From a virus, in IMG/VR virus record IMGVR_UViG_3300031669_000118, positions 1 to 35,848 of that record: a stretch of DNA of 35,848 nucleotides; one strand, given 5' to 3'. The position numbers and the translations under genes were made by a program. How positions within the stretch are numbered: position 1 is the first letter of the stretch; each line of letters begins with the position of its first letter. This document shows, piece by piece, positions 1-35,848 of this stretch. The notes below the pieces were generated by a model, which saw only the letters and a list, made by a program, of their open reading frames with translations, made no database searches and was not told where the DNA came from.

Positions 1-1
1 T

Positions 2-127
2 TATGCGGGACCGTTTACTGGTCCCAACCGTCGCGCCTGGCGAAATACAGGTCGGGACGTTCCTTCGAAACGGCGTCAATGGCCTGGGCCTTCGTCGCGT
101 CCTTGTGGTCCGCCTGGTATTTCTTGA
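2..127. repeat. Terminal direct repeat, left copy
   Basis: The first bases of the window (from base 2) recur exactly as the last 126 bases (35723-35848); base 1 (t) differs from base 35722 (c). The repeat lies in the 3' part of the protease-scaffold gene, so it is coding sequence rather than a recognisable end structure. Its length is close to a common assembler k-mer of 127, so the likeliest meaning is a circular or circularly permuted genome of about 35,721 bp. A true short terminal repeat is less likely. Confidence 0.9.
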
Positions 128-611
128 CTTCGTTGTCGAAGTCGGTTGACCCGCCCGTTCGCGTGGTCCCGACGATTTTCGTCGCTTCCACGGCCAGCCC
201 GTTCGCGTGTTCAAGGGCCTTGAACTGGTCTTCGGCGGCGTCCTTGCCAGCCTTGCCTTCAATGGCGGCCAGCTTGACGGCGTGTTCATGGGCCGTCCCA
301 GGGATAGCGGAAAAGGCGGCGGTCCTGGTTTCCCATTCGCGCAAGCTTCGTTCGCTTGCCAGGGTCGCTTCCAGGTTGGCGATACGGTCGTTCGCTTTCG
401 CGAATTCCTTCGACATTTCGCCTTCAGGCTTCGCCAGCTTGTCGGCTTCTTCCTTTGCCTTCAATGCGGCGGCCGCGGCTTCGTCTTCAGCGGTTGGCGC
501 GGGTCCCGCGGCCTTTTCAGCCATTGCCTTGATTGCGGCGACTATGTCGTCAACCGTTGCTTCTTCGCCCAATCCCAGGGCGGCGGCGATTGCTTTCAGT
601 TCTTCAGTCAT
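15..611 (-). CDS. Nested in-frame scaffold protein (internal start)
   Basis: Inside the protease-scaffold gene, Met351 (MTEELKAIAAALGLG) is preceded at about 10 bases by an AAAAGGGGG ribosome binding site identical in style to those of independent genes. Initiation here would give a 198-residue scaffold in the same frame as the fusion. This mirrors Mu I/Z and lambda C/Nu3, where the scaffold is made in excess from an internal start. The site and frame are seen in the sequence; actual use of the start is inferred. Confidence 0.7.
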   Translation of the reverse strand: MTEELKAIAAALGLGEEATVDDIVAAIKAMAEKAAGPAPTAEDEAAAAALKAKEEADKLAKPEGEMSKEFAKANDRIANLEATLASERSLREWETRTAAFSAIPGTAHEHAVKLAAIEGKAGKDAAEDQFKALEHANGLAVEATKIVGTTRTGGSTDFDNEVKKYQADHKDATKAQAIDAVSKERPDLYFARRDGWDQ

Positions 612-1661
612 TTGATGATTTCCCCCTTTTGAATTCGTTCCCAGGTCGTCATTGCCCTGGTCCTTTTCGGCGCGGTGTTCGGGGGAACCGTCCCCCAGGT
701 CAACGGAATGACGACCGCCGACCAGCTTTTCGAATAGTTCGGACAAGTTTCCGAACAAGGCCCTGAATACAGGCGCGCCGCGCTTGCCTTTGATAATGTC
801 CGCAAGCTTGCCCCGTATGTCGTCGAATTCGGCTTTCAGTTCCGACGTCGGTATCTGGTCGCCCAATTTGAACGAATAGACACGCGCGCCAGTCCTGGCC
901 CCGCCGAATACCAGGGCCCGTTCCAGGGTCGCCCCTTCAACTGCTGGTTCTTCCGCGCCAAGAAGGGCGACGCCCGTTATCACGGGGCCATAATCCCCGA
1001 CCTTGTCTTCAATCTCGACCGATACGGTCGAATATTGACCGCCTTCAATCAAGTCGGCGATAGGTTCGGGAATTCTATCGAAGGAAGCAATATTCCAGCT
1101 TCCCTTCCGCTGAAGACCGCTTATGCGGCCGACGGCGATTTGACCCTGGCCGTGGTCCCCCGTTATCACTTCAACGGGAACGCCCAGGGCTTCAGCAATC
1201 CGACGGTTGAATTCGTCGGAAGTATGCCCGCATTTTACAGGCGCGACGGCGGGAACGCCCGCTTCGAAAGCCTTGACCATATTGTCCAGGTCGGCTTCCG
1301 TCCAGGTTCGTTCGAACCCCGCGCTATCGGTCCAGGTCCCCGCGCCAAACACGAAGACGCCCGAAACGGTTTTCATGTTCGGGGCCTGGAATTGCTTGAC
1401 CCAACCGAAGCGGGTCATTTCGTAGCCGTCGGCTTCGGCGGCCGTGGTTGCTTCCTGGTATGCTTCCGCTTCCGACTTCTTCGCGGACAATGCCGCGTCG
1501 TAAGCGGTCCAGAAGGCTTCGGGATACTGGTCGGCTTTCATTTCGCCAGGCCAGGCCCCCGTTATCTTATGTTCAAGCCAAGCGCAAAAGGCGTTCGGGT
1601 TGGACTTGTCGCCGTTTTTAGCGACGCAATCGTCGAAGTTTCCGTATGGTCCGAAAGGCAT
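15..1661 (-). CDS. Prohead protease-scaffold fusion (Mu I/Z-like)
   Basis: A 548-residue head-maturation protein. After an N-terminal extension (1-95), residues 97-250 resemble the Mu gpI-type protease region: a WTEADLDNMVKAF segment, then APVKCGH (H146), and YSTVSVEIE (S214) as plausible catalytic neighbourhood. Residues 351-548 are Ala/Glu/Lys-rich with a coiled coil near 410-450, like the scaffold domain of the Mu I/Z pair. The start at 1661 has a strong G-run ribosome binding site. It follows portal and gp7-like genes and precedes, across the circular join, the decoration and capsid genes, which is the usual order. The assignment is by pattern; catalytic residues are inferred. The 3' end is duplicated at the window end through circularity. 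Confidence 0.8.
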   Translation of the reverse strand: MPFGPYGNFDDCVAKNGDKSNPNAFCAWLEHKITGAWPGEMKADQYPEAFWTAYDAALSAKKSEAEAYQEATTAAEADGYEMTRFGWVKQFQAPNMKTVSGVFVFGAGTWTDSAGFERTWTEADLDNMVKAFEAGVPAVAPVKCGHTSDEFNRRIAEALGVPVEVITGDHGQGQIAVGRISGLQRKGSWNIASFDRIPEPIADLIEGGQYSTVSVEIEDKVGDYGPVITGVALLGAEEPAVEGATLERALVFGGARTGARVYSFKLGDQIPTSELKAEFDDIRGKLADIIKGKRGAPVFRALFGNLSELFEKLVGGRHSVDLGDGSPEHRAEKDQGNDDLGTNSKGGNHQMTEELKAIAAALGLGEEATVDDIVAAIKAMAEKAAGPAPTAEDEAAAAALKAKEEADKLAKPEGEMSKEFAKANDRIANLEATLASERSLREWETRTAAFSAIPGTAHEHAVKLAAIEGKAGKDAAEDQFKALEHANGLAVEATKIVGTTRTGGSTDFDNEVKKYQADHKDATKAQAIDAVSKERPDLYFARRDGWDQ

Positions 1662-1831
1662 TTACAACCCCCTTCCTGGACGCCCAGGGGCGGCCAGCAT
1701 TGCGTTAGATTGTCGCCCGACCACAACGCCACAAGCCCGCAAACGGGACATTCGGCGAAAGCCTGGTTCCCCATTCCGCGGGAAAGTTCCTGAAGGATAT
1801 TCATTTCGATTGTGCAGTTCGGGCATTTCAT
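1562..1831 (-). CDS. Small zinc-ribbon protein
   Basis: An 89-residue protein starting MKCPNC. Two CxxC pairs (C3/C6 and C28/C31) form a plausible zinc ribbon. The ribosome binding site (AAAAGGAAA) is weaker than in neighbours. The last about 33 codons overlap the start of the protease-scaffold gene by 100 bases on the same strand, an unusually long overlap, so the C-terminal third may be incidental. It is the first gene after the intrinsic terminator at 1859-1897. The function is unknown; many phage zinc ribbons bind nucleic acid or partner proteins. Confidence 0.55.
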   Translation of the reverse strand: MKCPNCTIEMNILQELSRGMGNQAFAECPVCGLVALWSGDNLTQCWPPLGVQEGGCKCLSDHTETSTIASLKTATSPTRTPFALGLNIR

Positions 1832-1858
1832 TTCCTTTTCCCCGACCAGGCCGTGAAC

Positions 1859-1897
1859 AAAAAAAGACCCCGCGACGGATAACCGTCAATCGGGGTC
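1859..1897 (-). terminator. Intrinsic terminator downstream of tRNA
   Basis: On the minus strand GACCCCG pairs with CGGGGTC, with an inner ACGG/CCGT pairing, and the hairpin is followed immediately by seven T residues. This is the only textbook rho-independent terminator I see in the genome. It sits between the tRNA and the next head gene, so it should release the tRNA transcript or meter expression of the genes beyond. Confidence 0.85.
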
Positions 1898-1925
1898 GGT
1901 CGGGGCCAACTATTCGGGCGGTCTT

Positions 1926-1999
1926 TGGTAGCGGGTCGGGGAATTGAACCCCGTTCTGCGACTTATGAGAACGCCGACTTGCCGTTTGTCCTACCCGCG
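1926..1999 (-). tRNA. tRNA(CAU), Met-type with initiator-like features
   Basis: The strand folds as a 74-base tRNA including an encoded CCA: acceptor CGCGGGT/ACCCGCT, a D arm, an anticodon loop CTCATAA (anticodon CAU), a 4-base variable loop, and T arm CGGGG-TTCAATT-CCCCG. Positions 1 and 72 are C and U and cannot pair, and pair 11-24 is A-U; both recall bacterial initiator tRNA. The three G-C pairs of initiators are missing: the anticodon stem has a U-U mismatch and a G-U wobble. Position 8 is A instead of U. It may be elongator Met, lysidine-type Ile (CAU) or initiator-like. Confidence 0.85.
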
Positions 2000-2017
2000 C
2001 CGCCTGATATTCGGTTG

Positions 2018-2221
2018 TTAAGTGTCGGCCGTAACCGCGGCCTGGTCCTTGCGATTATTATTGCCGTTCTTCTGTAATATGTCAAGCAAGTCGGCAACCT
2101 TGATAATGGCGACGTGCTTTTGTCCGTGTCTTCGGTCCTTGATAACCAGGTTATCGCCGACGACCTGGGCCAGCTTTTCCGTCCCGCAACAATCGCAATA
2201 TATGACGTCGCCGTTCTTCAT
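2018..2221 (-). CDS. Small Cys-containing protein of unknown function
   Basis: A 67-residue protein starting MKNGDVIYCDCCG. Only one cysteine knot (C9, C11, C12) is visible, followed by a basic stretch with His (KDRRHGQKH). Its stop lies just upstream of the tRNA and its start follows the previous gene's stop by one base, so the two are probably co-translated. A promoter-like sequence for the tRNA lies inside its 3' half (2057-2085). I do not recognise the family. Confidence 0.65.
   Translation of the reverse strand: MKNGDVIYCDCCGTEKLAQVVGDNLVIKDRRHGQKHVAIIKVADLLDILQKNGNNNRKDQAAVTADT
2057..2085 (-). promoter_or_regulatory. Sigma70-like promoter for the tRNA
   Basis: On the minus strand TTGACA (2080-2085) is followed after 17 bases by AATAAT (2057-2062), inside the preceding short gene. 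Transcription would read the tRNA and stop at the terminator at 1859-1897. The -35 is perfect and the -10 is moderate. Confidence 0.5.
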
Positions 2222-2222
2222 T

Positions 2223-2489
2223 CTACGCGTCCGCCATTGCCGCCAGTTGCTTCGCCGTTTGTTCGGTCAAGGTATAGTTCAATTCCTTTTCAACGGCCGT
2301 GAAGGATAGTTCAATCACGGTCCCGTCGTCCTGGGCCTTGATGATATTGGCGAAGCCCGACGGGGTCGTTGTCCCCGATATTTCGCGGAATTTCGAACTT
2401 ATATCGTGAACGGTCCCCTGGGCGTCCGTGACCAGGACTTCCGTTCCCTGGTCGTTCCTGGTTATTCGAAGCTTGTTCGGTTGCGCCAT
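2223..2489 (-). CDS. Hypothetical protein in the head operon
   Basis: An 88-residue acidic protein (MAQPNKLRITRNDQGTEV) with a ribosome binding site AAAGGGGGAA before the start. It contains no cysteines, no membrane segment and no motif I recognise. It lies between the gp7-like minor head gene and a 67-residue gene, where phages often carry small head accessory proteins. Any role in the head is inferred from position only. Confidence 0.65.
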   Translation of the reverse strand: MAQPNKLRITRNDQGTEVLVTDAQGTVHDISSKFREISGTTTPSGFANIIKAQDDGTVIELSFTAVEKELNYTLTEQTAKQLAAMADA

Positions 2490-2509
2490 GATACATTCCC
2501 CCTTTTCGT

Positions 2510-3340
2510 TTAGTCGTCAAATATGGTCCGTGTCCATTGTCCGTCGCGCTTGACGGAAAGGTGACAACGGCAATTCCCGCGACAAGTGACTTGCCCCGCG
2601 GGGACGGTCTTCAGGGTCCGCCAGCCGCCAGGGTATTCGCCCGCCAGGTCGGGGCAACCGAAGAAGCCTGGGGAAGCCTGGCAATGAACGGCCCGCGGGT
2701 CCAGGTTCCACTTGACGGGTTCGGGGTCAAGTCCCTGGGAAGCCCGTTCGTCTTCGCGGACTTCGCCGACGGTCCGTTGTGTTTCAAATAGGGCGACCCA
2801 ATATCCGCCCGCGTATTGGGCGGGGGCCGCGCGGCTTGCGGCCGTCGCGTTCTTGATTGCCAGGGCGACGCCCTTTTGTTGTTCAACGGCCAGGCCGCCA
2901 ATGACAAGTCCAGGGACGGCGGCGGCCAGGGCCAGGGAAAGCTTTTCGTGAATATGCGGGACCAGGTTTTCGCGGACCAGGGCGACGTTTTCGGCCGCCA
3001 GGCGTTCGGCTTTCGCGCGGACCTGGGGAAGTTCGGAACGGGTTCCCGCGACCGTCTTGACCGCGCCTTCGACGCCCTTCGTCATAACTTCGACCAGGCG
3101 TTCTTCCAGCTTCGGAATTTGACTGTCAAGGTATGTCGAAAGTTCGGGAAGCGTCGCCCCGTTCTTCGCCCTGGTTGCCAGGTCACGCTTCAGCGCGGCC
3201 GACCAGGTATCGAAGACGGATACAATCTTCCGTTGTTGGCGGTTGGTCTTTTCTTCCCAGGTCCCCGACCCTATTCGTTGCTTTTGACCAGCCTTCGGTC
3301 GGGCCTTGAATGCGTGTCTATGCTTTGTCTGGACGTTCAT
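2510..3340 (-). CDS. Minor head protein (SPP1 gp7/Mu F-like)
   Basis: A 276-residue head-morphogenesis protein. The N-terminal half is helical and charged. The C-terminal 90 residues have the family signature: WNLDPRAVHC, then a Cys/Gly-rich stretch with GWRTLKTVPAGQVTCRGNCRCHLSV, matching the CRCxxxx ending of the SPP1 gp7/Mu F domain. Such proteins sit inside or at the portal vertex and help DNA delivery or head assembly. The start overlaps the end of the portal gene by 4 bases (ATGA), the normal portal-gp7 arrangement. Confidence 0.85.
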   Translation of the reverse strand: MNVQTKHRHAFKARPKAGQKQRIGSGTWEEKTNRQQRKIVSVFDTWSAALKRDLATRAKNGATLPELSTYLDSQIPKLEERLVEVMTKGVEGAVKTVAGTRSELPQVRAKAERLAAENVALVRENLVPHIHEKLSLALAAAVPGLVIGGLAVEQQKGVALAIKNATAASRAAPAQYAGGYWVALFETQRTVGEVREDERASQGLDPEPVKWNLDPRAVHCQASPGFFGCPDLAGEYPGGWRTLKTVPAGQVTCRGNCRCHLSVKRDGQWTRTIFDD

Positions 3341-4830
3341 TTGACCCCCGCTTCCAGGCCAGCGACGGAACCTTCCAGGACTTTCAACCGTCGGGCCGTG
3401 TCGCTATTGTCGGCGGGGGCGGCGTTCTTCGCCAGGGCCCCGACCTTGTCGGTCAAGGCGTCAACCTTTCCAGGAAGGTCGAATATCCCGCCCAGGGGCG
3501 GGGCTTCAACGTCCCGCGGAACCCCGCGTTCGTCTTCAGGAAGTTCGGGAAGGTCCGCCAGGCTTCGGATATGGTCTTCGTCCAGGTCGGTCGGGGTCAA
3601 TAGCTTCGCCCCGATTGCCGTATTCATAAAGTTGACCAGGGCGACCAGGTCAACGCGGCCTGGTTTCTCCCATACGATTGTCGGGTATCCCGATATATTC
3701 GGCCACTGGTTGAACTTGAAAAGATACGGGACAAGTTGTTGGTTCCAGGTTTCAAGAAGGTATCGCTGGACCGCTTCAAGGGCCAGGGCGAAGAAGTCAT
3801 GCGACCCTTTGACAAGGGCCTGGGTCCCGACGTTCCCCATTCCCAGGATAAGGAATTGGGAAAAGAAACGCATTAGCATAATTTTATGCCAGCGGTCAAT
3901 TACGACGTTCGTGTCGTATATCTTCGACCCGCCAGCATAGGCGCGAATGTCCACGCCTTCGGGTTCGATAAGGTAAACTTCTTCGTCCTTCCGAAGTCCC
4001 TTCAGGGCGGCCTTCAGCGTGACAATGTCGTTGTCTTCATATCCGCCTTCTTTTAGCTTCGCGACGGGCATTCCGCCGACGTCCCTTTCAATGCCGATAC
4101 CTTCCAGGTCTTCCAGGTTGCGGGCGAACTTATAAGGCCGATACAAGGCCCGAAGAAGGGACTTGCCTTGCGGGTTCCCCTTCCTTCCGCGGAATTTGAA
4201 ATGAAGACATTTCGATATTGGAATGGTAAACGTTCCGCCCGAATTCGGGTCCAGTTGAACGAAGGCGTCCAGCTTGTCCCGTTCGGCTTCGTCGTATTCC
4301 CAACGGTCAAGACTTTCCTGGCCGCGTGGGTCAATGTTACGAAGCCACAATCGGCCGTCGGCCCGTTTGTCCAGGACCAGTTCGCCCAGGGCGAACCCGA
4401 AGTCCAGGCTTTCCAGGGCGTCTTCAACGTGTGAATTCCACGTTTGCCCGTCCATATTGTTCATACAGTCCCAAAGCCATTCCGCGGCGGCGGCGTCATT
4501 GGGGGACCCGCCAGGGGACGGTTGAACGTCGAAGGTCGCGGCCTGAAGGGGAAGCTTGATTGCGTCCAGTTGGGCCCCGATAATAGGGTCGTCCCTCATT
4601 TCCAGGTATAGCTTGACTTCGCTGGACCATGACTTCAGGGCGTTCAGGTATTCTTCCCGAATACGGCCGCCCATGTGTTTCAAGCCCGTGGTTCCGATTA
4701 TGGTCCGAAACTTTTCAGTCCCGACGTCTTGATGATTATGGGAACGCCGCCCTTCAACCTGGCGGCGTTGTGAACGTTTTGAATTCGGGTCGGGCGGGGT
4801 ATATCCTGGCCGCTTGCTTTCAGTAACCAT
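3337..4830 (-). CDS. Portal protein (Mu gp29/DUF935-like)
   Basis: A 497-residue portal protein, the ring at the vertex through which DNA is packaged. Recognisable portal features are the MRDDPIIGAQLDAIKLPL segment (about 78-95), the WNSHVEDALESLDFGFALGEL region (about 130-150), and KFRGRKGNPQGKSLLRALYRPYKF (about 210-235), all typical of the DUF935 portal type. The C-terminus ends in a coiled coil (VDALTDKVGALAKN). Length and position, after large terminase and before gp7-like, agree. A promoter with an overlapping palindrome lies directly upstream (4870-4906). Confidence 0.88.
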   Translation of the reverse strand: MVTESKRPGYTPPDPNSKRSQRRQVEGRRSHNHQDVGTEKFRTIIGTTGLKHMGGRIREEYLNALKSWSSEVKLYLEMRDDPIIGAQLDAIKLPLQAATFDVQPSPGGSPNDAAAAEWLWDCMNNMDGQTWNSHVEDALESLDFGFALGELVLDKRADGRLWLRNIDPRGQESLDRWEYDEAERDKLDAFVQLDPNSGGTFTIPISKCLHFKFRGRKGNPQGKSLLRALYRPYKFARNLEDLEGIGIERDVGGMPVAKLKEGGYEDNDIVTLKAALKGLRKDEEVYLIEPEGVDIRAYAGGSKIYDTNVVIDRWHKIMLMRFFSQFLILGMGNVGTQALVKGSHDFFALALEAVQRYLLETWNQQLVPYLFKFNQWPNISGYPTIVWEKPGRVDLVALVNFMNTAIGAKLLTPTDLDEDHIRSLADLPELPEDERGVPRDVEAPPLGGIFDLPGKVDALTDKVGALAKNAAPADNSDTARRLKVLEGSVAGLEAGVK

Positions 4831-4869
4831 GTATCAACCCCCTTTGTTTTCGGTTATGTCTTGTTGGTA

Positions 4870-4898
4870 ATAATAAGCTGGTTTTCCGATAGTGTCAA
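4870..4898 (-). promoter_or_regulatory. Strong sigma70-like promoter upstream of portal
   Basis: On the minus strand TTGACA (4893-4898), a 17-base spacer, then TATTAT (4870-4875). It lies in the 100-base gap between terminase and portal and should drive the head genes. This is one of the best promoter matches in the genome. Its -35 box is part of a 15-base palindrome (4892-4906), suggesting control by the protein that binds that site. Confidence 0.75.
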
Positions 4899-4906
4899 GT
4901 TGACAC
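4892..4906. promoter_or_regulatory. Palindromic operator-like site over the -35 box
   Basis: GTGTCAA-G-TTGACAC is a perfect inverted repeat with 7-base arms. The same palindrome occurs inside the replication initiator gene at 13183-13197, with a variant at 13206-13220. Here it covers the -35 region of the portal promoter, so binding would block RNA polymerase. The regulator could be the phage initiator or the ribbon-helix-helix protein at 14460-14654; this is inference. Confidence 0.6.
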
Positions 4907-4933
4907 AATGGAAAGTCCACGAACGAACGTTCG

Positions 4934-6424
4934 TCAATCGCGCCAGCGACTTTCCTTCTTTTCGGACTGGACCCCGCCGCCAGTGTCCAGGTCCTTCAAC
5001 CGCGGCTTCAGGTATCGAAGGCCGTGGACCAGGACGTCAACAATGTCGTCATGGGCCCCGTTCGGAAAGTCCCCGACTTCCTTCAGGAAGTCCGCCAACC
5101 AGTCCGCGCGGAAGGGGACCAGGACTTGACCGACTTCCATAATGCCCGTGACGGTATGGGCCCGCGTGACCTTGTCGTCCAGGGCCTTGACCGCCCGAAG
5201 CGGAACGCCGCTGTCAACCTTCAGTTGTTGAATAAGGGATATTCCCGAAGACTTGTCTTCAATCAGGACGCGGTCGGGCTTCCACTTGTCGAAGTTCGCC
5301 GTCGCCGCCCTGGTCAATTCGGGGAAGGTCAACCTGGCAACGTATAGGTCCAGAAGGAAGAATTGTTGGGGCTTCCGTCGGTATCCGATAGTCAAGCAAG
5401 CCGAACGGTCGTGTCGTTGCTTTTCCTTGTGGGCCGTGTCCCATATCTGAATAACGCGGGACCAGGACCGCGGTTCGTTCGGGTCGTATGACTTGAACCA
5501 GGCCGTCTTGATAATGCCGCCGCCTTCAGGTTGCGGCTTCCCGCGGAATTGGCTTGTCCACCAAAAGGGCCCCGACGAAATACGAAGCTTCTTCAGGGCC
5601 AGGTCGTCGTATCGTTCGGGCCAAAGGGCTTCCCCTGGTTTCCGTCCCAGGACGTCCCCTTCTTCGGCCAGGGCGGGAAGGTTGATTGCTTCCCAGGGGT
5701 CGGGTTCAACGTCCACTTCCAGGGACCGTTCCGCTTCTTCGGGGTCCTGGGGCGGGTCCCCCATGAGTGCCCCCGCCAGGTCTTGTTCATGCCAGCGCGT
5801 CATTATGACGATTATCGAACCGCCTGGGGCAAGCCTGGTCCTTGCGACGGAACGATACCAGTTCCAGTTCCGCCGACGATACACGGGCGAAAGGGCTTCG
5901 GCGTCGTTCTTGATAGGGTCGTCAATGATAATCAGGTCGAAGCCGCGGCCAGTGAAGGGTCCGCCGATACCAGCGACGAACATTCCCCCGCCGTATCCCC
6001 GAAGGTTCCAGCGGCCCTTCGCTTTCGTGTCGGCCCGAAGTTGAAGTCCCAATTCGTCTTCGTTGTCCGCGATTGTTTCCTTCGCCTTGCCGCCCCATTC
6101 GGAAGCGTATCCCATTTCGTAAGACGCCAGGCCGACCTTCTTCCAGGGAAACTTCTTCAGGAACCAAACGGCCGTCCAGTGTGAAACAAGTTCGCTTTTC
6201 CCGTGTTGTGGGGGAACCGTTATCGCGAAGAAGCGTTGACCCAGGGCGACTTCGGATATTCGGTCGGACAAATATTCGACATGGCGCGGCCTGGTATATG
6301 ACCCGTGGGAAAGGTGTTCGGCCAGGGAAGCGGGCGTCCTGGACCAGTCGCGGGCGTCTTCGCGTTGACGAACTTCGACCGCGGCGGCGGCGTCCTTGAA
6401 GTGGTATGCCTGGCGTGTTATCAT
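4934..6424 (-). CDS. terL: Terminase large subunit
   Basis: A 496-residue DNA-packaging motor. The ATPase half shows Walker A PPQHGKSE (71-78), Walker B FDLIIIDDP (162-170) and MTRWHEQD downstream as the coupling region. The nuclease half has IWDTAH, the RVLIEDKSSG strand and HDDIVDVL acidic residues of the RNase H-like fold. I chose the start at 6424 because a G-run ribosome binding site precedes it and it forms an ATGA overlap with the previous gene. A TTG start at 6664 would add 80 residues of unlikely Arg-rich sequence. It precedes the portal gene. Confidence 0.95.
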   Translation of the reverse strand: MITRQAYHFKDAAAAVEVRQREDARDWSRTPASLAEHLSHGSYTRPRHVEYLSDRISEVALGQRFFAITVPPQHGKSELVSHWTAVWFLKKFPWKKVGLASYEMGYASEWGGKAKETIADNEDELGLQLRADTKAKGRWNLRGYGGGMFVAGIGGPFTGRGFDLIIIDDPIKNDAEALSPVYRRRNWNWYRSVARTRLAPGGSIIVIMTRWHEQDLAGALMGDPPQDPEEAERSLEVDVEPDPWEAINLPALAEEGDVLGRKPGEALWPERYDDLALKKLRISSGPFWWTSQFRGKPQPEGGGIIKTAWFKSYDPNEPRSWSRVIQIWDTAHKEKQRHDRSACLTIGYRRKPQQFFLLDLYVARLTFPELTRAATANFDKWKPDRVLIEDKSSGISLIQQLKVDSGVPLRAVKALDDKVTRAHTVTGIMEVGQVLVPFRADWLADFLKEVGDFPNGAHDDIVDVLVHGLRYLKPRLKDLDTGGGVQSEKKESRWRD

Positions 6425-6612
6425 GCGCGCTTCCCCCTGTAACCTTTCGGACTTTCCCAATATCGGCCGCGCTTCTTCGGCGGCCTGAAGGCTTCCAGGT
6501 TGGGGGCGTTCAAGCCTGGGGGCGTGTCGGTCCTGGCCGTGGCGTAACCAGCGGCCGCCAGTTGTTCGACCGTCACGGTTCCCGCGTCGGTCCGTCCGAT
6601 AATCAGGACCAC
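6421..6612 (-). CDS. Small hypothetical protein before terminase
   Basis: A 63-residue protein, probably from a GTG start at 6612 (VLIIGRTDAGTVTVEQLAAAG), overlapping the terminase start by ATGA. No good ribosome binding site is visible, so the true start is uncertain. The central TVEQLAAAGY is helix-like and the C-terminus is basic. It could be a HeH/LEM-type or other tiny DNA-binding protein, but I do not recognise it. Its place between the two terminase genes may suggest a packaging role. Confidence 0.5.
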   Translation of the reverse strand: MVLIIGRTDAGTVTVEQLAAAGYATARTDTPPGLNAPNLEAFRPPKKRGRYWESPKGYRGKRA

Positions 6613-6644
6613 GGTCGTCGTCGTTGCGTCTGTGTCGTTGTGTA

Positions 6645-7094
6645 TTATTGGCCTTTCCAGTCAATCGTTATTTCGACCAGGTCCGCGTATGCGTCGGGGT
6701 CCTGGTCAACCAGGTGTTCAAGGACGGGTATCGCTTCGAAGGCTATCCCGAACCCGAAGGCGACGTTCCGTTCGACCGACGCCTTGACCTTTTCCGCCTG
6801 GTCCCTGGTCATAAAATAGCGGAACCGCGGCGGCGGGTCAACGTCGAAGTCCCCCTTCCAGGTAACGGGGCCGCCCGTCGTGTCCTGGGGCCGCTGAAGG
6901 CCATTGCCCGCGGTATTTCCCCCAGGGAAGGGCGTCGCCAGTTCTTCGTTGAAGGCGGCCGCGGTTATGGGTCCAGCCGTGACGACCTGGGGACAACGGC
7001 GGCATTCACGGACTGGCCGCTTGCCAGGCTTTCGAATGACGACAATATTCCCCTTCTTCAGCGGGGCCCCGCATTTACGACAAGCCCCCTTCAT
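6645..7094 (-). CDS. Zinc-ribbon protein of unknown function
   Basis: A 149-residue protein starting MKGACRKCG. C5/C8 and C31/C34 make a zinc ribbon, followed by a Pro/Gly-rich linker and a helical C-terminal half. The start at 7094 is chosen because the longer frame would run through the real upstream gene, and the start overlaps that gene's stop by ATGA. It lies between small and large terminase. Function unknown; a packaging or DNA-contact role is only positional inference. Confidence 0.7.
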   Translation of the reverse strand: MKGACRKCGAPLKKGNIVVIRKPGKRPVRECRRCPQVVTAGPITAAAFNEELATPFPGGNTAGNGLQRPQDTTGGPVTWKGDFDVDPPPRFRYFMTRDQAEKVKASVERNVAFGFGIAFEAIPVLEHLVDQDPDAYADLVEITIDWKGQ

Positions 7095-7288
7095 TTGTCC
7101 CGCCAGTGTCCCGTCAAGCGAATGACGACCACGTCGCGGCCCGTTCCCTGGTATCGGGTCCCGCCAGTCGGGACTTCGGTTTCTTCGGCTTCCTGGAAGA
7201 CTTCGGTCTTCAGTTCCAGGATACGGAAGCGTCGAAGGAAGCGGCGGACTTCCCCGACGAAGGCGTGTTTCCTTTTCCATTCGGTCAT
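7091..7288 (-). CDS. Small basic hypothetical protein
   Basis: A 65-residue protein (MTEWKRKHAFVGEVRRFLRRF) with a strong AAGGGGGG ribosome binding site and ATGA overlaps on both sides. The N-terminal 25 residues form a basic amphipathic helix, followed by beta-rich sequence. It is translationally coupled to the small terminase gene upstream. The family is not recognised. Confidence 0.6.
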   Translation of the reverse strand: MTEWKRKHAFVGEVRRFLRRFRILELKTEVFQEAEETEVPTGGTRYQGTGRDVVVIRLTGHWRDK

Positions 7289-7968
7289 TCGGACCCCCCT
7301 TCGGGAAGTGCTTTGGTCTTCCCGTAATAAGTGTTCAAGACCTGGTCCCCCCTGGTTATGAATTCGCTTTCCCGCTTGCGGACCAGTTCGGGCGGGTCGT
7401 TCGTGATAACGTTCACGGCCAGGAAGACGGCGAACATATCCTTGACCAGCGGCGGAAGAACTTCGATAATGACTTCGGCCTTCGACGTGGCAAGTCCACG
7501 CGCCAGGCGTTCCCCGTATTGATACGTCGTCGCCAGCTTCCCGATTGTCGCCAGGTCAATGTCCAGGGTCGGGGCCAGGCCCGCCGTGACCTGGTCTTCG
7601 ATTTGCTTCTGATACTTCCGAATTCCCGCCGTGACCAGGGCCCCAATGTCGCGGAACGTTCGGACGTGTTCTTCGGTCATTTGGTCAACCTGGGTCTGGA
7701 CGTCCTGGAAGTCCGCGCTTTCATGCCTGGCGGCCCGTTCCAATATCTTCGCTTGCCAACCGTATTCGGACGAATAACGTTCCAGGGTCTTCAATGAGAT
7801 TTCCGCCCCGACGCCGCGGACAAGTCCCCAAAGCCGCTTCAGTGTTCGGTTGACCCCCATTTGTTCATATACCAGGAAGAAGTATTCCTGGCGTTCGTCC
7901 GCCCGAAACGCGTTCCAGGGACGGGGCGGTTGCTTCTTGTGACTTTTCTTCGTCGGTTCCTTTGCCAT
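7285..7968 (-). CDS. terS: Terminase small subunit-like DNA-binding protein
   Basis: A 227-residue protein with a basic N-terminus (MAKEPTKKSHKKQPPRP) and a helix-turn-helix-like segment near 55-75, including SLKTLERYSSEYGWQ. The W-x-x-R/K pattern after it is typical of phage small terminases. A long helical middle could form the oligomerisation core. Small terminases recognise the packaging start and present it to the large subunit. Position a few genes before the large subunit supports the call. The start has an optimal G-run site. Confidence 0.7.
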   Translation of the reverse strand: MAKEPTKKSHKKQPPRPWNAFRADERQEYFFLVYEQMGVNRTLKRLWGLVRGVGAEISLKTLERYSSEYGWQAKILERAARHESADFQDVQTQVDQMTEEHVRTFRDIGALVTAGIRKYQKQIEDQVTAGLAPTLDIDLATIGKLATTYQYGERLARGLATSKAEVIIEVLPPLVKDMFAVFLAVNVITNDPPELVRKRESEFITRGDQVLNTYYGKTKALPEGGSE

Positions 7969-7969
7969 G

Positions 7970-8293
7970 TTACGCGGACCCCCCTTCCTTCTTCCAGTCG
8001 TCGAAGCTATAAAAGGCGCAATGTCGCTTCCCTTCGGTCCCGTCCTTCTTCAAGTAAACGCCGCGCATTCCATAAGCGGGCCCGTATCCTTTCGAATTCC
8101 CGAATATTTCCTTCACGACGGACCTTTGTTCGCGGCGGTCAACCAGGACGTCGCCGACGTGGAACGGGCATTCATTGGCGGCGTGGTATTTCCGCAATTC
8201 CCCCAGGCGGCGGCCAATGTCCGAACGCTGGTCTTCCAGGGCGTTGATTTCCTGGGCGATTTCCTGGGGCGTCATATCTTCGGCCTTCTTCAT
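7970..8293 (-). CDS. Hypothetical protein with coiled-coil N-terminus
   Basis: A 107-residue protein starting MKKAEDMTPQEIAQEINALEDQR, a likely coiled coil over residues 8-40. A Cys/His-containing beta-like part follows (ECPFHVGDVLVDRREQRSVV, later RHCAFYSFDDW). The start at 8293 is chosen for its GGGGG ribosome binding site and the ATGA overlap with the upstream gene. The function is unknown. Confidence 0.65.
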   Translation of the reverse strand: MKKAEDMTPQEIAQEINALEDQRSDIGRRLGELRKYHAANECPFHVGDVLVDRREQRSVVKEIFGNSKGYGPAYGMRGVYLKKDGTEGKRHCAFYSFDDWKKEGGSA

Positions 8294-9420
8294 AGTGTCG
8301 CCCCCGTTCCGTGTCCGTGGTTGGTTCCGCCGATTGACGTCCGTATCCCTTCGGCAACGGCCAGGCAATGACGGCAATAATCCGCGCCAATAACGGAAGC
8401 ATGATACAACAAGGCGTTCGCCAGCGGGGTTTCAGCCCGCGCGTTCGCTTCGTCCCAGGTTCCCAGGGTTTCCAGGTCGTTCACGTCAACGGCCGTCCAG
8501 TCACAAGCCCGTATCGGATAGCCGAACGGTTGTCGGTATAGGTGAACGCGGTTCCGCTTTTGTCCCCCCTGGCGGGCGATAATGTCGCGGCGGTCCTTGT
8601 GACCGACCAGCTTTTCGGTCGGGATATTGACCACGGTCGTCGGTCGGTTCGGCGGTAGTATCGAAACGTCGCCGCCGTCAACCAGTATCGTTTCCCCTTC
8701 CTTCGCCTTGTATATCGCTTCTTCGACGGTAGTTATGACGTTTTGACGTGACCGCCAGGCTTGCCCCTTCGTCCCGTTGTGGAAGTCAATCCGAACCAGT
8801 TGGCCGCGGTCTTCCGCCAGGACGAATTCACAAGGAAGCGGGGCATGACCAGGGGCCCGAAGGTTGATACCGACCCCGCGCCAGGCTTCGAATACAAGTT
8901 CGGTGCAAATGAAAGCCTGGTCCCTTCCGTATGGTATTTCGGCGGGCGTCATTCGCCGCGGGGGTTTCCCGTGGACCAGGCGGCCAGCCTGGAAACGAAG
9001 GACGCCGACCAGAAGCTTCAGGTATAGCGCGAAGTCGTATCCGTGACGGCCGAAACATGACGCCTTCCCGACGGCGATTTCCCCCAGGTATTCTTCGGAC
9101 CTGGACGCGTTCAAGCGGTATTTATGGGCGTTGAATACCTTCCAGAATTCGGGGTTGTCTTCGTTGACGCGGAAGACTTGATAATCCCGCTTCGCATACC
9201 AGGAAAGGCGGCCCATTGTCGGGCCCTTCGCGACGCTTTCAATTATCGAATAGTCGTCTTCGTCTTCCAGGTATCCGTCAATCAATAAGAAGTGATACAA
9301 CGGCGTTTGCGGGTCGAAAAGGTGATACGCCAGCTTCCCCAGGACGTTGTAATTCGCGACGCCGACGACGTCGCCAGCCTGGTATATTATGCGTCGGTCG
9401 CTGTCTTGTTCGACTTTCAT
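8290..9420 (-). CDS. Permuted NlpC/P60 (YiiX-like) papain-fold hydrolase
   Basis: A 376-residue protein. Residues 15-185 look like the circularly permuted NlpC/P60 (YiiX/YebB) fold: GDVVGVANYN at 17-25, His in YHFLLIDG (H43), a YDFALYLKLL helix at 128-137, and the nucleophile motif FICTELVFEAW (C172). These enzymes cleave amide or acyl bonds, often in peptidoglycan or lipids. The C-terminal about 190 residues are unassigned and end in a Gly/His-rich tail. It is the best endolysin candidate in the genome, but it lies among nucleotide-metabolism genes and lacks a signal peptide, so another role is possible. Confidence 0.65.
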   Translation of the reverse strand: MKVEQDSDRRIIYQAGDVVGVANYNVLGKLAYHLFDPQTPLYHFLLIDGYLEDEDDYSIIESVAKGPTMGRLSWYAKRDYQVFRVNEDNPEFWKVFNAHKYRLNASRSEEYLGEIAVGKASCFGRHGYDFALYLKLLVGVLRFQAGRLVHGKPPRRMTPAEIPYGRDQAFICTELVFEAWRGVGINLRAPGHAPLPCEFVLAEDRGQLVRIDFHNGTKGQAWRSRQNVITTVEEAIYKAKEGETILVDGGDVSILPPNRPTTVVNIPTEKLVGHKDRRDIIARQGGQKRNRVHLYRQPFGYPIRACDWTAVDVNDLETLGTWDEANARAETPLANALLYHASVIGADYCRHCLAVAEGIRTSIGGTNHGHGTGATL

Positions 9421-9713
9421 GGTTTCCCCCCTTGCGCTTTTCGCGCTTCTTCGATTGCCTTGTCCGCCATGCCAGGCTTCGGGACGTATAACAGCGGACC
9501 CTTTTCCGTCGGCGGTCCTTCTTCGACGACTTCGGGCGGCTTCGTATGGTCCAGAATGTAAAGGACGTCGGCAATCAAAGCCCTATGCTTCAGGCACGTT
9601 TCGGGCTTGCCTGGTTCCTTCGCGAAGATTTGTCCGCAACCAGGGAACGGACAACGGAAAAGTGGTTCCCGTTTCGAATTGAATACTTGCTTCTTCCCGT
9701 TCTTATTCGCCAT
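9417..9713 (-). CDS. Zinc-finger protein (C2CH-like)
   Basis: A 98-residue protein. FRCPFPGCGQIF...ETCLKH gives C21, C26, C40 and H43 as zinc ligands, close to a C2H2/C2CH finger. The rest is Pro/Lys-rich and low in structure. It overlaps the hydrolase gene by ATGA and the MazG-like gene by 11 bases. The start has a normal upstream site. It probably binds nucleic acid or protein; the partner is unknown. Confidence 0.65.
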   Translation of the reverse strand: MANKNGKKQVFNSKREPLFRCPFPGCGQIFAKEPGKPETCLKHRALIADVLYILDHTKPPEVVEEGPPTEKGPLLYVPKPGMADKAIEEARKAQGGKP

Positions 9714-9996
9714 TGATAACCCCCTTCTTTTCCAGCTTGTCCTTCAAGCGGATTGACTTCGTTTCCCTGTAATATTCGAACTTCTTCCGAAGCCCTGGGA
9801 CGAACTGAAGTTGGTCAATCATTATCTGGACGTCGGCCAGTTCTTCGGCGACCGTGTCGTCGTCCCAGGGGATACGGCCGCGGACGGCATGAAGGACGGC
9901 CGCCCCCGCTTCCGCCAGTTCTTCCGCCGCCATGCGGAATTGTGGGTCGTTGCCGTAGGTTTCCATTGCCTTTTCGTATATCTTCGACCAGGTCAT
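9703..9996 (-). CDS. MazG-like nucleotide pyrophosphohydrolase
   Basis: A 97-residue protein with the two acidic helices of the MazG/dUTPase-type all-alpha NTP pyrophosphatase fold: EELAE at 25-29 and EELAD at 51-55, spaced as in the family, with magnesium-binding acidic residues. Such phage enzymes clean up non-canonical nucleotides or lower alarmone signals. The start at 9996 gives an ATGA overlap with the preceding zinc-ribbon gene; the longer frame overlaps that gene and is rejected. The family is clear, the substrate is not. Confidence 0.75.
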   Translation of the reverse strand: MTWSKIYEKAMETYGNDPQFRMAAEELAEAGAAVLHAVRGRIPWDDDTVAEELADVQIMIDQLQFVPGLRKKFEYYRETKSIRLKDKLEKKGVINGE

Positions 9997-10199
9997 TTCG
10001 GGACCTTCTTCCCCGACGCGTCGCGCTTCCAGCCGAAGCCCCCCAGGACGTTTCGCGGTCGGCGTAACGGTTGGGCCCCTGGGACGCCGCGGCATACGGG
10101 ACAAATGGGCGTGTCCCGTTCCCAATCAATTTCGGTCCCGTTGACCATTTCCAGGCGTTCCATTCCTTGCCCGCATTTCGAACAAACGACTATGTCCAT
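9993..10199 (-). CDS. Zinc-ribbon protein
   Basis: A 68-residue protein, MDIVVCSKCG...ICPVCRG, with C6/C9 and C33/C36 as zinc ligands and a basic C-terminal tail (RRPRNVLGGFGWKRD). It has an ideal AAAGGGGGT ribosome binding site and an ATGA overlap with the MazG-like gene. It resembles other small phage zinc ribbons and is one of about fifteen Cys-rich proteins in this genome. Confidence 0.7.
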   Translation of the reverse strand: MDIVVCSKCGQGMERLEMVNGTEIDWERDTPICPVCRGVPGAQPLRRPRNVLGGFGWKRDASGKKVPK

Positions 10200-10219
10200 A
10201 TTGTAACCCCCTTTCGTTT

Positions 10220-11005
10220 TTATTTCGGGAATTCCCCGACTGTTATTCCTTCGGCTTCGCCCAGGTATCGGGCCAGGTCCTTCTTGATATAGTAAGATTT
10301 CCCCAGGGCATTCAAGACCAGGCGCGCGGACCTGGCGAAAGTCCGCCAGTCAATCCGCGGCCCCGTGTATTCGGGCGGAAGCCGTTTCGAATAGTTCAAG
10401 GTCCCGACCTTGTAATGGTCCACGAACGCCGCGGTTTCTTCGATAAGCTGAAGCGTTTCCGACGGGTCAATGACGGGTTCCAGGGATACCCAGGTCCCGA
10501 CGCCCTTGTCGTGTGCTTCCTTCAGGGCGGCCATGCGTTCGGCGGGAAGGGCCGCCCCTGGTTCCCAGGACTTTGACCTGGAAGCTTGAATGAAGGTCAA
10601 GGTCGTTCCGAATAGGTCCGCGGGCCCCAATAGGTCGAAGTCCCTGGTCGCGCGAAGCCCGCCCTTCGTGAGTATCGCGACGGGAATTCCGTATCTGTGA
10701 AGTTCTTCAATCGCCCGCCTGGTCAACTTGAATTCCATGTCGGCGGGTTGATACGGGTCCGTGACGAAGGACAAAAGGACGTGTCGGTCGTCGCCCCTGG
10801 CGTTCATTCGTTCGGCGTCCTTCCGCAAGGCGGCCAGGGCCCCGTCGCCTTGTTGCCTGGGGACCGCGCGGCGGTAGAATTCCGCCCTGGGAATGTGAAG
10901 GACGTCGGCCCCGTAGCAATAGACGCAACCATGTTCGCAACCAGTATATAAGTTCGCCGCCAGTTCGAAGTATTCCCTGGCGCGGCCGCTTGCTTCGTAT
11001 ATCAT
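10220..11005 (-). CDS. Radical SAM protein (SplB/COG1533-like)
   Basis: A 261-residue radical SAM enzyme. The cluster motif CEHGCVYC (C23, C27, C30) follows NLYTGC, typical of the spore-photoproduct-lyase-like COG1533 group. SFVTDPYQPAD and AILTKGGLRATRDFDLL match the conserved core strands. Such enzymes use a 4Fe-4S cluster and SAM to make a radical; the substrate of phage members is mostly unknown (DNA lesion repair or nucleotide modification are possible). Length is normal. It overlaps the next gene by ATGA and lies beside MazG-like and RuvC genes, so a nucleic-acid role is plausible. Confidence 0.85.
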   Translation of the reverse strand: MIYEASGRAREYFELAANLYTGCEHGCVYCYGADVLHIPRAEFYRRAVPRQQGDGALAALRKDAERMNARGDDRHVLLSFVTDPYQPADMEFKLTRRAIEELHRYGIPVAILTKGGLRATRDFDLLGPADLFGTTLTFIQASRSKSWEPGAALPAERMAALKEAHDKGVGTWVSLEPVIDPSETLQLIEETAAFVDHYKVGTLNYSKRLPPEYTGPRIDWRTFARSARLVLNALGKSYYIKKDLARYLGEAEGITVGEFPK

Positions 11006-11223
11006 ACGGCCCCCCTTGCGACCTGGTCCTGGTAACGTCGGGCTTCGCGGCGGACACGGGCCCAGGAATGGGCCAGTTGGCGTTCCATTGCGTCGCGGAC
11101 GCGGACCGCGCTTTCCAGGTCGGCTTCCGCCTGGGCGGTTTCTAATAAGTGAATGGCTTCCTGGGCCGCCTTCGGGTCCAGGACCGTTCCTTCCTTCAGG
11201 AAGGTATTATTTCCGTCTTCCAC
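11002..11223 (-). CDS. Small helical hypothetical protein
   Basis: A 73-residue protein from a GTG start (MEDGNNTFLKEGTVLD) with a GAAAGGGGGG ribosome binding site. Residues 16-70 are Ala/Glu/Arg-rich and predicted helical. It overlaps the radical SAM gene by ATGA and the previous gene by 17 bases. The family is not recognised. Confidence 0.65.
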   Translation of the reverse strand: MEDGNNTFLKEGTVLDPKAAQEAIHLLETAQAEADLESAVRVRDAMERQLAHSWARVRREARRYQDQVARGAV

Positions 11224-11410
11224 GTTGCCCCCCTTTCGATTGATAACATTCTTCGTGATAGTAAACGGTCGTATTCCAGGACCCGCCGCTGGAAGACTGG
11301 CGGGCCGTGGTCTTGACGCCCTTTTCGCCGACGGCTATCTTTTGCCCCTTCGGACATTGCTTGAAGTGGCAATCGCGTTCGGCCGTGGCCGTGAATAGTG
11401 TCGCTGTCAT
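11207..11410 (-). CDS. Small Cys/His (PARP-finger-like) protein
   Basis: A 67-residue protein. C14, C19, H52 and C55 (DCHFKQCPKGQKIAVGEKG...YYHEECY) resemble the CxxC...HxxC layout of PARP-type zinc fingers. The C-terminus is basic (GGQRGRRK). The start at 11410 overlaps the RuvC-like gene by ATGA; the longer frame lies inside that gene and is rejected. A DNA-end or nick-binding role would fit such a finger but is speculative. Confidence 0.65.
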   Translation of the reverse strand: MTATLFTATAERDCHFKQCPKGQKIAVGEKGVKTTARQSSSGGSWNTTVYYHEECYQSKGGQRGRRK

Positions 11411-11895
11411 TTCGTCATTCCTTCCAGCTTCAGCGTTCCCCCATGATAAACGCCTATCCCCAGGGCGTCGTATTCGTGTTCGGTCAATCCCCTGGGAAGC
11501 CTGGGGAACCTGAAGCAAAGGTTTTCCTTCGTGGTTTCCTTCGTGGCATGGCTTGACCCGACGACGCCGTTCTTCCAGGTCGCGGGGTTGTATGCCGCCA
11601 GGCCCAGGCCCAGGCCCTTCGCCCATTCCTGAATTGACCTGAAGACAATCTGAAGGCCCGCGATATTTCGGTTTCGGTTCGTCCCATGCCAGGCGAACTT
11701 CACGTCTTCGATTGCGATTTCCTGGAAGTCGTATTGCTGGACCAGGTGAACCAGTTCGTTGATAATGAACTGGAAGCGGAAGGAATAGTCAACCTTCTTC
11801 GTGTCGATTTTCCCCCAAGCGACCAGGCGGTCGTCGTCGAAGACGGCCCAACCCGAAACGGTCGAAGATGGGTCCAGGGCCAGGAAGCGCGTCAT
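11407..11895 (-). CDS. ruvC: RuvC-like Holliday junction resolvase
   Basis: A 162-residue RNase H-fold nuclease. LALDPSSTVSGWAVF holds the first acidic residue (D8), IAIEDV the second (E63), and EHEYDALGIG the C-terminal aspartate (D143), in RuvC order and spacing. Phages use such enzymes to resolve branched replication or recombination intermediates before packaging. The start at 11895 is preceded by AAGGGGGCC; an upstream extension of 19 residues would read through the ribosome binding site. It lies next to the DnaC-like loader. Confidence 0.85.
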   Translation of the reverse strand: MTRFLALDPSSTVSGWAVFDDDRLVAWGKIDTKKVDYSFRFQFIINELVHLVQQYDFQEIAIEDVKFAWHGTNRNRNIAGLQIVFRSIQEWAKGLGLGLAAYNPATWKNGVVGSSHATKETTKENLCFRFPRLPRGLTEHEYDALGIGVYHGGTLKLEGMTK

Positions 11896-12143
11896 TGCTG
11901 GCCCCCTTCTTCGGGTTCTGGTTCCTTGAAGTGACAACATTCTTGACGACATAAATAATGTCCGTCACTTTCACAATCCCAATCGCCAGGCTTTCGTTTC
12001 CTGGGTTCAAAGCCGTCACATTTGGCGTCGGCGTCCCGAATTGTGGGGATTCCGTCGGGAATAGGACCAGGGGTTGCTATCCGCCGCCAGGCGAATCGAA
12101 TGACGGCTTTCCAAAGTCCTTCGGTTGATATGATAATTTTCAT
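11892..12143 (-). CDS. Small Cys-rich hypothetical protein
   Basis: An 83-residue protein with a beta-rich N-terminus (MKIIISTEGLWKAVIRFAWRR) and a C-terminal half holding C42, C57, C65, C69 and C70 with nearby His, consistent with zinc binding. It has a strong AAGGGGGCG ribosome binding site and an ATGA overlap with both neighbours, the DnaC-like and RuvC-like genes. Function unknown. Confidence 0.6.
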   Translation of the reverse strand: MKIIISTEGLWKAVIRFAWRRIATPGPIPDGIPTIRDADAKCDGFEPRKRKPGDWDCESDGHYLCRQECCHFKEPEPEEGGQQ

Positions 12144-12730
12144 TCCTTCGCCCCCTTCCCGCGCCAGCTTTCGCCCGTGATAACGGCCGACGCGCCTTCC
12201 TTGACGCGGTCCAGGATACGTTCGGACTGGTCCGCCAGCTTGTTCGCGGTTATGACCAGGGGAAGGCGTTCGCGGTATCGGTAGTCAACCAGGGCGTCCA
12301 GTTGGGCGTCCCGCCAGGCCGTTCGATTGTGGGCCCCCAGGTCGTCCAGGACAACCAGGTCGGCTTCCTTCAGGCGGGACCAGAAGCGGCCGTATTCCTT
12401 GCCGTCTTCCAGCTTCGATTGAAGGTCGTTCAATAGTTCTTCGGCCTGGTAGTATATGACGCGTTCCCCGCATTCCAGGAAGGCCCAGGCGATAGCATAC
12501 GCCAGGGTCGTCTTCCCGACGCCTGGAATTCCTATCAAAAGGAAAAGCGGCGGGTTGACTTTGTCTTCCAGGAAGGACTTGACCACGGCGAAGGCTTTTC
12601 GGTTTCCTTCGGTCTTTTCCAGGTCCCCCAGGGTCCGCGACCTGGTATGGCGCGGGACCCTGGAAGTGTGGACCCGTTCTTCAATTCGTTGTTTCCAGGC
12701 TTGTTCTTGACGTTCTTCGGGCGTTTGCAT
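12140..12730 (-). CDS. dnaC: DnaC/IstB-like helicase loader ATPase
   Basis: A 196-residue AAA+ ATPase. Walker A is GIPGVGKTT (67-75), Walker B is LVVLDDLG (125-132), and a sensor-like LPLVITANK strand follows. The N-terminal 45 residues are charged and helical, the usual helicase- or initiator-binding part. Such proteins load the host replicative helicase at the phage origin. It directly follows the initiator gene, a common initiator-loader pair. No helicase or polymerase gene was found, so the host machinery must be recruited. Confidence 0.88.
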   Translation of the reverse strand: MQTPEERQEQAWKQRIEERVHTSRVPRHTRSRTLGDLEKTEGNRKAFAVVKSFLEDKVNPPLFLLIGIPGVGKTTLAYAIAWAFLECGERVIYYQAEELLNDLQSKLEDGKEYGRFWSRLKEADLVVLDDLGAHNRTAWRDAQLDALVDYRYRERLPLVITANKLADQSERILDRVKEGASAVITGESWRGKGAKE

Positions 12731-13630
12731 TTACAGTCCCCTTTCCTTTGCCTGGGCGACCAGGTCGTCTTCGGTTGGAAGAAGGGAAGCCTGGCGGCCG
12801 AATATCGGTCGGGTCGGTTTCCCAATGTCTTCATTGACATATACCATTGACACGAAGACGGGCTTCCCATTCATGCCGCGGGACGAACATTTCGCTTCCC
12901 AGGCGGATATTATTTCGGTTTCAGAATAACCCCTTTGAAGCATTCGCGCAATCGCTTTCGCTTCTTTTCCGTGGTTCGGAATAGGGTCCTTGTCCGTGAT
13001 TGTCGGATACCCGAAGAACTTTTGCATTCCTTCAAAGTAAACTGAATAATCCCTTTTCACAAGGGCGCGGGGTTTCTTCGAAGAAGAAGCCCCTTTGTTC
13101 TTCTCTGTGTTACTCTCTGAAGGTTGTTTCTGGTTACTCTCTGGTAACGGGTTTTCGTGCGTAGCTTGTGCCTGGCCCGAAGGTGTCAACTTGACACTAT
13201 GCAAAGGGTCAACTTGACCCAATGGAACGGGCCATTCTGACACAATGGACGGTTCACTTTGACACAATAGGGAAAGCCGTTCGTGGTTGACCCGATACCA
13301 TTTCGTTCGGTCAATGTTCGACTTATTGAAGCAACCAGACACAAGGAAGCCCGCCTTTTCCAGACGCGCGAATATCCGCTTCAAAGTGGAAACGGACCAC
13401 AAGTTCGCGAATTGGTCGGACCAGGCGGCGAACGTGTTATACGTCCAGAAGAAGCCGTCTTGTTCGTTACGGTTGGCCCGCTGGTTCAATATAACCCAAT
13501 AGTGGACTTGTTGAAGGACCAGGGCTTCGTCAATGCCGTTGAACCCTGGGACCCCCTTCAGTAACCGCGCCAGTTCGGGAATAAGGACCAGCGGCCGTTC
13601 GTCGTATAGTAAGCGACTTTCGGCCCCCAT
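12731..13630 (-). CDS. Replication initiator / replisome organizer
   Basis: A 299-residue protein with a winged-helix-like N-terminus: ALVLQQVHYWVILNQ (helix), FFWTYNTFAAWSDQF and SVSTLKRIFARLEKAGFLV (recognition helix and wing), the pattern of phage replisome organizers. A Gln/Asn/Ser/Lys-rich linker (about 150-195) carries iteron-like DNA repeats just upstream (13183-13265). The C-terminal part (YSETEIISAWEAKCSSRG) is a DnaD-like helical region. By analogy with lambda O, the origin may lie in its own gene. The start has AAGGGGGAAT. The linker also holds five of the genome's rare CTC sites. Confidence 0.75.
   Translation of the reverse strand: MGAESRLLYDERPLVLIPELARLLKGVPGFNGIDEALVLQQVHYWVILNQRANRNEQDGFFWTYNTFAAWSDQFANLWSVSTLKRIFARLEKAGFLVSGCFNKSNIDRTKWYRVNHERLSLLCQSEPSIVSEWPVPLGQVDPLHSVKLTPSGQAQATHENPLPESNQKQPSESNTEKNKGASSSKKPRALVKRDYSVYFEGMQKFFGYPTITDKDPIPNHGKEAKAIARMLQRGYSETEIISAWEAKCSSRGMNGKPVFVSMVYVNEDIGKPTRPIFGRQASLLPTEDDLVAQAKERGL
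13183..13265. repeat. Iteron-like repeats, candidate replication origin
   Basis: Four copies of a TTGACAC-type unit lie inside the initiator gene, with right half-sites ending at 13197, 13220, 13243 and 13265, i.e. spaced 23, 23 and 22 bases, about two helical turns. The first two are near-perfect palindromes (GTGTCAACTTGACAC and GGGTCAACTTGACCC); the last two keep only the half-site plus ACAATGG. Regular spacing within an initiator gene is the layout of lambda-type origins. Origin function is inferred. Confidence 0.65.
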
Positions 13631-13633
13631 TGA

Positions 13634-14410
13634 TTATTCCCCCTTCTTCGGTTCGGCTTCCCCCTTGCCTTCTTCCGCGTCGAAGGAACCGACGTCAAGG
13701 ACGCGTATCAACTTGTATCCTTCGGGCGACGGTTCCAGCCTTTCCAGGGCGGCCCGAACTTCGAACGGTTCCGAATATTCCTGGCCGACGGCCCCGCAAT
13801 TCTTGACGCCCGATACGACGGCTTCGGTCGGGGACTTCCCGCGGCCCGCGGCCGACTTGATTTCCCCCGTCCCGTTGACGTATTCAATCAGGACGCCGAA
13901 AGGTTTCGCTTCTTCGGGAATATGGTTGAATGTGACCCCGTGTATCTTGACCAGGTGTTCGGGTCCTTCCTGGACCTGGACGGCGGTCCCTTCCTTCGGA
14001 CTGGACTTGCCCGCCTTCTTTTCCTGGGCCTTCGGTTCGGCCAGTTTGGGGACGACGGCCTGAAGGACTTCGACGGTCTTCGTCTTCACGTCGAACTTGA
14101 AGTCCATTGCCGATTGTGGCGAAGCGATTGTCGCGGAAAGGCCCCCGTTCGGTTGGGCCAATAGGTTGACCAGGCGGAAGATTTCGAAGGGGTCAACCCT
14201 TGCCTGGAATTGAACCCCGACGACCATGTGACCCTTGTCGTCAAGGGCAATCGGAAGCTTCAGGTTCGAAATACCCTGGAAGGTGATTGATACGGCCAGC
14301 GGTTGAACAACTTCGGCGTTCTTCGCGTCCAGGACTTCGGTCTTCTTCGCTTCGGTCTTCTTCGTGGTTTCGGGCTTGTCTTCGGTTTTCTTGTCGGTCT
14401 TCTTGACCAT
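13634..14410 (-). CDS. Hypothetical protein with Lys/Thr/Glu-rich N-terminus
   Basis: A 258-residue protein. The first 30 residues repeat KKTE-type units (KKTDKKTEDKPETTKKTEAKKTE) and are disordered. Residues 35-120 look beta-rich, a Lys-rich linker follows at 130-145, and the C-terminal part (GRGKSPTEAVVSGVKNCGAVG) is compact. It lies just before the replication initiator in transcription order. It could be a single-strand DNA-binding or recombination accessory protein, but no motif proves it. The ribosome binding site is AAAAGGGGGAA. The 49-base gap upstream contains a perfect TATAAT without a good -35. Confidence 0.6.
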   Translation of the reverse strand: MVKKTDKKTEDKPETTKKTEAKKTEVLDAKNAEVVQPLAVSITFQGISNLKLPIALDDKGHMVVGVQFQARVDPFEIFRLVNLLAQPNGGLSATIASPQSAMDFKFDVKTKTVEVLQAVVPKLAEPKAQEKKAGKSSPKEGTAVQVQEGPEHLVKIHGVTFNHIPEEAKPFGVLIEYVNGTGEIKSAAGRGKSPTEAVVSGVKNCGAVGQEYSEPFEVRAALERLEPSPEGYKLIRVLDVGSFDAEEGKGEAEPKKGE

Positions 14411-14459
14411 GATATATTCCCCCTTTTCGGATAAAAAAAGGGAAACCGCATTATAAAAT

Positions 14460-14654
14460 TTACGGGTCCCGTCGGATAGTGTCGCCGTTGAAGTAGCGTG
14501 TGAAGTGGTTATTGATAAAAGCCGCCTTGCTTTCGAAGCCCAGGCGTTCGGCTTCCTGGCCCAATTGTTCGTCCACGCCGACCAGGACGCGCCAGTTCCG
14601 ATTGACTTTCCCAGGGGCGACTTTGCCCTTCTTGTGTTCGGTCTTGTTTACCAT
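14460..14654 (-). CDS. Ribbon-helix-helix-like DNA-binding protein
   Basis: A 64-residue protein with a basic N-terminus, then WRVLVGVDEQLGQEAERLGFESKAAFINNHF, whose strand-helix-turn-helix pattern matches Arc/CopG ribbon-helix-helix proteins. It is the first gene after a strong promoter (14680-14709). Such proteins bind short palindromes; the GTGTCAAGTTGACAC sites at 4892 and 13183 are candidate targets. That link is inference. Confidence 0.55.
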   Translation of the reverse strand: MVNKTEHKKGKVAPGKVNRNWRVLVGVDEQLGQEAERLGFESKAAFINNHFTRYFNGDTIRRDP

Positions 14655-14679
14655 TTGGAACCCCCTTTCATTTCCCTTG

Positions 14680-14709
14680 ATTGTAAAGCCCGCGGCTTGC
14701 CTATGTCAA
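14680..14709 (-). promoter_or_regulatory. Sigma70-like promoter before the replication genes
   Basis: On the minus strand TTGACA (14704-14709), an 18-base spacer and TACAAT (14680-14685). It lies in the 46-base gap upstream of the ribbon-helix-helix-like gene and should drive the replication and terminase genes. Both boxes are near consensus. Confidence 0.7.
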
Positions 14710-15144
14710 GCCCGACGCGTCCCCTGGAATTTCGCCCTGGTCGGATATTTGGGAAGGGCCTTTTCGGGAAGGGTCCCCTTTCCCTGGTTTTCCTTCGGTC
14801 CTATGGGACCAGGGTTCGGCGTGTCCGAAGTGGCAAGGCCCGCAACGAATGACGCAATCTTCGCGGACCATTCGCCGCCCTGGTCGGATATGGACCAGTT
14901 GAAGGCCGCGGAAGTCGGGCGGCTTCAGGCAAAGCGGGCAAAGGATAACGTCGCCGTCCCTGGGGCATTCAAGAAGAAGTTCCGCCTTCAGCTTGCGGCG
15001 TTGATATTCCTTCTTCCCGTTTGCCTTCTTCCGTTCGAAGAAGGCGGCCGTATGCTTGACGACCGCCTTCGGTTTCGAACGAAGCGGGGTCCGCCGTTGT
15101 ATCGGGGACCGCTTCAAGACGTCGGCCTGGAAAGCTTGTCCCAT
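14701..15144 (-). CDS. HNH-like nuclease (NinG-type N-terminus)
   Basis: A 147-residue protein. LKRSPIQRRTPLRSKP at 10-25 is the Arg/Pro-rich repeat seen at the start of many phage NinG/HNH proteins. CPLC (C69, C72), LVHIRPGRR with H85, then CGPCHFGH (C101, C104, H105) form a zinc-bound HNH-like site. A possible role is cutting recombination intermediates. Its start overlaps the previous gene by 31 bases and has no good ribosome binding site, so initiation is uncertain. The C-terminal 40 residues are Gly/Ser/Lys-rich and probably disordered. Confidence 0.65.
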   Translation of the reverse strand: MGQAFQADVLKRSPIQRRTPLRSKPKAVVKHTAAFFERKKANGKKEYQRRKLKAELLLECPRDGDVILCPLCLKPPDFRGLQLVHIRPGRRMVREDCVIRCGPCHFGHAEPWSHRTEGKPGKGDPSRKGPSQISDQGEIPGDASGLT

Positions 15145-16010
15145 TCAGGGTCGGACGGGTTGGCCTTCTTCTTCGAATATGCCTGGACCTTCTTCCAGGC
15201 GGCTTCCAGGTCCTTCAGTTCGTCGGGCCGTGTCACGCCGCAAGCGGTCGCGACTTCCGCGGGGTTGACGGGCGGGACCAGTTTCCCCGCCCTGGTCAAT
15301 AGGTCCCCGACGTGTTTGACGGGGTTCGCGGGCGGCGGCGGGTCCTTCGATACTTCCGCGGACGGCGGGGCGGCTTGTCGTTGACCTGGGGGCCGCTGGT
15401 CGGGCTTTGCCGCGGTTGCCTGGGCGGGTTTCGCCGCCGTGGTTTTCGTCGGGCCCGCCAGGAAGTTGTCAAGGGATTGTTCGACGGCCTTCCAGTATTT
15501 CCCCAGGATACGGGCCCAGGTTTCGGGGTCCAGGGCCAGTTCTTCCAGGTTGACGTCGGACTGGCAAGTCAACAAGTTCCCGACCTGGGCGATTGCCGTT
15601 TGTCCTTCAATGGAAAGCCGCTTGACGCCTTCCAGGGCCAGGTCGTCTTCCAGGCTTCGCTTCCAGGAACCGCCCCCGCCGCCAGGTTGCTTCCTGGAAA
15701 CGGGTTGCCCCTGGTCGTCATATACCTGGACAATGGTTCGGTCGGGCCCGTAATCGCTTTCGGGCCTGGGGCGTTCTTCGACGTCGGCGATTATGCTTCC
15801 CTTGCCGCGGACGAAGGTCTTCAATTCCTGGTTGAATATGGTCATTCGAAGGGGCTTGTTCGCCAGCGGGTCGCCTTCAGGAAGGGAAAGGTTGACGGCC
15901 TGGACGCGGTCAAGCGACTTCGTTCCCTGGGAATATGGGACGTCAAGTTCGAAGTGGTCAAGCTGAAGTCGTTGTTTTGAAAGTGTCGTTCCTTTCGGTC
16001 GGTCGGCCAT
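15114..16010 (-). CDS. Hypothetical protein, possible DNA-binding accessory
   Basis: A 298-residue protein with a folded N-terminal 190 residues, a Pro/Ala/Lys-rich disordered linker (about 190-235) and a helical C-terminal domain (about 240-295). VKRLSIEGQTAIAQVGNLL recalls the R-x-x-SIxRQ-x-A segment of some phage recombination proteins, but the match is weak. The start at 16010 has a GGGGG site and a TAATG overlap with the upstream gene. It lies in the early region near a DUF932 and a Spo11-like gene. Function unknown. Confidence 0.6.
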   Translation of the reverse strand: MADRPKGTTLSKQRLQLDHFELDVPYSQGTKSLDRVQAVNLSLPEGDPLANKPLRMTIFNQELKTFVRGKGSIIADVEERPRPESDYGPDRTIVQVYDDQGQPVSRKQPGGGGGSWKRSLEDDLALEGVKRLSIEGQTAIAQVGNLLTCQSDVNLEELALDPETWARILGKYWKAVEQSLDNFLAGPTKTTAAKPAQATAAKPDQRPPGQRQAAPPSAEVSKDPPPPANPVKHVGDLLTRAGKLVPPVNPAEVATACGVTRPDELKDLEAAWKKVQAYSKKKANPSDPEWDKLSRPTS

Positions 16011-16750
16011 TATAGGACCCCCGTTCCGACGGTCTTGACGACCGCCCTGTATTGCGGGCAACGCGGGTTCGTGCAACGGATAGCGTCACGGTATCGGTTG
16101 AAGGCGGTCCGCTTCAGCGGCCGTTCGCAACCAGGGCAAGCCCCGCGGTCAATGTCGTCCTGGAACCGCTTCGGGTCGGGGCGGGCGGGAAGGTCGGCCC
16201 GCATGGTCGCCAGGTCTTCTTCCTTGTCTTCTTCGGTCGCTTCCCCTTCGCCTTCGTTCAAGTGGACCAGTTCGGCGGGCTTCCCGTCGCATTCGTCCTT
16301 CGGGCAATCTTCGAAACAACGGGGATAATTCCCCAGGTGTTCGACGTCACAAACGCGGGGTTCCCCCTGGTCCCCGCCAGGCTCATTCGGACCCTTGTCG
16401 TCGCCGTCATGGGCGGCGTCGTGACCTTCCCCCTGGGGCGGTTCCGCGGGCCCTGGGGCGGGCGGTTCATTCTTCCCCTGGTCGGCGGTCGGAAAGCTGT
16501 CAACGTCGGCCCAGGTCTTACATTCGACGACGCGGTCGGAACCTTCTTCTTCCCCGAACTTCGGGGTCCCTTCGCATTCGCCGAATTCGAACGCGCAAGT
16601 ATCGCAAAGGTTCGCGCCTTCTTCGGCTTTGCCCCCTTCAGGCTTCGGGACGTTGACCGTGGTCTTCGTCGTGGAAGGGGCCTTTTGTTGTTGGGACTTG
16701 CGGGCGTCCTTCTTTTCCTTCTTCTGTGCTTTGGTCAATGGTTTCGTCAT
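16010..16750 (-). CDS. Acidic multi-zinc-knuckle protein
   Basis: A 246-residue protein: a Lys/Gln-rich N-terminus, a CDTC...C...C cluster (C49, C52, C59, C77), a Pro/Gly/Glu/Asp-rich low-complexity middle, a second Cys group (CDVEHLGNYPRCFEDC) and a C-terminal zinc ribbon (CPGCERP...CTNPRC). I chose Met at 16750 because GGGGG lies 8 bases upstream; the Met at 16756 is only 3 bases from it. The repeated Cys clusters suggest several metal sites. A related C-x2/6-C pattern occurs in the next gene upstream. Function unknown. Confidence 0.65.
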   Translation of the reverse strand: MTKPLTKAQKKEKKDARKSQQQKAPSTTKTTVNVPKPEGGKAEEGANLCDTCAFEFGECEGTPKFGEEEGSDRVVECKTWADVDSFPTADQGKNEPPAPGPAEPPQGEGHDAAHDGDDKGPNEPGGDQGEPRVCDVEHLGNYPRCFEDCPKDECDGKPAELVHLNEGEGEATEEDKEEDLATMRADLPARPDPKRFQDDIDRGACPGCERPLKRTAFNRYRDAIRCTNPRCPQYRAVVKTVGTGVL

Positions 16751-16765
16751 GTTCATTTCCCCCTT

Positions 16766-18076
16766 TTATTTCGTTCTGATTGTGGTCGTTCGGTCGTTGT
16801 AGAATTCGACGCCAGGAATGACGGCGGTCCCCTTGCTGGACCTGGCCTTCGCGTTCAACGTTTGCATATCGGGAAGCTTGTATTCGTCCGAAAGGGCCGT
16901 CATGTCCACGACGCGGGCCTTCCAGTTGTCCCTTCCCCCCAGGGTCCCCAGGTCGGTTCGGGTCCGTTCGGGCGGCGGGGCGACGTGTTCAAGGGTCCCC
17001 AGGGGAACGTCGAATTCCCCCGTCCCCGTGAACTTCGCTTCGTCCCTGGCAAGCCTGGCCTTTTCGTCTTCAATCCGACGCGCTTCCGCGGCGGCGACCC
17101 TGGCCTGGCGGTCGTATGTTTGAACCTGGTCCCTGGTCAATCGGTCGGCTTCCAGGACGGGAAACATTATGTCGTTGAATGCCTGGTTGACCAGGTCAAG
17201 CTTTGCCTTCAGGGGCCCGACCAGTTCGGTCTTCCTGGCGTTCATGGCCTTTCGACAAGTCAAGATGATTGCCAGGTCGTTCGTCGCGGGCTTCAGGTCT
17301 TCGTTCGTGGCAATGACCCGCGTCTTCGCGAACTGAAGAAGGGACGCGGCTTCCTGGTAAAGCGCGAACAATTCAGGGGCGGGCTTGTTGACCTGGCGTT
17401 CAATCGTTACCAGGGCGGCGGGCTTGCCTTGTTCGACCGCCTTTTGTTCGTCCCAAAGTGCTTCGACGTGTTCGCCTTCCGTCGGCCCTTCGTCCTGGGC
17501 GACGTTGCTATACCCTGGACAAGTCGGGGCGGTCGTGTCGTCTTCGTTGAATTCGCCGTCCAGTTCGGCCAGTTCTTCTTCCTTCGCGCAACCCCCGTCG
17601 GAAGGATTGTCCCAGGGACCAGTCGGCCCATATCCGAAGACGCAATCCGAAGGACAATTATATTTGACCTGGGGCGGGGCCTGGTCGAATAGACTGGCGA
17701 CCTGGGCGACGGGCGGGGTTTCGACGGGGCCGAAGTCCAGTTCGGGAACGGGCTTGACCATTATCGAACCCGCGGGAATGGTTCGAACGCGGTCCCTGAA
17801 GGCGGCGACTTCCGCTTCGGGGACGTCCAGGGCGACGACGACGGCTTCGACGTGCCCGTGTTCGGTTGGGGCCTTGACGTGGAAGTCCAGCCCCAGGGGT
17901 TCGGCCGTGAAGTATGAATATTCGCGGCCAGTTGGTTCGCCCGTTTCTTGTTTGATATATCGAACCTTGACGATTGAAACGGGCGGGGCGGCTTCGGCCG
18001 CCTGGCGTTCCGCTATACATTGCGGACAACCTTCAGTCAATTCGAATTCCCCATGCTTACAATGCCCCTTGCTCAT
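16766..18076 (-). CDS. Large coiled-coil protein with zinc motifs
   Basis: A 436-residue protein. The N-terminus has HCKHGEFELTEGCPQC (zinc ribbon); a Cys-rich insert lies near 170-215 (CPSDC...CAKEEE...CPGY). Residues 235-350 are a long helix/coiled coil containing ARVAAAEARRIEDEKARLARDE. The C-terminus ends PGVEFYNDRTTTIRTK, an ending I associate with a recurrent phage helical family, not firmly identified. The start at 18076 follows AAGGGGGTT; an upstream extension overlaps the previous gene. A scaffold-like early role is possible. Function unknown. Confidence 0.65.
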   Translation of the reverse strand: MSKGHCKHGEFELTEGCPQCIAERQAAEAAPPVSIVKVRYIKQETGEPTGREYSYFTAEPLGLDFHVKAPTEHGHVEAVVVALDVPEAEVAAFRDRVRTIPAGSIMVKPVPELDFGPVETPPVAQVASLFDQAPPQVKYNCPSDCVFGYGPTGPWDNPSDGGCAKEEELAELDGEFNEDDTTAPTCPGYSNVAQDEGPTEGEHVEALWDEQKAVEQGKPAALVTIERQVNKPAPELFALYQEAASLLQFAKTRVIATNEDLKPATNDLAIILTCRKAMNARKTELVGPLKAKLDLVNQAFNDIMFPVLEADRLTRDQVQTYDRQARVAAAEARRIEDEKARLARDEAKFTGTGEFDVPLGTLEHVAPPPERTRTDLGTLGGRDNWKARVVDMTALSDEYKLPDMQTLNAKARSSKGTAVIPGVEFYNDRTTTIRTK

Positions 18077-18204
18077 TTGGAACCCCCTTCCTTTCGAACA
18101 TAGACTTCGCCACAATTCGGACATAGCTTTCGGTCGAAAGCGGGCCAGGCCGAAACGTGGTTCGATTTGTTCGAACAAGTGAATTTGTCTTCCTTTCCGT
18201 TCAT
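18073..18204 (-). CDS. Tiny zinc-finger protein (43 residues)
   Basis: A 43-residue protein with C10, H16, C28 and C31 (FTCSNKSNH...LCPNCGEVYV), a minimal zinc finger. It overlaps the next gene by ATGA. The start at 18204 follows AAGGAAGGAAAGG. It is the first gene after the promoter at 18259-18288 and so should be expressed early. The longer frame starting at 18288 runs back across the promoter and is rejected. Confidence 0.6.
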   Translation of the reverse strand: MNGKEDKFTCSNKSNHVSAWPAFDRKLCPNCGEVYVRKEGGSK

Positions 18205-18232
18205 GTCTTCCTTTCCTTCCTTTTCGTTATTT

Positions 18233-18258
18233 GGGGCCAGGCTTTGACCCCTGGCCCC
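18233..18258. repeat. GC-rich hairpin GGGGCCAGG/CCTGGCCCC
   Basis: A perfect 9-base inverted repeat with an 8-base loop lies just downstream of the -10 box of the promoter at 18259-18288 and overlaps the expected transcript start. It has no T-run on either side. It belongs to a set of similar hairpins in the gene gaps at 19637, 22261, 33105 and 34251. It could be a weak terminator, an RNA-stabilising hairpin or an operator. Confidence 0.6.
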
Positions 18259-18288
18259 ATTGTATCGCCGTTGTAATGCCCTTGTCAA
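18259..18288 (-). promoter_or_regulatory. Sigma70-like early promoter
   Basis: On the minus strand TTGACA (18283-18288), an 18-base spacer and TACAAT (18259-18264). The start of the spacer, GGGCATTACA, is shared with the promoter at 21976-22004, so both may be controlled together. It should drive the zinc-finger and coiled-coil genes toward 14.7 kb. Confidence 0.7.
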
Positions 18289-18294
18289 GTCGTG

Positions 18295-18723
18295 TCAATT
18301 CAAGCGGGCCTTCATTTCGGGGTCGTCCTTCGCCCTTTCCTGAAGGACGGCGACGACGGATAGGTCAACGTAATGGACGCCAGGGCGACCGTGAAGGACG
18401 GCCCAAAGTTGAAGGGTCGGGTTCCCTTCGAATGCCTGGCGAAGTTCTTCCCGTTCGTTTGCCTGGCGGTCGAATTCCAGAAGCTTCGCGTGTTCTTCTT
18501 CCAGGCGCGCCAGGAAAGCGCGGCGTTCCCGACGGCGTTCCAGGAAGCGGCCGACCAGGTTCCAGCGGGCGGGCGTCTTCGGGGCTTCCGCCCAAAGCTT
18601 CTTCGCGCAAGTCTTACAAATGCCGCTGGTCGTTCCCGTGACCCCCTGGCCGTCCTTCGTCCCCATGTCCGCCCCGCACCATGCGCAAACGACGTTCATT
18701 GTGGTTTCGAATTCCTTCTTCAT
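18295..18723 (-). CDS. Zinc-finger / coiled-coil protein
   Basis: A 142-residue protein. VVCAWCGADMG...ICKTC gives C13, C16, C36 and C39 as a zinc ribbon. Residues 60-105 are a charged coiled coil (FLERRRERRAFLARLEEEHAK). The start at 18723 is chosen because AAAGGGGGG precedes it; an ATG at 18744 overlaps the previous stop but would translate the ribosome binding site itself (KRKGGS). Function unknown; it follows the Spo11-like gene. Confidence 0.65.
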   Translation of the reverse strand: MKKEFETTMNVVCAWCGADMGTKDGQGVTGTTSGICKTCAKKLWAEAPKTPARWNLVGRFLERRRERRAFLARLEEEHAKLLEFDRQANEREELRQAFEGNPTLQLWAVLHGRPGVHYVDLSVVAVLQERAKDDPEMKARLN

Positions 18724-18740
18724 GCTTCCCCCCTTTCGTT

Positions 18741-19607
18741 TCATTGATAGCGGTCCTTCATGTCTTCGATTGCCTGGCGAATTTCGCCGCGTTCTTCTTC
18801 GTCCTGGTCCTTCATATCGTCCCAGGCTTGCCAGTCCGTGACTTCGCCCTTCACGGCTTCCGCGACCAGGTCAACCAGTTCGCGGGGTTCGATAGCGTCC
18901 AGTTCCCAACATTCGTTCCCGTATCGGGCAATATAACCAGCGGCCCGCGGGTCCTGAATTTTAGTCGGGTTCGGAATAAGGTTGCGGGCCTGGACCTGGT
19001 CGAAGGTCAAGGCGACGCGCTTGACCTGGACGTCGAAAAGGAAGCCCGCGGAATAGGCGTTGAAGCGGTCCTGAAGGTCCCGCGTCATATCAAGGCCCGA
19101 CGGGTCATGGTCCCCCAGGTGAAGAATGACGACCTTTTCCGCTTCGCCGCGGTTCTTCTGGAAGCGGCGGACGGCGTCGTTGATATAGGAAAAGGACGAA
19201 TATCCCCTGGACGGGGCGACGATAGTGTTCAAGTCTTCCACGGCCCCCGCGATAACCTGGGAAAGCGCGTCCTTTTCGACCCAGGCTTCGCAATAGGTTT
19301 CCTGGGTTGACCAGGTCCGACGGAAGTTTCGGTTTTCGCAAGTCCAGACGGCGGCTTCCAGGAAGTCCAGGGGACTATCGAAGGCGCGGTCTTCAATGGA
19401 CCTTGAACGGTCCACGATACGGCGGTCGTCCACTTCCCGCGCTTCCCTGGCCTTGACCAGTTGGGCGGAAAGGCCGTTGTATGCGGAACGGCGGTTCGGG
19501 ATAAGGCCCGCGGCGACCAGCCTGTAATAAATTTGTCGAAGCGTCAAGGCCATGTCATATTGACGAATGACCCCGTTCACGGCGTTTACAGTGTCTTGAT
19601 AATTCAT
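18741..19607 (-). CDS. Spo11/TopoVI-A-like 'Topo mini-A' protein
   Basis: A 288-residue protein that looks like a shortened A subunit of type IIB topoisomerases. LTLRQIYYRLV (21-31) matches the RxIYY catalytic tyrosine motif of the 5Y-CAP domain (Y27 or Y28). A Toprim domain follows: E111 in AWVEKDAL, a conserved SRGYSS segment, and LGDHDPSGLDM with D166 and D168. TopoVI-A and Spo11 make double-strand breaks by 5' phosphotyrosine attack. No B-subunit ATPase is encoded nearby. Free-standing 'Mini-A' proteins have been reported in mobile elements; their job is unknown. The start follows GAAAGGGGGAAA. Confidence 0.75.
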   Translation of the reverse strand: MNYQDTVNAVNGVIRQYDMALTLRQIYYRLVAAGLIPNRRSAYNGLSAQLVKAREAREVDDRRIVDRSRSIEDRAFDSPLDFLEAAVWTCENRNFRRTWSTQETYCEAWVEKDALSQVIAGAVEDLNTIVAPSRGYSSFSYINDAVRRFQKNRGEAEKVVILHLGDHDPSGLDMTRDLQDRFNAYSAGFLFDVQVKRVALTFDQVQARNLIPNPTKIQDPRAAGYIARYGNECWELDAIEPRELVDLVAEAVKGEVTDWQAWDDMKDQDEEERGEIRQAIEDMKDRYQ

Positions 19608-19636
19608 TGTGTAGATTTCCCCCTTTCAACCACGAA

Positions 19637-19664
19637 GGGCCCCAGGTTTCGCGTCCTGGGGCCC
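19637..19664. repeat. Perfect GC-rich hairpin GGGCCCCAGG/CCTGGGGCCC
   Basis: A 10-base perfect inverted repeat with an 8-base loop in the gap between the DUF932 gene and the Spo11-like gene. No T-run follows on the minus strand. It may attenuate transcription or protect the 3' end of the DUF932 message. It is the clearest member of a hairpin family in this genome. Confidence 0.7.
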
Positions 19665-19680
19665 CTGGCGGGCGTTCCTG

Positions 19681-20763
19681 TTATTTCCGAAGACCTTCGT
19701 TCAATACCTTCGCGGCGACCCTTTCCAGGTGATACTTGTCTTCGCCCTGGTATCCCTGGGCGGCCCTGGTCAATGAGTTGGTCACGCCGAACAAGGTGTT
19801 TTCGGGTTCGGTCAAGAAGGCGTCCATTGCCGCCTTGAAGTCGTCCTGGGTCATTTCGTTGGTCTTGTCCTTCGCGACCCGTTCCAGGTAGTTGAAGGGG
19901 TCGTCAATGGCCTTTTCCAGCGAAGCCTTGAACTGTGATAATACCTTCGTGCTTTCCAGCTTCGTTTCTTCAATGGTCGCCTTGACCTGGTCCCGAAGCT
20001 TGTTCGTGTCCCCGACGTGACGGAAGCGACGCATTCCGCCGCCTTCCCCGCCGCCGATAAGGGCGTTCGAACATTTCAGACGCCAAACGACGCCCGCGAT
20101 TGTGACGGACCGAAGGCCGACTTCAGAATTCGAAATGTGAAGGCCAGTCTGGACCACGTCGCCGACCCTGATTTCTTCTTCCGTGTTCGGCCAGGTGATT
20201 GACAAATGAAGGACCTGGTCGTCGGTATGATACCAGCGGACGGTCCCGTCGCCGATATAGGGTTCGGCGATTGTCAAAAGTTCCAGGTCGTCGAACGGTT
20301 CGAAGTCGGCGGACATAAGCGCGCGGACCTTGTTTTCGTCAATGATACGAAGAAGAACTTCCTTGTCGTAGTGGTTTTGAATAAGCCAATTCAGGTTCAA
20401 GATTTGAAGCTTCGGCGGAAGCTTTTCGAAGGTCCGCTTCGCGAAGTCCAGGCGGGACAATAGTTGCCCGTGTGCATGGGGAAGAAGGCCGACGCCTGGG
20501 TCCTGGGGACGGGGGTCGTTCGGGTCCTTGAAGGGGACCAGGGCCCCGCCCGTTCCTTCTTCGATAACATACTGGAAAAGCGGAAGTTTGGTCGTTCGGT
20601 CGAACGGGTTATGGTCCGCGGACCACTGGCGGGCTTCCCCGATAACGTCGGCAAAGGCGACTTCGCGCTGGTTCAAGCGGCGAATGTTTTCGCGGACGCG
20701 GGCCTTTTCGGTTTCATTCAGGACGGTTCCCTTTTCGTTAGTGTGTCTGATTTCGGTTGTCAT
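19681..20763 (-). CDS. DUF932 (phage/plasmid-like) protein
   Basis: A 360-residue protein of the DUF932 type found on phages and plasmids. Diagnostic stretches are VRALMSADFEPFDDLELL (about 148-165), the WYHTDDQVLHLSI strand, and GLHISNSEVGLRSVTIAGVV followed by WRLKCSNALI (about 207-238). The C-terminal third is helical (SLEKAIDDPFNYLERV). The biochemical role is not established; associations with DNA recombination have been suggested. Its ribosome binding site AAAGGGAGAT is one of the few places where a GAG triplet is kept. Length is typical. Confidence 0.85.
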   Translation of the reverse strand: MTTEIRHTNEKGTVLNETEKARVRENIRRLNQREVAFADVIGEARQWSADHNPFDRTTKLPLFQYVIEEGTGGALVPFKDPNDPRPQDPGVGLLPHAHGQLLSRLDFAKRTFEKLPPKLQILNLNWLIQNHYDKEVLLRIIDENKVRALMSADFEPFDDLELLTIAEPYIGDGTVRWYHTDDQVLHLSITWPNTEEEIRVGDVVQTGLHISNSEVGLRSVTIAGVVWRLKCSNALIGGGEGGGMRRFRHVGDTNKLRDQVKATIEETKLESTKVLSQFKASLEKAIDDPFNYLERVAKDKTNEMTQDDFKAAMDAFLTEPENTLFGVTNSLTRAAQGYQGEDKYHLERVAAKVLNEGLRK

Positions 20764-20819
20764 TGTTTCGTATCTCCCTTTCGAATTTTATTTCGGGCTT
20801 TCGGCGGTTCCCGTTCCGC

Positions 20820-21023
20820 TTATTGAATTTGATATGTCGTTCCCTTGAACAAGTGTGTCGTTTGACGAAGGCGGCTTCCGCATTGCGGGCACTTCTTTTC
20901 CGAAAGCTTCCCCAGGCGGCGGGGCCAAATGAAGCGGACGTTGCAATTGTGACAACGGCCGCTGATTTCCCGCTTGTAGTCGTGAACGTAACCTGGGTCA
21001 ACCTTCGTCATTTTAGCTTCCAT
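20820..21023 (-). CDS. Zinc-ribbon protein
   Basis: A 67-residue protein. RCHNCNVRF...KKCPQCGSRL provides C24, C27, C45 and C48 in classic zinc-ribbon spacing, with a basic surface. The ribosome binding site is AAAGGGGGT. It precedes the DUF932 gene in transcription order. Nucleic-acid binding is likely but the target is unknown. Confidence 0.7.
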   Translation of the reverse strand: MEAKMTKVDPGYVHDYKREISGRCHNCNVRFIWPRRLGKLSEKKCPQCGSRLRQTTHLFKGTTYQIQ

Positions 21024-21093
21024 TGTTACCCCCTTTCGTTTATTGGGACTTCTTCGCCCCCTTCGGGCCCCGAACTGGTCGGAACGCGAAGGC

Positions 21094-21113
21094 GGGGAAG
21101 GAACCCCTTCCCC
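21094..21113. terminator. Hairpin GGGGAAGG/CCTTCCCC after coiled-coil gene
   Basis: A perfect 8-base stem with a 4-base loop, 5 bases after the stop of the 76-residue gene on the minus strand. No T-run follows, so as a terminator it would be weak; it may stabilise the message end. The 95-base gap here holds nothing else I recognise. Confidence 0.45.
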
Positions 21114-21118
21114 TGGTA

Positions 21119-21349
21119 TTATGACGCGGCTTCGTTCAAGGAATTGACGGCTTCGTCCAGACTGGAAACGGCGTCGTCCATACTGGAAGAAGCGGCTTCG
21201 GAAGCTTCCCCCTTTTCGCCGCCCTGAAGACTTTCGGGCATATTCTCGAAGTATTCTTCTTCTTCTTCCTTCAGGCTTTCCAGTTCTTCCTTCAGGCTTT
21301 CCAGTTGTCCGCTTATGCTTTCCAGGGCCTTTCGACGTGTGTTGTTCAT
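21119..21349 (-). CDS. Small acidic coiled-coil protein
   Basis: A 76-residue protein. Heptad-like SGQLESLKEELESLKEEEEEYF repeats at 11-35 predict a coiled coil, followed by a Ser/Ala/Asp-rich tail with repeated S(S/L)xDxAVxSL units. The start at 21349 follows GAAAGGAAGG; the longer frame overlaps the membrane-protein gene. It lies in the early region. Possible host-interaction factor, otherwise unknown. Confidence 0.6.
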   Translation of the reverse strand: MNNTRRKALESISGQLESLKEELESLKEEEEEYFENMPESLQGGEKGEASEAASSSMDDAVSSLDEAVNSLNEAAS

Positions 21350-21374
21350 TCGTTCCTTCCTTTCGTTTTCTTCG

Positions 21375-21671
21375 TTATAGTTCGGCCACGTTCGACGCCA
21401 ACACGACGCCATAAAAGGCAACGGCCGCGACCAGGCCGACGGCGGTCACGGGTTGCGTCTTCGGGTATCTTCGGCCCAGGCGGGCCAGGCCCCAGGCAAC
21501 CAGGGCGGCGGGAAGTATCTTGACCAGGGGCGACGCCCAGGTTCCAGCGATAGGGGCCAGGACGGGATTGACTTCTTCGAAGCCGTGGTTCACGGCCCAA
21601 AGCGTCAAGAACGCGTCCGTCGCTTGTGCGGCGACGAAGGCCATTCCCAGGATTGCGACCAGTTTCTTCAA
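21375..21671 (-). CDS. DUF5658-like membrane protein
   Basis: A 98-residue protein from a TTG start with an AAGGGGGG site. Three hydrophobic segments (about 3-22, 38-60 and 74-95) predict an inner-membrane protein. QATDAFLTLWAVNHGFEEVNP is the signature of DUF5658 proteins. As a three-segment small membrane protein it could be a holin, but its early position away from the hydrolase argues against a sure call. Confidence 0.7.
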   Translation of the reverse strand: MKKLVAILGMAFVAAQATDAFLTLWAVNHGFEEVNPVLAPIAGTWASPLVKILPAALVAWGLARLGRRYPKTQPVTAVGLVAAVAFYGVVLASNVAEL

Positions 21672-21672
21672 T

Positions 21673-21930
21673 TTACTTCCCCCCTTCGACGGGGACCCAA
21701 TCCCAGGTCCCCGTCCGTATGAATTGTTCTTCCTGGCCCTTGAAGTGTGAAGGGTCGAAGCTTCCGAACTTTTCGCAAGCGTTCAACCACATTCGGAATT
21801 CAATATCGGTCAAGGTTGTCATTGCTTCCAGGATTGCCCGAAGGTTAGCTTTCGGGGCTTCTTCGCGGTATAGGGCCAGCTTGCGATTGATAGCTTCCCA
21901 TTCCTGGACTTTGGCTTCGTTCGTTGTCAT
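21673..21930 (-). CDS. Hypothetical early protein
   Basis: An 85-residue helical protein (MTTNEAKVQEWEAINRKLALYREEAPKANLRA), first gene after the leftward promoter at 21976-22004, with an AAGGGGGATT ribosome binding site. There is no cysteine or membrane segment. Its place suggests very early expression. The family is not recognised. Confidence 0.65.
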   Translation of the reverse strand: MTTNEAKVQEWEAINRKLALYREEAPKANLRAILEAMTTLTDIEFRMWLNACEKFGSFDPSHFKGQEEQFIRTGTWDWVPVEGGK

Positions 21931-21975
21931 TTATTCAATCCCCCTTCCGTCGGGCTAGTCAACCCGACTGTGAAT

Positions 21976-22004
21976 ATGATACTGCTATGTAATGCCCGTG
22001 TCAA
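21976..22004 (-). promoter_or_regulatory. Leftward early promoter
   Basis: On the minus strand TTGACA (21999-22004), a 17-base spacer starting CGGGCATTACA, and TATCAT (21976-21981). It heads the whole leftward early operon and lies beside the divergent plus-strand gene. The spacer sequence shared with the promoter at 18259-18288 suggests a common regulator. Confidence 0.75.
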
Positions 22005-22060
22005 GCCCCCGACCGTTTTCGTGCCTGTGAAATAGCTTCAGGTTGAAAGTATTTAGTAAT

Positions 22061-22074
22061 AGGACTAAAGTCCT
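22061..22074. promoter_or_regulatory. Palindrome AGGACT-AA-AGTCCT before plus-strand gene
   Basis: A perfect inverted repeat of 6-base arms ends 3 bases before the ATG of the plus-strand gene, covering its ribosome binding site. It could be an operator in the divergent control region or an RNA hairpin that hides the start. The surrounding bases (22005-22060) are AT-richer than the rest of the genome. Confidence 0.5.
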
Positions 22075-22077
22075 ACC

Positions 22078-22239
22078 ATGAAGAAAAGGAAGAAGGACCG
22101 CGGTCCGCGCCAGGTGATAATCGTCGGGAACCGTTGTCCAGGTTGCGGAAGGACAACCAGGCGGACGGGGCTTTGTCTTCTGTGTCAATCTACCAGCGGA
22201 CCAGGGGAAGGCCCGCATTTGCGACCTGGCGGCCGCTGA
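22078..22239 (+). CDS. Plus-strand zinc-ribbon protein, candidate regulator
   Basis: A 53-residue frame starts with a very basic MKKRKKDRGPRQ and contains CPGC and CLLC (C20, C23, C33, C36), a compact zinc ribbon. It is the only plus-strand gene I can support. It is divergent from the leftward promoter and convergent with the late operon, ending just before two hairpins. AGGA at 22061 may serve as a ribosome binding site but lies in a palindrome. A DNA-binding switch protein is a reasonable guess. Against it: it is short and lacks the G-run site. Confidence 0.55.
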   Translation: MKKRKKDRGPRQVIIVGNRCPGCGRTTRRTGLCLLCQSTSGPGEGPHLRPGGR

Positions 22240-22260
22240 AGTGGTTCCTGGAAATAGTTC

Positions 22261-22294
22261 GGGCCCCAGGGGAAGCCCGTTTCCCCCAGGGCCC
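22261..22294. terminator. Long GC-rich hairpin after the plus-strand gene
   Basis: GGGCCC and AGGGGAA pair with TTTCCCC and GGGCCC across a 5-base loop with one small internal mismatch, giving about 12 base pairs. It lies between the convergent plus-strand gene and the end of the late operon. It resembles the other GGGCCCCAGG hairpins. Confidence 0.5.
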
Positions 22295-22310
22295 TATCCG
22301 AAAGGAAGAC

Positions 22311-22329
22311 CCCGCCCGTCATGGGCGGG
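22311..22329 (-). terminator. Terminator-like hairpin at the end of the late operon
   Basis: CCCGCCC-GTCAT-GGGCGGG is a perfect 7-base stem 7 bases after the stop of the last late gene. On the minus strand it is followed by GTCTTCCTTTC, a moderate pyrimidine run. It probably ends late transcription before it enters the control region. Confidence 0.55.
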
Positions 22330-22335
22330 CCCCCG

Positions 22336-22641
22336 TTAAGGGGCGGTTGTTCGCCGCGATTTCAGTTCCTTGACGTCGCGTTCCGCGGCAACCAGGCGAC
22401 CGTCAATGGCCGTCGAAGTAACGCCGCAATGGTTGACCATATCGTTGACCTTGTCATTGATAGCCGTCAACCCATGCTTCGGGTCGTCAAGCTTCGTGAT
22501 TATGTTTTCCTGGTTCAATGCCAGGCGTTCGTCCCTTGAAGCGGCCGCGGTCCCGTTCTTCCGCCAGGTTACAAGGACCCCGCCGACGGCGACGACCGCG
22601 ACAACCATTGACGACCCCGCGACGATAATTTCGATAGTCAT
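22336..22641 (-). CDS. Small membrane-anchored protein, possible lysis accessory
   Basis: A 101-residue protein with one N-terminal membrane segment (about 4-25, IIVAGSSMVVAVVAVGGVLV), then a basic turn (TWRKNG) and a long helical domain with coiled-coil character (LVAAERDVKELKSRR). This layout occurs in hemolysin XhlA-like and some holin or tail accessory proteins. It is the last late gene, where lysis genes often lie. The lysis role is inferred. It has an AAAAGGGGGAA ribosome binding site. Confidence 0.6.
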   Translation of the reverse strand: MTIEIIVAGSSMVVAVVAVGGVLVTWRKNGTAAASRDERLALNQENIITKLDDPKHGLTAINDKVNDMVNHCGVTSTAIDGRLVAAERDVKELKSRRTTAP

Positions 22642-22669
22642 GTTTCAATTCCCCCTTTTCGTTTCTAGT

Positions 22670-23542
22670 TTATGAAAGGTCTTCTTGTGCTTCCAGGTCG
22701 GCGAATGTCAAATGGGCGACGTTCGCCCCGCCAGTCGCCAGGCTTTCAAGTATAATTTGCCAGTCCAGGTTCCCCGTCGGAAGATTGGCGGTCAAGGTAT
22801 CAACAAGGGTCCCGTTGATATATACTTCGACCTGGGTCGCGGATATAAGAAGCATTTCGACGACGTATCGCGTCGCGTTCGATATACTGGCCGCGCTTCC
22901 CGTATTGACGGAAGTCCCGTCGCCACAAGCCGCGAACCATGAAGCCCCCGCCTTGTAAAGTCCGAAGAAGTTTTCCCCCGCGACTGGCGTGTCCGCGCTT
23001 GTCTTCGTGGCCCGAAAGCCGATGAAGGCGTTCGTATAGGCCGACGTCGCGCGGTCCAGCGCGAATTCGACTTTCAGATATGGCGACTTTGTCGCGGCGA
23101 AGGAAGTATCCTGGCCGCTGTTTTGTTCGGTTTCGTTGTAGATTTCGGCATCGCCCGCGCCGTCTTCCTGGACGTCAAGGACGCCCTGGTTCGCCCCGCC
23201 GCGGGATATGCCGCCGTTCCCATTGTTCGCTTGTCCCATTTGATAGTCGGACGCAACGGTCCCGAAGTCTTGTTGAATGAAGGGCAAACATTGGCGGCGT
23301 GTGAACCTATGAAGCGAATATCGTGGTCCAGCGTATAGCTTGTCGAAGTGTCCTTCGTCCCAGGGGTTCGTCGAAAGCCCGACCCGTTCGGTTCCAGCGG
23401 AAGGGACCAGGTCGTCTTCCAGTTCAATGTCCAGGCCCGCTTCGCCCTTCAGATATGCCAGGTTGTTGACAATGTCCGTGTTCCAGTCCGAAGCCGTGAC
23501 CAGGTATCCCGTCGCCCGTATTGTCGGAGTTGTCCAGGCCAT
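22670..23542 (-). CDS. Tail fibre / receptor-binding protein
   Basis: A 290-residue protein starting MAWTTPTIRATGYLVTASDW, a short module found at the start of many phage tail fibres. Residues 95-290 are beta-rich with Ser/Thr/Gly/Asn runs and a VEMLLISATQVEVYINGTLV strand pair like a LamG/concanavalin fold. It sits at the end of the tail genes, the normal site for receptor-binding proteins. Its ligand is unknown. The ribosome binding site is AAGGGGGGTT. Confidence 0.7.
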   Translation of the reverse strand: MAWTTPTIRATGYLVTASDWNTDIVNNLAYLKGEAGLDIELEDDLVPSAGTERVGLSTNPWDEGHFDKLYAGPRYSLHRFTRRQCLPFIQQDFGTVASDYQMGQANNGNGGISRGGANQGVLDVQEDGAGDAEIYNETEQNSGQDTSFAATKSPYLKVEFALDRATSAYTNAFIGFRATKTSADTPVAGENFFGLYKAGASWFAACGDGTSVNTGSAASISNATRYVVEMLLISATQVEVYINGTLVDTLTANLPTGNLDWQIILESLATGGANVAHLTFADLEAQEDLS

Positions 23543-23545
23543 AAT

Positions 23546-23962
23546 TTAACCCCCCTTCGCCGCGGTCAATAGTTCGGCGGCGTGTTCGTTGTTTTCCCGT
23601 TCCAGGTCTTCGACCGTTTCCCTGGGCGTCCAGTTGCGATTGTCCAGGGGACGGACCAGAAGAAGTTCTTCAATCCTGGCGCGGTCCTTCGGGAATTCCA
23701 GGCGTCGAAGCTTGTGTCCCATGTAAGAATTCTTACACGAACAACAAAAGAAGACGCCTTCTTCCCAGGCATATTCGGCCCCGCCGCATTTCGGGCAAAG
23801 GACCAACCAGTTTCCCTTGTTGACGAATGCCTTCACGGGGAAGGTTTGTTCGTCAACGGGTCTTGTCGGTATCCCGAAGCGACGGCGAAGCTTCCCCAGG
23901 GTCCCGCGGTTGAATGTGTCGAAGTTCATTTCGAACCAGGTGTTCGCCGTGATAAGTTTCAT
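23546..23962 (-). CDS. Zinc-ribbon protein among the tail genes
   Basis: A 138-residue protein. LVLCPKCGGAEYAWEEGVFFCCSC gives C56, C59, C73 and C76 as zinc ligands; the C-terminal half is helical with many charged residues. The start at 23962 follows AAAGGGGGATAT. It lies between the large tail protein and the tail fibre, so it may be a tail accessory or a moron gene of unrelated role. Confidence 0.65.
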   Translation of the reverse strand: MKLITANTWFEMNFDTFNRGTLGKLRRRFGIPTRPVDEQTFPVKAFVNKGNWLVLCPKCGGAEYAWEEGVFFCCSCKNSYMGHKLRRLEFPKDRARIEELLLVRPLDNRNWTPRETVEDLERENNEHAAELLTAAKGG

Positions 23963-23978
23963 ATATCCCCCTTTCGAA

Positions 23979-26900
23979 TTAAAATCCAAGTCTTGTCGTC
24001 AAGCCTAGTTCCCCGAAGCCCGCTTGTCCTAGTAACCAGTAAACGCCTTCGGCGGACCCGTCGGCCGCTTCCAGTGACCAGGTTGTTTCCCGAACGAAGC
24101 CGCCTTCGTTGAAGACGTATTCCTGGACAACCTTGTTGATATAAAAGTCGGCCGATATTCCCAGGAGTGACGACGTTATCGTGACGCGGTCGCTGATATG
24201 ACGGGCCAGGGTCGCAATGTATATCGTGTCGTCGGGCCAGCCCGACCGCGCGACGAACTTCGCCTGGACGGGAACGGCCGTCGGGGTCGAATGACGGGCC
24301 TTCAGGTATTGGGCGAATGCCAATATATCATTTGGGTTCGACTTGAAAGGCGTGTCAATCGGAAGGCTTCGCTTGCCGTATGTTTCTTGACTGGTCGTGT
24401 CTTCTTCGATAATGGTCATATTGTCTTCGCCGAATAAGACCCCGTATATCAGAAGCGTTCGGTCGGACGGGGCCCCCACTGGCGGGCTTCCTGGTTCCGT
24501 GATATATGCCGCCTGGGAACCCGCGTTCGTTATCGTGAACTTGACCGCCTGGCCGTATTGTAATTCGGTTATTGTGATATTGGCCCCGACGTCGGTCCCC
24601 GTTCCGTCGGGTTCCGTGTTCGCGTCCCAATGGGTCCCCTTGACAAGCGTCGTGTAGCTTGAAAGCGGGACACTAAATTCGGCCCATATTACGACCGAAG
24701 AATTCTGCGGGACGAAAGGCGCGCCAGCGTCGCCAGTATGGGCGGACCATACCAGGTCGTCGTCAATGGTCGCCAGGTCGTAACCGCTGAAAAGCTGGAC
24801 CGCCCCCGCCAGGTATCGGCGGCCCGTGACAATGATTTCGTTATACAGAAGCCGCTTCGAATATTCATACGCCAGTTCGACCATTGTTTCGTCGAAGGTC
24901 CCCTGGGAAACAAGACCGTCGCCCAATATGCGGGCGTGTCGGTTTTCGAACCTGGCGTCGCCGTTCGGCTTGACCCAAAAGCGGCCGTTCTCGACGGCTT
25001 CCAGGGTCCGAAATGCGTCCAGGGCCTTCTTCTTATGGAACCAACCGACCGTCAAGCTATCAATCCCCGTGTCAATGTCCCGCCTGGTTGCGGACCATGC
25101 GGCGGCGTCCAGGACCGCGGCGGCAAGTTCGCCCGTGTCGGTATCCGTGAACAAGGCCGTTGATATTTCGGTCCCCGCCAGGTCGTCCATTCCGTCAAGA
25201 ACTTGAATATATGCGATAAGGTTGTCCTTTTCAGCATGGGGGACAATGCGGTCAATTCGGCCCGTGAATATCGGATATAAAACGCCCTTGTATATTTCGC
25301 GCTGTGTTATCCTGGCCCCCAGGTATAACAGGCCATAAAGCGGGGAAGCGGCGTTGTCGGGCGAAAAGTAACCCAGGTGATTGTCGGCCGTGAATTCGGC
25401 CAGGCCCGTCGTCGCCTGGGCCAGTTCGTCGTCCCAACCGATTTCGCTTCGGGCCCCCAGGATATATTCAGTAATGTCAACCTGGAACCAGTCGTCTTCG
25501 TCGCCCAACCATATTCCAGGAAGGTCGGGGTATGAAGCGTCTTCCCCGTAAAACGTTTCGCCGCAAGCGGTTTCAATGACGGGGCGGAAGTGGACGGTCC
25601 CGCCTTCAGGAATGTCAATGTCGGCCGTGAATGCGTCGCCCTTGACCTTCGTCGTCTGGTCGGCCGTGACGTTCCCGTATGCGATAGTTTCGCCCCATTC
25701 GAAATATACAGTCGCTTCTTCGCCTTCGTCTTCGACCAGGGTCCCGTTCAATCGAAGCTGGTCCCCGCCAATGTCGGTCGAACCGTCGTTCGATACTTCG
25801 GCGTTCGCCCAAAGCGCAATCACGCGGACCATGTCGCAAGCGGCAACCCCGAACCCCGCGGCATGGCCCAGGGTCACGCCAGCGACCAGGGCGTCAAGTT
25901 CGGCCAGGGTCCAGGCGTTCCCCGTGTTCGGGTTCGTGTAAAAGATTTCGCATACCTTGTTCGGGTTGTCGTTGTTTATATCGCCCGCGGTCCCCGTGTA
26001 TTGTGTCGAATGGGTCCGAAGTTCCCGCTTGTATTTCCCGTAAGGATACGAATTCTTCAGAAGGTTCGCGCGCCATTTGACTTTCATAATGGCCGTGTCG
26101 CGAATGACGGGGTTCGTCAAGGTGTAAAGGTCCGTATAATAATTGTCGTTGTAATATAGGTCTTCATAAACGAAGTTGCCCGAAAGGTATCCCCACCAAC
26201 CAGCGGCGTTCCATTGGCTATCGGCCGCGCGGCAAAGTATATAATGGGCGATTGTCCCGCTTGAAACGTGCGGGTATCCGCCCCCTGGCGAACTGTCAAA
26301 GCGTATCCCCTTTGAATAGTCGCCCGACGGGAAAAGATAATCAACCTTCGAATTCGTCAAGAAGGGTATTTCGGGCCCGTAGTCGTAACCGTCCGAATTC
26401 ATGGCATAGGCGCGATAATAGTATATCTTCGAAGCGGTCAAGCCCGTGACGCCCAGGGTGAATTCCCCCGTTGAATATCCGCCGACGTCTTCTTCTTCCG
26501 TGAAGGCGTCATATCCCGACGCGCCAGGCGCGACGTTGCCAGGGTCCGATTGACTGGTCAAGCCATAAACGAACCCGCGCTTCGTAACGTCCGTGTCGCC
26601 CAGGTCGTCAATATCCCCCTTCAGGGTCGCCGTCGTTTCGGCCTTCGCCGTCGGTCCCAGGGTTTCCACAATGGGAAGCGGGTCAATGGTCGTGAAGGTT
26701 TGTTCTTGACCGTATTTCCAGCCGTCAACGGTATGGTTCGCCTTCGCGCGGTAATAATAGACCGTGTTCGGCGTCAATGCGGGCGTGTCCATTTCCAGGG
26801 CGTAATCGCCTTCTTCGAAGGTAGCGGGGACGTCGGTCACGTCGTCGGGATAGACCCCCGAAGTGGTCCCCCATTCGAACCCGATTTCGTCAATGTCGGT

Positions 26901-27449
26901 CGCGTCGTGAAGGTATCCGTTGCCCGTTGCGGCCCTGGCGCGGACATTGGTCGCGGGAAGTGTGAAGACGGTCGGAAGACCGTATTCGCGGAAGTCCCAT
27001 TCCCCATGTCCAGTCCAGGTTGACCCGCTATCAGGCGACCGCCAGCCGTCCATTGAAGCGTTGTTCGTGTAATACCATTGAAGTAAGTTCGACGAATTCC
27101 CTGAAGACGTTCGGCATACGATAGCGTATTCGGTCGCGGCGTCCAGGATTTGAGTTGAACCCAGGTCGAATTCATACCAGGTCCCCGCCGTGTTCGTGCT
27201 GATACTATCGGCGGCCATTGTCGCGGATACCAGGTCCGCCCCCGTCGGCTTGCTGGTCACGGGGTCAACGGCCCGAATTGCGACCGTCAAGGTCCCGATA
27301 CCCGAACCGATACGGTATAGCTTCAACCGAACGTTCGAAATATAATGCGTGACGTCGGGGGTCCATACAACGGACGCCCAAAGCGCGGCCTTGAAGTCGT
27401 TCTTCCCCGCCCCGCCCGTGTTTTCAGTGAGTAACAACGGCGTTGACAT
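23979..27449 (-). CDS. Large tail/baseplate protein with fibronectin-like domains
   Basis: A 1156-residue virion protein. Residues 1-165 form a beta-sandwich module similar to the separate 180-residue protein at 30579-31121. Residues 165-380 hold two fibronectin-III-like repeats (LTPNTVYYYRAKAN and LTASKIYYYRAYAMN). Residues 380-560 are an aromatic-rich insert, another repeat follows, and from about 645 a tail-hub-like part begins (DWFQVDITEYILGARSEIGWDDELAQ, then TADNHLGYFSP). It overlaps the tape-measure-like gene by TAATG. It probably forms the tail tip and contacts the host surface. Confidence 0.75.
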   Translation of the reverse strand: MSTPLLLTENTGGAGKNDFKAALWASVVWTPDVTHYISNVRLKLYRIGSGIGTLTVAIRAVDPVTSKPTGADLVSATMAADSISTNTAGTWYEFDLGSTQILDAATEYAIVCRTSSGNSSNLLQWYYTNNASMDGWRSPDSGSTWTGHGEWDFREYGLPTVFTLPATNVRARAATGNGYLHDATDIDEIGFEWGTTSGVYPDDVTDVPATFEEGDYALEMDTPALTPNTVYYYRAKANHTVDGWKYGQEQTFTTIDPLPIVETLGPTAKAETTATLKGDIDDLGDTDVTKRGFVYGLTSQSDPGNVAPGASGYDAFTEEEDVGGYSTGEFTLGVTGLTASKIYYYRAYAMNSDGYDYGPEIPFLTNSKVDYLFPSGDYSKGIRFDSSPGGGYPHVSSGTIAHYILCRAADSQWNAAGWWGYLSGNFVYEDLYYNDNYYTDLYTLTNPVIRDTAIMKVKWRANLLKNSYPYGKYKRELRTHSTQYTGTAGDINNDNPNKVCEIFYTNPNTGNAWTLAELDALVAGVTLGHAAGFGVAACDMVRVIALWANAEVSNDGSTDIGGDQLRLNGTLVEDEGEEATVYFEWGETIAYGNVTADQTTKVKGDAFTADIDIPEGGTVHFRPVIETACGETFYGEDASYPDLPGIWLGDEDDWFQVDITEYILGARSEIGWDDELAQATTGLAEFTADNHLGYFSPDNAASPLYGLLYLGARITQREIYKGVLYPIFTGRIDRIVPHAEKDNLIAYIQVLDGMDDLAGTEISTALFTDTDTGELAAAVLDAAAWSATRRDIDTGIDSLTVGWFHKKKALDAFRTLEAVENGRFWVKPNGDARFENRHARILGDGLVSQGTFDETMVELAYEYSKRLLYNEIIVTGRRYLAGAVQLFSGYDLATIDDDLVWSAHTGDAGAPFVPQNSSVVIWAEFSVPLSSYTTLVKGTHWDANTEPDGTGTDVGANITITELQYGQAVKFTITNAGSQAAYITEPGSPPVGAPSDRTLLIYGVLFGEDNMTIIEEDTTSQETYGKRSLPIDTPFKSNPNDILAFAQYLKARHSTPTAVPVQAKFVARSGWPDDTIYIATLARHISDRVTITSSLLGISADFYINKVVQEYVFNEGGFVRETTWSLEAADGSAEGVYWLLGQAGFGELGLTTRLGF

Positions 27450-27994
27450 TATCGCCCCAACCTTTCGCCTTCGCGACTGAAGCGTTGAACCTTCGCCCCG
27501 AATTGCCTGGCGTCGGCTTCACGTCCCCCGAAGGCGGCGGTATTGATATTGACGGTTGAACCGCCCCCGCCGAACCCGCCTGTCATGGCGACAATTCCAG
27601 CGGTCGCGGCCGCGGCGACGCCAAGCCCTATCGCTATTTTGCCCCAACCGACGGGACCCGAAAGGGCGGCGACCAGCGTTTGAGTTATCGCCAGGGCCCG
27701 AAGCGTTGTGATAAGGTTCCGAACATACGGAAGCATGGTCCCAATGGCCGCGACGGTCGAAAGTATCGCCCCGCCCGTCATAAGGAAAGTCGCCGCCGTC
27801 TTCGCCAGCGGGTTTTCAAGTTGATTGACCAGGGACCCGACGGCCGTGAACGCGCTTCCCATTGCTGTCAAGGCGGCGTTCAACTGAAGGGCCTGGATTT
27901 GCGTTTGTTGGGTCGTTTGGCCGAACTGAAGCATTCCCGCGGAAGCTTCGTCCTTCATTCTCATTACGACCGTGACGGCCGCTTCATTTGCCAT
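27449..27994 (-). CDS. Very short tape-measure-like protein
   Basis: A 181-residue protein in the tape-measure position, right after the frameshifted chaperones. It has a helical Gln/Thr-rich N-terminus (RMKDEASAGMLQFGQTTQQTQ), two or three hydrophobic segments (about 65-90, 100-115, 118-140) and a Gly-rich hinge (GGFGGGGSTVNIN) before a basic tail. These are tape-measure traits, but most tape measures exceed 600 residues. At about 0.15 nm per residue it would give a tail near 27 nm. Alternatively the tail is not built on this rule. Confidence 0.6.
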   Translation of the reverse strand: MANEAAVTVVMRMKDEASAGMLQFGQTTQQTQIQALQLNAALTAMGSAFTAVGSLVNQLENPLAKTAATFLMTGGAILSTVAAIGTMLPYVRNLITTLRALAITQTLVAALSGPVGWGKIAIGLGVAAAATAGIVAMTGGFGGGGSTVNINTAAFGGREADARQFGAKVQRFSREGERLGR

Positions 27995-28004
27995 AATAAC
28001 CCCC

Positions 28005-28223
28005 CTATGGTTGCCAGTTCCCGCCGTATTGGGCGACGTTCTTGACGCCCCTGTAAATCAAAAGCCTTTCGATAAGGCCCTGGTCCATTTCGTCAATGAC
28101 CTGGGGCGGGAACCCGATTTCATTTATTAACATTGCTTCTTCCATATCAGGCGGCAACGTGTAACGTTGCGGCATATTGAACGCCAGGAAAAGCCCTTCG
28201 CCTATTTCCCGCCGCCGCCTTCT
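28005..28223 (-). CDS. Tail assembly chaperone, -1 frameshift extension (T domain)
   Basis: In the -1 frame relative to the upstream chaperone gene an open frame runs from the slippery heptamer to a stop at 28005-28007, adding 72 residues and giving a predicted 206-residue fusion. The sequence includes LPPDMEEAMLINEIGFPPQ and LIERLLIYRGVKNVAQYGG, the helical style of siphovirus T domains. An internal Met at 28175 (MPQRYTLPP) lacks a good ribosome binding site, which favours frameshifting. The extension recruits the tape-measure protein in known systems. Confidence 0.75.
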   Translation of the reverse strand, partial: RRRRREIGEGLFLAFNMPQRYTLPPDMEEAMLINEIGFPPQVIDEMDQGLIERLLIYRGVKNVAQYGGNWQP

Positions 28224-28624
28224 GCTAAAGGGCCCGCGGCCCCGAATAGTTCGTTGACCTTCGCGACCAGGTTCCCCCGTAAACTTTCGGGGATACTGTC
28301 AAGCGTTTCCTGGTCCACGGGACCGAATGACCATTCCTTGACCTGGCCCAATATCAGGACGTCGTTGACGGCGTCGAAGTCTATCTTCGCCAGGTCAACT
28401 TCAACGTGGTCGGCCCCTTGAAGTTTCGGGCCGTCTTCCTGGTTCATTGAAAGCTTCGGCGACGGACCCCCATAATTCAGGAAGGGCCGCGTCATGGCGT
28501 TGATTTGCCTTTGCGTCCCGTGTCGAAGTTCCTGGAAGAAGACGGCGAAGTTCCCCTTCTTGAAGGGACCGAAGCCGCTTCCCCCGTCCAGGTCAACCTT
28601 GATTGTTTTCGGTTCGTATGTCAT
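28202..28624 (-). CDS. Tail assembly chaperone (G-like)
   Basis: A 140-residue protein just before the tape-measure-like gene and after the tail tube, where siphoviruses encode the G chaperone. It is beta-rich at the start (KTIKVDLDGGSGFGPF) and helical at the end (VAKVNELFGAAGPLAEGGGK). Near its 3' end the heptamer C-CCT-TTA allows a -1 shift into the T-domain frame. The start at 28624 is chosen for its GGGGGAAAGG site; the Met at 28654 would translate the site. Confidence 0.75.
   Translation of the reverse strand: MTYEPKTIKVDLDGGSGFGPFKKGNFAVFFQELRHGTQRQINAMTRPFLNYGGPSPKLSMNQEDGPKLQGADHVEVDLAKIDFDAVNDVLILGQVKEWSFGPVDQETLDSIPESLRGNLVAKVNELFGAAGPLAEGGGGK
28223..28229 (-). other. Programmed -1 frameshift heptamer C-CCT-TTA
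   Basis: In the chaperone frame the codons are GGC-CCT-TTA-GCA, so the heptamer CCCTTTA fits the X-XXY-YYZ rule exactly. Both tRNAs can re-pair after slipping back one base (CCC, TTT). The stop of the 0 frame is 18 bases downstream and the -1 frame stays open to 28005. Position and form match the G/GT frameshift of lambda-like tails. Confidence 0.8.
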
Positions 28625-28663
28625 GTCTTCCTTTCCCCCTTTCGCTTTTATCAATACGGGCTT

Positions 28664-29095
28664 TTATGCTGAATAGGTTGTTCGGCCGACGGTTCCGTTG
28701 ACCTGAAGTTCACAACGGGACTTGACCAGGTCGCCGACCCTGGAAATGATACGATAGTCGCGGACCCAGGCGTTGCCGCTGTATTTAACGTCGCCGTTGC
28801 CTTTCCCTTCTGGACCGTAGTCGAAGGCGACCGCCGCGCTATGTGTGCGAAGCGGACCCAGGACCGTATCGGAACCAGTCGAAGCGTCGTCCGACCAAAG
28901 CAATTCCAGGGTTATCGTCGAATTTTCAAGGGTCGGATACCATTCGCGGCCGCTGGAACCCAGGTTCGAAGCTTCGGCCAGTTCACGCGGACCAGGAAGG
29001 CCGTCAATTGATATGATATACGGCGTTATGTCCCGAAGTTGGGAACCCGTGTCCGTGATTTGGAATACTGATTGTTGCGCGTCGAATACTGCCAT
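28664..29095 (-). CDS. Major tail tube protein
   Basis: A 143-residue protein. VFQITDTGSQLRDITPYIISIDGLPGPRELAEASNLGS at the N-terminus is the typical tube-protein opening: a description of an axis followed by a type-specific loop. A beta-sandwich follows (NSTITLELLWSDD, RCELQVNGTVGRT). It lies between the neck protein and the tail chaperones, as in other siphoviruses. The protein stacks as hexameric rings to form the tail tube. The start has AAAAGGGGGAA. Confidence 0.8.
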   Translation of the reverse strand: MAVFDAQQSVFQITDTGSQLRDITPYIISIDGLPGPRELAEASNLGSSGREWYPTLENSTITLELLWSDDASTGSDTVLGPLRTHSAAVAFDYGPEGKGNGDVKYSGNAWVRDYRIISRVGDLVKSRCELQVNGTVGRTTYSA

Positions 29096-29110
29096 GTTCT
29101 TTTCCCCCTT

Positions 29111-29608
29111 TTATATAGGTTTCCCGCTGATATAGGCCCCAACCTTTTCGCCCATTTTATTGACAATGTCCTGGACCTGGGGCATAAGTCGCGTCAATAC
29201 GCGGCGGTGATACGGGTTCGGAAGCGCGGGCCCGACCCGTTTCCTGAAGAATTCCTGGGACCCGATAAAGAAGTGAAGGAATTTCGCGTTGATTGCTTCA
29301 ACGGCCCCGCGGCCTTCGCGGACAATGTATCCGTAGTAAACGCCTTCAGGCGACTTCGCCGCCTGGCGTATTTCAAGGACCTGGTTCATTGCCCCGCCGA
29401 TAATCTGGAAGACGGTTGACCTGGCAAGCTTGCCCGATACCTTCGGGGTTTCCGCCGCCAGGGGACCCGTCCCCGTCGCGGGGACGAATAGCCTTCCCAA
29501 TTTCCGAAGCCCTTCGTTCAAGGTTATTCGGGCGACCGTGTCCCCCGCCTTGTTCACGCGGTCATTGAACGCGGTCAATTCTGAATAATCGAATTCGCTT
29601 CCAGCCAT
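29111..29608 (-). CDS. Neck/tail completion protein (HK97 gp10-like)
   Basis: A 165-residue protein with the gp10 pattern: a helical start (YSELTAFNDRVNKAGD), a TPKVSGKLARSTVF segment matching the family's conserved TGxLxxS/R region, and YGYIVREGRG, close to the conserved YAxxVExG. It closes the head-tail interface. It overlaps the next upstream gene by one base. The ending differs from typical members. Confidence 0.65.
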   Translation of the reverse strand: MAGSEFDYSELTAFNDRVNKAGDTVARITLNEGLRKLGRLFVPATGTGPLAAETPKVSGKLARSTVFQIIGGAMNQVLEIRQAAKSPEGVYYGYIVREGRGAVEAINAKFLHFFIGSQEFFRKRVGPALPNPYHRRVLTRLMPQVQDIVNKMGEKVGAYISGKPI

Positions 29609-30048
29609 TATTCCGCCCTTCCTGGGTTGGTTATTTCGAAGACGACCAGGTTGTGACGTCGCCCCCGATAGGTTCCCTTCCGTTCCGTGATAACGTCGGC
29701 CGTCGGCGAAGAAGTCATAAGGGCCTTCTGGACGTCGGCCGTCGCGTTCAAGCGCGGGTATGACGCCAGGGTATCAATGACCTTCTGCGTTTCGGTTCCG
29801 ACCCGTGTGTCCAGTTCGGTCAAGGACCCGCGCCAGGGGACCAGGACGTCCACGTTATAGGTCCAGGTCCGCCGTTCAATCTGAAGGGTCAATTCTTCCT
29901 TCCCCATGTTCGCGTATGACACAACGACCAGGCGGGCAAGTCCTTTCCCCAGGGCCCGCTTGTCGTATAGGTAGCAATTGCCGTCGTCGAAGTCGGCATG
30001 AAGCTTGATTGTCCGAATTATCCCCGCTTCGATAATAGCTTGTGACAT
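29608..30048 (-). CDS. Tail terminator-like protein
   Basis: A 146-residue protein in the slot between the head-tail adaptor and neck proteins. TWTYNVDVLVPWRGSLTELDTRVGTETQKVIDTLASYPRL has the strand-helix pattern of tail terminators, proteins that cap the tube end. The call rests on order and fold pattern. A head-closure (stopper) role is the main alternative. It overlaps both neighbours by one base. Confidence 0.6.
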   Translation of the reverse strand: MSQAIIEAGIIRTIKLHADFDDGNCYLYDKRALGKGLARLVVVSYANMGKEELTLQIERRTWTYNVDVLVPWRGSLTELDTRVGTETQKVIDTLASYPRLNATADVQKALMTSSPTADVITERKGTYRGRRHNLVVFEITNPGRAE

Positions 30049-30560
30049 TATATGTCCCGCCTTCCAGGGTAGTCGTCCATTCCCCGCGTGAATATCGGGT
30101 TCTTTTCGTTCCCTTCGTCGTCTTCCTGGGAACCAGCGAAGACCCTGGAAACGCGGCCAACCCGACGGCCAGCCCGAAGTCGTTCTTCCCGAATGGCCTT
30201 CAGCGCGGACTTGAATTTGTTCGCGTATGTTTGGGCCCTGGTAACGCCAGGCGTTTCGACTTCTTCGACGGGGTCGTATCCTTCCGACGGGACCGTGGAC
30301 AATAGGACCGCGGCCGCCCCGTAAGCATTCGCCGCCTTCAGGAAGGCGTATGCCGTCGGCCAGTCGGCTTCGACCACGGGGACCGTATATCCGACCTGGT
30401 CCAGTTCACGGTTCAAGTCCGACGCGGCGTTGTCCAGTTCGCTTTCGACCTGGACCAGCGTCGGGACCGTGTCGGTATCAAAAGTTCGGCTTTCGACAAT
30501 GTCGCCGATAAGCCGTTCAATGTCTTCGTGTTCGGCGTAAGTGTTCGCCCCGACTGTCAT
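30048..30560 (-). CDS. Head-tail adaptor (connector) protein
   Basis: A 170-residue mostly helical protein. HEDIERLIGDIVESRTF and ADWPTAYAFLKAANAYGAAAVLLS resemble HK97 gp6-type adaptors that sit under the portal. The C-terminal tail is charged and likely disordered. It begins the connector gene group, following the virion fibre cassette. Ribosome binding site GAAAGGGGGACAA. Function by position and fold. Confidence 0.6.
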   Translation of the reverse strand: MTVGANTYAEHEDIERLIGDIVESRTFDTDTVPTLVQVESELDNAASDLNRELDQVGYTVPVVEADWPTAYAFLKAANAYGAAAVLLSTVPSEGYDPVEEVETPGVTRAQTYANKFKSALKAIREERLRAGRRVGRVSRVFAGSQEDDEGNEKNPIFTRGMDDYPGRRDI

Positions 30561-30578
30561 TGACTTGTCCCCCTTTCG

Positions 30579-31121
30579 TTATATTTGACCGTTCGCTATG
30601 AGCAACGACGCGGGTCCGCCGCTTCCCGCGGGGACCAGAAGCGCGTTGCCCCATTCTTCGAATACGGCGTCGAAAGCGTTGACCGCCCAGGTTCCCCCGC
30701 TGTCATTGCTTGTAAGCATATTCCCCCGCGGATATATGGTTGTCGTTTGGTAACGAAGTTGAAGGAAGTTCGAACTATCCCCGCCCGTGGTCCTGTAAAC
30801 CATTGAATACTTTGTCCCCGCGGCCAGGGCATAAGGCGTCCCCATTGTTACTTCGTATTTGATACCAGGCGACGACGTCGTTATCCCCGCGGTAGCAAGG
30901 GAACCCAGGGCAAGGTCGGCCCCCGTCGGCTTTTCGGCCCCGTCAATGGCCCGAATGCCAATCTGAAGCGTTCCCCCGCCGTTCCCGACGCGATAGACTT
31001 GTATCCAGACGGCGGTTATTTCATGGGCGGCCTGGGGCGTGAAGGTCATTGCATACCACTTCGCCGCCTTGAAGTCATTCGAAGTTCCACCAGTGTCGTT
31101 ATATTCGAATTTCGTTGACAT
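30579..31121 (-). CDS. Beta-sandwich virion protein (paralogue of tail protein N-terminus)
   Basis: A 180-residue protein with strong similarity to the first 165 residues of the large tail protein at 23979-27449: shared NDFKAA, the Y-R-(I/V)-G-(S/N)-G turn, GTL-(T/Q)-(V/I), KPTGADL, and RT(S/T)GG/GNSSN-type segments. It looks like a choice-of-anchor/carbohydrate-binding-like beta sandwich. The module was probably duplicated inside the phage. It lies with the fibre-like genes behind the capsid gene, suggesting capsid or neck decoration. Confidence 0.7.
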   Translation of the reverse strand: MSTKFEYNDTGGTSNDFKAAKWYAMTFTPQAAHEITAVWIQVYRVGNGGGTLQIGIRAIDGAEKPTGADLALGSLATAGITTSSPGIKYEVTMGTPYALAAGTKYSMVYRTTGGDSSNFLQLRYQTTTIYPRGNMLTSNDSGGTWAVNAFDAVFEEWGNALLVPAGSGGPASLLIANGQI

Positions 31122-31130
31122 GACGCCCCC

Positions 31131-31940
31131 TTAATTGAACCAGACGCGAATAATCGTTGACACGTCCAGAAGTTCCAGACTTGCCCCCGTGACTGTGACC
31201 CCTTCGCTTCGTTCCGTTTCTTCGGACCTGAAGTTATAGGTCCCGTTCCCGACGACCTTCGAAGATATGTCGGTCGCCCCGAAAAGGACTGGTCCGCCGC
31301 GATAAGCGTCGCCGTCAACCTGAAGCCCGTTCTGTGCAAAGGTCAAGGCGACAATGTCGTCGGTCCCCCAGGACCCCGTCGAAAGCTTGACCCGAAGGGT
31401 CTTCGCCGCGGCCGCGATTTGGTTTTCGCTTGCCGACGTATCGAAAAGGGCCCCGATAACCAGGACCAGGTCGGCCCGCGCAATCGTCAAGCCTGAAGGA
31501 AGGTCCGCAACGACCACGGAAGGGAAGTCCAGGTCCGCGGCAACCGCGGGAAGGACCACAATTCCCCCCGCTGAAGCGACGGACGGGAAGACCATATCAG
31601 GTCGGTCGCGGTTCAAGGCGTCCAGGTATCCCGCGCGGGTTGCGTTGTAATTCCCCAGGGCCGTCGCAAGGGCGGCGGTCCAGGAAGACGCCAGGGCCGC
31701 GCTATCGGTCCCCCGCATAGCGGCCAGGGTCTTCAGTGTCACGTTGTTGATGTTTTCAAGATAACCAGCGCGGGCGGCCGTCAACCTGGTCAAAAGGTTC
31801 CCGACGTCGGTCGGAAGGTTGGCCGCGGCCAGTTCGTCAAGATACCCCGCCCTGGTCGCGGATAGCCTGGTCAATAATGTCGTGACGTCGGCCCCAATCG
31901 TTCCGACGTCGGCTTTGTTTCCTTGTGGCGGATAACTCAT
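31131..31940 (-). CDS. Fibre-like virion protein with R-x-x-YLD repeats
   Basis: A 269-residue protein. The first 130 residues hold three repeats of the type LLTRLSATRAGYLDELAAAN, characteristic of trimeric coiled-coil phage fibres. Residues 115-269 are a beta-rich C-terminal domain. The opening MSYPPQGNKAD is shared with the neighbouring 230-residue gene. It is probably a neck or capsid fibre that binds host or environmental surfaces. Start with AAAAGGGGGAAA. Confidence 0.7.
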   Translation of the reverse strand: MSYPPQGNKADVGTIGADVTTLLTRLSATRAGYLDELAAANLPTDVGNLLTRLTAARAGYLENINNVTLKTLAAMRGTDSAALASSWTAALATALGNYNATRAGYLDALNRDRPDMVFPSVASAGGIVVLPAVAADLDFPSVVVADLPSGLTIARADLVLVIGALFDTSASENQIAAAAKTLRVKLSTGSWGTDDIVALTFAQNGLQVDGDAYRGGPVLFGATDISSKVVGNGTYNFRSEETERSEGVTVTGASLELLDVSTIIRVWFN

Positions 31941-31955
31941 TATACTTTCCCCCTT

Positions 31956-32648
31956 TTAGGTTTCGTATTCATGGGACCCGACGAAGAAGTCCAGGGTTGC
32001 GTTGTCGGTTCCGTTCTTGACGCGGACCCATACCTTGTCGGTCCCGCAAGTTCGGCGTTTCATTATGACTTCCACGGGCGAACCCTTTCGGGCTTCCATA
32101 ACCATAATGTCGGTATATTGGCCCGCGGCTTCAGCGTCGCCCATTGTCCCCGACCCGTATATAATCCGAATGACGAACGGGTTCGCGTTGCTTGCCGCCT
32201 GGACTTCAATCCTGTGAAGGTCGAACTTTGTCATTCCTTCAATCGCGGGCGTGTCGTCGGTTCCCAGGACCTTCGCTTCGTCGTTCAAGTCGGCCCCGAA
32301 GTCGCCGTTCCCGCTTATGGCGCGGAAGACGGTCAAGCCCGCTTCGACGGCCCAATCGTTCCCCGACTGGTCCGCGGACTTGCCGAACCAGCGTTCGCGG
32401 TTGTGAAGGTGACGTTCGACTTCCAGGGCTTCGGCGAAAGTGTTGTCCAGGACAAGCGGCATATTGGCGGCCGCCAGTTCGTCCAGGTATGTCGCGCGGA
32501 CGGCCGAAAGTCTGGAAAGGACGGTCGCCAGGTCCGCCGCTTTCGCGACGGTTGCGTCCAGGGCGACCTTCGCGTCCAGGGACGCCAGGTTCGCCGCGGT
32601 CGCCAGGCCCGAAGTATCGGCCTTGTTACCTTGCGGCGGATACGACAT
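31956..32648 (-). CDS. Fibre-like virion protein, paralogous N-terminus
   Basis: A 230-residue protein starting MSYPPQGNKADTSGL, the same opening as its neighbour, with one LSRLSAVRATYLDELAAANMP repeat preceded by alanine-rich coiled coil. The C-terminal 145 residues are a different beta-rich domain with charged loops. The start at 32648 follows TTTGGGGGA; the longer frame crosses the previous gene. Same fibre stalk, different head: a mix-and-match arrangement. Confidence 0.7.
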   Translation of the reverse strand: MSYPPQGNKADTSGLATAANLASLDAKVALDATVAKAADLATVLSRLSAVRATYLDELAAANMPLVLDNTFAEALEVERHLHNRERWFGKSADQSGNDWAVEAGLTVFRAISGNGDFGADLNDEAKVLGTDDTPAIEGMTKFDLHRIEVQAASNANPFVIRIIYGSGTMGDAEAAGQYTDIMVMEARKGSPVEVIMKRRTCGTDKVWVRVKNGTDNATLDFFVGSHEYET

Positions 32649-32649
32649 T

Positions 32650-33033
32650 TTACTGTGTCCCCCAAAGGATTTCCTGGACAATGAACTTGTCAATATTCGC
32701 GTTCTGGTCGGCCTGGAAGTTGACGACGTCGTCTTCGTCCACAAGCATATCGAATATATGAAGCGCGCCAGCGGTCAATTGCGCGCCAGCGTTGAATTCC
32801 AGGGTGACTTCACTTTCCCCGTCGCTTACCAGGGCCGAAAAGACGGCGGCCGTGTCCAGTTGAACTTGAATGCGGAAAAGGCAAGGCGGGTCGGAAGGGG
32901 TCAAGTCGGCTTCAAGGAAGTCGGTATTCGCCAGGATAGCGTCGTCGTGAATATGGGCCTTCTGAAGTGGAATTGCTTTCCGTGTGACTTGCCTGGCGTT
33001 GCGGTTATCTCGCGAAGTTGCTTTCGCTGTCAT
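32650..33033 (-). CDS. Hypothetical virion-cassette protein
   Basis: A 127-residue protein with a basic start (MTAKATSRDNRNARQVTRK) and a beta-rich acidic remainder (FRIQVQLDTAAVF, SEVTLEFNAGAQL). It lies within the fibre/decoration cassette downstream of the capsid gene, with only one base between its stop and the next start. It could be a decoration protein or a fibre base. Ribosome binding site GGGGGTAA. Confidence 0.6.
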   Translation of the reverse strand: MTAKATSRDNRNARQVTRKAIPLQKAHIHDDAILANTDFLEADLTPSDPPCLFRIQVQLDTAAVFSALVSDGESEVTLEFNAGAQLTAGALHIFDMLVDEDDVVNFQADQNANIDKFIVQEILWGTQ

Positions 33034-33104
33034 TTGATTGTTACCCCCTACATACTAATTCGGGACGGCCCCCCTGGGCCAGTAACCCGTATTCGGTTGT
33101 CGAA

Positions 33105-33132
33105 GGGGCCCCCAGGTATCCCCAGGGGCCCC
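33105..33132. repeat. GC-rich hairpin GGGGCCCC...GGGGCCCC
   Basis: Two copies of the self-complementary GGGGCCCC, separated by CAGGTATCCCCA, can form a stem of 8 or more pairs. It lies just downstream (minus strand) of the 38-residue gene. The 106-base gap at 33034-33139 also contains GGCCCCCCTGGGCC. No T-run is present. Same family as the hairpins at 19637 and 34251. Confidence 0.6.
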
Positions 33133-33139
33133 AGGATTG

Positions 33140-33256
33140 CTATTTCGCCGCTTTCATTTCGGCGGCCATGTCAACCAAAGCCGCGGGCATGGGGGCGACC
33201 CCTGGGCCCATTTTCTTCGGTTGGTCAATCTTCGGGAATTTCTTCGGATTGCTCAT
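33140..33256 (-). CDS. Tiny Lys/Pro/Met-rich protein (38 residues)
   Basis: A 38-residue frame, MSNPKKFPKIDQPKKMGPG..., with an excellent AAAGGGGGG ribosome binding site 6 bases before the start. It lies between the beta-helix gene and a hairpin. The composition (Lys, Pro, Met, Ala) is low-complexity. Its strong site and place in the virion cassette suggest real translation, but nothing points to a function. Confidence 0.6.
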   Translation of the reverse strand: MSNPKKFPKIDQPKKMGPGVAPMPAALVDMAAEMKAAK

Positions 33257-33288
33257 TCAAGCCCCCCTTTGTTTATTCGTTCCCCAGG

Positions 33289-34218
33289 TTATTCTTCGTA
33301 GTGGTTGTTCGATATGCTGTAACCGTCGCCCTGAAGCGTTGCGACCGTTTCGTCATAGGAACCCGTGTCGGTCGCGTTGCCCGTGTAGTTATCGCATATT
33401 TGGCCGTCGCCCGCCTGGGCCTGGTGATTGAAGAACTTCGCGGGCGAAGCGGGTCCGATATTGTGGTTGCCTTTAATCAAGACCTGGCGAAGATGTGAAG
33501 TGGCCTTGACTTCAATACAGTATTTCCCCGAACCGATATTATAGAAGCGGTTCCGTTCAATGCCGTAATTCCAGCAACCTTGTGCCCCGTCGTCCTGGAA
33601 GTATATCGCGGCGGAAGTGTAGCCCGTCCATAGGCCGTCGAATTCGCAATCTTCAATCTGGTTGTCGGCCCCGCCTTTGCAAAGGATAGCGTATGCCTTC
33701 GCAATCCCCCAATGGTCGAAGCGACAATTCTTGATAAGCGACCAGCCGCCAGCGGAACCGCCAGCTTCGCCGCAATCAATTTCCAGGGAAGCCCCCGCCG
33801 CCTGTGAACCGACGAAGCCCAGGCCAAGAAGGATACAGGGTTCTTCGATAATGGCCGCGGGTCCGTCGGTATGCGAACCGTAAATGGCGTGATATTCGCC
33901 CATTGCGTTCGGGTTCCCCAACTGGTCCGCCATGACCAGAAGGCCCTTGACGTCGAACGTGACTGGTTCCGTGACCGTTTGGGTTCCCCTGGTCGTGTGA
34001 ATGACGTCGCCCTTCCAGTCTGTGCAAAGGTCAATCGCGGCTTGCATGGTAAGCTTCGCGGCGTCGGGCGATAGGCCCGAATTGTTGTCGTTGCCGTTCT
34101 GGTCGTCAACGTAGTAATGGGTTCCCAGGGGATTGAAAACGTATCCCGCCAGCATTCCTTCAGTTGAATTCGCGACCAGCTTGTCGAAAACGTGTCGTCC
34201 TCTCCATCTTACTGTCAT
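33289..34218 (-). CDS. Right-handed beta-helix virion protein
   Basis: A 309-residue protein. THYYVDDQNGNDNNSGLSPDAAKLTMQAAIDLC is the standard opening of pectate-lyase-like beta helices (YVdxxxGxDxxxGxSPxxAxxTxxxAI). Repeated N-x-F/C-x rungs follow (LIKNCRFDHWG, QIEDCEFDGLW, GIERNRFYNIG, LIKGNHNIG). Such folds bind or cut polysaccharide. It directly follows the major capsid gene in transcription order, an unusual place for a tailspike-like fold, so it may decorate the capsid. No catalytic residues can be assigned. Confidence 0.75.
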   Translation of the reverse strand: MTVRWRGRHVFDKLVANSTEGMLAGYVFNPLGTHYYVDDQNGNDNNSGLSPDAAKLTMQAAIDLCTDWKGDVIHTTRGTQTVTEPVTFDVKGLLVMADQLGNPNAMGEYHAIYGSHTDGPAAIIEEPCILLGLGFVGSQAAGASLEIDCGEAGGSAGGWSLIKNCRFDHWGIAKAYAILCKGGADNQIEDCEFDGLWTGYTSAAIYFQDDGAQGCWNYGIERNRFYNIGSGKYCIEVKATSHLRQVLIKGNHNIGPASPAKFFNHQAQAGDGQICDNYTGNATDTGSYDETVATLQGDGYSISNNHYEE

Positions 34219-34250
34219 TTGATTATTCCCCTTTTCAATTTGATTTCGGT

Positions 34251-34275
34251 CGGGCCCAGGCTATCCCCAGGCCCG
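34251..34275. terminator. GC-rich hairpin after the major capsid gene
   Basis: CGGGCC pairs with GGCCCG around an interrupted inner stem (CAGG...CCCA), 17 bases after the capsid stop on the minus strand. No T-run follows. It may stabilise the abundant capsid message or reduce read-through into the fibre genes. Confidence 0.5.
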
Positions 34276-34292
34276 CCGATAAGGTTTCGTTG

Positions 34293-35255
34293 TTAGCTGA
34301 TAACCGAACCGAAGAAGACGCCCAGGTCGGCCCCTGTGACTTTATAGTCGAAGGCGTGTTTCCCTTTCAGGAAGTCGCGGTCGCGGTCTTCCTGGACCGT
34401 CGGAATTATCGCGGTTGTGAAGCCGCTTCCTTCCAGGTCCCAAACGAAGGTATATCCCGCGGACGGTTCTTCCAGGGCGGGGGCGGGCGGGACATACAGA
34501 AGAAGGGCGTTCTTGCCCCATACGAACGCCTGGACCGCGGCCGACGCCCCTTCGTTACTGGTCCGCTGGACGGCGGAACCGACCAGAAGACGTTCAACGT
34601 CCAGGGCTTCCGCGACCTGGGCTTCGGTTAGAATGCCCTTGCCCGTGTATTTATACATATCAAGAAGCAACGGGTGTCGGCGAAGTTTCGAAAGGACTTG
34701 CTTCCCGATAACCAGGGTATTCGGAAGGACCCCCGTATTCTGAAGGACCGTGTCGCGATAGGTGTCAATGTCGTCGGGCGGGTCGGAATTGTCGAAGTCG
34801 TCCCAGGCCGTGAAGTCGCTTCCGACGGTTGGGTTCGTGTCCCATACGGACGTCACGAAGACGTCGGCGGCGATATTGACTTCGCGGTTCAAGGCGAACT
34901 GATGTGCCAGCCAGTTCGTCCCCGACTTTTCAAGGTCAATCGCTTTGTCGGCGTTCTTCTTCTTTTCCCAGGGTATCGCGTAACCCAGGTGATAGATGTC
35001 GGCGAAGTATTCGTCGTTCGAAAGCTTCATGCGGCCTTCAGGATACAGGTCGCCAGGTGTTCGGCGTTCGACCTGGTTGGTCAACCAGGAACCCTTGTCC
35101 CAAACGTAATACTTGTCGCTTTGCTTCTCCACTGTAACCAGCGGGAAGACCTGGTCCGCAATGAACGACTTGTTCTTATACGCGATTGAAAGTTCGGACA
35201 AAGCCGCGTCAATGTGGACGTCTGAAGTGGTCGGGTTTCCGAAGTATCTTTTCAT
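34293..35255 (-). CDS. Major capsid protein
   Basis: A 320-residue protein with the features of Mu-like/HK97-fold capsid proteins: an N-terminal segment (DVHIDAALSELSIAYKNKSFIADQVFPLV), a YYVWDKGSWL strand, a long middle helix (NWLAHQFALNREVNIAADVF), the NTLVIGKQVLSKLRRHPLLLDMYKY backbone helix region and a C-terminal ALLLYVPPAPALEEPSAGYTF stretch. It follows the protease-scaffold and decoration genes in transcription order. The start has AAGGGGGAAA. No cleavage site is evident. Confidence 0.88.
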   Translation of the reverse strand: MKRYFGNPTTSDVHIDAALSELSIAYKNKSFIADQVFPLVTVEKQSDKYYVWDKGSWLTNQVERRTPGDLYPEGRMKLSNDEYFADIYHLGYAIPWEKKKNADKAIDLEKSGTNWLAHQFALNREVNIAADVFVTSVWDTNPTVGSDFTAWDDFDNSDPPDDIDTYRDTVLQNTGVLPNTLVIGKQVLSKLRRHPLLLDMYKYTGKGILTEAQVAEALDVERLLVGSAVQRTSNEGASAAVQAFVWGKNALLLYVPPAPALEEPSAGYTFVWDLEGSGFTTAIIPTVQEDRDRDFLKGKHAFDYKVTGADLGVFFGSVIS

Positions 35256-35298
35256 TGTAGAATTTCCCCCTTAATTTCGTTATTGTTCGGGCTTTGCC

Positions 35299-35691
35299 CT
35301 ATGCGGCCCGCGCTGGACTGGCGAAGTTGAAGTCGAAGACCCCGTATTCGCCGTCGGCGTCCGCGCCTTCGATACACTGGCCGACGATATAGGCGGTCGT
35401 GTCGGAACCAGCTTCGCAAAGGGCGACCTTGCCGCCGCTTGCGATACGGACCAGTTCGCCCGCTTCGATTGCTTCCGCAACCACGGCGGGGGACCGACCG
35501 ATTATCAGGACTTCGGCGTCTTCCCCGTCTTCGGGGTTGTTGATTATCAGGCCCGCGGGAATGTCGGTATCGGCGGACGTCAAGGCGATTGTTCGGTCGT
35601 CTTCGAACTTGCAACCGTAATATTGCTTCGAAGAAAAGTCGTCGCCCGACGTGAAGGTTTCGGTATGAATAAGCTTTTCATTCTTTCCCAT
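35299..35691 (-). CDS. Capsid decoration protein (DUF2190-like)
   Basis: A 130-residue beta-rich protein. After a short N-terminus come PAGLIINNPEDGEDAEVLIIGRSPAVV and ELVRIASGGKVALCEAGSDTTAYIVGQCIEGADADGEYG, the pattern of DUF2190/head-stabilising proteins that bind the outer capsid. It lies between the scaffold and the major capsid gene. Start with AAAAGGGGGAA. Confidence 0.75.
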   Translation of the reverse strand: MGKNEKLIHTETFTSGDDFSSKQYYGCKFEDDRTIALTSADTDIPAGLIINNPEDGEDAEVLIIGRSPAVVAEAIEAGELVRIASGGKVALCEAGSDTTAYIVGQCIEGADADGEYGVFDFNFASPARAA

Positions 35692-35722
35692 TGTGAGAAT
35701 TCCCCCTTTTCGTATTTTATAC

Positions 35723-35848
35723 TATGCGGGACCGTTTACTGGTCCCAACCGTCGCGCCTGGCGAAATACAGGTCGGGACGTTCCTTCGAAACGGCGTCAA
35801 TGGCCTGGGCCTTCGTCGCGTCCTTGTGGTCCGCCTGGTATTTCTTGA
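35723..35848. repeat. Terminal direct repeat, right copy
   Basis: Exact copy of bases 2-127; it carries the 3' end of the protease-scaffold gene a second time. Joining the two copies places the stop of that gene about 45 bases before the start of the decoration gene, giving a continuous head operon. Confidence 0.9.

Follow-up and report, generated by a model that had tools for sequence, protein, structure and literature searches.

An origin repeat on the head-gene promoter of a virus and its relatives: a probable link between genome replication and head-gene expression

The virus analysed here has, on the promoter of its head genes, a site that matches the repeats (iterons) of its predicted replication origin over their whole length. 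Because this copy lies on the head promoter and is kept in place by relatives, we consider that one protein probably controls both the copying of the DNA and the expression of the head genes. In phages with the kind of initiator found here, which we call type A, the likeliest reader of the site is the initiator, as a predicted repressor. The window, by which we mean the whole stretch of DNA that was analysed, is a complete virus record of 35,848 bases, and the portal region within it is laid out as follows.

4887-4911, minus strand: orphan iteron and putative portal operator, CCATTGTGTCAACTTGACACTATCG, core 4892-4906 (34.1 bits, genome rank 1).
4870-4898, minus strand: portal promoter, TTGACA-17-TATTAT (-35 at 4893-4898, -10 at 4870-4875).
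3337-4830, minus strand: portal protein, the first head-operon gene behind the operator (phrog_113, 6.9e-66; Portal_Mu, 7.8e-36).
4934-6424, minus strand: terminase large subunit, upstream of the operator (phrog_38, 8.8e-94; Terminase_6C).

We infer from the genes behind it that the portal promoter is a late promoter. The origin repeats are found inside the initiator gene, which adjoins that of a helicase loader; the matrix used for scoring the units was derived from other genomes.

12731-13630, minus strand: replication initiator, 299 aa (phrog_6493, DnaD-like, 6e-30; O-like replication initiation families).
13178-13202, minus strand: iteron unit 1, GCATAGTGTCAAGTTGACACCTTCG, core palindrome 13183-13197 (28.5 bits).
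13201-13225, minus strand: iteron unit 2, CCATTGGGTCAAGTTGACCCTTTGC (29.2 bits).
13224-13248, minus strand: iteron unit 3, CCATTGTGTCAGAATGGCCCGTTCC (21.4 bits).
13246-13270, minus strand: iteron unit 4, CTATTGTGTCAAAGTGAACCGTCCA (19.1 bits).
12140-12730, minus strand: DnaC-like helicase loader (phrog_50, 2.5e-38; IstB_IS21, 3.7e-16).

The array at 13178-13270 thus consists of four imperfect palindromes of 25 bp, spaced by 22, 23 and 23 bp, with the consensus CSATWGTGTCAASTTGACACWATSG. An initial annotation of this DNA had described four TTGACAC units at a spacing of 22-23 bp inside the initiator gene. Their number, spacing and location were borne out, but the exact heptamer is present only in unit 1, on both arms, and in unit 4 (13259), the corresponding heptamers being TTGACCC in unit 2 and CTGACAC in unit 3. 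The same array was present in relatives whose initiators are 87, 77 and 64% alike. The initiator itself consists of a winged-helix-like domain (type A) at the N-terminus, a linker for which the iterons code, and a C-terminal domain, C1. It also matched the O-like families phrog_678 and phrog_391, and no Pfam family, plasmid Rep domains included, was matched at a threshold of 0.001. The structure model of the protein was confident in parts only, and a fold search with it gave no matches below an E value of 0.001. The stretches flanking the array have a GC content of 0.52 and 0.515; a low-GC segment of 120 bp (0.425) starts at 13021, and the genome minimum is elsewhere. GC skew along the window did not point clearly to an origin; the main genes are on one strand. 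The initiator families matched, the phased repeats and the adjoining loader gene support the view that the array is an origin within the initiator gene, of the kind known for lambda O and SPP1 gp38.

How closely does the portal site resemble these repeats? It had been noticed earlier that the palindrome of the first iteron also covers the -35 box of the portal promoter, and this proved correct: the copy is exact and the -35 hexamer TTGACA lies inside the palindrome. When the whole record was searched for GTGTCAACTTGACAC with up to three mismatches, only three places were found, namely exact copies at 4892-4906 and 13183-13197 and a copy with two mismatches in the second iteron, at 13206-13220. 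The many similar palindromes elsewhere that had been named as a contrary outcome were therefore not found. Counted by strand, the matches numbered six, compared to 0.46 expected, and none of 100 shuffled sequences reached six. The likeness even exceeds the 15-bp palindrome originally claimed, as an 18-bp stretch (GTGTCAACTTGACACTAT) is shared without mismatch on one strand, and the outer arms of the portal site also fit the iteron consensus. In ten Markov genomes the iteron matrix reached a best score of 14.9 bits, compared to 34.1 bits for the portal site of the window. These results support the interpretation of the portal site as a full iteron, and no other position in the genome matches the iterons better.

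A leave-one-genome-out analysis, in which a matrix made only from the iterons of the other genomes was run over each whole genome, gave a similar picture. The portal site was the best of all positions in four type-A genomes (G000, G002, G003 and G007), above their own iterons, and the second best in the fifth, G006. Its scores in these five genomes were 28.6-34.1 bits, whereas random genomes reached at most 17.3. Since a matrix built from iterons alone ranks the portal site in this way, the sequences indicate that its likeness to the iterons is not a matter of chance. It could be argued that the half-site includes TTGACA, which is also the -35 consensus, so that the likeness would be no more than a -35 box plus coincidence and the palindrome would have no function. 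We find this very hard to credit in view of the scores just given; moreover, the left half-site and the outer arms, which lie outside any promoter element, are kept in 17 distinct sequences, and the left half-site is conserved across divergent relatives.

In these 17 sequences, which include portals that are only 68-72% alike, the site lies between terminase and portal; 24 portal relatives were fetched. In operator-bearing relatives the site lies on the -35 box, 17-18 bp from the -10, and the -10 boxes of the portal promoters vary (TAAACT, TAGAAT, TATTAT). In L015 the operator is present about 220 bp further upstream. The operator is missing in L029 and also in one clade (L016, L017, L020 and L021), in which a promoter of equal layout, TTGACT-17-TAAACT, has been kept. 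The palindrome is thus dispensable for the function of the promoter. This bears on the idea that the same protein is an activator of the portal promoter, which would turn on the head genes as the initiator accumulates. The variable -10 boxes make some help to the polymerase conceivable, but the site covers the -35 box, which is the classical position of a repressor, rather than lying upstream of it, and the clade without the site manages with the same promoter layout. We regard activation as improbable.

Distant relatives (terminase at most 59% alike) lacked the site in the 400 bp that follow terminase, several of their portals being further off. Other phages of the O/DnaD superfamily (Geobacillus NIIg9.7, Bacillus BhaS-171 and several contigs) had no orphan repeat above background in a control that used the putative repeats of each phage, some of whose arrays were barely above chance. 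When viral contigs were scanned for the operator, matches outside the group came only from phages without homologues of the tested genes. A longer palindrome, GGCAAAGTGTCAASTTGACACTTTGG, was observed in three unrelated phages (L199, L205 and L207). A search of bacterial genomes for hosts or prophages with both portal and initiator found none. Compensatory pairing across the operator arms, though conspicuous on inspection, was not significant (179 symmetric pairs vs a shuffle mean of 172.7, p 0.09), with only the outermost position standing out. Two further observations concern the DNA next to the operator. L023 and L024 have nearly identical portal genes and clearly different promoter and operator sequences upstream of them, pointing to recombination just upstream of the portal gene. 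Upstream of the portal gene in L030 (about 4000-4080) and at the end of L130, an inverted repeat, GGGTAGTGTATCA...TGATACACTACCC, adjoins the operator and looks like a small inserted element.

What, then, could the portal site do? On balance, we lean towards the explanation that the type-A initiator binds both the origin iterons and the orphan iteron and thereby represses the head-gene promoter. The initiator would bind the iterons in its own gene, upon which the origin opens, and it would also occupy the orphan iteron, very probably as a dimer that covers the whole palindrome. Since the site contains the -35 hexamer, such occupancy would exclude RNA polymerase from the head-gene promoter, and the head operon would be held down during early replication. 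The sites match, they are conserved and they overlap a conserved promoter; the binding of the initiator at the portal site and the repression of the head promoter are what we infer from this, and we consider the interpretation plausible for this phage. A more speculative step is that the initiator becomes titrated by newly replicated iterons, which would release the head genes. The complete scheme, in which the initiator represses the head operon directly, every replication round supplies further titrating iterons and copy number acts as a clock for late expression, seems to us rather doubtful. If titration did occur, late timing would be set by genome copy number and no dedicated late regulator would be needed. 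G007 is a special case, having further matches to the iteron matrix. One of them, an extra copy of the operator at L035 8948-8972 (G007 28783), covers the point where transcription starts for the operon of the initiator and a ribbon-helix-helix-like protein, suggesting autoregulation in that phage.

More questions are raised by relatives in which the initiator has been exchanged. The initiators of G004, G005 and G008 start with a different helix-turn-helix domain, HTH_36, which is unrelated to that of type A, and we call them type B. Their iterons are CGGTWTCC palindromes and occupy the position of the type-A array within the gene (the array of G008 is weak), so that in these three genomes the repeats have changed together with the N-terminal domain. 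The C-terminal part is either C1 or, in G006, G007 and G008, DnaA_N, and these three lack the DnaC-like loader. The initiators are thus mosaics of two unrelated N-terminal DNA-binding domains and two C-terminal domains. The C1 domains of G003, a type-A genome, and G004, a type-B genome, are 84.5% alike, which indicates that halves have been exchanged between the types at or near the origin. As the domain junction is the origin itself, a domain and its cognate iterons travel together.

Of the type-B genomes, G005 and G008 include the portal region. In both, the portal operator has been kept and is the one position that scores highly with the type-A matrix (27.9 and 26.7 bits). Neither genome yielded a homologue of the type-A domain, and their own iterons have no orphan copy at the portal gene. 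In the portal tree they stand in separate parts and are not sisters. It is chiefly this retention that speaks against the initiator being the sole reader of the site. The initial annotation had proposed that one protein could act at both the iterons and the portal promoter. The portal site as a full and conserved iteron agrees with that proposal; the initiator as its sole reader is less certain. Is the operator decaying in the swapped genomes? Their left half-sites score 12.4 and 10.7 bits, compared to 13.0-17.7 in all five type-A genomes, and a rank of about 1 in 21 is weak evidence that softens the counter-evidence. Perhaps lineages with type B may also regain type A through exchange, since C1 domains cross between the types. 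Such swapped-domain relatives are natural experiments able to decide which protein reads the portal site.

The same genomes raise the possibility that a third protein, encoded by phage or host, reads the operator whatever the type of initiator, the type-A origin sharing the motif because it evolved under that regulator or in competition with it. The operator has indeed outlived the loss of the type-A domain and its iterons in G005 and G008, and several small conserved early proteins would be available for the task. Two unrelated proteins with the same 25-bp specificity would be needed, however, the regulator would have a single site in the whole genome of G005 and of G008, and these genomes have some of the weakest left half-sites. 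We see a third reader as possible, if somewhat unlikely. One candidate is encoded close to the initiator.

14460-14654, minus strand: ribbon-helix-helix-like protein of 64 aa, candidate rival reader (low-confidence two-helix model).
14680-14709, minus strand: promoter of the 64-aa gene and initiator operon, with a tandem repeat in its spacer.

The gene is present in all nine genomes (G000-G008), and family searches with its product gave no match. The spacer of its promoter contains, with some variation across the nine genomes, two copies of GGCGNTAC 11 bp apart, and the iteron is absent from this promoter in the window. The protein had also been considered earlier as a reader of the portal site, but it is a poor candidate because the motif at its own promoter differs from the portal operator. 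Similar tandem repeats were seen between the -35 and -10 boxes of early promoters in G000-G008, in the window at 14680-14709, 18259-18288 and 21976-22004, all on the minus strand. Tandem repeats one helical turn apart suit ribbon-helix-helix proteins, and perhaps these form a second operator family, that of the 64-aa protein.

The timing of head-gene expression is often unexplained in phages without a known late activator, and work on SPP1 describes the circuitry behind late expression as a gap at present (PMC6316719). A conserved origin repeat on a head-gene promoter offers a specific link, open to testing, between the copying of the genome and the expression of late genes; in a limited literature search we came across no phage whose late promoter carries an origin repeat. 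The arrangement of the origin resembles that of lambda, where O binds palindromic iterons as dimers and, as in the window, the initiator gene contains four of these and has the helicase loader gene next to it (PMC5043065). In the sources consulted, an orphan iteron on a late promoter is not described for lambda, whereas it is present and conserved here, and the two initiators are related in sequence only through O-like profile families.

In SPP1, gp38 binds oriL inside gene 38 and also the distant oriR in the late region, and bound gp38 is proposed to stall replication forks (PMC6316719). The window resembles SPP1 in having an origin inside the initiator gene and a distant, in our case predicted, initiator site in the late region. 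Could the portal site therefore be a second replication site, a fork barrier or second origin like oriR, and no transcriptional operator? Its surroundings would suit this, as the region upstream of the portal gene is among the lowest-GC stretches. Yet oriR comprises arrayed direct repeats and an AT-rich region for unwinding, whereas 4887-4911 is a single unit without direct repeats, and its placement on a -35 box, 17-18 bp from the -10, would be superfluous for a fork barrier. We hold such a role to be quite improbable and prefer repression of the head promoter. A protein with a part in both processes is known from phi29, in which p6 activates the initiation of replication and takes part in the early-to-late switch (PMC10899789); p6, however, is a DNA-wrapping organizer of the genome, in contrast to the predicted iteron binder of the window. 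Plasmid initiators of the F RepE type read both origin repeats and an operator, so that one protein serves replication and repression (PMC13028717). These proteins have a Rep family domain, which was not matched by the initiator of the window, and in iteron plasmids the operator lies on the initiator's own promoter, a position occupied only in G007, whereas in the window it lies on the promoter of the portal gene.
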